Shown here: piece by piece, positions 1 to 48,788 of the stretch
Layout: each line of letters opens with the position of its first letter
Position numbering within the stretch: position 1 is the first letter of the stretch
DNA from: Candidatus Culexarchaeum nevadense
GTDB taxonomy: Archaea > Thermoproteota > Methanomethylicia > Culexarchaeales > Culexarchaeaceae
Direction of reading: 5' to 3'
DNA length: 48,788 nucleotides
Assembly (NCBI GenBank): GCA_025060975.1
Contig: JANZKA010000005.1
Coordinates: 1 to 48,788, forward strand
The notes under the pieces: model-generated
Databases searched by the model: none
Told to the model about the DNA's origin: nothing
The model's input: only the letters and a program-made list of their open reading frames with translations
Position numbers and translations under genes: made by a program

Positions 1-1062
1 TGGAACATCCTTTAAGACCGGGGAACCTGTACCTAGCACAAAACCTCCACCCGGAGCAAGTTTTAGAATCATTTCCTTCACCTTTTCCTCCACTTCCCTT
101 GGACTTTTCCTCAACACATTTATTGCATCAAAATTTCCAAAAAGGCATGCCCTGCCCTTTAAGATGCTCCTAATGTGGGGCATATCGATTTTGAACCCCT
201 TCTTATCCTCTTCAAAGGCGAATGCATGCGCATTTATGGAAGTAATTTTCTCTATTATAGGCATTGCATTACCACAGAAATAGAGGATCGTGTACACACC
301 TAAACGTCTAAGTTCATCAATCTCCATCTTCTCGTATGGTAAAGCTATTTCTTCAAAACGTCTAGGGGGAATTGTGCTGGCATCAGCAAAAACTTCTTCT
401 ATCCAGAAGGCTTCCACTCCAACTTCAATTAGTGCTTTTGCCTCCTCAATACATCTCTTCAGAGCCAGCTCAGAGAGTTTTTTAATCAAATCTGGACGTT
501 TGCGCAAACATAATGCAGTTTCCCTTAAGCCCAATCTGCAAGCAACTTCGCCAAAGGGAGCTCCTATAATTGCTGTTACCAGAACCACTTTCCCAATCTT
601 CTCTGAAACAATCTTTGCAACTTCACAACGTCCACTCTTTAATATTTCTTTATAGTCCTCGATCTCTGCTTCCATCCGCTCAATAGCTTCATCTACTTTT
701 AAATCTCCAAAACCTGACCATGGACCATAAACTGGGGTATCATCCTTGGGTAGAAGAGATATGAGCCGTCCATCACGCTTATCCAACAATTCATACTTAT
801 CATCTTTATCAACAATTAGAACATTTTTAAGCCAATCTTTCGGTTCATTTAAACTGACCATCACCCAATTATATTTATGTCTCTCAAAAGCGTTTATGAG
901 CACCTTAGCCTTCAATTCAACAGAACCCAAAACAAATTCGGATATCTTTAACCCCATCAGTTTAGGTGCATAATTTGTATAAATGTATGGAGCTACTGGC
1001 ACAATTTCAGGCTCTTTAAGATTTAATGATTCAATAATATCCTCTTTTAAATTGCGTCCCAT
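1..1062 (-). CDS. Uroporphyrinogen decarboxylase (URO-D)-family protein, C-terminus cut by window edge
   Basis: Reverse-strand translation MGRNLKEDIIESLNLKEPEIVPVAPYIYTNYAPKLMG...AIIGAPFGEVACRLGLRETALC...FWIEEVFADASTIPP...YFCGNAMPIIEKI resembles URO-D/methylcobamide methyltransferase-like proteins; open through base 1 so absent from the ORF track. Confidence 0.75.
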   Translation of the reverse strand, partial: MGRNLKEDIIESLNLKEPEIVPVAPYIYTNYAPKLMGLKISEFVLGSVELKAKVLINAFERHKYNWVMVSLNEPKDWLKNVLIVDKDDKYELLDKRDGRLISLLPKDDTPVYGPWSGFGDLKVDEAIERMEAEIEDYKEILKSGRCEVAKIVSEKIGKVVLVTAIIGAPFGEVACRLGLRETALCLRKRPDLIKKLSELALKRCIEEAKALIEVGVEAFWIEEVFADASTIPPRRFEEIALPYEKMEIDELRRLGVYTILYFCGNAMPIIEKITSINAHAFAFEEDKKGFKIDMPHIRSILKGRACLFGNFDAINVLRKSPREVEEKVKEMILKLAPGGGFVLGTGSPVLKDVP

Positions 1063-1342
1063 ACACTACTCGTTAAATCAATCTTTACCAATTAATTTTT
1101 TCGCATTTAAAGTGTATAATGAAATAACATTAGCCGAATTTAAAATCAAATAGAATAGATAGAGGACTTAACAAAAACATAGAGTTAGAAGAACCCCTAT
1201 CACAAGTATAAATTTAGGGGGGAAAGAAGTAATACGATAAATGATTATAACTTTACCAGAATATATTGACCTTAACTTATCAAGAACAATAATACCATTA
1301 GCGACATAGAACATAAAGGTTAATGGAGAAACATACAGAGTA

Positions 1343-2743
1343 TTAATACTTTCCCACCACAGCTTTAGTCCAACTGCCATACTTGATCCAAGCAATTGAT
1401 AGCGAACCACCGATAACGTTACTTAATGAGAGTGCAAGCCAAATTCCATAGGATCCCATCATGAAGTTGAAGGCAAGTATGTATCCTAATAGAATCCTTA
1501 TACCCCACAGCCTAACGATCCCTATTAAAGTTGGGATAAGCGTATGTCCAGAACCTCTACCAGTGGACATCCCAATCATGAATAACCCGAAGAAGGATAG
1601 TGTTGGAAGGAGAGTTTTGAGAAAAGAATCAGTTTCAGCGAAAACTTGTGGATCATCTGTAAATACAACAATGAGATCTGACCTAATGGGATACAATATT
1701 AAGGAACCTAAAAGGATCACACTAAACACCAGCAATGCGGATTTATATGCCACTTCCCTAGCTCTACTGAAATTCCCTGCACCAAGATTTTGCCCAACCA
1801 TTATGGAGTTTGCTCCCACAAACCCCCACAAAGCACCATCCACAATATCCATAATAACAAAGCCTATTGAATAAGCGGTAGCAACCACGACCCCAAAAGC
1901 GTTAACCAATCTTAATTGAAAGACAAATGCGAAGCTGTTGGTTAAACCTAAAGCTAGAACAGGGACTCCTATACGTAAAACCAGCTTAACCCAATTAAAA
2001 TCAATATTACTTGTAAATTTCACCTTCAAATCTGGATAACTCTTCCTAAGTATATAGGTTAAACCTGTAATGGATATCAACTTCCCCATAACGTCAGTGA
2101 CTGAAGCCCCTACAACCCCCAATCTTGGAAATGGACCAATACCCAAAACAAGGAACGGATCTAAAGCTACATTCGCTGAAACAGCAATAACATTCACAAT
2201 TGCAGGTCTCCTGGTATCACCAACACTTTGAAGTATTGTGACGTAAATGAAAGAGATATAATTCAGGAAGACGTCCACCGCAATAATTCCAGAATACTTC
2301 ATAACATCATCAAATATTTCAGGTGGAACGGAAACAATTGATGTAAATATGAACCCTCTAAGCATGTAGAAGGTTGTGGAAAATATTCCGCCAAGGATGA
2401 ATGCTAAAGTAAAGAATTTAGAGGCAGAGGCACTTGCCTCCCTATAGGATTTAGCACCCACATACTGTGAAATAATGCTTAAACTTGCAGCTGTCAAGGC
2501 ATTTAAAACTGCTTGAAAAAGCATAACCACAGGCCAAGTTTGCCTAGGAACAGACACAACATAATCACTATACATGCTTAGCCAAAGGGCATCAGCAACA
2601 TGGTAAACCATCATAACTATATGATTTATTAGAGGGGGAAGGCCAAGCCATATTAGAGTCCTAATAATTGGACCACTAACAATCTGATCCCTATACTTAC
2701 CAATCCCTCTGGATTCAACCCCCTCTTCAATCTCATCAGACAT
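1343..2743 (-). CDS. MATE family multidrug/toxin efflux transporter
   Basis: 466 aa polytopic protein; GPIIRTLIWLGLPPLINHIVMMVYHVADALWLSMYS start, two-repeat MATE architecture. Confidence 0.85.
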   Translation of the reverse strand: MSDEIEEGVESRGIGKYRDQIVSGPIIRTLIWLGLPPLINHIVMMVYHVADALWLSMYSDYVVSVPRQTWPVVMLFQAVLNALTAASLSIISQYVGAKSYREASASASKFFTLAFILGGIFSTTFYMLRGFIFTSIVSVPPEIFDDVMKYSGIIAVDVFLNYISFIYVTILQSVGDTRRPAIVNVIAVSANVALDPFLVLGIGPFPRLGVVGASVTDVMGKLISITGLTYILRKSYPDLKVKFTSNIDFNWVKLVLRIGVPVLALGLTNSFAFVFQLRLVNAFGVVVATAYSIGFVIMDIVDGALWGFVGANSIMVGQNLGAGNFSRAREVAYKSALLVFSVILLGSLILYPIRSDLIVVFTDDPQVFAETDSFLKTLLPTLSFFGLFMIGMSTGRGSGHTLIPTLIGIVRLWGIRILLGYILAFNFMMGSYGIWLALSLSNVIGGSLSIAWIKYGSWTKAVVGKY

Positions 2744-2798
2744 AACTTTATTAACTCAAAGAGAAGAACAATATAAATTAACCGCCCATTATGTAATT

Positions 2799-4784
2799 TT
2801 AGAGGGATAAAAGAATTGGAGCTATCAAAAGTGCAACCATATTCATAAGCTTCATAAAAATGTTCAAGGAGGGGCCTGCAACATCCTTCAATGGGTCGCC
2901 CACGGTATCACCAATAACTGCCGCTTCATGTGTTGGAGTCCCCTTCATCCAGAAATCCTTCTCAATATACTTCTTCGAATTATCCCATAACCCACCGCCA
3001 AAAGTGAACATTGGAGATAAAATGGCTGATGAAGATAGTCCGCCAAGCAACATAGCCCCAAGAGCATACTTCCCAAGTGCAAATCCAATTAATATCGGCG
3101 GCAACATGGCTATAAATCCAGGGATAATCATACGTTTAAGGGAGAGACTTGTAGCAGCATCAACACATCTAGCATAATCAGGCTTAACCCTACCCTCAAG
3201 AACATCTGGATTCTCCTTAAAATAATTCCTAATGATATCCACCAATTCCAAAGCAGTTTTACTTGTTGCACCAATAACCATTGAGGAGAATATGAAAGAC
3301 AGTGATGCACCTATAAGTAAGCCAGCAACAAATATTGGGCTCATAACTCTAAAATTGATATCCCAGAAATTGACGATTTCACTATACGTCATGAATATCA
3401 CGAGAGTTGAAAAGACTCCAGATGATGATGCAAAAGCTTTAGTGTAAGCCTTAGTTGTATTTCCAAGAGCATCAAGTTCATCTAAACCACGATTGAAAAC
3501 CCTAAACCCAGTCATCTCAGCAATTCCAGCAGCATTATCACATATTGGACCAAAAGCGTCACCAGACATTATGAAACCTATGGCTAGATCTGTTCCAAGA
3601 TTAGCTCCAAGAATCCCATAAATCGACCCATTCGTTACAATGTAGGAGAAAAGGAAAGCTGATGCCACCATTAATATTGGCAGGAAGGGACCCTGAAGTG
3701 CATAGGAAAACCCAGTTAAAATGTTTATAGCTGCACCACGCTTAGATGCATCAGCAACCCTCCTCACAGGTCTACTACCAAAACCAGTATAATACTGAAC
3801 TACAAATCCCACAGCCAAACTCGCTAATAAACCACTTAAAATGCTTAGAAAAACATTGAAGTCATGTAGGATCAACGTGGAAACTATGAAAGAACCTGAA
3901 ACACAGAAAACTGCCGTGACAATTAAACCCAAATTAAAAATCAATGCTGGTTTCCCCCTACTTGAAAAATTTATTAATGAAAGTCCAACTAAAGTTGCAA
4001 GTATGCTCGATGCTCCAAGTAGCAATGGGAAAGCCAAAGCATTAACACCAAATCTACCCATAAACATTGATCCAAGGATCATTGCAGTAACATAATCATC
4101 ACTGAGAGACTCAAACAAGTCAGACCCTCTACCAGCACAATCACCAACAACATCACCAACCTGATCAGCGATAACAGCTGGGTTACGTGGATCATCCTCA
4201 GAAATACGATGCTCAACTTTACCCACCAAGTCAGCAGCTATATCAGCAGCCTTAGTGAAAATTCCACCACCAAGTTGAGTAAATAGTGCAGATAGACTCG
4301 CCCCAAAACCGAAACCAACAAGGTAAAATGGATTTTGAAATAGAAGGTATAGTAAGCCAATCCCAATTAAACTTAAACTCACAGTAGACAAACCAACAAC
4401 CGCACCACCATTAAATGCCAATTTAAATGCCCTAAACGGGGAGATCATGGAAATATACGCTGTCCTAACATTGGCTTCAACAGCTATACGTAAACTTATA
4501 TATGCAGATAAAAGCGATAACAATGCTCCAGCGAAAAAGGACAAAGCAATATAAACATTAAACAATATTAGTGGAATTAGTGGAGCTATCATGAAAATAA
4601 GTATAGTCTTATAATGCCTCTTAATGAAGGCACCTGTAGCTTCCTTAATATACCCAGAAACTCTATTCATATCTTGATTATCAACATTAACCCGAACTAT
4701 CCTCAATGCTAAGCAAACAACAATTAGTAAAGCTAGAAATCCAACTCCAATAGAAGCATATATCAGGTACATGTAAACCACCAT
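2799..4784 (-). CDS. hppA: Membrane-bound ion-translocating pyrophosphatase
   Basis: Signature [20 protein letters not shown]...[60 protein letters not shown]. Confidence 0.95.
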
Positions 4785-4891
4785 TAAAGGGCGGATACCA
4801 AATACAAACTTTAGAAATAGTGTTTAAAGGACTTCAATATAAATTTAATCGAACAATTATGATAACAAATATATATCGATGATACATAACT

Positions 4892-5329
4892 ATGAAATTG
4901 GTGGCATGGAAAATGCAAGAACAGAAATTTAGAATATCACCCACATGTAGAGGAGCAATATTCAGAGCTAAAAGATGGTTTTACGCCACATTCTACAACA
5001 AAATCATACCACAAGAAGTTAGAGAAGAAAATAAGAAGGCATGGACCGAACTAGCCAGAAGAATGGTTGAAGAAGTAAATAAATATGGATACGTGGAAAA
5101 CCCAACGAGAATATCAATAAAATATGAGACAGGCCCTAACGGGGAATTCAAACCAATCTCAGCAACATTAGAGATAATGAGCATGACACCAATAAAGACA
5201 ATAGTGATATCATCAAGACCAGAAATGTTAAAAGAGGAAGACAAAGAGATGCTTAAAAAGCAATTTGAAGAAATACTGAAGAAGGCAAAGGAGCTTGGAG
5301 TAGATATAAAAGAATTAATTAAAAGCTAA
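4892..5329 (+). CDS. Conserved archaeal protein of unknown function; possibly ThermoDBP-like nucleic-acid-binding protein (tentative)
   Basis: 145 aa, basic/aromatic N-terminus (RISPTCRGAIFRAKRWFYATFYNK) and C-terminal amphipathic helix; starts near a plausible promoter, divergent from hppA. Confidence 0.6.
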   Translation: MKLVAWKMQEQKFRISPTCRGAIFRAKRWFYATFYNKIIPQEVREENKKAWTELARRMVEEVNKYGYVENPTRISIKYETGPNGEFKPISATLEIMSMTPIKTIVISSRPEMLKEEDKEMLKKQFEEILKKAKELGVDIKELIKS

Positions 5330-5487
5330 ATTCATGGCCACCCACCATTACAACTCGGAGGACAAACAAATACAACACGCACATTACCAAATCAAGGAAA
5401 ACCCATGGCGATTTCACATATCACCTCCCATTCAAGATAGAGGATAAGCCTAATAAGTAAGCAGTTTAGATATGAGTTGGGAGTTAC

Positions 5488-5808
5488 ATGAGAAGTTACA
5501 TAAAACTATACGGACCATCAATAGATAGAGGATTAGAAGCTCTAGATAAGTTAATGAGAGAAATAACCAAAGTCTACCCATACGGTGAAGCCATAGAACG
5601 TATAATATCCATCATAGATCCAAACATAGACCTAAAAACTGGAAAAAGCATACGTGGAGGCAGAGAAATAATTGGAGAATATGACTATGTAGTGGAATGG
5701 GCCAACACCCCAACATTAGAGCAACTTAGAAGCCTAATAAGGAGAATAGATGAGGCACTCCTATACACTGGGTGCAGATACACCATAACGACAAAAGAAA
5801 CAGACTGA
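5488..5808 (+). CDS. Hypothetical protein
   Basis: 106 aa ORF MRSYIKLYGPSIDRGLEALDKLMREITKVYP...; typical codon usage, no recognised family. Confidence 0.6.
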   Translation: MRSYIKLYGPSIDRGLEALDKLMREITKVYPYGEAIERIISIIDPNIDLKTGKSIRGGREIIGEYDYVVEWANTPTLEQLRSLIRRIDEALLYTGCRYTITTKETD

Positions 5809-5885
5809 AATATTTAGAAACCCAAGGGAAAAAAATAAAACCCAAAATTTTTATCCATAAAATAGTAGATTAGAATTCTGAAGAG

Positions 5886-5986
5886 CCTCGGTCGTATAGT
5901 CCGGCCAAGTATGCAGGCCTTTCGAGCCTGCGATCACCAGCATGGGTGACAGGAAACCCGGGTTCAAATCCCGGCCGAGGCACCAA
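5886..5986 (+). tRNA. tRNA-Glu (UUC), intron in variable loop, encoded CCA
   Basis: Acceptor GCCTCGG/CCGAGGC, anticodon arm CAGGC-CTTTCGA-GCCTG, T arm CCGGG-TTCAAAT-CCCGG, ACCA end; 27 nt between positions 43 and 49 instead of 4. Confidence 0.93.
5934..5956 (+). other. Predicted 23-nt tRNA intron at noncanonical position 45/46 of tRNA-Glu
   Basis: BHB-like fold: central helix CCTG/CAGG, 3-nt bulges CGA and AAA, inner helix TCACC/GGTGA; removal gives GCCTG-CGAC-CCGGG, the usual archaeal tRNA-Glu variable loop. Confidence 0.85.
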
Positions 5987-6015
5987 AAATATAATAAAAA
6001 AGAATAATTTCAAAT

Positions 6016-6483
6016 TCATTTTAATAATGAAGCCAATTTCAACCCAAACTCTTCAGCAAGCTTTAAATCATTCTCACTGGGGGTCTCTGTAATTAAAAAT
6101 CCAGGCAATAGAACTTTTAAACCCATAAGCTTAGCATACTTATTGAAAACTTTTTCCAATGCAATTCCACCATCCCATCCATAACTCCCAAAGAAAGCAA
6201 ATAACTTGCCTTTTAAGTTTATTATGCCAAGCTCTATTGCTTCCAAAATAGCCGTAATTAGGGTATGCATCCCTGGAGTAACATTTGCATATCTTGCTGG
6301 AGAACCAAGCACTATTAAGTCAGCATCATTTAGGATTCTCAATGAAAATTTCTCATCAACCTTCTTCAATATTACATTAACATTTCCACCCCTTTTAAGG
6401 CCATTAACTATGGACTCAGCTATCTTTGCGGTATTACCGGTAACACTATCATACAACACAACGACGTTACGCATAAATACCAA
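6016..6483 (-). CDS. Flavodoxin-family protein
   Basis: MRNVVVLYDSVTGNTAKIAESIVNGL FMN-binding loop, LIVLGSPARYANVTPGM, FAFFGSYGWDGG. Confidence 0.9.
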   Translation of the reverse strand: MVFMRNVVVLYDSVTGNTAKIAESIVNGLKRGGNVNVILKKVDEKFSLRILNDADLIVLGSPARYANVTPGMHTLITAILEAIELGIINLKGKLFAFFGSYGWDGGIALEKVFNKYAKLMGLKVLLPGFLITETPSENDLKLAEEFGLKLASLLK

Positions 6484-6542
6484 ACCCGGTTACCAACAAA
6501 TATAGGTGAAGCAGAATTTAAAATTAACTAAAGAAAAGGATA

Positions 6543-7934
6543 ATGAGGAGATCACGTATGGGCAGATTGTTTGGAACTAATGGTATCAGGGGGAGAATAA
6601 ATGAACTTACCCCAGAATTAGCTGTAAAGGTAGCCTTATCCATTGGAACGTACTTTGATGGAGGAGAAGTAATTGTTGGATATGATGGAAGAGTAACAAG
6701 CCCAATACTATTTAGAGCCGTGATAAGTGGATTAATGGCTTCTGGATGCAATGTTTACAATTCAGGATTAACGACAACTCCACTACTACAATTCTCTATT
6801 AAAACTCTGAAACTTGATGGTGGAGTTATGATAACAGCGAGTCATAATCCACCTGAATTTAATGGAATAAAGGTTATCGGTGTAGATGGAGTGGAAATAG
6901 ATAGGCCGGAAGAAGAGAAGATAGAAGACATATTCTTTAATAACAAAATTTCCAGGAGACCATGGAATGAAGTTGGACGATTAAGGGAAGCTCCAAATAT
7001 GCTTGATGAATATATAAAGTCCATTAAAAGGAATGTAAACGTTAAGGGAATATCATCAATGGGATATAAAGTGTTAATTGACCCTGGAAATGGAGTTTCA
7101 ACACTAACAATACCAAAATTGATGACTGAACTGAACTGTGAATATGATGTAGTTAATGGGGAGATAAATGGGAGATTCCCAGGTAGAGGAGCTGAACCAA
7201 CACCCCAAACCTTAATTGAAGTAGCTAAAATAGTGAAAAATGGAGGGTACGATCTAGGAGTATCATATGATGGAGATGGAGATAGAGCAATATTCACAGA
7301 TGATGAAGGAACTGTACATTGGGGAGATAAGACTGGAGCAATTATAGAAGAACATATTCTGAGAAAGAAGGGGGGAGGAATTATAGTTACCCCAATAAGT
7401 TCATCAAAGATAGTGGAGGAGATAGCTGAGAAGTATGGTGGTAGAGTTCAATGGACAGTTGTAGGCAGCGTTGTAGTATCACACGAGTTGAAAAGGGTTG
7501 GAGGTGTAATGGGGATGGAAGATAATGGTGGCATAATGTATCCAGAACATCAATACGTTAGAGATGGAGCTATGGCCACAGCATTAATGCTTGATGCAAT
7601 TCACGAAAAGGGGATGAAACTTTCAAAGATAATATCAATGCTACCAAGATACTATAGCGTAAAAAGGAAGGTAGAATGTAAAAATGAAATCAAACATGAC
7701 GTGATAAAAAGGATTACAGCCAAAATTGAAGTTTTTGAAAATTACTATAGAAAAGAAAAGATAGATGGTATAAAAGCTTGGCTGAATAAAGATACATGGA
7801 TACTCATAAGAGCCTCAGGAACCGAACCAATAATAAGAATATATGTGGAGGCAAAAAGCACAGAAGAAGCTGAAGGATTAGCATTAAAATACGAAGACGA
7901 ACTGAAATCAATTATACGTGAAATGGGAGGGTAA
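6543..7934 (+). CDS. glmM: Phosphoglucosamine mutase / phosphomannomutase family
   Basis: MGRLFGTNGIRG, GVMITASHNPPEFNGIK, YDGDGDRAIFTDD, RASGTEPIIRIYVEA; real start may be ATG at 6558. Confidence 0.92.
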   Translation: MRRSRMGRLFGTNGIRGRINELTPELAVKVALSIGTYFDGGEVIVGYDGRVTSPILFRAVISGLMASGCNVYNSGLTTTPLLQFSIKTLKLDGGVMITASHNPPEFNGIKVIGVDGVEIDRPEEEKIEDIFFNNKISRRPWNEVGRLREAPNMLDEYIKSIKRNVNVKGISSMGYKVLIDPGNGVSTLTIPKLMTELNCEYDVVNGEINGRFPGRGAEPTPQTLIEVAKIVKNGGYDLGVSYDGDGDRAIFTDDEGTVHWGDKTGAIIEEHILRKKGGGIIVTPISSSKIVEEIAEKYGGRVQWTVVGSVVVSHELKRVGGVMGMEDNGGIMYPEHQYVRDGAMATALMLDAIHEKGMKLSKIISMLPRYYSVKRKVECKNEIKHDVIKRITAKIEVFENYYRKEKIDGIKAWLNKDTWILIRASGTEPIIRIYVEAKSTEEAEGLALKYEDELKSIIREMGG

Positions 7935-7937
7935 TAG

Positions 7938-8849
7938 TTGAATGATTACGATTATGAAGCAATTATAAAAAGGATAGCAACAATCGAAAATTTAGAAGGA
8001 GCTATACAATTGGCAATCTCACCATCAAATACCTGTATAATTGCTGAAAATGAAGTTTATCAAGCAGCAAAAATCTCTTCATTAATATCTGAAACCTTAA
8101 TGGGTTCCCCAATAAGATGTTATACACCACTGGAATATAATAGGTATGTAGCACCATACAGAGATGCCGATAAAATGATAATCATAATAGATGATGGAGA
8201 GAAGATCACACCAAACATGAAGAACACTATAGAAATATGCAGAATAATGGGAATAGAATCAATCATAATATTATTCAGCGACATAGGTGGAGAATTGAAA
8301 AGGATGATGACTCCAGAAATAATCCCACTAAAATTCGGTTCAAACTTGGAAGTTATGGAGAAGATTATAATATCGACAGCAATAACAATAAAGGTGTTAG
8401 CAGAAGCAGCCTCTAGGAAAACAGATAATCCAAGAGCAAAAGATGTATTAAAAACATTGGGGGAAATGAAGGTTTATAGTGAAGATGAAAGGAAATTAAG
8501 GGATATTTTAATGGAAATCGCAAATGGAAAAATCAAAAATGTATTTAGCGATCACTTGTTAATGGGGATAATTGAAACGATCATAAATGAAATCACAATG
8601 AAAAAACAACATACAATAAAAATTTACAGAATGGACGATCACCCAAAAATCACAATGAACATCATAAGTAGAGGGGGGAAAACAGTTATATTCACATCAG
8701 AAGTGGAAGCAGACGTAGCAAAACAAATACAAAATTACTTGAAAATGCATGGAGGGGAAGTTGAAGAATATATGGAAAAGGGGGATCCAATAATAGCTCC
8801 ATTACAATTAAGCATAAATCTATTGAAAGCAAAGAGAGAGGTGACGTAG
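7938..8849 (+). CDS. Degenerate SIS-domain (sugar isomerase-like) protein of unknown function
   Basis: NTCIIAENEVYQAAKISSLISETLMGSPIRCYTPLEYNRYVAPYRDADKMIIIIDDGEKITPNMKNTIEICRIMGIESIIILFSD follows the SIS fold pattern but lacks the GxGTS and SxSGET motifs. Confidence 0.55.
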   Translation: MNDYDYEAIIKRIATIENLEGAIQLAISPSNTCIIAENEVYQAAKISSLISETLMGSPIRCYTPLEYNRYVAPYRDADKMIIIIDDGEKITPNMKNTIEICRIMGIESIIILFSDIGGELKRMMTPEIIPLKFGSNLEVMEKIIISTAITIKVLAEAASRKTDNPRAKDVLKTLGEMKVYSEDERKLRDILMEIANGKIKNVFSDHLLMGIIETIINEITMKKQHTIKIYRMDDHPKITMNIISRGGKTVIFTSEVEADVAKQIQNYLKMHGGEVEEYMEKGDPIIAPLQLSINLLKAKREVT

Positions 8850-8854
8850 AGGGC

Positions 8855-9637
8855 ATGCTCAAGAGATTACTGGAAATTACTGGAGTGTATAAGATATATG
8901 AGAAGTGGCTTTGGAAACAAATAAAAGATAAGGAGAAACCGGTACACGTCGGAATAATATTGGATGGAAATAGGAGATGGGCAAAAGAAAGAAAACTTCC
9001 ACCATGGATGGGGCATGAAAAGGGAGCTGAAAAAGTTAAAGATGTAATGAAATGGTGTTATGAAGCTGGAATAAAGATCCTCACATTATACGTATTCTCA
9101 ACAGAGAACTTTAATAGAAGTAAAGAAGAAGTGGAGGCAATAATGAACCTAGCAAAAAAGTACGTGGAAGAATACATGAATGACAAAAATATACATGAAA
9201 AGAGGGTTAGAGTAAAGTTAATAGGTAAAAGGGAACTTCTAGACAAAGAATTAAGAGAGAAGATAGAAGAACTGGAAAAAGCAACAGAAAACTACGATGA
9301 GAGATACTTGAACATTGCATTAGCATATGGAGGTAGAGTGGAAATAGTGGATGCCGTAAAGGAAATATGCAAAAAAGTTATGGGTGGTAAGCTGAATGTT
9401 GATGAAATAGATGAAGAAGTTATCGAGAAACACCTATACACAGCACATCTCCCCCAACCAAGTCCAGACCTGATAATCAGAACTAGTGGAGAAGAAAGGT
9501 TAAGTGGATTCCTACTATGGCAATCAGCATACAGCGAACTAGTCTTCCTAGATGTATACTGGCCAGACTTCAGGAAAATAGATTTTTGGAGAGCCATAAG
9601 AACATATCAGAGGAGGAATAGAAGATTTGGAAGATAA
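8855..9637 (+). CDS. uppS: cis-prenyltransferase (polyprenyl diphosphate synthase)
   Basis: HVGIILDGNRRWAKERKLPPWMGHEKGAEK, LTLYVFSTENFNRS, PDLIIRTSGEERLSGFLLWQSAYSELVF. Confidence 0.97.
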   Translation: MLKRLLEITGVYKIYEKWLWKQIKDKEKPVHVGIILDGNRRWAKERKLPPWMGHEKGAEKVKDVMKWCYEAGIKILTLYVFSTENFNRSKEEVEAIMNLAKKYVEEYMNDKNIHEKRVRVKLIGKRELLDKELREKIEELEKATENYDERYLNIALAYGGRVEIVDAVKEICKKVMGGKLNVDEIDEEVIEKHLYTAHLPQPSPDLIIRTSGEERLSGFLLWQSAYSELVFLDVYWPDFRKIDFWRAIRTYQRRNRRFGR

Positions 9638-10631
9638 TAGGGGAAATAAGCTGCCAAAAGTATCAATAATAATTCCAGTTAAAAATATGGAAAACACCAT
9701 AAAAGATCTATTGGATTCAATAATGCAATTAGACTACCCAAAGGATAAAGTGGAAGTCATAATTGTTGATGGTGGCTCCAGCGATAAGACATTGGAAATA
9801 GCCTCAAAATATCCAGTAAAAATATTGAGGGAGAAGGGGGGAGGACCAAATTATGGTAGAAAGATAGGAGTAATGAGTGCCACTGGAGAAATATATGCAT
9901 TCACAGATGGAGACTGCATATTACCAAGAGAATGGCTTAAAAAGATAATTGAAAAATTCAGAGATCCAGAAGTTGGATGTGTTGGTGGAAGCGTATTCGT
10001 ATCAAAAGACTTAGAAAACAATCTAATTGCAAAATATTCTGATGAATCAGTAATGAGGGTAATGCCTATAGCTAAGAAATTGGAGAAAACTGAAGATGTA
10101 AAAATTTTCAAGCATTTAGCTTTATGCAACATGGCTGTAAAAAGAGAAGTATTAAACATTGTAGGTGGACTGAGAGAGGATATGAAAACTTTTGAAGATG
10201 TAGACCTCATGGCCTCAATATGTAAAAGTGGATATAAGGTTTTAAGAAGCCCAGAAATATACGTGTGGCACAAGCACAGGAGTAATGTAAAGGGGTTAAT
10301 TAAGCAAACATTCAATTATGGTAGAGGGGCTCCTAAATTCTTCAAAAATCATCCGGAAACACAAATAGCAAAAGTGTTTATGCTTGGACTACTTGCATTC
10401 ATAATATACCTCGTAATAGTAATTGCTGGATTAATTATGATGATAAATGGTAATCCAACAATAATAATTGCAATATCAAGTATTACGTTAACAGCACTAA
10501 TATCAGACGTAATATACTATGCTATGAAAACCAAAAGTCTGCTGAAAGCCTTACTATACCCATTACTTGATATAATGAGGATATTTGCCTTTGCCAGTGG
10601 AAGTTTGATACAAATGTTAATTGGTGGATAA
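9627..10631 (+). CDS. Family 2 glycosyltransferase, membrane-anchored
   Basis: KVSIIIPVKNMENTIKDLLDSI...VIIVDGGSSDKTLEIA...AFTDGDCILPREWL; C-terminal TM helices; overlaps uppS by 11 bp. Confidence 0.92.
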   Translation: MEDNRGNKLPKVSIIIPVKNMENTIKDLLDSIMQLDYPKDKVEVIIVDGGSSDKTLEIASKYPVKILREKGGGPNYGRKIGVMSATGEIYAFTDGDCILPREWLKKIIEKFRDPEVGCVGGSVFVSKDLENNLIAKYSDESVMRVMPIAKKLEKTEDVKIFKHLALCNMAVKREVLNIVGGLREDMKTFEDVDLMASICKSGYKVLRSPEIYVWHKHRSNVKGLIKQTFNYGRGAPKFFKNHPETQIAKVFMLGLLAFIIYLVIVIAGLIMMINGNPTIIIAISSITLTALISDVIYYAMKTKSLLKALLYPLLDIMRIFAFASGSLIQMLIGG

Positions 10632-11024
10632 ATTCCATGGAAGCCCCCTCAAAACAATGTCGGCAGGTAAAACGTTAACATACTTTCTTAAGAAAGAAAG
10701 ATCGGAATTCTTATCTCTCAAATCATCTGGAAGCATATTTGGTATCTCCTCAATTATAGGATACCATCGACCACACTTTGAACAGAACAAAAGCCCTTCG
10801 TCAACTTCTCTTGTGAGACAAGTCTTACAATCAATGGAATTTAAATCTAGATTCCTAAGGAAATTGGCATTCAACCCACAATACTCTTCACATAAGACCT
10901 TTCTCCCAAGATCAACATTATACTCGTACTTGTTCTCATTAAATACGTAGAGTTGTAAGGGGAAGTTTTTGCAAATTGGACATGCAAGAATATCCATTAA
11001 TCTATACTTCAAATAACACACCAA
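10617..11024 (-). CDS. Trm112-like zinc-binding protein
   Basis: MDILACPICKNFPLQLYVF...LLFCSKCGRWYPIIEEIPNMLPDDLR; real start probably Met at 10997. Confidence 0.75.
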   Translation of the reverse strand: MVCYLKYRLMDILACPICKNFPLQLYVFNENKYEYNVDLGRKVLCEEYCGLNANFLRNLDLNSIDCKTCLTREVDEGLLFCSKCGRWYPIIEEIPNMLPDDLRDKNSDLSFLRKYVNVLPADIVLRGLPWNLSTN

Positions 11025-11065
11025 AACAAGATTTCATATATGAAAATATAAGGGTAACTGTTTAC

Positions 11066-11479
11066 TCATAATAGGATAAAGAAGGCTCTAACCTCATTTG
11101 CTGATAATTCAACAGAAAACTTTATGATGTAATTCCCAGAGACCGTATATGGTATGTAACTCTTAGTGGCATTATCTACAATCCCCCTAACATCAGAATA
11201 TGATATGCTAACCCCAACATTTGCATCTCTCAAATCCAAAGTAACATAAACTTGAACCTTATATGGCTTGGGATTACTAACTAAATAAACTAGACATATG
11301 CGGTAGGAATCACCAGCATTATATAATGAAACTGTTTCAAAAACTGCTTTAACCTCAACCCTCTCAGGAACAAACAATAAGAATACAGATAAAACACCGA
11401 GGAATATTACAATCAAGAAGAATATCGATATAAGTTTAAAACTTCTACTACGACCAATAGATCTGGATTTACCTGGCAT
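11066..11479 (-). CDS. Small single-TM membrane protein, unknown function
   Basis: Basic N-terminus then one TM helix (LISIFFLIVIFLGVLSVFLLFV) and a beta-rich external domain. Confidence 0.55.
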   Translation of the reverse strand: MPGKSRSIGRSRSFKLISIFFLIVIFLGVLSVFLLFVPERVEVKAVFETVSLYNAGDSYRICLVYLVSNPKPYKVQVYVTLDLRDANVGVSISYSDVRGIVDNATKSYIPYTVSGNYIIKFSVELSANEVRAFFILL

Positions 11480-11539
11480 TAGAATCCAAGATATCTAAGG
11501 AAAACACAAATATTTATCGCTTATTAAAATAAAAATAGC

Positions 11540-12646
11540 ATGAGCATACTACTAAGACCAGACTCAATAATTGTAATGGGTGACCCAGAAGTTAAAAGTA
11601 GATTATCATGGTATATTAGTGTTATGAGAGATGAGAAACCAGCAAAATATCTGATATGTAAAAGGGTTAATGCAGAATTCAACTCAGAGGATAACATAGA
11701 AGAATTATGGAGAGAGCATGATAAAAGAGCTAGGGAATTTAAGAAGATATACGATGAAATAAGGGAGGGAAAATTAAGTTTAAACGAACTACAAGTACCA
11801 AAAATCAGCTTCCTAGACTTGAAAATAGAGATAGTGAATAGGATGCTTAGGGAATGCATATTCTGTGAAAGAAGATGCAAAGTTGATAGAAGGGTTAAAG
11901 CGGGATTCTGCAAATTAGATGCCAACACCTACGTATCATCATGGTTTCACCACTGGGGTGAAGAAGCCCCACTAGTCCCAAGCGGTACAATATTTTTCTC
12001 ATCGTGCAACTTTAGATGTGTATTCTGCCAAAACTACGATATAAGCCAACTACATCCACATGGTGGAGTAAAGGTAAACGCTGAAATACTTGCAAAAATA
12101 TCAACAACACTAAGAAGAGAGGGGGTTAGAAACATAAATTACGTTGGAGGAGAACCAACCCCAAATCTACATACCATAGTCAGCTCACTCAAATACATGA
12201 ACATAAACGTTCCACTACTATGGAATAGCAACATGTATTGCAGTGAGGAAACCATAAAAATACTCTTGGAGATAATAGACATAGGGTTGCCAGACTTCAA
12301 ATATGGAAATGATGAATGTGCAAAGAGGTTATCAGCCGCAGAAAACTACTTCAAAATTGTAGCTAGAAATCATAAAATTATGCATGACTACCCAATAGAT
12401 ATGATAATAAGACATCTAGTTATGCCAAACCATATTCAATGTTGCACAAAACCAGTTTTAAAATGGATAAGCGAGAACACCCCAAGGGCAATGGTGAACA
12501 TCATGGAACAATATAGGCCAGAATACCTAGTTGAGAAGTATCCAGAAAGGTATAGCGATATAAATAGGAGGGTGAGCTGGAGCGAAATGAATGAAGCATA
12601 CGAGTATGCAGAAAAACTTGGAATATGCTACAAACCAGTCTCGTAA
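11540..12646 (+). CDS. Radical SAM protein, PflX/COG1313-like
   Basis: CNFRCVFCQNYDISQ (CxxxCxxC) preceded by CIFCERRCKVDRRVKAGFC; GGEPTPNLH. Confidence 0.88.
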   Translation: MSILLRPDSIIVMGDPEVKSRLSWYISVMRDEKPAKYLICKRVNAEFNSEDNIEELWREHDKRAREFKKIYDEIREGKLSLNELQVPKISFLDLKIEIVNRMLRECIFCERRCKVDRRVKAGFCKLDANTYVSSWFHHWGEEAPLVPSGTIFFSSCNFRCVFCQNYDISQLHPHGGVKVNAEILAKISTTLRREGVRNINYVGGEPTPNLHTIVSSLKYMNINVPLLWNSNMYCSEETIKILLEIIDIGLPDFKYGNDECAKRLSAAENYFKIVARNHKIMHDYPIDMIIRHLVMPNHIQCCTKPVLKWISENTPRAMVNIMEQYRPEYLVEKYPERYSDINRRVSWSEMNEAYEYAEKLGICYKPVS

Positions 12647-12648
12647 AC

Positions 12649-13167
12649 CTAAATTATCATCACATGATTTGACTCACAGTAAATAGTTATATCAAATAGT
12701 GAAGCTAAAAAACCTAGGAATTTTGGAGAGAATACTAAGGCATTATCAATAGATAGTGTTCCCCCATTGAAGATGAGTATCAATTTTAATGATGAAAACC
12801 TACATACCCTCAACACCATCTTAACCCTCTCCAAAAACATTTTTATGGAAACCTTGTATAATGGCATAAAACTATTACCTCTAGCTTGGAGGAAGATAAT
12901 TGATGGCAAGTAAATTATTGAATCAATACCTTTACCAATAAACTTAAAGATATCATATGGATTTAGAGGTGTACAGCACTCAACTATATACTGAGAATCC
13001 CTAAAATGCGCATTTAAAGGTTGAGGAAACTCAGATAATATCAAAACTCTATCCATAACACCAACTATGAAAAGGAAAAATCGAAGTGCATCAGAACCAA
13101 AAACGAATATCGATTGAATATCACTTGAAATCAACATATTCAAAGCATCTTCAAATGCCATCCTCAT
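12649..13167 (-). CDS. Putative degenerate RecA/Rad51-fold protein (no Walker A/B)
   Basis: 172 aa; order of predicted strands/helices tracks the RadA core (see findings); overlaps upstream SWIM gene. Confidence 0.5.
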   Translation of the reverse strand: MRMAFEDALNMLISSDIQSIFVFGSDALRFFLFIVGVMDRVLILSEFPQPLNAHFRDSQYIVECCTPLNPYDIFKFIGKGIDSIIYLPSIIFLQARGNSFMPLYKVSIKMFLERVKMVLRVCRFSSLKLILIFNGGTLSIDNALVFSPKFLGFLASLFDITIYCESNHVMII

Positions 13168-13522
13168 TTAACTCGCCCCGAAGCATCCTCCATAAAATCA
13201 CGCTACCAACATGTGTACATACATTCCTCATCCTAAAATGACCGTAAAGCTTATGTTTAGAGTAACATGTACAGAAATATCTCCCCGAACTCTTCACAAA
13301 ATAGACTACGTAAAATGGTTCACGATCCCCGAAATATGCTCTACCCCTAACAATCCAAACCCTCGACTTCTCAACTTCACTTACATCCATAAGTCTAGCC
13401 CTACAGCGATTAAACCATGATGAACTTTTATTATGAAATTTTAACATGAAACACTTAAATAAATCAGAATCACAAGACATCCACAACCCCATCCTCACAT
13501 ATTGCGAAGAACGCATGTTCAC
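13151..13522 (-). CDS. SWIM zinc-finger protein
   Basis: RYFCTCYSKHKLYGHFRMRNVCTHVGSVI = CxCx15CxH SWIM signature; real start probably internal (13480 or 13447). Confidence 0.8.
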   Translation of the reverse strand: MNMRSSQYVRMGLWMSCDSDLFKCFMLKFHNKSSSWFNRCRARLMDVSEVEKSRVWIVRGRAYFGDREPFYVVYFVKSSGRYFCTCYSKHKLYGHFRMRNVCTHVGSVILWRMLRGELNEDGI

Positions 13523-14462
13523 CTTTAGGTAGATAGGGACTATCCTCTACAACCATTTTCCTAACGAGATGCTCCAACCCCCTTTTCACATTACTTAACG
13601 ATGAATGTTGCAAGAATAATCTGTGAGTTGTACCATGAGCAACAACATTCCCACCAGCAGCGGAAACAGACCCACCAGCAGTTGGTTTGGATATTATCTG
13701 ATTAGTTACAATGACATAAACGTTGTAGAGCATTGCTATACGCATGAGGAAGTTCAACATATAGTTGAGGGTCTGCTGCCTAGCTACAAGCATTTCCCTA
13801 CCCCTATACTCAGCACGGACATGGGAAACAAGACCATCAAGTACTATCAACTTAACATTCTTTTCCTCAATCAAGTTTGGTGCAATGATTCTAATACAAT
13901 CTATTTGCTCATCAACATTAACAGGCTGAGATACAAAGATACCTCTAAGTGGGTCACTCAAATTAAACCTTTCAGCTATTCTACATATCCTAGTCTCAGA
14001 AAATGTTCCTTCACAATCAATGTATAATACCTTGCCATCAACACCACCATTATTAATAGTTAGCTGAGCTGTAACAGAAAGTTGGAAACATAATTGCGAC
14101 TTTCCAGAACCATATTCCCCAACAAACTCATATATACATCTAGGCTCCAAACCACCTCTTAAAAGACCATCTATAGAAGAAACCTTAGTGGATATTCTTG
14201 GAAGCCCCCTCCTATAACTCGAAAATTCAGTAGCACTTATAATCTTACTTTGATGGAAAGCCTCCCTCACACTATATAAAGCTTTACTCAATCTCGAGTA
14301 ATCAGTTACATCCATCATAGAAGCCAATTCATCCAAACTGTAAAGTGAAAGTTGTTTTGGACTTAATATTCCAATCTTCCTAAGTTTCTCAGCCGTGCTT
14401 GGACCTATGCCAGGGATATCCTCTAAACAAGAGTATTTACCGCTCAAAACCTCCACCCCCAA
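13470..14462 (-). CDS. radA: DNA repair/recombination ATPase RadA
   Basis: HhH N-terminus (LEDIPGIGPSTAEKLRKIGI), Walker A GEYGSGKS, Walker B VKLIVLDGL, VTNQI. Confidence 0.95.
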   Translation of the reverse strand: MGVEVLSGKYSCLEDIPGIGPSTAEKLRKIGILSPKQLSLYSLDELASMMDVTDYSRLSKALYSVREAFHQSKIISATEFSSYRRGLPRISTKVSSIDGLLRGGLEPRCIYEFVGEYGSGKSQLCFQLSVTAQLTINNGGVDGKVLYIDCEGTFSETRICRIAERFNLSDPLRGIFVSQPVNVDEQIDCIRIIAPNLIEEKNVKLIVLDGLVSHVRAEYRGREMLVARQQTLNYMLNFLMRIAMLYNVYVIVTNQIISKPTAGGSVSAAGGNVVAHGTTHRLFLQHSSLSNVKRGLEHLVRKMVVEDSPYLPKGEHAFFAICEDGVVDVL

Positions 14463-14814
14463 TCAAGTTTCTCAACCAATTTAAATGTAGAATAACTCTA
14501 TCCAGCTCATTAACCAATGATGGTGCATCATTAACCAATAGAGAACCAATACTCTCAAGAGCTTTAATGAAAGCTTTAAACTCATCAATATTAATAATAG
14601 ATTCAAAAACTATCTTCCCACCATACATTCCAAATTTTAACATCCTCTTCGGATAAATCTTCAAAGTTAAACCAACCTTATCCTCCACCAATCTAAATGA
14701 TAAGAAAGCCACATACTTCTCATGAACTTTTATTGGAATCATGAAGCCCCTGGCATCATTATCCCAAACCACGAATCTAGACAATTCACCTATCACCCGA
14801 CTCGGAATATTCAT
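14437..14814 (-). CDS. Hypothetical protein in radA operon
   Basis: 125 aa, overlaps the HerA-like ORF by 29 bp upstream and radA by 26 bp downstream. Confidence 0.6.
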   Translation of the reverse strand: MNIPSRVIGELSRFVVWDNDARGFMIPIKVHEKYVAFLSFRLVEDKVGLTLKIYPKRMLKFGMYGGKIVFESIINIDEFKAFIKALESIGSLLVNDAPSLVNELDRVILHLNWLRNLIGGGGFER

Positions 14815-16126
14815 TCATAACTGCAATACCCATCGGAGAAATTCTAAGATAATATTTCCCATCACGATGAACCCCTTCAATTATCAAACCATTAACTGAA
14901 AGTGTTGTCAAAATCTTCTTAGCCTCTGTAGCATTCAAACCATAAACACCAGTAATATAACCTATAACTAAATCCCTCTCAACAGTTCCCTGAGATAGAA
15001 ATGAGAGAACACTATACGCCAAATCAGCTTTAGAGCCAAACAACTTAACTAAAGTATTCTGTTGAGAAGGCTTTAGAGGTTTAAGTTCATCAGCAACTTC
15101 GAATACACCTTTAAACTCAAATCTACCACTATAATTTGCAAGCTTAACATCACCATCTTTGAAAACCATGAAGTAAACGTCATCATCAATATTAATAGAT
15201 TTGAAAGCACTTAAATCATAAAAGCCAGAAGTGAAACTGCGGAGGAGATTATCCAGCACATCTTTAGACCTTGGGATAGGAGCAAAAGCAATATCAATGA
15301 TAAACTTGATTTTGGAATTTAACCATGATGGACTATCACAGGATAGTAAGATATACTTGGATTCATTCTCATTAATTAGATAATAGAAGATCATTGAACG
15401 TTCAAAGGAAATAGCATACTCCTCACGTAAAGCTCTAGACATTTCCGGAGCTATAATATCAGCATTCTCAATCAATATGAAATTAAATTCCTTTCGAAAC
15501 TTCATTAACATCAATAATGATGAGAGAACCCTAAACTCCACAGGTAAATGGCTAACATCAACGATAATTAAACTTGAATTCAAATTGGAAAAACCATGCA
15601 TTGAACTAAATGATGAACCAATACGTCCAACAGACATTAAATCAAGAAGTCTTAACAATTTATGAACATAAGGATAAGATCTTGAAATTAAACTTTGAGA
15701 TTCAACTTCGGAAATAACATCGGAAATGGAGAACTCTAAACCACCCTTTAAAATTAAGCTAATGAGAGACTCCTGTAAAACCCTAGCTGAATCTTCACCT
15801 AAATGAAAACTTAACTTGAAAATGTCAGAGACAAACTTAGCTTCAGTATATGGATCATCTAAATCAAATTTGAAAGGATTTATGGAAGCATTAAATCCAA
15901 GCTTCAACAACTTAGCATCCTCAAATACGTTACATAGATACTTGTATAAACCACTTGAATCTACAATCAAAATGCGCTCCCAATCAGCACAATCAATTAT
16001 GGAGTAATTCACCTTAACCCTACTCCGCATAGGACCAAAGGAGCCGAGAACAAGTTTTCCCTCGCTGCAAAGTAAATCAACTAAATTTACACACCCAACA
16101 TTTAAAGGAAAATTGAACACTATCAA
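14786..16126 (-). CDS. Degenerate HerA/VirB4-like (FtsK-HerA superfamily) pseudo-ATPase with C-terminal winged helix
   Basis: PLNVGCVNLVDLLCSEGKLVLGSFGPMRSRV at the GATGSGKS position; RILIVDSSGLYKYL; NASINPFKFDLDDPYTEAKFVSDIFKLSF; FNFILIENADIIAP at the Walker B position; wHTH-like C-terminus. Confidence 0.55.
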   Translation of the reverse strand: MIVFNFPLNVGCVNLVDLLCSEGKLVLGSFGPMRSRVKVNYSIIDCADWERILIVDSSGLYKYLCNVFEDAKLLKLGFNASINPFKFDLDDPYTEAKFVSDIFKLSFHLGEDSARVLQESLISLILKGGLEFSISDVISEVESQSLISRSYPYVHKLLRLLDLMSVGRIGSSFSSMHGFSNLNSSLIIVDVSHLPVEFRVLSSLLMLMKFRKEFNFILIENADIIAPEMSRALREEYAISFERSMIFYYLINENESKYILLSCDSPSWLNSKIKFIIDIAFAPIPRSKDVLDNLLRSFTSGFYDLSAFKSINIDDDVYFMVFKDGDVKLANYSGRFEFKGVFEVADELKPLKPSQQNTLVKLFGSKADLAYSVLSFLSQGTVERDLVIGYITGVYGLNATEAKKILTTLSVNGLIIEGVHRDGKYYLRISPMGIAVMNEYSESGDR

Positions 16127-16713
16127 ATCACCCCCTGAACTACGGGGAAAACTTGAGAAATAACCTCATCACCACTCAAAACAACAACACTATCAGCTGG
16201 AATAGAAAGTGAAAGTGAATTGAGTATTTCAATAAGCTTAGACATAGCGGAACCTAAAGCGTGAAACCCAACTTTAACATATAACAGCAGAATATAGGAT
16301 TCACTAGAACCTTCACCACCCCTAAAAATCAAATGATAATTAAATGGAACACCCAAAAGGATATTCCTAAGTAGAGTAAGATCTCTAACATTGCGGAATA
16401 GTAAAGCCCCAAAAATATAGGTGAACCCCATTGAACTGGAAACAAGTAACAGTTTATCAGAAACCTTAAATTTAAATTTCAAATCAACTTCCCTAAAGTC
16501 ATTTAAATCTAAATTCGTGAATAAGAACTCCCTAAAATACTTTGATGTTTTAACATCATTAAATCCTGGAAAGCTGAGCTTACCTTTATAGGCAAGCTTA
16601 TAGGCGATTAATAAAGCGATCACAGGGATGGATAACATTAAAGATAACATTGGATTTACCAAAAATATCAGAAACCATGCTAATAGCATTATAGGAATCC
16701 ACATATCAACCAT
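16123..16713 (-). CDS. Membrane protein, two N-terminal TM helices plus soluble domain; partner of the HerA-like protein
   Basis: MWIPIMLLAWFLIFLVNPMLSLMLSIPVIALLIAYKLAY; 4-bp overlap with downstream ORF. Confidence 0.65.
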   Translation of the reverse strand: MVDMWIPIMLLAWFLIFLVNPMLSLMLSIPVIALLIAYKLAYKGKLSFPGFNDVKTSKYFREFLFTNLDLNDFREVDLKFKFKVSDKLLLVSSSMGFTYIFGALLFRNVRDLTLLRNILLGVPFNYHLIFRGGEGSSESYILLLYVKVGFHALGSAMSKLIEILNSLSLSIPADSVVVLSGDEVISQVFPVVQGVI

Positions 16714-16815
16714 AAGAAGATAAACAAAAATCAGAAATAAAGTTGGTTTAGATGTTCGACGAAAACGGCGAAAAACGAATATCCTATTTCAAACGAATAA
16801 TTTATGTGAAGAGAG

Positions 16816-17442
16816 TTGGATTGTCAATTAAATATTGAAGACATGAAAATCCTCAGTGAAGAAACTAGGGTAAAGATAATTAAACTACTATACGATAAGG
16901 GAGAACTTGGATTAAACGAAATAGCAGAACAAATAAAGAAGGCAAAATCAACAACATCAGAACATTTGAAAATACTACTAGAAAGCGAGTTCATAGAGAG
17001 AATACAAGTTGAGAGGGGATACAGATATAAATTGGCTGAAAAAGGGGTAAAAGCTGTAAAAATGCTGTATGAAAGTGAAAATATAAAACTTCGGAAAAGA
17101 TCAACTGGAGCATATATTCAGAGAATATTAAGGCAAAGGGGTGTATGGATTCAATTCGCAATACCAGTAATAACTGGAGCATCAATGACCATACTTAGCG
17201 GAATATCAAACATAATCATAGCACTATCAATACTAAATGGAATCCTCCTCGGAATAATGAAATCAAAATTCATAGACGTAGTAATTGGAGGAATCATATT
17301 CTCATTTATAACATCAATAGTATCAGCAGGGAAAATAGGGATACTTGCAATACCAATAACACTGACACTATCAATAGTAATATATATTTGTGTAGGAGGA
17401 TTAACATGGATAATAACTAGATTGGTGATTAAACATGGTTAA
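16816..17442 (+). CDS. ArsR-like winged-helix regulator with C-terminal TM region
   Basis: LSEETRVKIIKLLYDKGELGLNEIAEQIKKAKSTTSEHLKILLESEFIERIQVERGYRYKLAEKG followed by hydrophobic helices; TTG start. Confidence 0.8.
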   Translation: MDCQLNIEDMKILSEETRVKIIKLLYDKGELGLNEIAEQIKKAKSTTSEHLKILLESEFIERIQVERGYRYKLAEKGVKAVKMLYESENIKLRKRSTGAYIQRILRQRGVWIQFAIPVITGASMTILSGISNIIIALSILNGILLGIMKSKFIDVVIGGIIFSFITSIVSAGKIGILAIPITLTLSIVIYICVGGLTWIITRLVIKHG

Positions 17443-17626
17443 AATATGCCCAGAATGTGGAGGAGAAATGTACTATGATAAAAAGGGATTCTACGTATGC
17501 CTAAAATGTGGATTAACAATATCAAAATTCGATTCAAACATAAAAGAGGTTAAAGAGAAGAACTTAACTGAGGAAGATAAAAAGAAGGAATACCTCAAAT
17601 GGTGGTTAAGTTCAAAAAAGAAGTAG
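17435..17626 (+). CDS. Small zinc-ribbon protein
   Basis: MVKICPECGGEMYYDKKGFYVCLKCGLTISKF; overlaps preceding gene. Confidence 0.75.
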   Translation: MVKICPECGGEMYYDKKGFYVCLKCGLTISKFDSNIKEVKEKNLTEEDKKKEYLKWWLSSKKK

Positions 17627-17642
17627 CCACAACCTCTAAAAG

Positions 17643-18434
17643 GTGACAAAGATGAATAATTCAGTAATTGAAATAATAAGTATAGGGGAGGAACTTCTAA
17701 TAGGCAAAATAGTCAATACCAACGCACAATGGATTGCTAAAAAATTAACCGATATGGGATGGAAAGTTAGAAGAATAACCACCATTGGAGATGACGTAAA
17801 TGAAATAATCTCGGCAATAAGGGAATCTCTGAGTAGGGGGACCAAAGTTATAATAACCACAGGTGGATTAGGACCAACATTCGATGATAAAACAATAGAA
17901 GCAATATCAAAAGCAACAAACAGAAGGTTAATACTAGATGAAAATGTGCTGAAAGAAATAGAGGAGAAACTTAAAAGGAGGGGGAGAACTCTAAGTGAAC
18001 CAGCAAAGAAAATGGCATACATACCTGAGGGAAGTAAGATAATAAACAACCTGATAGGAACAGCTCCAGGGATAATACTTGAACATGAGGGGACAACAAT
18101 AATAGCTCTACCAGGAGTTCCAAGCGAAATGGAAGACATGTTTGAAAGAGAGATTACAAAGATTCTGGAATTTAAACATAAACTCCAAGAAAAAGAGCTA
18201 ACAATATATAACGTTCCAGAAGCTGAACTTGCACCAACAATAATAGAATTAATGAGAGAAATACCAAACATATACATAAAATCACATCCAAAAACTGAAT
18301 TGGGTGATAAAATAACTCTGAAACTACACATATACAGCCAAAAATATGAAGACAAAGATTGGGGTAAAATTGTAGAGAAGATAAAGGAGAAGATACGGGA
18401 AAAACATAATTACTGCGAAATAGAGGAAATATAA
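17643..18434 (+). CDS. CinA N-terminal / molybdopterin-binding domain protein
   Basis: ISIGEELLIGKIVNTNAQWIAKKLTDMGWKVRRITTIGDD, IITTGGLGPTFDDKT, LPGVPSEMEDMF. Confidence 0.93.
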   Translation: MTKMNNSVIEIISIGEELLIGKIVNTNAQWIAKKLTDMGWKVRRITTIGDDVNEIISAIRESLSRGTKVIITTGGLGPTFDDKTIEAISKATNRRLILDENVLKEIEEKLKRRGRTLSEPAKKMAYIPEGSKIINNLIGTAPGIILEHEGTTIIALPGVPSEMEDMFEREITKILEFKHKLQEKELTIYNVPEAELAPTIIELMREIPNIYIKSHPKTELGDKITLKLHIYSQKYEDKDWGKIVEKIKEKIREKHNYCEIEEI

Positions 18435-18439
18435 TTTGA

Positions 18440-19198
18440 TTGAAAATGGATACAATAATGCTTATTGGAACAGCAGGATCTGGTAAAAGCAGTCTAACAT
18501 ACACACTATCAAGATGGCTTGAAGAAAATGGTAAATTCACGGGAATACTAAACTTAGATCCAGGAGTTAGATGGCTACCATACTCCCCAGATATAGACAT
18601 AAGAGATTACATAAACCTAGACCAAATAATGATGCACTACGAACTCGGACCTAATGGAGCGTTGATAGCATCTGTAGACATGATGATAAATTACATAAAA
18701 GACTTAAGAGAAGAAATAAGAAGTCTGGATTGTGAATACCTATTAATAGATACCCCAGGCCAAATGGAACTCTTCGCTTTTAGAAGAGTTGGACCACAAG
18801 TAATTTCAAAGATATCAGAGGAAAACATGATAATACTATTTCTCATAGATGCAATGTTCACACAAAAACCAAGCGATTTCGCATCCGCACTATTACTTGC
18901 AACATCAGTGCAATATAGGTTCCTAAAACCACAAATAAATGTGATATCAAAAGCAGATCTACTAAATCAAAACATAAAAGAGAAAATAGAAGAATGGATA
19001 GAAGACCCTGAAACCCTAAAAATGGAAATAATATCCAGCGAAGATACCCTACAAGGTAATATAAGCCAGAAAATTGTAGACGTGATAAGTGAAGAAATGT
19101 TTGCAGAAGTCATTTTCACATCCGCAATAACAGGCGAGGGGGGAGATGCACTCCTCGGAAGAATAGAAAGAATACTGGGGAAAACGATAATAGAGTAA
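18440..19198 (+). CDS. GPN-loop GTPase
   Basis: IGTAGSGKSSLT, HYELGPNGALIASVDMM, LLIDTPGQMELF. Confidence 0.95.
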   Translation: MKMDTIMLIGTAGSGKSSLTYTLSRWLEENGKFTGILNLDPGVRWLPYSPDIDIRDYINLDQIMMHYELGPNGALIASVDMMINYIKDLREEIRSLDCEYLLIDTPGQMELFAFRRVGPQVISKISEENMIILFLIDAMFTQKPSDFASALLLATSVQYRFLKPQINVISKADLLNQNIKEKIEEWIEDPETLKMEIISSEDTLQGNISQKIVDVISEEMFAEVIFTSAITGEGGDALLGRIERILGKTIIE

Positions 19199-19250
19199 GC
19201 AAAGTGTTTTTAAATTAGAGAAATTAAATTGGAGTGAGGTGTACAGATAA

Positions 19251-19949
19251 GTGACTATGGATGCAGTGAAAATAATTGAAAATGCATTAAAAGAGGGAAG
19301 AAAGTATCTAATGGAACATGAAGCAAAAAGCATATGTCAACAGTATGGAATGAGTGTAACTAGATTCAAAGTAGCAAAAGACTTGAATGAAGCATTAAAT
19401 TACGCTAAAGAAATAGGGTATCCAGTAGTCTTCAAAATAGTCTCACCAGACATAATACATAAAAGCGATGTGGGGGGAGTTATAGTAAACATAAAAAATG
19501 AAGAAGAAGCAATAAACGCGTATAAAAGAATAATGGAAAACATTGCAAGAAACAAACCAGATGCAAGAATAGTGGGAATACTTGTACAAGAAATGGCTCC
19601 AGCAGGATTAGAAGTAATAGTGGGTGCAATAAAAGACCCTCAATTTGGACATACAGTAATGTTCGGACTCGGTGGAATATTCGTTGAAATATTGAAAGAC
19701 GTAACATTCAGAATAACCCCACTAACCATAGAAGACGCAATGGAAATGATAAGAGAGATAAAAGGATACCCACTATTAAAAGGATACAGAGGACAACCCC
19801 CAGCCGATGAAAATACAATAATAGACATCATAATGAAAACATCAAAACTACTAACAGACTTCCCACAAATAAGCCAATTAGACCTCAATCCAATATTCGT
19901 ATATGAGAAAGGAGCAAAAATAGTGGATGCGAGGATAATACTAGAATGA
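19251..19949 (+). CDS. acdB: ADP-forming acyl/acetyl-CoA synthetase beta subunit (ATP-grasp)
   Basis: GYPVVFKIVSPDIIHKSDVGGVIVNI, QEMAPAGLEVIVGAIKDPQFGHTVMFGLGGIFVE, LDLNPIFV. Confidence 0.92.
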   Translation: MTMDAVKIIENALKEGRKYLMEHEAKSICQQYGMSVTRFKVAKDLNEALNYAKEIGYPVVFKIVSPDIIHKSDVGGVIVNIKNEEEAINAYKRIMENIARNKPDARIVGILVQEMAPAGLEVIVGAIKDPQFGHTVMFGLGGIFVEILKDVTFRITPLTIEDAMEMIREIKGYPLLKGYRGQPPADENTIIDIIMKTSKLLTDFPQISQLDLNPIFVYEKGAKIVDARIILE

Positions 19950-20821
19950 TCAACGAGGAAAATATACTAAATGAAATAAGCAAACTAAGAGAAACATATA
20001 AGCAGTTAGAAAAAGAGAGAGAAAAACTGTTAGAGGAAAGAGGAAGAATAAAAGAGGATATAGACAGACTAAACGAAGAAATAAGTAAAGTATACAAAGT
20101 TATGGGGAATATAAATCAAAAAGTCATGGAAAAGATCAATTATAAGAAAGAACTAATACAATCGTTAAAAGAGAAAAGTAGAGAAATAATAGACATGAAA
20201 AAAAGAATGGAAGAAATAATGAAACAAATTAAAGAAAGCAATTTAAAGACAAATAGAGATGATACGGAGATAAGAAGAGAAATAGAAGAATTGGAATGGA
20301 AACAGCAGACAACAATAATGTCAAAAGACGAAGAAGAAAGAATAGTGAGAAGAATTGCAGAGCTAAGCAGACTATTAAAAAACATCGAGAAATTAAAGAA
20401 AGCAAAAAATGAGTATACGGAAATGAAAAAGAAGATAAGCGAGAAAATGGTAGAAAGGGAAAAAATTGAGGAGGAAATAAATGAACGAAGTAAAGAGATA
20501 AATGAATTGATTAAGGATAAAGAGGAAATAAAAGAGAAAATCGCCAAAATAAAGGAAGAAAGGCAAAGAAAAATGGAAAAATTAAATGAATTAAATAACC
20601 GCATAAAAGATTTGTTAAAAAAAGAGGAGGAAATAAGAAATAGGATTGTAGAATTGCAGATAGAAATGAACAGAATGAAACTCATTAAAAAGAGAGAAGA
20701 AGAAATTAAGATAAAGGAGGAGCTAGCCAGGAGAGCTCTTGAAAAGATTAAAAGAAAAGAAAAACTGAGTTTCGAAGAGTTCCAAGCATTAATGGAAATG
20801 AACAAAAATAATCAACTATAA
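19946..20821 (+). CDS. Archaeal coiled-coil protein (COG1340-like)
   Basis: 291 aa nearly continuous heptad-type coiled coil; 4-bp overlap with acdB. Confidence 0.75.
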   Translation: MINEENILNEISKLRETYKQLEKEREKLLEERGRIKEDIDRLNEEISKVYKVMGNINQKVMEKINYKKELIQSLKEKSREIIDMKKRMEEIMKQIKESNLKTNRDDTEIRREIEELEWKQQTTIMSKDEEERIVRRIAELSRLLKNIEKLKKAKNEYTEMKKKISEKMVEREKIEEEINERSKEINELIKDKEEIKEKIAKIKEERQRKMEKLNELNNRIKDLLKKEEEIRNRIVELQIEMNRMKLIKKREEEIKIKEELARRALEKIKRKEKLSFEEFQALMEMNKNNQL

Positions 20822-20857
20822 GTATAACTAGAAAAAACAATATTTTGTGGTAATTAG

Positions 20858-21958
20858 ATGAATAAAAGTACTGAAAGACTGCTTGTAATATGTGTAGATA
20901 AAGACAATGATGTGGGGAAAGCTACTGGATTAAAAACACCTATAATAGGGAGAGAGAAAAACGTTGAAGCTGCTGTTAAATTTGCAATAACAGCTCCAGA
21001 AGACTCCGATGTAAATGCAATATTTGCAGCCATAAAGGTTTATGATGAATTAAAACGTAACAACATAGAATGTGAAATTGCAACCATAGCGGGAGAAGCA
21101 GAAGGGGGGTTAAAATCGGATATTAAGATAAGGGATGAACTAAATGAAGTTTTAGAATCATATCAAGCTACTGGAGCAATATTTGTGAGTGACGGTGCAG
21201 CAGATGAACTCATAATACCAATAATACAATCAAGGATACCAATAGTATCCATTAAAAGGATAATAATACAGCAGGAAAGGGGGGTTGAAGAGACATACAT
21301 ATTATTTGCCAGATACCTCAGGAAGATAGTTGAAGAATCACAGTATGCAAGGATATTTCTAGGGATACCTGGATTACTATTCTTATCAATAGCAATACTG
21401 ATAGCCACTGGATACTCACAATATGCAGGTATGGGTGCATTATTCATCGTTGGTATTGCATTTATTATACGTGGATTCTCCATAGATACACATGTAATTG
21501 GATGGTTGAAATCTTCCCCAATAATATTTTTCTCAAGCCTAATGGGGACAATAACAATACTGATATCAATGTACATGGGTATTGGAAAAGTTCTATCTGA
21601 AGTTGCTGTAAATCCAACTTTAATGGGCAATATAGCTGGAATGACAGGAATATTCATAGATGTATCAAGCGACATAATACTAATAGGCTTCTCCATAATA
21701 ATTGGAGGCAGAATTATTGAGAAAACTTTAAGAAAGAGTAGTAAAGTTTGGCACAACATAGTTAGTTTAACATTTATAGTAACTATAAGGCCACTCTTAA
21801 AGGGAGTTGCAGAAACACTAATAAAACAAGAATACTCAATTCAAGCAATCCTAACACCACTACTAATACCAACTATCACCACCATAACACTAATAATATT
21901 CTTCACATTAATAGAAGGTGTAATCCCGAAGAGAAGAGGGAAGAAGAATGAAAATTAG
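20858..21958 (+). CDS. DUF373-family membrane protein
   Basis: LLVICVDKDNDVGKATGLKTPIIGREKNVEAAVKFAITAPEDSDVNAIFAAIKVYDEL then multiple TM helices. Confidence 0.85.
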   Translation: MNKSTERLLVICVDKDNDVGKATGLKTPIIGREKNVEAAVKFAITAPEDSDVNAIFAAIKVYDELKRNNIECEIATIAGEAEGGLKSDIKIRDELNEVLESYQATGAIFVSDGAADELIIPIIQSRIPIVSIKRIIIQQERGVEETYILFARYLRKIVEESQYARIFLGIPGLLFLSIAILIATGYSQYAGMGALFIVGIAFIIRGFSIDTHVIGWLKSSPIIFFSSLMGTITILISMYMGIGKVLSEVAVNPTLMGNIAGMTGIFIDVSSDIILIGFSIIIGGRIIEKTLRKSSKVWHNIVSLTFIVTIRPLLKGVAETLIKQEYSIQAILTPLLIPTITTITLIIFFTLIEGVIPKRRGKKNEN

Positions 21959-22697
21959 AATTGGAATTATTGGGGGATCTGGACTTGAAAATGCGGTAGA
22001 AGGAGAGAAGATAATAGTGAACACACCGTATGGTGAGGTATACGTTAAAATAGGTATTATGGCAAATGAGAGAGTTGCATTTATACCTAGACATGGAGAG
22101 AAACATGAAAACCCACCACATAAAGTAAATTATAGGGGAAATTTGTGGGCATTAAAAACACTTGGAGTTGAAAGAGTGATAGCTACAAATGCTGTTGGAG
22201 GAATAAGAAATGGGCTAAATCCGGGAGACCTCCTAATACCACATGATTTCATAGATTTCACAAAGGGGAGGACATACACATTTTACGATCAAAAAGCAAT
22301 TCACATAGATTTAACAACACCATACTGCCCGGAACTCAGAAAATTAATAATTGATGTTGCAGAGGAGATGAACATTAAAGTTTGGGATAGCGGAGTATAT
22401 GTGTGTACAGAAGGTCCTAGATTTGAAACTCCATCCGAAATAAGGATGTTTAGGCTTTTAGGAGCAGACGTTGTAGGAATGACCGGAGTTCCAGAAGTCA
22501 TTCTGGCAAGAGAATTGAAAATGTGTTATGCGACAATATGTGTGATCACAAATTACGCTGCTGGAATGCAGAAGAGAATTTCACAGGAGGAAGTAGATGA
22601 AATAATGAAGGGAAGGATGAAAACGGTTATTGAAATTATAAATGGGGTTGTCCAAAGAATACCGATTGAACGTAAAAATTGTATGTGTGGATTATAG
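21948..22697 (+). CDS. mtnP: S-methyl-5'-thioadenosine phosphorylase / purine nucleoside phosphorylase
   Basis: IGIIGGSGLENA, RHGEKHENPPHKVNYRGNLWALKTLGVERVIATNAVGG, GPRFETPSEIRMFR. Confidence 0.95.
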   Translation: MKIRIGIIGGSGLENAVEGEKIIVNTPYGEVYVKIGIMANERVAFIPRHGEKHENPPHKVNYRGNLWALKTLGVERVIATNAVGGIRNGLNPGDLLIPHDFIDFTKGRTYTFYDQKAIHIDLTTPYCPELRKLIIDVAEEMNIKVWDSGVYVCTEGPRFETPSEIRMFRLLGADVVGMTGVPEVILARELKMCYATICVITNYAAGMQKRISQEEVDEIMKGRMKTVIEIINGVVQRIPIERKNCMCGL

Positions 22698-22708
22698 GGA
22701 GCTCACAT

Positions 22709-23797
22709 TTAGAAGAACACTCTTTCTAGTCTGTTAAGAATTTCACATCCATCATCACGTACTAGAGCCATCTCCTCGATCCTAACACCACCAACCCCCT
22801 TAATGTATATTCCAGGTTCTATAGTGACGACGCTTCCACTCAATAGAGGCGAATTGTTCCTGGAATTTAACCCAGGTTCTTCGTGAACTGCCAAACCAAC
22901 ACCATGACCAAGACTATGAGTGAAGTACTTACCATAACCATACTTCTCTATCACACGTCTAGCAGCAGCATCAACTTCAGCTCCAGTAACTCCTGCAGAA
23001 AGAACATCCACGGCAGCATCTATAGCTTCAAGTACAGGGATGAACATCTTCTTCAAATCCTCATGTATGGAGCCTATAGCAATAGTTCTAGTTATATCTG
23101 AACAATATCCACCATACTTAGCGCCAACATCTATAACGACCAATTCACCTTGACAAACCCTTTTCTGCGTTGTGGAGGCATGTGGATAAGCTGAACGCAC
23201 CCCGGAAGCAACTATGCTATTAAAAGCATACCCCTCAGAGCCAGCCTTTCTCATAGCATACTCAATTTCGCCTGCAATCTCCACTTCACTTAACCCTTCA
23301 TGTACAATACCCAGTAAATGTTTAATGCTTTTTTCAGATATGTTTAGAGCTTTCCTAATAAGATCGATTTCCTCAGAATCCTTTACAGATCTAATTTGCA
23401 ATATGACTGTTGAGAAATCAATGAATTCAGATACATTTAGTTTCTTAGCCAACGTGGAATACATATCAATATTCATGTATTGGCGTTCTACTGCGATATT
23501 CCCATTTATGTTAAGCTCAGTTAACTTAGAAATAATAACTTCAGATAAACTCATGTTTGCTTTAAGGGGAATTACCACACCATACTTGACGGTCTCCGTG
23601 GCTTCATCAAACTCCAGCTCCGAAACTAATAATATGGGTTCACCTTCAACGGGAACTATTAAGCTTCTACCCCTAGGGAACCCCGTTAAGTAGTACATAT
23701 TTAGTGTATTGAACACTATTGCAGCTTTAACCCCCCTCTTTTCAAGCTCCCCATACACCATTGATAGACGTTTCTTAAATGTTTGAATAGATGCCAA
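22709..23797 (-). CDS. pepQ: Xaa-Pro dipeptidase/aminopeptidase (M24)
   Basis: VVIDVGAKYGGYCSDITRTIAIG, FTHSLGHGVGLAVHEEPGL, VVTIEPGIYIKG. Confidence 0.93.
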   Translation of the reverse strand: MASIQTFKKRLSMVYGELEKRGVKAAIVFNTLNMYYLTGFPRGRSLIVPVEGEPILLVSELEFDEATETVKYGVVIPLKANMSLSEVIISKLTELNINGNIAVERQYMNIDMYSTLAKKLNVSEFIDFSTVILQIRSVKDSEEIDLIRKALNISEKSIKHLLGIVHEGLSEVEIAGEIEYAMRKAGSEGYAFNSIVASGVRSAYPHASTTQKRVCQGELVVIDVGAKYGGYCSDITRTIAIGSIHEDLKKMFIPVLEAIDAAVDVLSAGVTGAEVDAAARRVIEKYGYGKYFTHSLGHGVGLAVHEEPGLNSRNNSPLLSGSVVTIEPGIYIKGVGGVRIEEMALVRDDGCEILNRLERVFF

Positions 23798-23872
23798 AAG
23801 GACACCAAAAATAAAATTAAGGATACTTCAAAATTTAAATGCATTGTTTGAGGATTTAATTATCCACTCACA

Positions 23873-24898
23873 TTAACAAATCCTGGGAAGCTGCGATCCA
23901 ATTGGTGGCGGGACTATCCTACTACCTCCAATCACAGTTTCCATAATAACATATCCCTTTGGACTACTTCTAACTTCACCAATTATATTTGCAGACTCGC
24001 AACCTCTAAATTCCCTTATTCTATTTAGGATATCTTCTGCATATGCTGGATTCACACTTAAAACAGCTCTACCTTCACAGGCTAAGTATAGGGGGTCTAA
24101 ACCCATCATTTCACATACAGCTTTGACTTCAGGTCTAATTGGTATTTTGGATTCATCAATCCATATACCAACATTACATTTACTCGCCCAAACATTTAAA
24201 ACCCCAGCTAAACCTCCTCTTGTAGGGTCTTTGGCAGCATGAACTCCACCAACTTCAAGTGCAGCTTCAATCACATTATGTATTGCAGCTACATCAGATT
24301 TTATTTCTCCAATAAATGATAATCCCTCTCTAACAGACATTAAAGCAATTTCATGCTCACCGATACTCCCAGTAACAATTATCTTATCCCCACACTTAAT
24401 GCCACGATCAGTAATAATTTTACCCCTAGACACTAAACCAATCCCAGTCATGCCAATAACTATTTTATCCAGCTTACCCCTAGGCATAACCTTAAAATCC
24501 CCTCCCAAGATGGCAACACCATTTTCTTCAGCAGTTTTGATCATTGAGTTAACTACAAGTTCAAGATCTACCATTGGAAACCCCTCTTCAACGATTATAT
24601 TATCCATAATAGCAATTGGCTTAGCACCCATGACAGCAAGATCATTAATTGTACCACATACAGCTAGGATGCCAATATCCCCACCTGGGAAAAATATCGG
24701 GTCAACAGTATAACCATCTGAAGTCATAACAAGCTCAAAATCACCAATAGGGATCGATACACCATCATCAAAATCCCTTAAACCTACACCTCCAAAAACA
24801 TTATGAAACTTAACTTTATTAACAAAGAGTCTTTCAATAAGCTTATCAGTAAGTTGCCCACCACTACCATGGAAAAGCTTCACAAAATCATCAAGCAT
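23873..24898 (-). CDS. hypE: [NiFe]-hydrogenase maturation protein HypE
   Basis: LFHGSGGQLTDKLI, TSDGYTVDPIFFPGGDIG, AAKDPTRGGLAGVLNVWA, C-terminal PRIC; start set at Met31 of the 24988 ORF. Confidence 0.92.
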   Translation of the reverse strand: MLDDFVKLFHGSGGQLTDKLIERLFVNKVKFHNVFGGVGLRDFDDGVSIPIGDFELVMTSDGYTVDPIFFPGGDIGILAVCGTINDLAVMGAKPIAIMDNIIVEEGFPMVDLELVVNSMIKTAEENGVAILGGDFKVMPRGKLDKIVIGMTGIGLVSRGKIITDRGIKCGDKIIVTGSIGEHEIALMSVREGLSFIGEIKSDVAAIHNVIEAALEVGGVHAAKDPTRGGLAGVLNVWASKCNVGIWIDESKIPIRPEVKAVCEMMGLDPLYLACEGRAVLSVNPAYAEDILNRIREFRGCESANIIGEVRSSPKGYVIMETVIGGSRIVPPPIGSQLPRIC

Positions 24899-24973
24899 AA
24901 CCACAAACCAAAACATAATACTTATAAAGTATAAGATAAAAATATCGTGATGATACAGTAAAGGGTGAAGTAA

Positions 24974-25372
24974 TTGAGTTACTACCAAGGGAATGACCTT
25001 AAAAAACCCTCAGGAGGAAGAAAGAGACCTTATAGGGAGAAGAGGAAATATGAATTAGGAAGACCTCCAACAAACACTATTCTAAGCGAAAGTGAAGAAA
25101 GAGTAAAAATCAGAGTTCGCGGTGGAAACATTAAAATTAGGGAGAAGAAAGCTGCATACGCAAACGTAGCAATAAAAGATGATAGTGGAGTAAAGGTAGT
25201 AAAAGTTAAGATCACACGGGTAAAGAGTAATCCAGCAAACCCAGAATATTCAAGGAGGGGGATAATAACGAAAGGGGCAATTATAGAAACACCAATAGGA
25301 GAAGCAAAAGTTACTTCAAGGCCAGGTCAGCATGGAATTGTAAATGCAGTATTAATAAAGAAGAAGAGCTAA
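24974..25372 (+). CDS. rps8e: Ribosomal protein S8e
   Basis: [35 protein letters not shown]...[15 protein letters not shown]. Confidence 0.95.
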
Positions 25373-25451
25373 AAATAGAATGAAATTAGCCAAAAGTAAA
25401 GGGTAATATCAAATAACTCTACAAAACAGATCTCCATAATATAAGATTAAA

Positions 25452-25826
25452 ATGGTGATCAAAATTAACGGAAACAATACATATACAAAGAAGGAAACCG
25501 TGAAAAGAAAGAGAAATATAATATGGCCAGCATACATAGATGCAACATTAACCAGAAGGTATGGTAGAAGGATCCCAAAAAACATAGCAGTACCAAACCC
25601 AACAATAGAAGAAATGGAAGAAGCAGCAAAAGAACTTAAAATGAAATACATTGTAGAAAAGGGTAAAAAATATCCAAAAACGTGGTTTAAGTCTGAAGGA
25701 AGGATAATAATAGAAGAAATAGGGAGAAAAGTGGACATAATTAAAAAATTGGCATTAACAATAAGTAAAATTAGAAATGAAAAACAAAAAATGAGAGAAT
25801 CTGAGAAAGGTAAAGGTAAAAAATAA
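25452..25826 (+). CDS. srp19: Signal recognition particle SRP19
   Basis: NIIWPAYIDATLTRRYGRRIPKNIAVPNPTIEEMEEAAKEL. Confidence 0.92.
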   Translation: MVIKINGNNTYTKKETVKRKRNIIWPAYIDATLTRRYGRRIPKNIAVPNPTIEEMEEAAKELKMKYIVEKGKKYPKTWFKSEGRIIIEEIGRKVDIIKKLALTISKIRNEKQKMRESEKGKGKK

Positions 25827-25865
25827 TGTTAGAATTAGTAAATGAAGATTTTTGCTTAAAATCAC

Positions 25866-25885
25866 AATAAACTTATAAGTTTATT
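25866..25885. promoter_or_regulatory. Perfect 20-bp palindrome centred on a TATA box upstream of gar1-tfb
   Basis: AATAAACTTATAAGTTTATT is its own reverse complement; lies 37 bp before the gar1 start. Confidence 0.55.
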
Positions 25886-25921
25886 CGACTGTAAGGATTA
25901 TGTTGAAATGGAGATGATCCC

Positions 25922-26146
25922 TTGACGCATGCAGGTAAAATCCTGCGTAAAGTGAATGAGAGGTTAATCCTTGCAAAAGCGAAAAAAGCCCCAAAAACGG
26001 ATTCAAAAGTATATGATTCTGATGGAAACATAATTGGAAGCGTATACGAAGTTTTTGGACCAGTAAAAAACCCATACATTTTAATAAAAATATCAGATGA
26101 AAAATCAACCTTCAAGACCAAAGGGAGCAAAGTATATTTCGAATAA
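25922..26146 (+). CDS. gar1: H/ACA RNP protein Gar1
   Basis: [32 protein letters not shown] start. Confidence 0.9.
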
Positions 26147-26159
26147 TGGGGGAAAAGAA

Positions 26160-27083
26160 ATGGGGGAACCAGATAAAACTATAAAGATATGCCCGGAATG
26201 CGGAAGTGGAAATCTAATTAGAGATGATGAAAGAGCTGAAATAACATGTATAAATTGTGGATTAGTCATAAGCGAAAGGATGATGGACCCAGGCCCCGAA
26301 TGGAGAGCATTTAACCCAGAGCAAAAAGAGAAGAGAACCCGTGTGGGAGCTCCACTAACACTAACAATACATGATAAAGGGTTATCAACTATAATTGATT
26401 GGAGAGATAAAGACAGCTATGGTAAAGACCTAACACCAAAGAAAAGAGCACAAGTATATAGGTTAAGGAAATGGCAGAGAAGAGTTAGAATATCGGATGC
26501 CACAGAAAGAAATCTTGCATTCGCATTACAAGAAATAGAGAGAATAACATCCCAGCTTGGACTGCCAAAAAGCATACATGAAGAAGCTGCACTAATATAC
26601 AGGAGAGCTGTAGATGAAAAGCTAGTTAGAGGGAGATCTGTGGAAAGCATGGCAGCAGCAGCCATATATGCTGCTTGCAGGAGATACGGAATACCAAGAA
26701 CACTCGATGAAATAACTAAGGTTGCAAGGGTAAATAAAAAGGATATAGGTAGAAGCTATAGGTTCATGGCTAGAGAACTTATAAAGAAGGTAAACCCAAC
26801 AAACCCTGTTGAATACATACCAAGACTTGCAACACAATTAGGACTTGTAGGGGATGTACAAATACACGCAAAAACAATAGTGGATATAGCAAAAAACAAT
26901 GGACTAACATCAGGTAGAGGACCTATAGGCGTTGCAGCAGCCGCAATATACATAGCAAGTGTAATACTAAATGAAAAGAAGACACAAAGGGAAATAGCAA
27001 ACGTGGCAGGAGTCACCGAGGTAACCATTAGGAATAGGTATAAGGAATTAGCTGAGAAAATAATCATAGATATACCATTGTAG
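26160..27083 (+). CDS. tfb: Transcription initiation factor B (TFB)
   Basis: Zn ribbon [41 protein letters not shown] plus two cyclin repeats; start ATG 26160. Confidence 0.97.
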
Positions 27084-27185
27084 AACTATAAGAATACACA
27101 TTACAATAAAAACTAAAATAAAATATAAGTAAGTTAGTTTAATTAACATAGTATATTAACTGAAATAAAAAAGCAGTGATACAAA

Positions 27186-27572
27186 ATGCCTAAATCAGTA
27201 AAACTCAGTGAACTAGAGAGAAAGGCCATAGAAATAATTATTAAAAGAGGGGAAAATGGAATTATGCAAAGCGAATTATGGAAAATTCTTGGAACAGATA
27301 GTAGGGAAGGATCAAGAATAGCGATTAGACTAGAGAAGAAGGGATTTGTAACGAGAGAACCAATAGTACATGAAGGGAAACACACCTACATACTTAAAAT
27401 CGTAAAAAAAGAACCTAAGAAGATCTCGATTTCAAGTGTGAAAGGGATACCATGCTTCACATGCCCAATAATAACAAAATGCGGCCAAGGGGGCGAAATA
27501 AACCCAATAGCATGTCAAAAATTATCGAATTGGATCATGAGTCAAGTGGAGGGGATAGAGGAAGTTGGGTAA
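27186..27572 (+). CDS. Archaeal TFE-beta / RPC34(RPC39)-like winged-helix Fe-S protein
   Basis: N-terminal winged helix; C-terminal PCFTCPIITKCGQGGEINPIACQKLSNWI matches the RPC34-type 4-Cys Fe-S tail. Confidence 0.8.
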   Translation: MPKSVKLSELERKAIEIIIKRGENGIMQSELWKILGTDSREGSRIAIRLEKKGFVTREPIVHEGKHTYILKIVKKEPKKISISSVKGIPCFTCPIITKCGQGGEINPIACQKLSNWIMSQVEGIEEVG

Positions 27573-28173
27573 AGGATACCATAACAGAATGGACTACTAC
27601 TATCGAAAAGCGAAAGTTGAAGGGTATAGATCTAGGGCAGCATACAAATTGAAGGAGATAAATAAGAAGTACAATGTGATAAGGAAGGGAGATATAGTTG
27701 TAGACTTAGGAGCCGCACCTGGAGGATGGATACAAGTCTCAAGGGAAATAGTGGGGGATAAAGGACTAATAATAGGCGTAGACATAAATCAAATAGAAAG
27801 ATTCCCATGGAATAATGTCATAACCATACAAGCAGACATAACAGAGGAGAATATAGTGGAAATTATAAGGGAAGCTATTCCCAATGGAAGCATGGTGGAC
27901 GTAGTACTATCAGATGCAGCTCCAAAAATATCTGGAATATGGGATACTGATCATGCAAGACAAATATTCATAGCAGAAAATGCTTTGAAAATAGCTAAAG
28001 AATTGTTGAAACCAGATGGAAGATGTGTGATAAAAGTTTTCCAAGGCCCCCTACTAAATGATTTCATAGATAAAGTTAAAAGGGAGTTCATGGAGGTAAA
28101 AATATTCAAGCCAAATGCTTCGAGGAAAGAAAGTTCAGAAGTATATGTGATAGCTAGGAAGAGGAAGATCTAA
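27565..28173 (+). CDS. rlmE: FtsJ/RlmE-type rRNA 2'-O-methyltransferase
   Basis: YRSRAAYKLKEINKKYNVIRKGDIVVDLGAAPGGWIQVS; KVFQG; TTG start. Confidence 0.94.
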   Translation: MGKGYHNRMDYYYRKAKVEGYRSRAAYKLKEINKKYNVIRKGDIVVDLGAAPGGWIQVSREIVGDKGLIIGVDINQIERFPWNNVITIQADITEENIVEIIREAIPNGSMVDVVLSDAAPKISGIWDTDHARQIFIAENALKIAKELLKPDGRCVIKVFQGPLLNDFIDKVKREFMEVKIFKPNASRKESSEVYVIARKRKI

Positions 28174-29356
28174 CCACATCAAAAATGATCTTTGAAGGAG
28201 CATCCGTCCGAACCCCCTTAACATGAAAGTGAGTTCTAGAAGCAAAAAAACCCATGGATTTAAGTTCATCTAGAACATCATCAACTCTAGGAGATGAAAT
28301 TTTAAGAATTTTTGAAATTTCATCTAAAACATAGAATGTTGGAGGCCCTCTACACTCATCAAGTACTATATCCAAGAAACGAGTTAAATCAGGGATAGTG
28401 GCATCTTCTCTCAACAATGTTATGAAGTCTGGGTCAAAAAGTGGGCCTACCCAAAGTGGACCTGAAAAATGAAGCTTAGAATTACAATTTGGACATTCAC
28501 GTATATCGGGAGGCAAAATACCATTCACAACAAATCTATGAAGACATTTTTCACAAAAGGCTATGTATCCCAGCTTCGATACAGACTCGTTTGCGAGATC
28601 TACACCAAAATCGAAGCGTGCAAACACCCTTATGTAATGCGCCCGAGAATAACAGAGCAATGGAGTACATGAGAAATCATATGTAGAAACATTTCTGGAA
28701 ATATATCCAAGCAATATTCTAACAGCAATTTCTTGCGAAAAACTAGATTCAATAGGTATGGATCCATATCTCCTCAAGCATGTGGTGGGATACTTACCAA
28801 ACAATACGGGGACATCAGTTGCAGTAATACACATAAGCCCACCATCCTTCAAGGAAGCTATAGCAGGTTGAATAAATTTTGATGGAGAACCAAATGGATC
28901 TATATCAATTACATGAAATCTACTATTGAAATTACTGTTCATGAAAAACATCCTTCTAGCATCTAAGCAGGATACCGCCACAGATGGTTTAATTGGATTC
29001 AAAAGTATATTTTTGTGAATTAAGCTAACAGCCAACGGATTCCAATCATTAAACCATATTAGATCAACTCCATCCACTTCAAGTCCATATCTTATACCAC
29101 GCACACCAGTACCAGAGAAAGCATCACAAATTCTCAAATTCTCAGAGACAAAACTTCTGAATCTATTCACAACTAATACGGATAGATCTCTATCAAAAAT
29201 CATCCTTGGATTATAGAATACCGGTGCATGAGATGGCTCACTATTACCAACATAATGACCATAATAACTCAAATCTGGAACGTAGAGTTTAGCTTTCCCT
29301 TCACATATCACTTTAAGCTTCAAATTATCAAGTAAAGTCAATTCACATCCCTCCAA
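28154..29356 (-). CDS. trm1: tRNA (guanine26-N2)-dimethyltransferase
   Basis: VFYNPRMIFDRDLSV, DAFSGTGVRGIRYG, HVIDIDPFGSPSKFIQPAI; zinc-binding Cys quartet. Confidence 0.94.
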   Translation of the reverse strand: MEGCELTLLDNLKLKVICEGKAKLYVPDLSYYGHYVGNSEPSHAPVFYNPRMIFDRDLSVLVVNRFRSFVSENLRICDAFSGTGVRGIRYGLEVDGVDLIWFNDWNPLAVSLIHKNILLNPIKPSVAVSCLDARRMFFMNSNFNSRFHVIDIDPFGSPSKFIQPAIASLKDGGLMCITATDVPVLFGKYPTTCLRRYGSIPIESSFSQEIAVRILLGYISRNVSTYDFSCTPLLCYSRAHYIRVFARFDFGVDLANESVSKLGYIAFCEKCLHRFVVNGILPPDIRECPNCNSKLHFSGPLWVGPLFDPDFITLLREDATIPDLTRFLDIVLDECRGPPTFYVLDEISKILKISSPRVDDVLDELKSMGFFASRTHFHVKGVRTDAPSKIIFDVVRSSSS

Positions 29357-29867
29357 TCAAAAGATTAAATATTTTATTTGGAAGCAACATCCTATTCTCA
29401 AAGGTTACGGTAAAAACTTTATAATCAACTTTTATTAGATCCCTTAAATTGTTAACCACCTTCCAGTGAACAACCAGTAGAATTGGTTTATTGATTTCAG
29501 AAATTGAAGAAAGAAAGTTCAATACCACATTGCTCTTCAACTCCATTGGACCCACCTCATCAAAAACTATTACATCAGCATTCTCCAAAGCAGAAGTCAA
29601 TGCGTCAATTAAAACATCCTCAAAAGATTTCAACTGCACATAATACTTGCCAACCATAATTGGGGAAGGAATATTTACATGAGCCAATAATCCGCTTCTA
29701 CCACTCATCAAATCTAAAACTTTAAATCCAACTCTAACTCCCCCCTCCCTAATCTCAGGGCAAATAATTCCACCAACCCTCAACCCCCTCTCCTTCAATA
29801 ACTCTATAACCTTAATGCAAACAGTAGATTTCCCTACACCAGGCCTCCCAGTTACAACGATAATCAT
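29343..29867 (-). CDS. THEP1-type nucleoside-triphosphatase
   Basis: IIVVTGRPGVGKSTVCIKVIELLKERGLRVGGIICPEIREGGVRVGF; DVIVFDEVGPMEL. Confidence 0.93.
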   Translation of the reverse strand: MIIVVTGRPGVGKSTVCIKVIELLKERGLRVGGIICPEIREGGVRVGFKVLDLMSGRSGLLAHVNIPSPIMVGKYYVQLKSFEDVLIDALTSALENADVIVFDEVGPMELKSNVVLNFLSSISEINKPILLVVHWKVVNNLRDLIKVDYKVFTVTFENRMLLPNKIFNLLIGGM

Positions 29868-29931
29868 AAGGCTTAACCTGTAAAACTTTATTAAATAAAC
29901 CTAGATAAGTTTAAGTTCAGAGATCGAAGTT

Positions 29932-30573
29932 ATGTTGATAGCTGGGGTAGATGAGGCGGGAAGAGGTCCAATAATAGGTCCCATGGTAATAGCGGGAATA
30001 ATGATCAGAGATAAAGATCAAGACAAACTTTTGGAAATAGGGGTAAAAGATTCTAAAATGCTTACAAAGGAGAGAAGAGAAAAACTGTATTACAAAATCA
30101 TAGAGTTAAGTGTTGACTGGACATACCAGACAATAACACCTATGGAGATAGATCAGGCAGTACAATATAGGAGGAGGACGGGAATAGGAATGTTAAACAA
30201 ACTGGAAGCAGAGGTTATGGCTAATGTAATAAATAAATTGAAACCAGACATAGCATACGTTGATAGTGCAGATGTGGATGAAGAAAAGTTCAAAAGGATG
30301 ATCATGGCAAAATTGACACATAATGCTGAAATAATATCGAAACACAAAGCGGACCGAATATATCCAGTAGTTTCAGCAGCTTCAATAATAGCAAAAGTGA
30401 AGAGGGATTCAATAATAGATGAAATAAAGAAAGTCTATGGAGATATAGGTTCAGGTTATCCAAGCGATCCTAAAACGATAACATTTATAAAGAAGTGTTT
30501 GGAAATGAGGGAACTACCTGACTTTATAAGGAGAAGCTGGTCCACTCTCGATAAAATTAGAAAAGTAAAGTAA
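29932..30573 (+). CDS. rnhB: Ribonuclease HII
   Basis: LIAGVDEAGRGPIIGPMVIAG; YVDSADVDEEKF; AASIIAKVKRD. Confidence 0.96.
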   Translation: MLIAGVDEAGRGPIIGPMVIAGIMIRDKDQDKLLEIGVKDSKMLTKERREKLYYKIIELSVDWTYQTITPMEIDQAVQYRRRTGIGMLNKLEAEVMANVINKLKPDIAYVDSADVDEEKFKRMIMAKLTHNAEIISKHKADRIYPVVSAASIIAKVKRDSIIDEIKKVYGDIGSGYPSDPKTITFIKKCLEMRELPDFIRRSWSTLDKIRKVK

Positions 30574-30574
30574 A

Positions 30575-31048
30575 TTATAACCTCACGTCATCCTCGGTGG
30601 AAGAAGAAAACCCTTCACCAAAAGATATTATTACACAACTCGGAATAGCCATCTTCAATTTAAACATATGAGGCTTGTAAATTCTAAGTGGAAGTGAAAC
30701 TTTATCTATAGATATATTTTCACCCATAATCCTTAAAACCGTGTAAGCCTCAACTACTCCGCCAACAAGTTCATAAATACCCACCCCAAGATCCATCCTC
30801 CTAACAAAGACTAGAGGTAACCTCAGCTTTTCATGTAAATCTGAAGGTAAAACTTCACTGAGAAAATTCAAATCCTCCCTGTCAATAATTATATCAGAAC
30901 CATCCCTAGCTTTAACAGAAGGGGGGTTGCTAGAGACTATCTCTCTTAAAGTCTTATACTCAGCTGGTAAATGGCTATTAATTCTCTCGATGTCCAATCT
31001 ATGTATCAAGTTTAAAACTCTATCCAAATGTCTATAATTGATATACAT
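30575..31048 (-). CDS. DUF61 family protein
   Basis: INSHLPAEYKTLREIVSSNPPSVKARDGSDIIIDREDLNFLSEVLP. Confidence 0.8.
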   Translation of the reverse strand: MYINYRHLDRVLNLIHRLDIERINSHLPAEYKTLREIVSSNPPSVKARDGSDIIIDREDLNFLSEVLPSDLHEKLRLPLVFVRRMDLGVGIYELVGGVVEAYTVLRIMGENISIDKVSLPLRIYKPHMFKLKMAIPSCVIISFGEGFSSSTEDDVRL

Positions 31049-31054
31049 TAAAAA

Positions 31055-31762
31055 TCACCTTCCAACATATCTTGCAACTACCATGGCATGATCCTTATCA
31101 TATGGCTCTAAATGAACTACACTTATTATCTCGAAGCCACCCTCCACCAAAGAGTTTATCTCACGCTTATATACTTCACTTGGCTCTAAAGTTACATCAA
31201 TACTCCTAGCTTTTATCGCAAGCATAGCTAAACCATTGGGTTTTAGGAAGAGCCTAGCATTATCTATCAATATTTTAGCTTGATCTGGTTGAGCCACATC
31301 ACAATACATTCCATCAACAATTGAAACTATACTTCGATACGCAGTTGGAATACGAGCATCTGAAAGTATTGGGATAATGTTTCTTCTCTTCTCACATAAA
31401 GCCATAAACTCTCTGAAAGGTCTTGGAGCCACCTCAACTCCAAATACGCATCCATCAAACCCAATAATATCACTCACATGGCTAATAGTCGTGCCAGTTG
31501 AAGTCCCCAAATATAGTACATGTGAACTTGGCTTAATGGATATTTCACTTACACCCTTCAATATCGCCGCAGCAAGTTTACTTCTAAACGCATTCCAAAC
31601 TCTGAACTCAATACCACCATGAGAAACAAGCTGTTCACCATACACGCGAACACCGGGAACCATATTGACAGTTGCAAGTCTCTTAGAACCATCCTCAAAT
31701 TCACACCAATATACACCCTTAAATTTTGAATCCTCATATATTCTGGTTAAACTCATATTCAC
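31055..31762 (-). CDS. flpA: Fibrillarin-like 2'-O-methyltransferase
   Basis: YWCEFEDGSKRLATVNMVPGVRVYGE, VLYLGTSTGTTISHVSDI, DVAQPDQAKILIDNA. Confidence 0.96.
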   Translation of the reverse strand: MNMSLTRIYEDSKFKGVYWCEFEDGSKRLATVNMVPGVRVYGEQLVSHGGIEFRVWNAFRSKLAAAILKGVSEISIKPSSHVLYLGTSTGTTISHVSDIIGFDGCVFGVEVAPRPFREFMALCEKRRNIIPILSDARIPTAYRSIVSIVDGMYCDVAQPDQAKILIDNARLFLKPNGLAMLAIKARSIDVTLEPSEVYKREINSLVEGGFEIISVVHLEPYDKDHAMVVARYVGR

Positions 31763-32994
31763 CGCCTCCTCCTATGTTTCCCTCTCTCCTTAACCTCAAC
31801 ACGCTTCTTAACAGGTTTAGGATAAAGCTTCTTAATCTCCTCAATCCTCTTGTAAAGATCTTCCTTCAACCGATCACCAACATATATACCTGAAAATGCA
31901 TCAATCCTAGCAGCAATGGCAAGTCTACCAGCTAATGCTCTAGCTATCTTACCCCTCTGCCACTTAGGAGCTCCATGAACTTCTTGACATTGAAATATCA
32001 CACCATGCTTAGGAGGCTTCGTACCAGTACGTAAAGCTCTAAACAAAGCCTTTTCAGCCCCAAGAACTTGAATTGTACTTGAAGGTAATCTAGCAAGTTT
32101 ATCTAATCCACCAGCTAATGAAATCAGCCTAGCGCTTATAAGGGGGCCTACAAGGGACTTCAAATTTGGACATACATCATCAGCCACGGAATCAATATAA
32201 CTCTCCAACTCATCCTTTACATCATACAACTGCATTACACTCCGAGCAAAATTCATAATTGCGTTAATATCATATTCATCGAAATCAGCTCCTATCGACG
32301 ACTTAGCAGCAGACAGTATCTTGCTGAAAGAAGATTCGGAAATCCCCAAAGCAGAAAGGTTACCTGCATCATACCTATCCCTTGAACCAATAGTTCCTAC
32401 GATCTTAGTATATAATCTATGATCATCAATTATCGAGTTTAACTCTGGAAAATGAACACCATACCACTCCCTCAAACGGCTAACCATCATATTCAATATC
32501 TTATTAAGATCATCTATGGCATTAATTGATTGTGCAAGGAGTAGATCCCTCTTCTCAACAGCCTTCCTCAACTTCCTCCTAGATAAGAGTAGTGAAACAC
32601 TATGTAAGAAGGTATAGTAATCTTTAACTGTTGGAAACATGTTCTGTGAGATAGCTATATTCGGCAAAACACTCCTAAACTTCTTAAATAGTGGGTTAAG
32701 GGGGTCAACATGTAATTCAAACCCCTGTAGGAGTCGTTTAACCATCATGAAAAGCCTCTCATTATCAAGAAATATTTTACCAGTCTTAAATAATGATGAA
32801 ACCTTATTGCAAAAAGACTTCAGCTCATCAACCATCTCACCATTATCCAATCTAAAAAGCTTATCTGCGATAACTTCAGCATCCCCTGTAAAAGGTTCAA
32901 ATATCAAAACTTTTCCATCAGCATTAAATATCATAAATCCAAAGGGGGCATCCACCATAAAATACTCCAAACTAGACATCAAACACCACACCAA
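31759..32994 (-). CDS. nop5: C/D box RNP protein Nop5 (Nop56/58)
   Basis: Nop domain LISLAGGLDKLARLPSSTIQVLGAEKALFRALRTGTKPPKHGVIFQ; 4-bp overlap with flpA. Confidence 0.96.
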   Translation of the reverse strand: MVWCLMSSLEYFMVDAPFGFMIFNADGKVLIFEPFTGDAEVIADKLFRLDNGEMVDELKSFCNKVSSLFKTGKIFLDNERLFMMVKRLLQGFELHVDPLNPLFKKFRSVLPNIAISQNMFPTVKDYYTFLHSVSLLLSRRKLRKAVEKRDLLLAQSINAIDDLNKILNMMVSRLREWYGVHFPELNSIIDDHRLYTKIVGTIGSRDRYDAGNLSALGISESSFSKILSAAKSSIGADFDEYDINAIMNFARSVMQLYDVKDELESYIDSVADDVCPNLKSLVGPLISARLISLAGGLDKLARLPSSTIQVLGAEKALFRALRTGTKPPKHGVIFQCQEVHGAPKWQRGKIARALAGRLAIAARIDAFSGIYVGDRLKEDLYKRIEEIKKLYPKPVKKRVEVKERGKHRRRR

Positions 32995-33060
32995 TCAATA
33001 ATGCATAATGACACGATAACTTTTAAATGTTTTATATCAATAATAGACGAGGGCTTAATA

Positions 33061-33969
33061 TTGGATATAGATCTAAGTACGAAAATAGCAAATCTAAAAA
33101 TTAGAAATCCATTAATACTTGCATCTGGAATCTTGGGAACAACAGGAGCTTTACTAAAGAGGGTTGCAATAGCCGGTGCTGGAGCCGTTACAACAAAATC
33201 GGTTAGCAAAAATCCAAGAACAGGATTCCCAAACCCTACAGTAGTAAAGCTCGAATATGGAATAATAAATGCCATTGGATTATCAAACCCTGGAATACAT
33301 GAATTTAAAAGTGAAATAAAGATAGCGAAGGAAGGTGGAGTTCCAGTAATAGTATCCGTCTTTGGAGAGGAAACAAGGGAGTTCTCAGAAGTGGCATATC
33401 AAGCTGAAGAAGCAGGGGCTGATGCAATAGAACTAAACTTATCATGTCCACATGGACCAAACATACAATACGGGCAAGACCCAAAATTGACATACGAAGT
33501 TGTAAGTGCCGTAAAGAGCACAGTAAAAATACCAGTATTTGCAAAACTAACACCAGAAGTAACAGACATAGTGAGTATAGGATTAAGCGCAGAGAAAGCT
33601 GGTGCAGATGCCATAACAGCAATAAACACATTAAAAGCAATGATAATAGATATAAAAATCGCTAAGCCAATACTATCAAACATATACGGGGGGTTAAGTG
33701 GGAAAGCCATAAAACCAGTAGCCATAAGATGCGTATACCAATTATACGAAGCACTAAGTATACCAATAATTGGAGTTGGAGGAATAACAAATTATGAAGA
33801 TGCCATAGAATTCATTATGGCTGGGGCCAGTGCAGTACAAATAGGATCTGCAATAGCATTTAAAGGAATTGAGATATTCAAGGAAATCGAGCAGGGAATC
33901 ATGGATTTCATGAGAGAAGAAGGATACAAATCAATAAGGGAAATGATAGGGTTAGCACATAAGAGGTGA
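33061..33969 (+). CDS. pyrD: Dihydroorotate dehydrogenase (type 1B)
   Basis: IDLSTKIANLKIRNPLILASGILGTT, ELNLSCPHGPN, GVGGITNYEDAIEFIMAGASAVQIGSA; likely TTG start 33061. Confidence 0.95.
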   Translation: MDIDLSTKIANLKIRNPLILASGILGTTGALLKRVAIAGAGAVTTKSVSKNPRTGFPNPTVVKLEYGIINAIGLSNPGIHEFKSEIKIAKEGGVPVIVSVFGEETREFSEVAYQAEEAGADAIELNLSCPHGPNIQYGQDPKLTYEVVSAVKSTVKIPVFAKLTPEVTDIVSIGLSAEKAGADAITAINTLKAMIIDIKIAKPILSNIYGGLSGKAIKPVAIRCVYQLYEALSIPIIGVGGITNYEDAIEFIMAGASAVQIGSAIAFKGIEIFKEIEQGIMDFMREEGYKSIREMIGLAHKR

Positions 33970-33974
33970 AGTAG

Positions 33975-34787
33975 ATGAGGACAATACCATCAAGAATAAT
34001 AGCAGTAAGAGATGAGGGGAAAGATAGGAGAACAATAACTGTGCTCAACAAAGAGATAGCTGAAAAAGCACAGCCAGGACAATTCATAATGGTCTGGATA
34101 CCAGGAGTGGATGAAATACCAATGGGAATATCACATATAGGAAAGGAAGAAATAGCATTTACAGTACATAGGATAGGGGAAGCTACAAACGCACTATACA
34201 ACAAGAAAGTAAATGAATACATTGGAGTTAGAGGGCCTTACGGTAAAGGCTTCAAAGAAGTAGATGGGAACATAATAGTTATTGGTGGAGGAACAGGCAC
34301 AGCACCACTAATCCCATTAATTAAAAGACTATATGAAAAGGAGGGAAACAATGTTACAGTCATAAATGGAGCTAAAAGTATCGATGAAATGGTATTTAAA
34401 GAGGAATTAAATGAACTAACAAAAATGGGGAAGATCAAGTATATGCCAGCAACAGAAGATGGAAGCCTAGGATACAAGGGGTTAGCAACAACTTTACTTG
34501 AAGAAGTGCTGAATAAGATGGAAAAACCCGATGAAATATACGCCTGTGGACCTGAATCTATGATAAAGAGAGTCGTTGAAATAGCATTGGAGAAAGGTAT
34601 ACATGTTCAAGCATTAGTGGAGAGATACATGAAATGTGCCATTGGAATATGCGGCTCATGTACAATGGATCCAATAGGGATAAGGGTATGTGTAGAAGGA
34701 CCAGTGATACCAATAGAAACCCTGGCAAGAATAACCGAGTTAGGTGTGTATAAGAGGGATTCGTCAGGAAGAAAGACAAAAATATAA
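33975..34787 (+). CDS. pyrK: Dihydroorotate dehydrogenase electron-transfer subunit
   Basis: FAD/NAD fold; VIGGGTGTAPLIPLI; C-terminal [2Fe-2S] ligands CAIGICGSCTMDPIGIRVCVEGP. Confidence 0.94.
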   Translation: MRTIPSRIIAVRDEGKDRRTITVLNKEIAEKAQPGQFIMVWIPGVDEIPMGISHIGKEEIAFTVHRIGEATNALYNKKVNEYIGVRGPYGKGFKEVDGNIIVIGGGTGTAPLIPLIKRLYEKEGNNVTVINGAKSIDEMVFKEELNELTKMGKIKYMPATEDGSLGYKGLATTLLEEVLNKMEKPDEIYACGPESMIKRVVEIALEKGIHVQALVERYMKCAIGICGSCTMDPIGIRVCVEGPVIPIETLARITELGVYKRDSSGRKTKI

Positions 34788-34835
34788 AACGCTAAAAATT
34801 TAAGTAGCCCCTTAAATCTAGAATATTGAGTAAAT

Positions 34836-35000
34836 ATGCCAAGCCACGGATCACTAACAAAAGCAGGGAAAGTGAGATCGGCAACCCCAAAAATACCAGC
34901 TAAACCTAGGAGAAACTCTCCTCCAAGATTGAGATGCAGAAAAATATACTTTAGACGTGAAGTTATGGGAGGAGTTCCTTGGAGGAAAGAAAAGTCATAG
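34836..35000 (+). CDS. rps30e: Ribosomal protein S30e (54 aa, missed by ORF track)
   Basis: [54 protein letters not shown]. Confidence 0.92.
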
Positions 35001-35065
35001 AACAATAAACATAATTAAACTTTTCAAAATACAATAAAAGTAGACAATTCCATTTTATAGTGTAA

Positions 35066-35162
35066 GCGGGGGTTGCCGAGCCAGGTCAAAGGCGCGAGGC
35101 TCAGAAGCTGTTGGGAAACCTCGTGGCGTAGGCCTTCGTGGGTTCAAATCCCACCCCCCGCA
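35066..35162 (+). tRNA. tRNA-Leu (CAG) with 12-nt intron
   Basis: Acceptor GCGGGGG/CCCCCGC, long variable arm TGGCGTAGGCCTTC, T arm GTGGG-TTCAAAT-CCCAC, anticodon stem CGAGG/CCTCG, loop CTCAGAA interrupted. Confidence 0.92.
35106..35117 (+). other. Predicted 12-nt tRNA intron at canonical 37/38 site
   Basis: CTCAGA^AGCTGTTGGGAA^A; helix CTCA/TGGG (one G.U) with AAA bulge before CCTCG. Confidence 0.8.
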
Positions 35163-35333
35163 CTAGTATCAGTATATTTGAGACACAAAGGTTAAATAAA
35201 CCCCCTAAAGACATTTTGCAAAACACTTCCCAGCTTCCCTTATAGATGCTATTAACCCTTCTTCAATACCTATTCCTAATAGTTCAGGTTGACATTTGCT
35301 TATATTTCATTAACAAATGACTTTATGATCTAA

Positions 35334-35353
35334 ATTAAACGATGATGTTTAAT
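35334..35353. promoter_or_regulatory. Inverted repeat upstream of nikR, candidate operator
   Basis: ATTAAAC-GATGAT-GTTTAAT, perfect 7-bp arms, 24 bp before the nikR start. Confidence 0.4.
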
Positions 35354-35377
35354 AGTAAATGATGGAAAGTATTTATA

Positions 35378-35785
35378 GTGATGGAATTGGTGAGAATAGT
35401 AAGGACTGGTGTAGCTTTTAGAAGAGATACTTTGAAAATGCTTAATGAGTACATGAATAAAATGGGAATGAAGAATAGGTCTAGAATAATTGATGAAGCA
35501 TTGAGACTATACCTCTCAGATAGAGGAATCATGATAGAAGAAGGAGTGTTTGGAGGAGTAATAGCAGTGTACTTTGAACACGAAGCTGAACAAAACTTAA
35601 CGGAGCTACAACATGAGTTCCTAGATATAGTCATATCAAATACACATGTGCATTTGGATGAAGAGAACTGTATGGAAGCAATACTTGTGAAAGGGGATAT
35701 ACGTAGAATAAAGGAATTTATGTCGAAAATGAATGGAATAAAAGGGTTAAAAGCTATGAGAAGTAGCTTTTTCAAAATAATGTGA
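35378..35785 (+). CDS. nikR: NikR-like nickel-responsive ribbon-helix-helix regulator
   Basis: RHH N-terminus (VAFRRDTLKMLNEYMNKMGMKNRSRIIDEALR) and ACT-type metal site LQHEFLDIVISNTHVHLDEENCMEAI. Confidence 0.92.
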   Translation: MMELVRIVRTGVAFRRDTLKMLNEYMNKMGMKNRSRIIDEALRLYLSDRGIMIEEGVFGGVIAVYFEHEAEQNLTELQHEFLDIVISNTHVHLDEENCMEAILVKGDIRRIKEFMSKMNGIKGLKAMRSSFFKIM

Positions 35786-35796
35786 CAAATTGAACT

Positions 35797-36768
35797 TCAT
35801 GGAGATATGACTCCAGGGATCTTGGGGAATGGTACAGCATCCCACACGTATCTTAACCCACAAATATATCTTGTCAATCTCTCCACACCTATACCGAACC
35901 CAGCTGATGGTGGAACACCATCCTTCAACATTTCAATATACCAACTGTAATTCGAAGGATCTTCACAGTTCCTCCTCATCCTTTCAACTACAAATTCATA
36001 CCTATACTCCCTTTCACCACCAGATATAGCTTCTCCATAACCATCTGGATAAATTAAATCAAAATCCCTTAAAAACCCGGGTCTACTTTCATCCTCCAAG
36101 TAATAGAATCCACGGGCGCTGATCGGATAACTGGTTATCCAGAAAGGCTCTTTATGAAGAGATGACAATGCTTCTTCAGCGTCCCATGGTATTTCGCAGC
36201 CGTAACTCACATGATATCCCATGGATGACAAAAGCTCTATAGCTTCATCGTAAGTGTAACGTTTAAATGGAATTTTCAATGGGGTTAACTCTCTACCAAG
36301 AAATTTGAGTTCATCGGAACAATTCGTCAAAACATCATCAATAACTTTCTTTAGAAGTCTTTCTGCAAGGTTTAACATATCCTCACATTTGGCATAAGCA
36401 ACTTCTAGATCGATTTGCCTAAACTCAGCTAAATGCCTCCCAGTACTTACAGCTTCTAAAGGCTCTATTCTAACATTTGGAGATAAAGCGAATATTTTCG
36501 GATAACATTTGATCATCATCTGCTTATATAGAATCATGCTACTCATAACCTTAAATTTCGACCCGTAATAATCTATTGAAACTAATTTAGCTCCCCGTAT
36601 TCCAGGATCAGTACATGGCCCTATTATTGGCGCTAAAATCTCTATAAACCCCTCGCTTCTAAGAAAACTTCTAATTGAAAACAATATGCTGTCTTGAATC
36701 TTAAAGATACATTTAAATCGAGGTTCATTAATCGTTAAATGCCTAAAGATCACAGAGTTAAATGACAT
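35797..36768 (-). CDS. Asparaginyl-tRNA synthetase-like protein lacking the anticodon-binding domain (archaeal asparagine synthetase A-like)
   Basis: Class II catalytic core only: AEFRQIDLEVAYAKCEDM, GFGIGVERLTRYICGLRYVWDAVPFPKIPG; begins directly in the core; Met64 start. Confidence 0.85.
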   Translation of the reverse strand: MSFNSVIFRHLTINEPRFKCIFKIQDSILFSIRSFLRSEGFIEILAPIIGPCTDPGIRGAKLVSIDYYGSKFKVMSSMILYKQMMIKCYPKIFALSPNVRIEPLEAVSTGRHLAEFRQIDLEVAYAKCEDMLNLAERLLKKVIDDVLTNCSDELKFLGRELTPLKIPFKRYTYDEAIELLSSMGYHVSYGCEIPWDAEEALSSLHKEPFWITSYPISARGFYYLEDESRPGFLRDFDLIYPDGYGEAISGGEREYRYEFVVERMRRNCEDPSNYSWYIEMLKDGVPPSAGFGIGVERLTRYICGLRYVWDAVPFPKIPGVISP

Positions 36769-36780
36769 AATTAAATCTAA

Positions 36781-36993
36781 AGAGTACGAAGTGCAAGATG
36801 CAATATAAATCTTTACTGAAAAATTATGAATAAATGTAAAAAATACATGAGTGACATGGAAAAATATATGAAAAATATGTTTTGAAAACATCAATACATG
36901 AAAAACAATTACATATTGAATTAAATGTGAAACTCCAATAGAAATATAGGTAACCAATGGCTAAGATAATTGGATTTATTGGGGAGATAAAGC
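36781..36993. other. Candidate replication-origin region (AT-rich, repeats and dyad upstream of cdc6)
   Basis: Repeated A(C/T)ATGAAAAA-type words, perfect dyad ATGTTTT-G-AAAACAT (36877-36891), ORB-like CTCCAATAGAAAT, next to cdc6/orc1. Confidence 0.45.
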
Positions 36994-38193
36994 TTGTCTA
37001 AAAAACTTGATGACATTTTCACAAACATAGTCCATTCACGAATATTTAAAAATAGAGAACTACTCAGACCAGACTACATACCAGATGAACTCCCACATAG
37101 AGAAAAACAGATAATGACTATCGCAAAAGTACTTGCACCATTACTTCAAGATCAAAGACCTTCAAACATGTTCCTATATGGATTAACTGGAACAGGGAAA
37201 ACCGCTGTAGCAAAATATGTTTTAGAAAAAATTAAAACTAGGAAGGAAGCTTCGGGGAGAATTCTAACAGCATACGTAAATTGCAGATATGAAGACACTG
37301 ATTACAGAGTACTTGCATCACTAAATGAGGCAATAGGTATACATGTGCCATTTACAGGGCTAGCCACAGCAGAAGTATATAAGCGATTCCTAAATGGCTT
37401 AGATAGAAGGAGGGCATCAATGGTAGTAGTATTAGACGAAATAGATGGATTAGTTAAGAAATGTGGAGATGAACTATTATATAAACTTACAAGAATAAAT
37501 ACTGAACTAAAAAATAGCAAACTATGCGTAATAGGAATAACAAACGACCTAAAATTCACAGAATTCCTAAGTGCTAGAGTCTTGAGCAGCCTTGGTGAAG
37601 AAGAAGTGGTCTTCCCACCATATACTGCACCGGAACTTGAAGACATACTTTCAAGAAGAGTGGAAAAAGCATTTAGAAACGGAGTTTTAGATGAGGGAGT
37701 TATACCATTATGTGCAGCTTTAGCCGCAAAAGAACATGGAGATGCTAGGAGAGCATTGGAACTATTGAGAATAGCTGGCGAAATAGCAGAAAGAAATAGT
37801 CAAGACAAGGTAACCATAGAAAATGTGAAACAAGCATATAAGGAGATAGAAAAGGATAGAGTGATAGAAGTAATAACAAGTCTACCGCTACACTCCAAAA
37901 TCCTCCTACTATCAATATACATGTTACAAGTGGAAATGGGTAAGAAGGAAGTAACCACAGGGGAAATATACGATACATATAAAACATTCTGTGAAAAAAT
38001 CAAGATAGACCCCCTAACACAGAGGAGAATTGGAGACTTAATAAATGAGTTAGATACTCTGGGAATAATAAACGTGAAATTGGTAAGTAGAGGGAGGTAT
38101 GGGAGAACAAAAATAATAAAGATTAGTGTGAATGAAAAAAGCCTTAAAGAAGGATTATTAAACGATGAAAAAATATCAAACTTACTAAAGTAG
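36994..38193 (+). CDS. cdc6: Orc1/Cdc6 replication initiator
   Basis: NMFLYGLTGTGKTAVAKYVLEKI, MVVVLDEIDGLV, C-terminal winged helix; TTG start. Confidence 0.96.
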   Translation: MSKKLDDIFTNIVHSRIFKNRELLRPDYIPDELPHREKQIMTIAKVLAPLLQDQRPSNMFLYGLTGTGKTAVAKYVLEKIKTRKEASGRILTAYVNCRYEDTDYRVLASLNEAIGIHVPFTGLATAEVYKRFLNGLDRRRASMVVVLDEIDGLVKKCGDELLYKLTRINTELKNSKLCVIGITNDLKFTEFLSARVLSSLGEEEVVFPPYTAPELEDILSRRVEKAFRNGVLDEGVIPLCAALAAKEHGDARRALELLRIAGEIAERNSQDKVTIENVKQAYKEIEKDRVIEVITSLPLHSKILLLSIYMLQVEMGKKEVTTGEIYDTYKTFCEKIKIDPLTQRRIGDLINELDTLGIINVKLVSRGRYGRTKIIKISVNEKSLKEGLLNDEKISNLLK

Positions 38194-38793
38194 ATGAAAA
38201 TGAAGATACTAACATTTGAAGATGGGAAATTAATTAGAAAGGGGTTTGGAAAAACACTACTAATAGGTTTAAAAACGGAAAACACATTAATAGAAGACAT
38301 ATACTTTAGAGAAATAGAAATTGATGGACTAGATGCAACTGAAAAAGCTATCGAAATAATAGATGAAGCAAAACCAATAGACATCATACTTCTAAATGGA
38401 ATATCCTATGCTGGATTCAACTTAATAGATGCAGAGAAAATATGGGTAAACCTAAAAATACCATTAATAGTATACACTAAAAAGAAGCCAGATAACAAAA
38501 AGGTCATATCAGCATTAATAAAACATTTCCCAGATTGGCGAACAAGATGGGAAATAATAAAAAGGACCCTAAAAGCCTCGAAAGGGATACATCAAGTAAA
38601 AATAAAAATCAATGAAAAACCAGTCTACATTGAAGTTATAGGGATAGACGTAGAAGAAGCAACAAAAATATTGAAGGATAACACCATATGGGGAAGAACA
38701 CCGGAACCAATAAGAATAATAGAGATCATAGCAGAAGAATCATCAAAAATATATCTACAAGTTAAAAATAAATATCAAAAATTAAACTTTTGA
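38194..38793 (+). CDS. DUF99 family protein
   Basis: IDILLNGISYAGFNLIDAEKIWVNLKIPLIVYTKKKPD pattern; directly abuts cdc6 stop codon. Confidence 0.85.
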   Translation: MKMKILTFEDGKLIRKGFGKTLLIGLKTENTLIEDIYFREIEIDGLDATEKAIEIIDEAKPIDIILLNGISYAGFNLIDAEKIWVNLKIPLIVYTKKKPDNKKVISALIKHFPDWRTRWEIIKRTLKASKGIHQVKIKINEKPVYIEVIGIDVEEATKILKDNTIWGRTPEPIRIIEIIAEESSKIYLQVKNKYQKLNF

Positions 38794-38803
38794 ATTATAG
38801 AAT

Positions 38804-38880
38804 GCCTCGGTAGCTCAGCTCGGTAGAGCGGCGGCCTTGTAAGCCGTTGGTCGCGGGTTCAAATCCCGCCCGAGGCTCCA
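38804..38880 (+). tRNA. tRNA-Thr (UGU), encoded CCA
   Basis: GCCTCGG/CCGAGGC acceptor, anticodon loop CTTGTAA, GCGGG-TTCAAAT-CCCGC. Confidence 0.95.
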
Positions 38881-38958
38881 TCTTCTATAAATTAATAATT
38901 CTCTCTTAGATATGGAAGGTTGAAATGATTTCAGAAAAAGCTAAAAAGGGTGTTAAAG

Positions 38959-39369
38959 CTAGTCTTTAATCTCGGAAAGCCTTTTAATGAGGTCTAAGAC
39001 TTTATCTTTTATTGTATCTCTGATTTTTCTGGCTTCATCAAGCGGCATGTTTGCTGGATCAGGTATATTCCACTCCTCAACATATCTAGTATATACTATG
39101 GGACAAAGAGCACCACTACACACTATCACTGCTATATCAGCTCTTTCCTGAAGCTCCTTAGTAATTATTTGTGGTTTTTTATGGGTTATGTCTATGCCCT
39201 CTTCAAGCATTAGTTGCACAGCGTTTGGATGGACTTTATCTGCTGGTTTTATCCCAGCACTTATGGCAACCCAGCCTTTAGGAGCATACTTGTTAAAGTA
39301 GGCTTCAGCAATTTGACTTCTAAAACTGTTTTCAACACATACAAATAGGATGGTTTTCAAGTCCATAAA
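38959..39369 (-). CDS. Arsenate reductase / low-MW protein tyrosine phosphatase family
   Basis: ILFVCVENSFRSQIAEAYFNKYAPKGWVAISAGIKPAD; start set at Met18 of the ORF. Confidence 0.9.
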   Translation of the reverse strand, partial: FMDLKTILFVCVENSFRSQIAEAYFNKYAPKGWVAISAGIKPADKVHPNAVQLMLEEGIDITHKKPQIITKELQERADIAVIVCSGALCPIVYTRYVEEWNIPDPANMPLDEARKIRDTIKDKVLDLIKRLSEIKD

Positions 39370-39608
39370 TCTCCTCTCAGCTTTTTCAATAATATCACAT
39401 AACCTTAATCTTATAAGCATAACTAGTGGAGAAGAACTAAGTTGTACTTAAACGGTTTTAGTTTCCTAAAATCATATTTCTAACTCTCTATCTATTAATC
39501 AATCTTGAAGTCGTCTGTATTGTTGATCTTAAATAAGGTGACGTGACGAGAGACGATTTAAAGAGGGTAAAAAATTTATTTCCAACATTACAATTACTTT
39601 TAGATATT

Positions 39609-39682
39609 GGGCCGGTAGCTCAGCCTGGAAGAGCATCCGCTTGGCATGCGGGGGGTCGCGGGTTCAAATCCCGCCCGGTCCA
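39609..39682 (+). tRNA. tRNA-Ala (GGC)
   Basis: GGGCCGG/CCGGTCC acceptor with G3.U70 identity pair, anticodon loop TTGGCAT, GCGGG-TTCAAAT-CCCGC. Confidence 0.95.
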
Positions 39683-39796
39683 CTACAATTAAACAATAAT
39701 TAATTAAACAGTAAATCAGGGTATGGGCAGGTGGGAAAGCGAAATATAAATGTTAATAATGTTAATGTTTATGTAGTATATTGGTTTAAATAATTG

Positions 39797-39859
39797 TGAA
39801 ATGATGTGAAGAGGGTCAATGAGGGTGAACCGATGATTTACGCTGGAAACACTGATCAG
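39797..39859 (+). ncRNA. Candidate C/D box sRNA
   Basis: C box AUGAUGU (39801-39807), D'-like AUGA (39819-39822), C'-like CGAUGA (39831-39836), D box CUGA (39852-39855); inter-box spacings 11 and 15 nt. Confidence 0.45.
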
Positions 39860-39865
39860 CTAATA

Positions 39866-40591
39866 CTAAACCATGGAGTATAGGTTCATTTCAATTTCGT
39901 AATTGTGTACAATAATTGCAGCTACAACCCACGCATCGAGAGTTTCAGGGTATATTGAGAATTTTACATCAGCCAATTTCAAATTTCCCTCTGAGAACTC
40001 CCCTTCTTGAAATCCGCCTATTATAACTGCTGGATTATCCTCTTTGACAAGCATTTTTGCTAAATCATTTGGGTGAACCCTTTCACCAGCAGAAGTTAAT
40101 AGTACGGTTTTAGATGGACGGATGCTATTAATTAAATTTGACAAACTACACGATTTAACAATCATGAGAGGGGTATCGCTATCGGGCGGAACTTTTCCAA
40201 CTTTGAATAACTGCTCTACTAAACCTACAAACCTATTATAATTCCTTGGTAAACGGATGGATGGGTCGAGAGTTATGACCATATCATTTACTGTGTGAAC
40301 ATATACCCTTATTAATCCCCTCTTATTTGCGGGGAAACCTAAAACGTTAAGTAATATTAGATGTGTTATGTCAGGTCTGCCTCGTTTCCAATAATTTTCC
40401 AGAGATTTCATTGCCCAATAATGTTTAGAAATGTCTAAGAGAATTTCACTACTCTTCTTCCTGCGCTTCTTAGCATCTTTCACTACAACTGGATGATCAA
40501 TTATCTCCTTAGGTACAAGTTCTAAAGCTGCTTCTCCAATAATTATGTTAAGATGAGGCAATATAGGGAGCACCCAGTTTAAATATGACAA
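39866..40591 (-). CDS. nep1: 16S rRNA pseudouridine-N1-methyltransferase Nep1
   Basis: AALELVPKEIIDHPVVVKDAKKRRKKSSEILLDISKHYWAM, GRPDITHLILLNVLGFPANK, RLPRNYNRFVGLVEQL. Confidence 0.95.
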   Translation of the reverse strand: MSYLNWVLPILPHLNIIIGEAALELVPKEIIDHPVVVKDAKKRRKKSSEILLDISKHYWAMKSLENYWKRGRPDITHLILLNVLGFPANKRGLIRVYVHTVNDMVITLDPSIRLPRNYNRFVGLVEQLFKVGKVPPDSDTPLMIVKSCSLSNLINSIRPSKTVLLTSAGERVHPNDLAKMLVKEDNPAVIIGGFQEGEFSEGNLKLADVKFSIYPETLDAWVVAAIIVHNYEIEMNLYSMV

Positions 40592-40609
40592 TTAGACTCT
40601 ATTAAATTA

Positions 40610-40918
40610 ATGTGGAGAGTGATACGTGAAATAGGGAGAGAGCGTATAGACAAACTATTCAGAATGGCAGAACAGATATTCCATGAAAATCCTGAACTTG
40701 CAGATAGATATGTAGAAATTGCCCGTAAAATAAGTATGAAAGCCAGAATAAGAATACCAACAAAATGGAGACGTAGATTTTGTCATAAATGCTATGCATT
40801 TCTAGTTCCAGGAGTAAACTGCCACGTTAGAATTAGAAGTAGAAGGAGCACACATGTAGTAGTAACATGCCATAAATGTGGGAATAGAATGAGGTACATA
40901 ATAAGGAAGAAGGAATAA
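40610..40918 (+). CDS. rnp4: RNase P protein component 4 (Rpp21/Rpr2)
   Basis: RFCHKCYAFLVPGVNCHVRIRSRRSTHVVVTCHKCGNRMRYII. Confidence 0.95.
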   Translation: MWRVIREIGRERIDKLFRMAEQIFHENPELADRYVEIARKISMKARIRIPTKWRRRFCHKCYAFLVPGVNCHVRIRSRRSTHVVVTCHKCGNRMRYIIRKKE

Positions 40919-40947
40919 AATATTTATTGTAACTTCTACTTATTCTA

Positions 40948-41238
40948 TTGATATTAATGGGTATCAATAAACGCAAGATTAAATCACTCATAATTAGAAA
41001 TGAAATTCCAAAAATAAATGTGGGTAGAAGTGGATTAACAGAAGCTGTTATGAGGGAGATAGATAGACAACTAGATGAACATGAAGTTGTGAAGATAAAA
41101 TTGCTTAAAAATTCACCATTAATAGAAGAAGTAAAAATGAAGGAACTAGCTAAAGAAATAGCTTTATCATTAAAAGCAGAAGTTATGGATGTTAGAGGGA
41201 GAACAATAACATTATATAGAAGGCAGAAAAGCAAATAA
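40948..41238 (+). CDS. CRM-domain (YhbY-like) RNA-binding protein
   Basis: INVGRSGLTEAVMREIDRQLDEHEVVKIKLLKNS...GRTITLYRR. Confidence 0.85.
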   Translation: MILMGINKRKIKSLIIRNEIPKINVGRSGLTEAVMREIDRQLDEHEVVKIKLLKNSPLIEEVKMKELAKEIALSLKAEVMDVRGRTITLYRRQKSK

Positions 41239-41295
41239 TTTATAAGAGATAACACGAGAATTGAAAAGTAGCTTAACAAAGTTTGGTGACGGACA

Positions 41296-41760
41296 TTGGT
41301 TTCACCAAAAGCAGTTCCAGCGGACAGATTGATTAAAGAGTTAGCAGAGATTATAAAAGAGAATTACCCACAAATAAAACCGCCAATATGGGCACAATAT
41401 GTGAAAACGGGAAGTCATAGGGAAAGAGTCCCCGATAATCCAGATTGGTGGTACATACGTGCTGCAGCAATACTTAGAAAGATATATTTAAGAGGTGAAG
41501 TTGGGGTGGAGAGACTGAGAACAGCTTTTGGTGGAAGAAAGCAGAGGGGAACAAGGAAATGCCATTTCAGAAAGAGTGGAGGGAAGATTATTAGGAAAAT
41601 AATGCAACAATTAGAAGACGCAAAACTTGTGAAAAAGATTGAAGGGGGAGGTAGAACTCTAACTCCAGAAGGGCTCTCGCTATTGTATACAACATCAAAC
41701 AAAATATTCAGAAGCCTTATGAAAGAAAATCCTGAACTTAAAAAATATATTATTGCATGA
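41296..41760 (+). CDS. rps19e: Ribosomal protein S19e
   Basis: PPIWAQYVKTGSHRERVPDNPDWWYIRAAAILRKIYLRGEVGVERLRTAFGG. Confidence 0.97.
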   Translation: MVSPKAVPADRLIKELAEIIKENYPQIKPPIWAQYVKTGSHRERVPDNPDWWYIRAAAILRKIYLRGEVGVERLRTAFGGRKQRGTRKCHFRKSGGKIIRKIMQQLEDAKLVKKIEGGGRTLTPEGLSLLYTTSNKIFRSLMKENPELKKYIIA

Positions 41761-41778
41761 AGTAGAGGTGAAGTAAAC

Positions 41779-42129
41779 ATGACAAATGAAAACATCGAAT
41801 ATGAGGAATATGATGAGGAATTAGAGGAAATTAAGCGAAAGAGGATGATGGAATTAAAAAGACAAATAGAGGAAGCTAAAAAGAGGGAAGCTATAGAGGC
41901 AGCTAAACAAGAGGCTTTAAGGAGAATACTTACTCCGGAAGCTAGAAGCAGACTTGCAAATTTAAAAATGGTTAGACCAGAAATCGTTGAGCAAATAGAA
42001 TTACAATTAATACAGTTAGCTCAAAGCGGGAGACTTCATATACCGATAACTGATGAACAATTAAAGGAGATATTAAGTAGGGTGATGAGTAAAAGGCCAA
42101 CTAAAATTATATGGAAAAGGGGGGAGTGA
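41779..42129 (+). CDS. PDCD5-family DNA-binding protein
   Basis: [39 protein letters not shown]. Confidence 0.93.
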
Positions 42130-42131
42130 AT

Positions 42132-42287
42132 TTGGCGAAGAATAAACATTTAGCTAGAAAACTTAGGTTAGCTCATGCAAATAAACAGAATTCCCCAGTC
42201 CCATTATGGGTTGTTATAAAGACTATGGGTAAGTTTAGAAGACATCCAAAACTCAGACATTGGCGTCAAACAAAATTAAAGGTATAG
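42132..42287 (+). CDS. rpl39e: Ribosomal protein L39e (51 aa, missed by ORF track)
   Basis: TTG start; [51 protein letters not shown]. Confidence 0.95.
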
Positions 42288-42298
42288 GGGGGGTTGAA

Positions 42299-42583
42299 AT
42301 GAGTAAAAGCGAAAAAGAAGATATAGTTTTAGAACGAATATACACAGTACCACTAAAAATAGCATATTACGTTCCTAGAGTGAAAAGAACTCCACGTGCA
42401 GTTAGATTTTTAAAGGAATTCATAATGAAACATATGAAAACTGATAAAGTGATCATAACTCCAGAAGTAAATGAAATCCTATGGTCAAGGGGGATACAAA
42501 AGCCACCAAGGAAAATAAGGGTAAGGGTAACCAAAAATTCGGAAGGCATTGTAAAAGTATATCCATTTATGGAGAAAGAATAG
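42299..42583 (+). CDS. rpl31e: Ribosomal protein L31e
   Basis: RIYTVPLKIAYYVPRVKRTPRAVRFLKEFIMKHMKTDKVIITPEVNEILWSRGIQKPPRKIRV; start ATG 42299. Confidence 0.95.
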   Translation: MSKSEKEDIVLERIYTVPLKIAYYVPRVKRTPRAVRFLKEFIMKHMKTDKVIITPEVNEILWSRGIQKPPRKIRVRVTKNSEGIVKVYPFMEKE

Positions 42584-42596
42584 AGGTAAAAACAAT

Positions 42597-43274
42597 TTGA
42601 TAGAGAGACTATCAATTTATGGAAGTAACAATATAGGGGTTTTCCTCTCAGCATCAGATAAATATGTTTTAGCACCATCAAACATACCATTAAAGATAAT
42701 AAAGATAATCGAAGAAACATTGAAAGTAAAAACTGTACAAATAAACTTATGCAACTCAGTACTCCTAGGAGTGTTAACCATTGGAAACTCTAATGGAATA
42801 TTGGTACCATACTACACACCACAAGATGAAATTGAATATTTAAAAAGGGAGTTAAAAGAGCTGGGAGTTAACATCGAAATATTCCCAAGCAAGATAACAG
42901 CACTCGGAAACATAGTACTCACAAATGACTATGCCTCAATAGTAAGCCCAGATCTAAATAGAGAGGAAATTAAGGTCATAAGAGATGTATTAAATGTGGA
43001 AGTAGAAAAATTTACGATAGCAGGATATAAGGTGGTAGGATCTGTTGGAGTAGCAAGTAATAAGGGATGCATAGTTCACCCAATGGCAACCGAAGAAGAA
43101 TTAAAAAATATAAGTGAAATATTAAAAGTAAAGGTGGATGTAGGGACAGTAAATGCAGGATTTCCCGTAGTGGGGGTGGGTATAGTGGCTAACTCCAACG
43201 GGATATTAGTTGGAAGCACATCTACAGGGCCAGAAATAGCACATATAGAAAGAGTGCTCGGGGGGGTTATATGA
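42597..43274 (+). CDS. eif6: Translation initiation factor aIF6
   Basis: Pentein repeats: YGSNNIGVFLSASDKY, LGNIVLTNDYASIVSPDL, VGSVGVASNKGCIVHPM. Confidence 0.96.
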   Translation: MIERLSIYGSNNIGVFLSASDKYVLAPSNIPLKIIKIIEETLKVKTVQINLCNSVLLGVLTIGNSNGILVPYYTPQDEIEYLKRELKELGVNIEIFPSKITALGNIVLTNDYASIVSPDLNREEIKVIRDVLNVEVEKFTIAGYKVVGSVGVASNKGCIVHPMATEEELKNISEILKVKVDVGTVNAGFPVVGVGIVANSNGILVGSTSTGPEIAHIERVLGGVI

Positions 43275-43275
43275 A

Positions 43276-43527
43276 ATGAGCGTTAAAATATACCGAGTGA
43301 GTGGTGAAGTAATCCTCAGAAATGGAGCTAACATGAAATTCACGCTAGATATACCTGGACTAAAACCAGAGGAAGCTATTGAAAGAGTCTATTCAAATTT
43401 AAGCGGAATTCATAGAGTGAAGAGGGGGAATGTAAGAATAAAAAATATAGAAGTAATAAATCCAAAAGATACAAAAAACAGTTTAATACAAGTTTTATGG
43501 AGAGAGAAGATAAATGAGGAAATTTGA
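43276..43527 (+). CDS. rplX: Ribosomal protein LX (L18Ae/L20a)
   Basis: VKIYRVSGEVILRNGANMKFTLDIPGLKPEEAIERVYSNLSGIHRVKRGNVRI. Confidence 0.9.
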   Translation: MSVKIYRVSGEVILRNGANMKFTLDIPGLKPEEAIERVYSNLSGIHRVKRGNVRIKNIEVINPKDTKNSLIQVLWREKINEEI

Positions 43528-43966
43528 TCGAAAAGAAATCGAAGAAGAAGTTGGTAGGTTGTACGCACAAATAACCACATTAAATTCGATAGCAGATGCA
43601 TTAAAAGAACAAGGTGAAATAATACAGAGACAATTAATAGACCTTCAATTAGCATTAGAAACATTAAATGAAATAAGCAAAATGGAAAAGAATCATAAAG
43701 TCATTTTACCACTAGGATCACAGATAATGATAGATGCAATACTCGTAGACAACGAGTATGCATACGTAAATGTAGGCTCCAATGTGATAATCAAAAAATC
43801 AAATAAAGATGTAAGAGAAATTCTTGAAAAGAGAATGGAAGTTCTGCAAAAACAACAAATTGAAATACAGCAAAAATTAACAGAAACCCTAAGTGGAATA
43901 GAATACCTTCAAAATCAATTAAACACGTTAATTCAGCAATTAAGAGAAAAGGGTACTCAAGGATGA
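43514..43966 (+). CDS. pfdA: Prefoldin alpha subunit
   Basis: Coiled-coil/beta-hairpin/coiled-coil: ILPLGSQIMIDAILVDNEYAYVNVGSNVIIKKS. Confidence 0.92.
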   Translation: MRKFDRKEIEEEVGRLYAQITTLNSIADALKEQGEIIQRQLIDLQLALETLNEISKMEKNHKVILPLGSQIMIDAILVDNEYAYVNVGSNVIIKKSNKDVREILEKRMEVLQKQQIEIQQKLTETLSGIEYLQNQLNTLIQQLREKGTQG

Positions 43967-43972
43967 TGAATA

Positions 43973-44881
43973 TTGTTTAGTAAACTCAAGAACGCAATAA
44001 AACAAATAATCGAAATAGCATCTACAAAAACATTATCAAAGGAAGAATTAGAGCCAATACTATTTGAATGGAAAATTCAATTGCTAAGTTGCGACGTAGC
44101 ATATGATGTTGCAGAATACTTAGAGAAAAGAATACTTGAAACACTGATAGGCTCAAAAATTCCCAGAAGTGAAAACCCTGCCACAAGATTGAAGGAGTGT
44201 ATAAGGAAGGCAATAATGGATATACTTACAGAGGTGGGAGAAATAGATTTAGAAGCAGAAATTATTAAAAGAATGAAAAACGGAGAAATACCAGTAAAAA
44301 TAGTATTCGTTGGAGTGAATGGTAGCGGTAAAACTACCACCATAGCAAAACTTGCATTCAAACTTAAAGAGAAGAATATAAACTCCGTGCTTGCATGTAG
44401 CGATACATTTAGAGCTGGAGCTGAAGAGCAGTTAGCTATACACGCAAATAGAATTGGAGTAAGAATGATAAAACACACTTACGGGGCAGATCCAGCAGCT
44501 GTAGCCTATGACGCTGTAAAATATGCACAAGCACATAGAATACCAGTAGTACTAATAGATACAGCTGGAAGAATGCATACAGACAAAGATTTGATGATGG
44601 AGTTAACAAAAATAATTAGGGTCATCAAAGCAGATTATACAATATTCGTTGGAGACGCCCTAACAGGTAATGATGCATTAACCCAAGCAGAAACCTTCAA
44701 CAAATACGTGGGAATAAGCGGCTCAATAATAACAAAAGTAGATGCAGATGTAAGAGGTGGAGCAGCCCTATCAATAATGTTTGCGACAAAGAAACCAATA
44801 CTATACATAGGCACAGGACAAAAGTATACGGACTTAATAAAATTTGATGGAAATTGGTTAATACAAAAATTAATAGATTAA
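43973..44881 (+). CDS. ftsY: SRP receptor FtsY
   Basis: VGVNGSGKTTTIAKLAFKLK, DTFRAGAEEQLAIHANRIG, DTAGRMHTDKDLMMEL. Confidence 0.97.
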   Translation: MFSKLKNAIKQIIEIASTKTLSKEELEPILFEWKIQLLSCDVAYDVAEYLEKRILETLIGSKIPRSENPATRLKECIRKAIMDILTEVGEIDLEAEIIKRMKNGEIPVKIVFVGVNGSGKTTTIAKLAFKLKEKNINSVLACSDTFRAGAEEQLAIHANRIGVRMIKHTYGADPAAVAYDAVKYAQAHRIPVVLIDTAGRMHTDKDLMMELTKIIRVIKADYTIFVGDALTGNDALTQAETFNKYVGISGSIITKVDADVRGGAALSIMFATKKPILYIGTGQKYTDLIKFDGNWLIQKLID

Positions 44882-44936
44882 GACATGAAAGTAAACAATT
44901 TATATTCATAAAACATCTAGATAGCTACGGAGGAAA

Positions 44937-45866
44937 ATGTCACTGAAAGGTAGAGACCTATTAACATTACAAGAATTTACAACTGAAGAGTTATGGAAGC
45001 TCTTAAAATTAGCTGAAAAGATGAAGATGGAATACTACGCTGGGGAGAGGATAAAGGAAGTTTTAAAGGGGAAAACTTTGGCGATGATATTCCAAAAACC
45101 ATCAACAAGAACAAGAGTATCCTTCGAAATAGCAATGTACCAATTAGGCGGAAAAGCATTATACTTAAGTTGGAATGAACTACAACTTGGCAGAGGAGAA
45201 ACTATAAGTGATACAGCAAAAGTTCTTAGCAGATACGTAGATGGCATCATGGCAAGAGTATATAGGCATACAGATCTAGAAGAAATGGCTAGAGCAGCCA
45301 CAATACCAGTAATAAATGGTTTAAGTGATCTACACCATCCATGCCAAGCACTATCAGATATATTTACAATATATGAGAAAAAAGGGTATTTGAAGGGAAT
45401 TAAAATAGCATTTATTGGAGACGGCTCAAACAATGTATGTAGCTCACTAATAATAGCATCAACAAAATTTGGATTACACGTAAACGTTGCATCACCAAAA
45501 GACTATATGCCTAGACAAGATGTATTGAAGATCGCTGAAATAAACTCCGCTGAAAGCGGATCCACCGTAAACTTATATACGTCACCAGAAGAAGCTGTGA
45601 AAGATGTGGATTTCATATACACAGATGTATGGATAAGCATGGGGCAAGAAGAGGAAAGTAAAAAAAGAATGAAGGAATTCACACCATACCAAGTAAATAA
45701 AAGATTACTGTCATATTCTCCAAAAGCCATGATAATGCACTGTCTACCGGCACACCGCGGCTTGGAAATAACAGATGAAGTTATTGATTCAGAAAGGTCA
45801 ATAGTTTGGGATCAAGCTGAAAATAGATTACATGTACAAAAAGCAATATTAGCATCATTACTATGA
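44937..45866 (+). CDS. argF: Ornithine carbamoyltransferase
   Basis: FQKPSTRTRVSFEIAMYQLGG, HPCQALSDIFTI, MHCLPAHRG. Confidence 0.96.
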   Translation: MSLKGRDLLTLQEFTTEELWKLLKLAEKMKMEYYAGERIKEVLKGKTLAMIFQKPSTRTRVSFEIAMYQLGGKALYLSWNELQLGRGETISDTAKVLSRYVDGIMARVYRHTDLEEMARAATIPVINGLSDLHHPCQALSDIFTIYEKKGYLKGIKIAFIGDGSNNVCSSLIIASTKFGLHVNVASPKDYMPRQDVLKIAEINSAESGSTVNLYTSPEEAVKDVDFIYTDVWISMGQEEESKKRMKEFTPYQVNKRLLSYSPKAMIMHCLPAHRGLEITDEVIDSERSIVWDQAENRLHVQKAILASLL

Positions 45867-45915
45867 GGATAAAAGCAACAATTTTATATAATAAATCCTC
45901 CTTAAATCTAGAGGC

Positions 45916-46095
45916 ATGAGTACTATGAGTAGCTTCAAAGAATCAATTAAAAGGATCATAAGATTATCTAGAAAACCAACGTGGGAAGAATATTCATTAA
46001 CCATTAGAATATGCATATTAGGACTACTTATACTTGGTGGATACGGGTTCATAATACAGTTAATAGCATTAGTTCTACAAGCATTGCCAAGGTGA
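45916..46095 (+). CDS. secE: SecE/Sss1 protein translocase subunit (59 aa, missed by ORF track)
   Basis: MSTMSSFKESIKRIIRLSRKPTWEEYSLTIRICILGLLILGGYGFIIQLIALVLQALPR; directly upstream of spt5. Confidence 0.9.
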   Translation: MSTMSSFKESIKRIIRLSRKPTWEEYSLTIRICILGLLILGGYGFIIQLIALVLQALPR

Positions 46096-46099
46096 AAGA

Positions 46100-46543
46100 A
46101 TGACACCCTACTACACTATTAGAACCACCGCTGGGCAAGAAAACAACGTTGCACTACTTATAGAGGCAAGAGCAAAAGCAGCCAACATGGGAGTACTATC
46201 AATAATAGTACCGAAAGACATCAATGGATTCCTATTCATTGAAATAACACATGCTACAAAAATTATTGATACAATAAGCGGGATAAGGCATGTAAAAGGA
46301 TGGATTCCAGGAGTTGTAAACATAGAGGAAATAGAAAAATTTCTGATTCAAAAATCACCACTAGAAGGATTGAAAGTGGGAGATATCGTTGAAATAGTAA
46401 GTGGACCATTCAAGGGGATGACTGGAAAAATAACAAAAATAAATGCAGAAAAAGAAGAAGTAACATTAGAATTGTTGGAAGTGACGTATACATTGCCAAT
46501 AACGATAAATGCTGATGCCATAAGGAAAACTTCAAAAACTTAA
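46100..46543 (+). CDS. spt5: Transcription elongation factor Spt5 (NusG-like)
   Basis: NGN domain (TTAGQENNVALLIEARAK) plus KOW (VGDIVEIVSGPFKGMTGKITKINAEKEEVTLEL). Confidence 0.95.
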   Translation: MTPYYTIRTTAGQENNVALLIEARAKAANMGVLSIIVPKDINGFLFIEITHATKIIDTISGIRHVKGWIPGVVNIEEIEKFLIQKSPLEGLKVGDIVEIVSGPFKGMTGKITKINAEKEEVTLELLEVTYTLPITINADAIRKTSKT

Positions 46544-46621
46544 AATCATAAAGAGATGGGTATTACTAAGAAAAGTATAATAGAAAGATTATTGGATAAA
46601 CATTAGCAAAATAAATACACG

Positions 46622-47131
46622 ATGATGGGGGAACTTATGAAGAGTACAAAAAGCTTTACATTCCTAGTTGAGGGGGGTAAAGCTACGGGAGGGCCTCCTA
46701 TAGGCCCATCTCTAGGACCCCTAGGAGTAAATGTAATGCAAGTAGTGAATGAAATAAATGAGAAGACCAAAGAGTTTCTTGGAATGAGGGTTCCAGTCAT
46801 AGTGACAGTAGATGTTGAAACAAAGAAGTTCTCCGTAGAAGTAGGGATACCTACAACAGCAGCCCTAATACTTAGAGAAATAAAAGCGGAAAAAGGATCT
46901 GGGACACCACATGCGAATAAAGTTGGGAATTTGACTATACAACAAGCCATAAAAATAGCAAAAATAAAAAGGCCACAACTACTAGCAAAAACACTTAAAG
47001 CAGCTGTAAAGGAAATTTTAGGGACATGTGTAAGTATGGGGGTTACAGTAGAGGGGAAAGATCCGCGAGTAGTCCAAAAGGAAATAGATGAAGGAAAATA
47101 TGACAAAATATTTGAGGAGGCTGAAAAGTAG
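46622..47131 (+). CDS. rpl11: Ribosomal protein L11
   Basis: [39 protein letters not shown]. Confidence 0.97.
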
Positions 47132-47779
47132 ATGTCATCACTAGAAGACAAATTGAAGGATGCAATAGAAAGAGCCAAAAAGGAATCAAAGAAAAGAAAT
47201 TTCAAACAATCAATCGAACTAATAATAAATTTGAGAGATGTTGATTTAAAGAAGCCAGAGAACAGGATAAATGAGAAGGTTATACTTCCAAATCAGATAG
47301 GAAAAGAAGTAAGCATATGCGTTTTCGGAGATGGAGACTTTGCATTAAAAGCTAGAGAAGCAGGAGTAAAGGCAGTTATCAGCAGAGAAGCACTAGAAAA
47401 GTTAGCATCAAACAAAAAGGAATTAAAAAAGTTAGCTGAAAACTACGATGTATTCATAGCTAGAGCAGACTACATGCCACTCATAGGCAGATACCTCGGA
47501 CCTATACTGGGACCAAGAAATAAAATGCCTGAACCAATACCACCCACAGGAGATATAACTTCAGCGGTAAGTAAAGCACAAAATACTGTTTGGATTAGAA
47601 CTAGGAATCAACCATTAATACAATGCATAATTGGCACAGAAGACATGCCGACAGAGAAAATTGTAGAAAACGCGTTAACAATAATATCAAGGATAAGAGA
47701 AAAATTTAAAAGCTTAAGAAATATTGAGTCAATATACATTAAGACAACTATGGGTAAACCAGTAAAAATCACGGTTTGA
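47132..47779 (+). CDS. rpl1: Ribosomal protein L1
   Basis: LGPILGPRNKMPEPIPPTGDITSAVSKAQNTVWIRTRNQPLIQCIIGTEDM; abuts rpl11. Confidence 0.97.
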   Translation: MSSLEDKLKDAIERAKKESKKRNFKQSIELIINLRDVDLKKPENRINEKVILPNQIGKEVSICVFGDGDFALKAREAGVKAVISREALEKLASNKKELKKLAENYDVFIARADYMPLIGRYLGPILGPRNKMPEPIPPTGDITSAVSKAQNTVWIRTRNQPLIQCIIGTEDMPTEKIVENALTIISRIREKFKSLRNIESIYIKTTMGKPVKITV

Positions 47780-47790
47780 AGTGATGAGCA

Positions 47791-48788
47791 ATGTTGAAAC
47801 CCCTTGAAAAAAGAGTTCCGAAAAAAGTAAAGAAACAAGAAATCTTAGAAGAATTAATTAAACTACTAAAATCTAATGAAATAGTAGCTATAGCATCTCT
47901 TAAAGGGTTAAGAGCCCGTCAATTACAAGAAATACGTAAAATACTAAGAAACAATAATATCCACTTGAAAATCGCAAAAAACACTTTATTCAAAAAAGCT
48001 ATTGAAAAATGTTCAAATGATCTGGAAAATATAGAAGCATTAGAGAAATACTTGTCAGAACAAAATGCATTCATATTTTCAAATGGAAATCCATTTGAAC
48101 TAACACTAATACTGGAAAAGAATAAGGTGTACATGGAAGCAAAAGCAGGAGATATTGCACAAAACGATATAGTAGTTCCTTCTGGAAATACCGGAATGAC
48201 CCCTGGACCAATAATAAGCAAATTCAATGCATTAAAAATCCCAATAAAAATTGAAGAAGGATCTATCTGGATAACTAGGGATACCGTCGTTGCTAAAAAG
48301 GGGGATGTAATAAGTCCAGACTTAGCAGACATACTGAAAAGGTTGAATATAAAACCAATCGAAGTAAAAATGAGAATAAAAGCATTGTATTTCAATAAAA
48401 GAATATTGGAGGAAGAAGATATTAAATTAAACATCGAAGAATATAGCCAAACAATAAAAAATGCTATTAGAAATGCATATGCAATAGCCATCTATACAGC
48501 GCTCCCAATACCAGAAATAATGACGCAAGTGATAACTAGAGCCATGAAAATTGCAAAGAAAGTAGCAGCAGAAGCAGCAGCACCAGATCCAACGATTCTA
48601 AAGGAAACATTATTAGTTGCAAATAGTAGAGCAGTGATATTAGCTATGAAACTCATGCAAACAAATTCAGAATTAAAAATTGAGGGAATAACAATGCCTG
48701 CAGCGGTTAGTGCAGCACCATCAGCTGAAGCAAAACCAAAAGAAGAAAAGAAGAAAGAGGAGGAAAAGAAGGAGGAAGAAGAGGAAGA
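47791..48788 (+). CDS. rpl10: Ribosomal protein L10 (P0), acidic tail truncated by window end
   Basis: IVAIASLKGLRARQLQEIRKILRNNNIHLKIAKNTLFKKAI, NTGMTPGPIISKFNALKIPIKIEEGSIWI, AEAKPKEEKKKEEEKKEEEEE. Confidence 0.95.
   Translation, partial: MLKPLEKRVPKKVKKQEILEELIKLLKSNEIVAIASLKGLRARQLQEIRKILRNNNIHLKIAKNTLFKKAIEKCSNDLENIEALEKYLSEQNAFIFSNGNPFELTLILEKNKVYMEAKAGDIAQNDIVVPSGNTGMTPGPIISKFNALKIPIKIEEGSIWITRDTVVAKKGDVISPDLADILKRLNIKPIEVKMRIKALYFNKRILEEEDIKLNIEEYSQTIKNAIRNAYAIAIYTALPIPEIMTQVITRAMKIAKKVAAEAAAPDPTILKETLLVANSRAVILAMKLMQTNSELKIEGITMPAAVSAAPSAEAKPKEEKKKEEEKKEEEEE

Follow-up and report, generated by a model that had tools for sequence, protein, structure and literature searches.

A six-gene archaeal operon encoding a RadA paralog and a SWIM-domain protein as a candidate recombination-mediator module

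Gene content and organization of the locus

The window analyzed in this study, a stretch of 48,788 nucleotides from Candidatus Culexarchaeum nevadense (assembly GCA_025060975.1, contig JANZKA010000005.1), harbors a string of six genes whose products are, in order, a membrane protein, a HerA/VirB4-like protein, a 125-aa protein (here p125), a RadA paralog (here RadA2), a SWIM-domain protein, and a third protein of 172 aa (Table 1). The sequence-only reading of this DNA had been confined to the last three genes, whose coordinates, on the minus strand, it gave correctly and whose gapless, overlapping arrangement is borne out by measured overlaps of 11 nt (RadA2/SWIM) and 17 nt (SWIM/172-aa protein). 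Its description of a minimal complex is too narrow, as three further co-directional, overlapping genes are located upstream of that encoding RadA2, and the unit is thus one of six genes, two of which encode the HerA/VirB4-like pseudo-ATPase and the membrane protein.

Conservation of the gene order in related genomes, which the earlier reading had put forward as a check, was evident, with the same order and frames being retained in relatives. Furthermore, within-genus dN/dS values of 0.07 to 0.27 for every gene of the string are indicative of purifying selection, and it follows that all of these genes specify genuine proteins. Such selection, coupled with the conservation of motif, order, and frames in relatives, argues that the string is more than a chance arrangement. 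The gene encoding an ArsR-type regulator starts approximately 100 bp from the six-gene string and faces it divergently. A description of this operon was not found in the searchable literature, which covers little of the subscription literature.

Table 1. Features of the six-gene string and its divergent neighbor; positions are those of the window
Feature	Position	Strand	Basis
Gene unit (six genes)	12649-16713	(-)	
172-aa protein, probable RecA fold without P-loop, putative pseudo-ATPase partner	12649..13167	(-)	AF2/Foldseek
SWIM-domain protein, 109 aa (ATG start)	13151..13480	(-)	conserved family; weak PF04434 matches
SWIM zinc-binding motif, CTC-x15-CTH	13211..13273	(-)	
RadA2, with HhH domain and intact Walker A and B	13470..14462	(-)	PF08423 1e-54; outside canonical clade; motifs
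RadA2 Walker A, GEYGSGKS	14097..14120	(-)	
RadA2 residues 74-77, IISA, at the site of the FxxA polymerization motif (Phe lost)	14232..14243	(-)	
p125, 125 aa, four strands and helices, possible ssDNA binder (weak)	14437..14814	(-)	
HerA/VirB4-like protein, 446 aa, without Walker A, C-terminal winged helix	14786..16126	(-)	profile vs PDB; hhalign
Membrane protein, 196 aa, first gene of the string	16123..16713	(-)	N-terminal hydrophobic segment 1-43; position conserved
Intergenic region, presumed promoter region	16714..16815	.	inferred from divergent gene arrangement
ArsR-type HTH regulator, divergent, hydrophobic C-terminal half	16816..17442	+	PF01022 2e-11; hydrophobic stretches

Properties of the encoded proteins

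The genome contains four matches to PF08423, the best of which (311 bits, contig C10) represents its canonical RadA, while the window copy (187 bits) is a paralog. The latter had been taken for the replicative RadA, a designation that cannot be upheld given the higher-scoring RadA encoded elsewhere in the genome and the non-canonical nature of the window copy, which lacks the polymerization Phe. Its candidacy as the main recombinase of the genome was ruled out by the difference in score (311 versus 187 bits), its tree position, and the lost Phe. In a RadA tree of 74 rows, constructed by a quick method, the canonical RadA of the genome is placed inside a 36-row core, alongside sequences of Bathyarchaeia and Lokiarchaeota; the operon copies all fall outside this canonical core but do not form one clade.

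The Phe residue of the FxxA motif is lost in each of the 30 sampled operon-linked RadA copies and kept in 35 of the 36 canonical-core copies. Operon copies retain Walker A and Walker B (VKLIVLD in the window) and, in nearly all cases, the HhH motif, while in loop L2 the FFG(D/N)P segment is for the most part missing. The equivalent Phe is also absent from human RAD51C, and 5' capping of RAD51 filaments is proposed to be forced by this absence (PMC10366140). The loss of this Phe, shared with RAD51C, is the strongest argument in favor of a mediator role of RadA2 and against its assignment as the replicative RadA.

Assignment of the product of the adjacent gene as a SWIM protein, as proposed from the sequence, is supported by the presence of the chelating CxC..CxH residues, the SWIM criterion applied to Shu2/SWS1, in 22/22 relatives including the window, and by weak matches of 7 of these 22 family members to the Pfam SWIM domain (PF04434; best E value, 0.003). 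The open reading frame has an alternative GTG start at position 13522, which would yield a protein of 123 aa. The Shu2/SWS1 signature CXHXXA contains an Ala three residues past the His (PMC6316741). This Ala is absent in the window (CTHVGS), the position being occupied among the relatives by Ala in 16/22 and by Ser in 6/22, and a search of the PDB with the SWIM family profile (A8) gave no match at E values of up to 10. Within the window's class, Methanomethylicia, the SWIM protein is encoded by 12 of 40 genomes, with all 12 copies located directly downstream of the RadA paralog.

No Walker A motif is present in the 172-aa protein. Its AlphaFold2 model (14-row alignment; pLDDT 79, pTM 0.79) retrieved P-loop-NTPase-like alpha/beta proteins in a Foldseek search of the PDB, with the RecA family and its look-alikes leading (Elp456, 2e-4; RecA, 1e-3; RAD51-XRCC3-RAD51C, 2e-3; RadA, 3e-3) and with CobU, Sak4, and KaiC also among the matches, query TM scores being mostly 0.45 to 0.59. 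The proteins encoded at the corresponding position in four relatives (L043, L052, L067, and L068) match RadA by profile (97.6%), and that of L043 harbors an intact Walker A motif, GEAGAGKTT; across relatives, the P-loops of the third proteins are intact, degenerate, or missing. For the window's own 172-aa subfamily, neither RadA nor these four proteins were matched significantly by profile, and a search of its family profile against the PDB returned nothing. As unambiguous relatives with a RecA fold were part of the alignment supplied to AlphaFold2 and may have biased the model, the fold is likely rather than proven. A Walker-less RecA fold, as suggested by the sequence-only reading, is the best structural reading of the AlphaFold2 and Foldseek outputs, and the 172-aa protein, as modeled, probably adopts a P-loop-less RecA fold, with profiles matching nothing for the window's version.

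Pfam and NCBIfam searches yielded nothing above noise for the 172-aa protein, p125, the HerA-like protein, or the membrane protein of the window. The profile of the 446-aa family, when compared to the PDB, matched VirB4 (9e-4), STIV B204 (0.012), and a PadR winged helix (1e-3), and hhalign aligned it with a membrane HerA/VirB4-like family at 98.6 to 99.1%. The Walker A P-loop is absent from all 14 aligned members. The possibility that this gene and that of the membrane protein together represent a split membrane HerA/VirB4 protein was considered and found no support, since the HerA part matched at 99.1% and the membrane part at 0.3%. The conserved operon member p125 is encoded in 28 of the 40 genomes of the window's class; its model (pLDDT 70, pTM 0.55) comprises four strands followed by helices, a topology which fits PC4/Whirly, but weakly so, as the Foldseek matches to PC4 and Whirly structures had E values no better than 0.14.

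Distribution of the operon and related loci

Besides the window's class, the gene order recurs in three other Thermoproteota families. Outside the class, the complete order from the membrane protein to the third protein is found in the Thermoprotei MAG B15_G16 (G344), the order without the third protein in B15_G2 (G360), and that from the HerA-like gene onwards on a short contig of G384. A SWIM-less core is present in family f6 (Methanomethylicus-type genomes), a Geoarchaeota MAG, and families f47 and f51, and some f6 operons retain a third gene whose product, by eye, resembles a degenerate RecA. Because the SWIM gene is missing from many genomes which retain the other operon genes (family f6), the SWIM protein is dispensable to whatever the core does. 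Outside the class, p125 and SWIM occur together more often than expected (6/8 versus 61/361 genomes; Fisher p 4e-4, with related genomes counted separately and no correction for relatedness). No SWIM match was detected among 10 Asgard genomes, a group for which there was no positive control. The operon flanks are constant in the window's family and order, consisting of core genes for a radical SAM protein, a Trm112-like protein, and a CinA-like protein, and a divergent HTH gene accompanies most operon loci of families f1, f2, f4, f6, f8, f47, and f51.

A number of variant loci were also observed. Operons outside the class may carry an extra downstream gene (L097:6026-6523, L098:40-387, and L112:3781-4149), the product of which contains a C2H2 zinc finger and a coiled coil and ends in a conserved NPWxxVL tail. 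Clusters of a HerA (DUF87) ATPase, an approximately 194-aa SWIM protein, and a distant RadA paralog were identified in family f18 (L103, L104, and L106). SWIM genes are multi-copy, with up to 6 per genome in f18 and 11 in one f34 genome, and are perhaps mobile. At L100:4194-5332, a SWIM gene is overlapped by one for a KaiC-like protein of 265 aa, and the genome in question has its HerA-like/p125/RadA2 operon elsewhere (L258). Families f52 and f66 (L114, L264, and L267) display a rearranged module of genes for an unknown protein, a SWIM protein, a RadA paralog, and a 170-aa protein that is PD-(D/E)XK nuclease-like by eye; a HerA-like gene is present in the f52 module. The genome G026 possesses a second p125/RadA-paralog locus on contig C37 (L281), in addition to that on contig C1. 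Finally, a p125-like gene (E value, 3e-5) adjoins a SWIM gene in family f34 (L265:4304-5068), where the stretch that was read contains no RadA2 or HerA-like gene.

Proposed function and comparison with known systems

We propose, with a probability of roughly 0.55, that the operon encodes a chromosomal recombination-mediator module which works like the eukaryotic Shu/RAD51-paralog complexes and which is possibly membrane tethered. RadA2 is predicted to bind ATP and DNA without FxxA docking on a neighboring subunit. As it lacks such docking, RadA2 would act on filaments of the canonical RadA encoded elsewhere in the genome, which it may cap, nucleate, or stabilize, rather than forming filaments of its own. 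Together with the SWIM protein, the 172-aa protein, with its probable P-loop-less RecA fold, is presumed to form a partner subcomplex of RadA2, comparable to SWS1-SWSAP1 and Shu2-Psy3-Csm2. Contact with ssDNA may be provided by p125, tethering of the complex by the HerA/VirB4-like pseudo-ATPase and the membrane protein, and control of operon expression by the divergent ArsR-type protein. In favor of this reading are the conserved, overlapping gene string and its recurrence in other families, the placement of every SWIM gene of the class next to the RadA paralog, the loss of the FxxA Phe with retention of both Walker motifs, the parallel with RAD51C, the RecA-fold model of the 172-aa protein, and the co-occurrence of p125 and SWIM. 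Speaking against it are the many f6 genomes that have the core but no SWIM gene, the failure of the 172-aa subfamily to match RadA by profile, the failure of the SWIM profile to match a solved chain, and the presence of HerA-like and membrane components that are foreign to Shu complexes.

Since the core resembles membrane DNA translocases, albeit without the motor P-loop, the main rival explanation is a DNA-uptake or -exchange module, in which the membrane and HerA/VirB4-like proteins would stem from a Ced-like translocase and in which RadA2, the SWIM protein, and p125 would receive the ssDNA that enters the cell and load it for recombination. The proximity of the HerA-like family to the membrane HerA/VirB4-like family (99.1%) is consistent with such an origin, as is the core of membrane protein, HerA-like protein, p125, and RadA2 being older and wider than the SWIM part, and a precedent exists in the Ced systems, where the HerA/VirB4-type CedB is coupled to DNA import (PMC11868833, PMC9905601). 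However, DNA cannot be pumped by a HerA-like protein that is devoid of Walker A, the N-terminal part of the membrane HerA family has no counterpart in the membrane protein by profile (0.3%), and no pilin or channel gene was recognized in the operon. We regard uptake or exchange as rather unlikely.

An opposite effect on recombination, whereby RadA2, the SWIM protein, and the pseudo-RecA protein dismantle or block RadA filaments, appears improbable. A RadA2 which is predicted to bind ATP and DNA but which lacks the docking Phe would end filament growth, and antirecombinase activity has been reported for one RadA paralog of archaea (McRobbie 2009, as cited in PMC4080772). Promotion and inhibition are, however, inseparable from sequence, and RAD51 assembly is promoted by those RAD51-paralog/SWIM complexes that have been studied to date (PMC6316741). 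That the locus is a mobile-element or defence-related cluster which carries recombination genes by happenstance is highly improbable, for although in f18 Thermoproteota several SWIM genes lie in the vicinity of HerA and of a distant RadA paralog, and the divergent regulator resembles Csa3/CasR winged helices, the same core genes flank the operon in the window's family and order, PADLOC returned nothing for the operon proteins beyond one weak match of RadA2, and the operon genes are under strong purifying selection.

RadB and aRadC are archaeal RadA paralogs which are thought to regulate the main RadA and which lack the N-terminal DNA-binding domain (PMC4080772). RadA2 is likewise a second RecA-family protein beside the main RadA; unlike RadB and aRadC, it keeps the HhH motif and is encoded within a SWIM/HerA-like operon. 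Within the RAD51C-XRCC3 (CX3) complex, RAD51C retains ATP binding and lacks the docking Phe, as does RadA2 (PMC10366140). In contrast, CX3 has no SWIM subunit, the partners of RadA2 are other proteins, and capping by RadA2 is inferred. The 446-aa protein shares, by profile, the fold of the HerA, VirB4, and CedB ATPases, from which its family differs in the absence of Walker A (14/14 aligned), its C-terminal winged helix, and its separately encoded membrane protein.

The operon also resembles the Shu complexes (SWS1-SWSAP1 and Shu2-Psy3-Csm2-Shu1), in which a SWIM protein is likewise found beside RecA-fold proteins, one of them without Walker motifs; the archaeal third protein (172 aa), a probable RecA fold, is similar in size to SWSAP1 (229 aa; PMC6440994). 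The archaeal operon differs in encoding a RadA paralog of full length together with p125, a membrane protein, and a HerA/VirB4-like pseudo-ATPase, HerA-like and membrane subunits being absent from Shu complexes. The SWIM signature of the window, moreover, ends in Ser, and a PDB profile search detected no homology to Shu2/SWS1 beyond the motif. Common descent with SWS1/Shu2 is not claimed, as one signature position fails in the window and no homology beyond the motif was found; the likeness would be one in way of working. It seems doubtful that the operon represents an archaeal membrane-anchored Shu forerunner, composed of a polymerization-deficient RadA paralog, a SWIM protein, and RecA-fold and HerA-fold pseudo-ATPases, that is related by descent to SWS1-SWSAP1.

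Recombination mediators which combine RAD51 paralogs with SWIM proteins are known from eukaryotes. The operon described here bears on the origin and the smallest working set of such mediators. In encoding a SWIM protein and a decayed partner of the RecA fold alongside a RadA paralog devoid of its polymerization hook, a prokaryotic operon would offer small proteins with which models of capping and loading may be tested. It would also link a membrane protein and, unexpectedly, a HerA/VirB4-like pseudo-enzyme to the control of recombination.

Follow-up and report, generated by a model that had tools for sequence, protein, structure and literature searches.

A HerA/VirB4-type protein without catalytic motifs is encoded with a second RadA in an operon of two archaeal classes

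In a 48,788-nt stretch of Candidatus Culexarchaeum nevadense DNA (GenBank assembly GCA_025060975.1, contig JANZKA010000005.1; hereafter “the window”), an operon was found to associate a RadA paralog of its own, RadA2, with two consecutive genes, A and B, whose products very probably amount to a dead membrane protein of the CedD/VirB4 kind. The make-up of this operon suggests a membrane-bound recombination complex without earlier description, with a possible tie to the exchange of DNA between cells. No earlier account of the operon, nor of any CedD-like protein in a dead form, was found in the open-licence literature.

Organization of the gene block and ATPase fold of gene B

The six minus-strand genes of the window, running A, B, C, RadA2, SWIM and a last gene (Table 1), all overlap, by 4 nt for genes A and B, then by 29, 26 and 53 nt, and by 17 nt for the SWIM gene and the 172-aa gene. 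A first-pass annotation, made from the sequence alone, had singled out gene B; this open reading frame and the motif stretches quoted from it were confirmed on the minus strand with exact coordinates, the protein containing GSFGPMRSRV, LIVDSSGLYKYL, NASINPFKF and FILIENADII. The gene C family was aligned across the operons, and gene C gave no notable Pfam or PDB match and no recognisable fold. In the SWIM protein, C84, C86, C102 and H104 were invariant over 12 operons; its gene adjoins RadA2 in several families and is absent from the operons of families f6, f47 and f51. Homologues of the 172-aa protein were found only within the window's own family (f1). The ArsR-type gene is kept beside the operon in most genomes and is a possible regulator.

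Table 1. Features of the operon and its surroundings in the window.
Feature	Position (nt)	Strand	Description
Gene A	16123..16713	-	196 aa; two N-terminal TM helices and an alpha/beta domain
Gene B	14786..16126	-	TTG start, 446 aa; putatively dead HerA/VirB4/CedD-type ATPase domain and winged helix
Gene B domains			ATPase domain, ~residues 20-335; C-terminal winged helix, ~residues 358-442
Walker A remnant in gene B	16016..16045	-	residues 28-37, GSFGPMRSRV (family alignments)
Gene C	14437..14814	-	small protein, 125 aa; separates B from RadA in almost every operon
RadA2 (RadA paralog)	13470..14462	-	330 aa; HhH domain, Walker A GEYGSGKS and Walker B intact
SWIM-type zinc-binding protein	13151..13522	-	123 aa; CxC...CxH
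Last gene of the overlapping set	12649..13167	-	172 aa; without known family or domain
ArsR-type winged-helix gene	16816..17442	+	divergent from the operon; hydrophobic C-terminal half

Searched singly, the gene B protein of the window returned no match in Pfam, NCBIfam or the PDB; hence, its kinship with ATPases is visible only through its family. A profile of 11 members matched VirB4 in the PDB (4ag5, E 0.009), and the profile of 21 members matched HerA (8xau, 3.6e-7), VirB4 (4ag5, 6.8e-6), the HerA of T. kodakarensis (3.3e-5) and a further HerA structure (9x1l). Aligned by hhalign with intact ATPases of the same phylum, the gene B family reached a probability of 99.7 (E 8e-26, 311 columns), compared with 0.7% for a RadA control. 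The AlphaFold model of gene B, built from three sequences, was weak (pLDDT 54); the 17 best PDB matches of this low-confidence model were all HerA or its relative TdpA, followed by VirB4, TrwB and, for the C-terminus, winged-helix regulators. Structure and profile matches alike showed this C-terminus to resemble winged helices of the LmrR/MarR/PadR type. Gene B is an ATPase domain of the HerA/VirB4 superfamily followed by a C-terminal winged helix, and the homology goes beyond chance. This is in line with the first-pass annotation, which had proposed both the superfamily, now found in profile comparisons with HerA (8xau) and VirB4 (4ag5), and the winged helix, now matched to LmrR/MarR-type structures. 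Its label of HerA-like protein stands for the superfamily but not for the nearest named relative, which is CedD, an ATPase of DNA import in Sulfolobales, and identity with canonical HerA was rejected, the HerA of this genome being encoded on contig C66, where NurA- and Mre11-like genes adjoin it.

The closeness of the C-terminus to PadR, MarR and LmrR regulators, together with the adjacent divergent ArsR-type gene, would suit a sensor or regulator, with A and B at the membrane, the winged helix on a promoter and RadA2 filaments acting as the DNA-damage signal. Such a role is quite improbable, since winged helices are commonly carried by DNA-handling enzymes too and the ATPase-fold half of gene B is retained under selection.

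Loss of the catalytic motifs

The Walker A signature GxxGxGK[S/T] is absent from gene B, whose similarity to the HerA/FtsK (VirB4) fold is present. The loss of catalytic motifs, first pointed out for this single protein, extends to all orthologues. Indeed, the P-loop lysine is found in none of the 32 aligned homologues of this kind, hereafter called dead (arginine in 23/32), versus all 22 intact relatives. Glutamate occupies the position of the second Walker B acid in only 3/32 dead homologues. The dead family has another residue instead of the sensor glutamine and no RK finger motif; it keeps the first Walker B acid (D/E) in 28/32 and, for the most part, the NP motif. A GxxxxGK[ST] string in one dead homologue (L082) lies at the extreme C-terminus and was attributed to chance. 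From these replacements, gene B would have lost hydrolysis, and the arginine in place of the P-loop lysine could permit nucleotide binding without hydrolysis; the protein can fairly be read as a non-hydrolysing scaffold.

Between congeners, the dN/dS of gene B was 0.11-0.13 (~0.12), close to that of RadA2 (0.07-0.10), and gene B is therefore under purifying selection. No in-frame stop was found in gene B of relatives. In the tree, which has long branches, a branch with 99/99 support separates all dead sequences from the rest, as would fit one loss event. The missing catalytic motifs could have marked gene B as a degenerating pseudogene. Purifying selection, the open frames of the relatives and the shared 99/99 branch argue against this explanation, which is left with hardly any probability, and local decay was rejected on the dN/dS of gene B and the universal loss of the motifs. 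Orthologues from close genera are also without the Walker A motif, so that the intact close orthologue by which the first-pass annotation would have recognised a local decay event was not found. Gene B clearly exemplifies a DNA translocase that became a part without motor motifs and was retained as such across two archaeal classes. As for other origins, a scan of viral contigs gave no relative, and a phage or mobile origin was set aside; so was anti-phage defence, PADLOC giving no match save a weak one for RadA.

Relatives and genomic company of the operon

Beyond the first-pass annotation, the upstream gene A, with its two TM helices, was recognised as the probable N-terminal half of the same type of protein, in a block conserved in two classes. 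In hhalign, the gene A family aligned to the N-terminal domains that intact CedD-like ATPases carry in G370, G283, G219 and G234 with a probability of 95.6% (E 1e-8), against 0.2% for a reversed control; the 95.6% applied to proteins of f47/f51, versus only 6% for the N-terminal domains of the 604-aa ATPases. The AF2 model of gene A (pLDDT 71) consists of two helices and a ferredoxin-like domain, and a fold search with it against the PDB gave nothing significant. In G234, an intact CedD-like protein is itself split (L208:6235-8209) into a 228-aa gene for the TM and N-terminal domains and a 388-aa ATPase gene, the same division as in the dead operon. From the likeness of gene A to the N-terminal domains of intact ATPases and from the split in G234, A and B probably correspond to one TM-NTD-ATPase protein. 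Judging from this homology, gene B is probably held at the membrane through gene A. Among NCBIfam families, CedD was the most frequent match of gene B members (6/21, best E 2.8e-18), the window gene B itself being unmatched. Intact relatives were named CedD-like by NCBIfam with up to 249 bits against a cut-off of 600 bits, and no CedD match exceeded 600 bits in any of the 47 genomes tested.

Gene B had been placed in a RadA operon by the first-pass annotation. It does sit with a RadA, but this RadA is a second paralog, distinct from the housekeeping RadA; the canonical copy is encoded on contig C10 and is 39% identical to the RadA of the window. RadA2 matched PF08423 (1e-54) and PRK04301 (269.9 bits, above the cut-off of 259), whereas for TIGR02236 (cut-off 361 bits) it scored 246, below the cut-off, and the C10 RadA 445, above it. 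Nearly every operon genome tested has a canonical-type RadA in addition to the operon copy. Both Walker motifs, A and B, are intact in 33/33 aligned operon RadAs, and the polymerisation motif (canonical GFKTA) has another residue at its aromatic position in the window copy (KIISA) and in most other operon RadAs. In genomes of the class without the operon, the RadA loci that were read had no pseudo-ATPase alongside. A RadA tree, made unreliable by long branches, did not resolve the operon RadAs as a single clade. In several of these archaea, e.g., G382, G234, G024 and G219, the number of RadA-like genes is three to five.

The block A-B-C-RadA was found in this order in 36 genomes, among which gene B contains runs of N in three and one operon is cut by a contig end. 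These genomes comprise 28 of the 40 Methanomethylicia examined, the class in which Candidatus Methanomethylicia SKYB69 and Candidatus Culexmicrobium are close relatives of the window organism, and eight of a second class (G342, G382, G234, G283, G370, G219, G209 and G319). Wherever the contig continues, RadA follows gene B across the small gene C, and no operon with an intact ATPase was present among the genomes examined. In two genomes beyond these 36 (f52), gene B is further changed and extra genes precede RadA; the B homologue is more decayed in both loci (L211:5053-9238 and L212), and L211 has genes of 322 and 166 aa between B and RadA.

Intact CedD-like ATPases, called by a match stretch over the ATPase core under a rule fixed after the scores were seen, with one partial match at a contig edge counted in, were found in 26/28 operon-bearing Methanomethylicia genomes versus 3/12 without the operon (Fisher p 4e-5); low completeness accounts for some of the gaps. 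Among genomes of at least 85% completeness, the values were 21/22 and 0/5. With few independent losses behind it, this co-occurrence is supporting evidence only. It would also be expected if gene B joined the intact CedD-like ATPase in a mixed ring as its non-catalytic member and regulated pumping, RadA2 being merely co-expressed, and joint action has been proposed for CedB and CedD (PMC11868833). However, none of the loci read has the intact partner gene beside B, while all those whose contig continues have RadA2 there, and gene B has no RK finger motif; such a ring is improbable.

In the window organism, the CedD-like gene is weak (~98 bits against the 600-bit cut-off) and lies away from any DNA-import cluster, its neighbour being a helicase-like gene. 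This gene (contig C6, L171:1002-4308) encodes a 500-aa ATPase with an intact P-loop and one TM, and overlaps the 617-aa helicase-like gene. Elsewhere, an intact CedD-like ATPase adjoins an archaeal type IV pilus cluster, in Methanomethylicia f6/f9 (L063, L064 and L075) as in f47/f51 (L208, L214, L215 and L216). These clusters contain a T2SSE ATPase where scanned, TadC-like membrane proteins and small pilin-like proteins. In these seven loci, the CedD-like ATPase stands beside an Ups-like pilus, whereas Ups and Ced have been described as separate systems in Sulfolobales. The pilus-linked type is absent from many operon genomes.

Proposed function and comparison with known systems

In the mechanism that we propose, gene A would supply two membrane helices and an N-terminal domain, and gene B a non-hydrolysing ATPase-fold domain and a winged helix, the two forming a membrane-anchored scaffold that would bind the dedicated RadA2 through the small protein C; where present, the SWIM protein would act as a RadA2 co-factor. 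At the membrane, the scaffold would load or hold a RadA2 filament on single-stranded DNA, which would most likely come from a CedD-type import or exchange machine encoded elsewhere in the same genomes. Formation of the complex, tethering of RadA2 to the membrane and DNA binding by the winged helix are all predicted from sequence. That A and B, very probably a dead membrane protein of the CedD/VirB4 type, serve as membrane-anchored non-hydrolysing scaffold for RadA2 has about an even chance of being correct. A direct tie between the operon and DNA import is put forward more tentatively, and with the same reserve a pseudo-translocase of this kind may tether RadA to the membrane and pass incoming single-stranded DNA straight to homologous recombination.

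The sharing of an operon by RadA2 and the SWIM protein, the position of the window organism's CedD-like gene outside any import cluster and the lack of the pilus-linked CedD-like ATPase in many operon genomes would also suit a membrane-anchored recombination mediator of Shu-like make-up (RadA2 and SWIM), working in chromosomal repair or replication with no tie to import, the dead ATPase serving solely as membrane anchor. On the other hand, the homology of A and B to CedD-type import ATPases and their co-occurrence with them favour a tie to DNA transfer, and a repair mediator of this sort is considered unlikely.

Imported DNA is thought to supply homologous recombination in Saccharolobus (PMC11868833). 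As far as the consulted parts of the Ced and Ted papers go, recombination follows import and no link between the pore and RadA is described (PMC11868833, PMC9905601). The operon, by joining a dead import-type ATPase to a RadA paralog of its own, offers a concrete and testable candidate for a link between import and recombinase in archaea.

With respect to known systems, the HerA of HerA-NurA end resection has in common with gene B the ATPase fold (profile matches 8xau and 9x1l), but gene B is without the catalytic motifs and without an operon containing NurA, Mre11 or Rad50, its neighbours being A, C, RadA2 and the SWIM gene. VirB4 and TedB, from type IV secretion and Ted, share the order of motifs, the 4ag5 match and the link to the membrane, whereas in gene B the catalytic motifs are gone and no VirB6- or VirB2-like neighbours were recognised. 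The Shu complex consists of RAD51 paralogs and a SWIM protein, and a recombinase paralog and a SWIM protein are likewise encoded together here; the likeness is by composition only, and RadA2 and SWIM are here accompanied by a dead translocase and a membrane protein. HerA-like and Rad50 genes are included in Ted loci (PMC9905601). Finally, in Saccharolobus, CedB and CedD consist of TM, VirB4-like N-terminal and HerA-type ATPase domains, and DNA import needs both (PMC11868833). CedD (NF053655; SiRe_1715 of Saccharolobus islandicus) and CedB appear to share with the operon a TM region, an N-terminal domain and a HerA/VirB4-type ATPase domain, here spread over A and B. Gene B homologues score far under the CedD cut-off and, in contrast to CedD and CedB, the protein is split in two, apparently non-catalytic, extended by a winged helix and encoded beside RadA2 instead of import genes.
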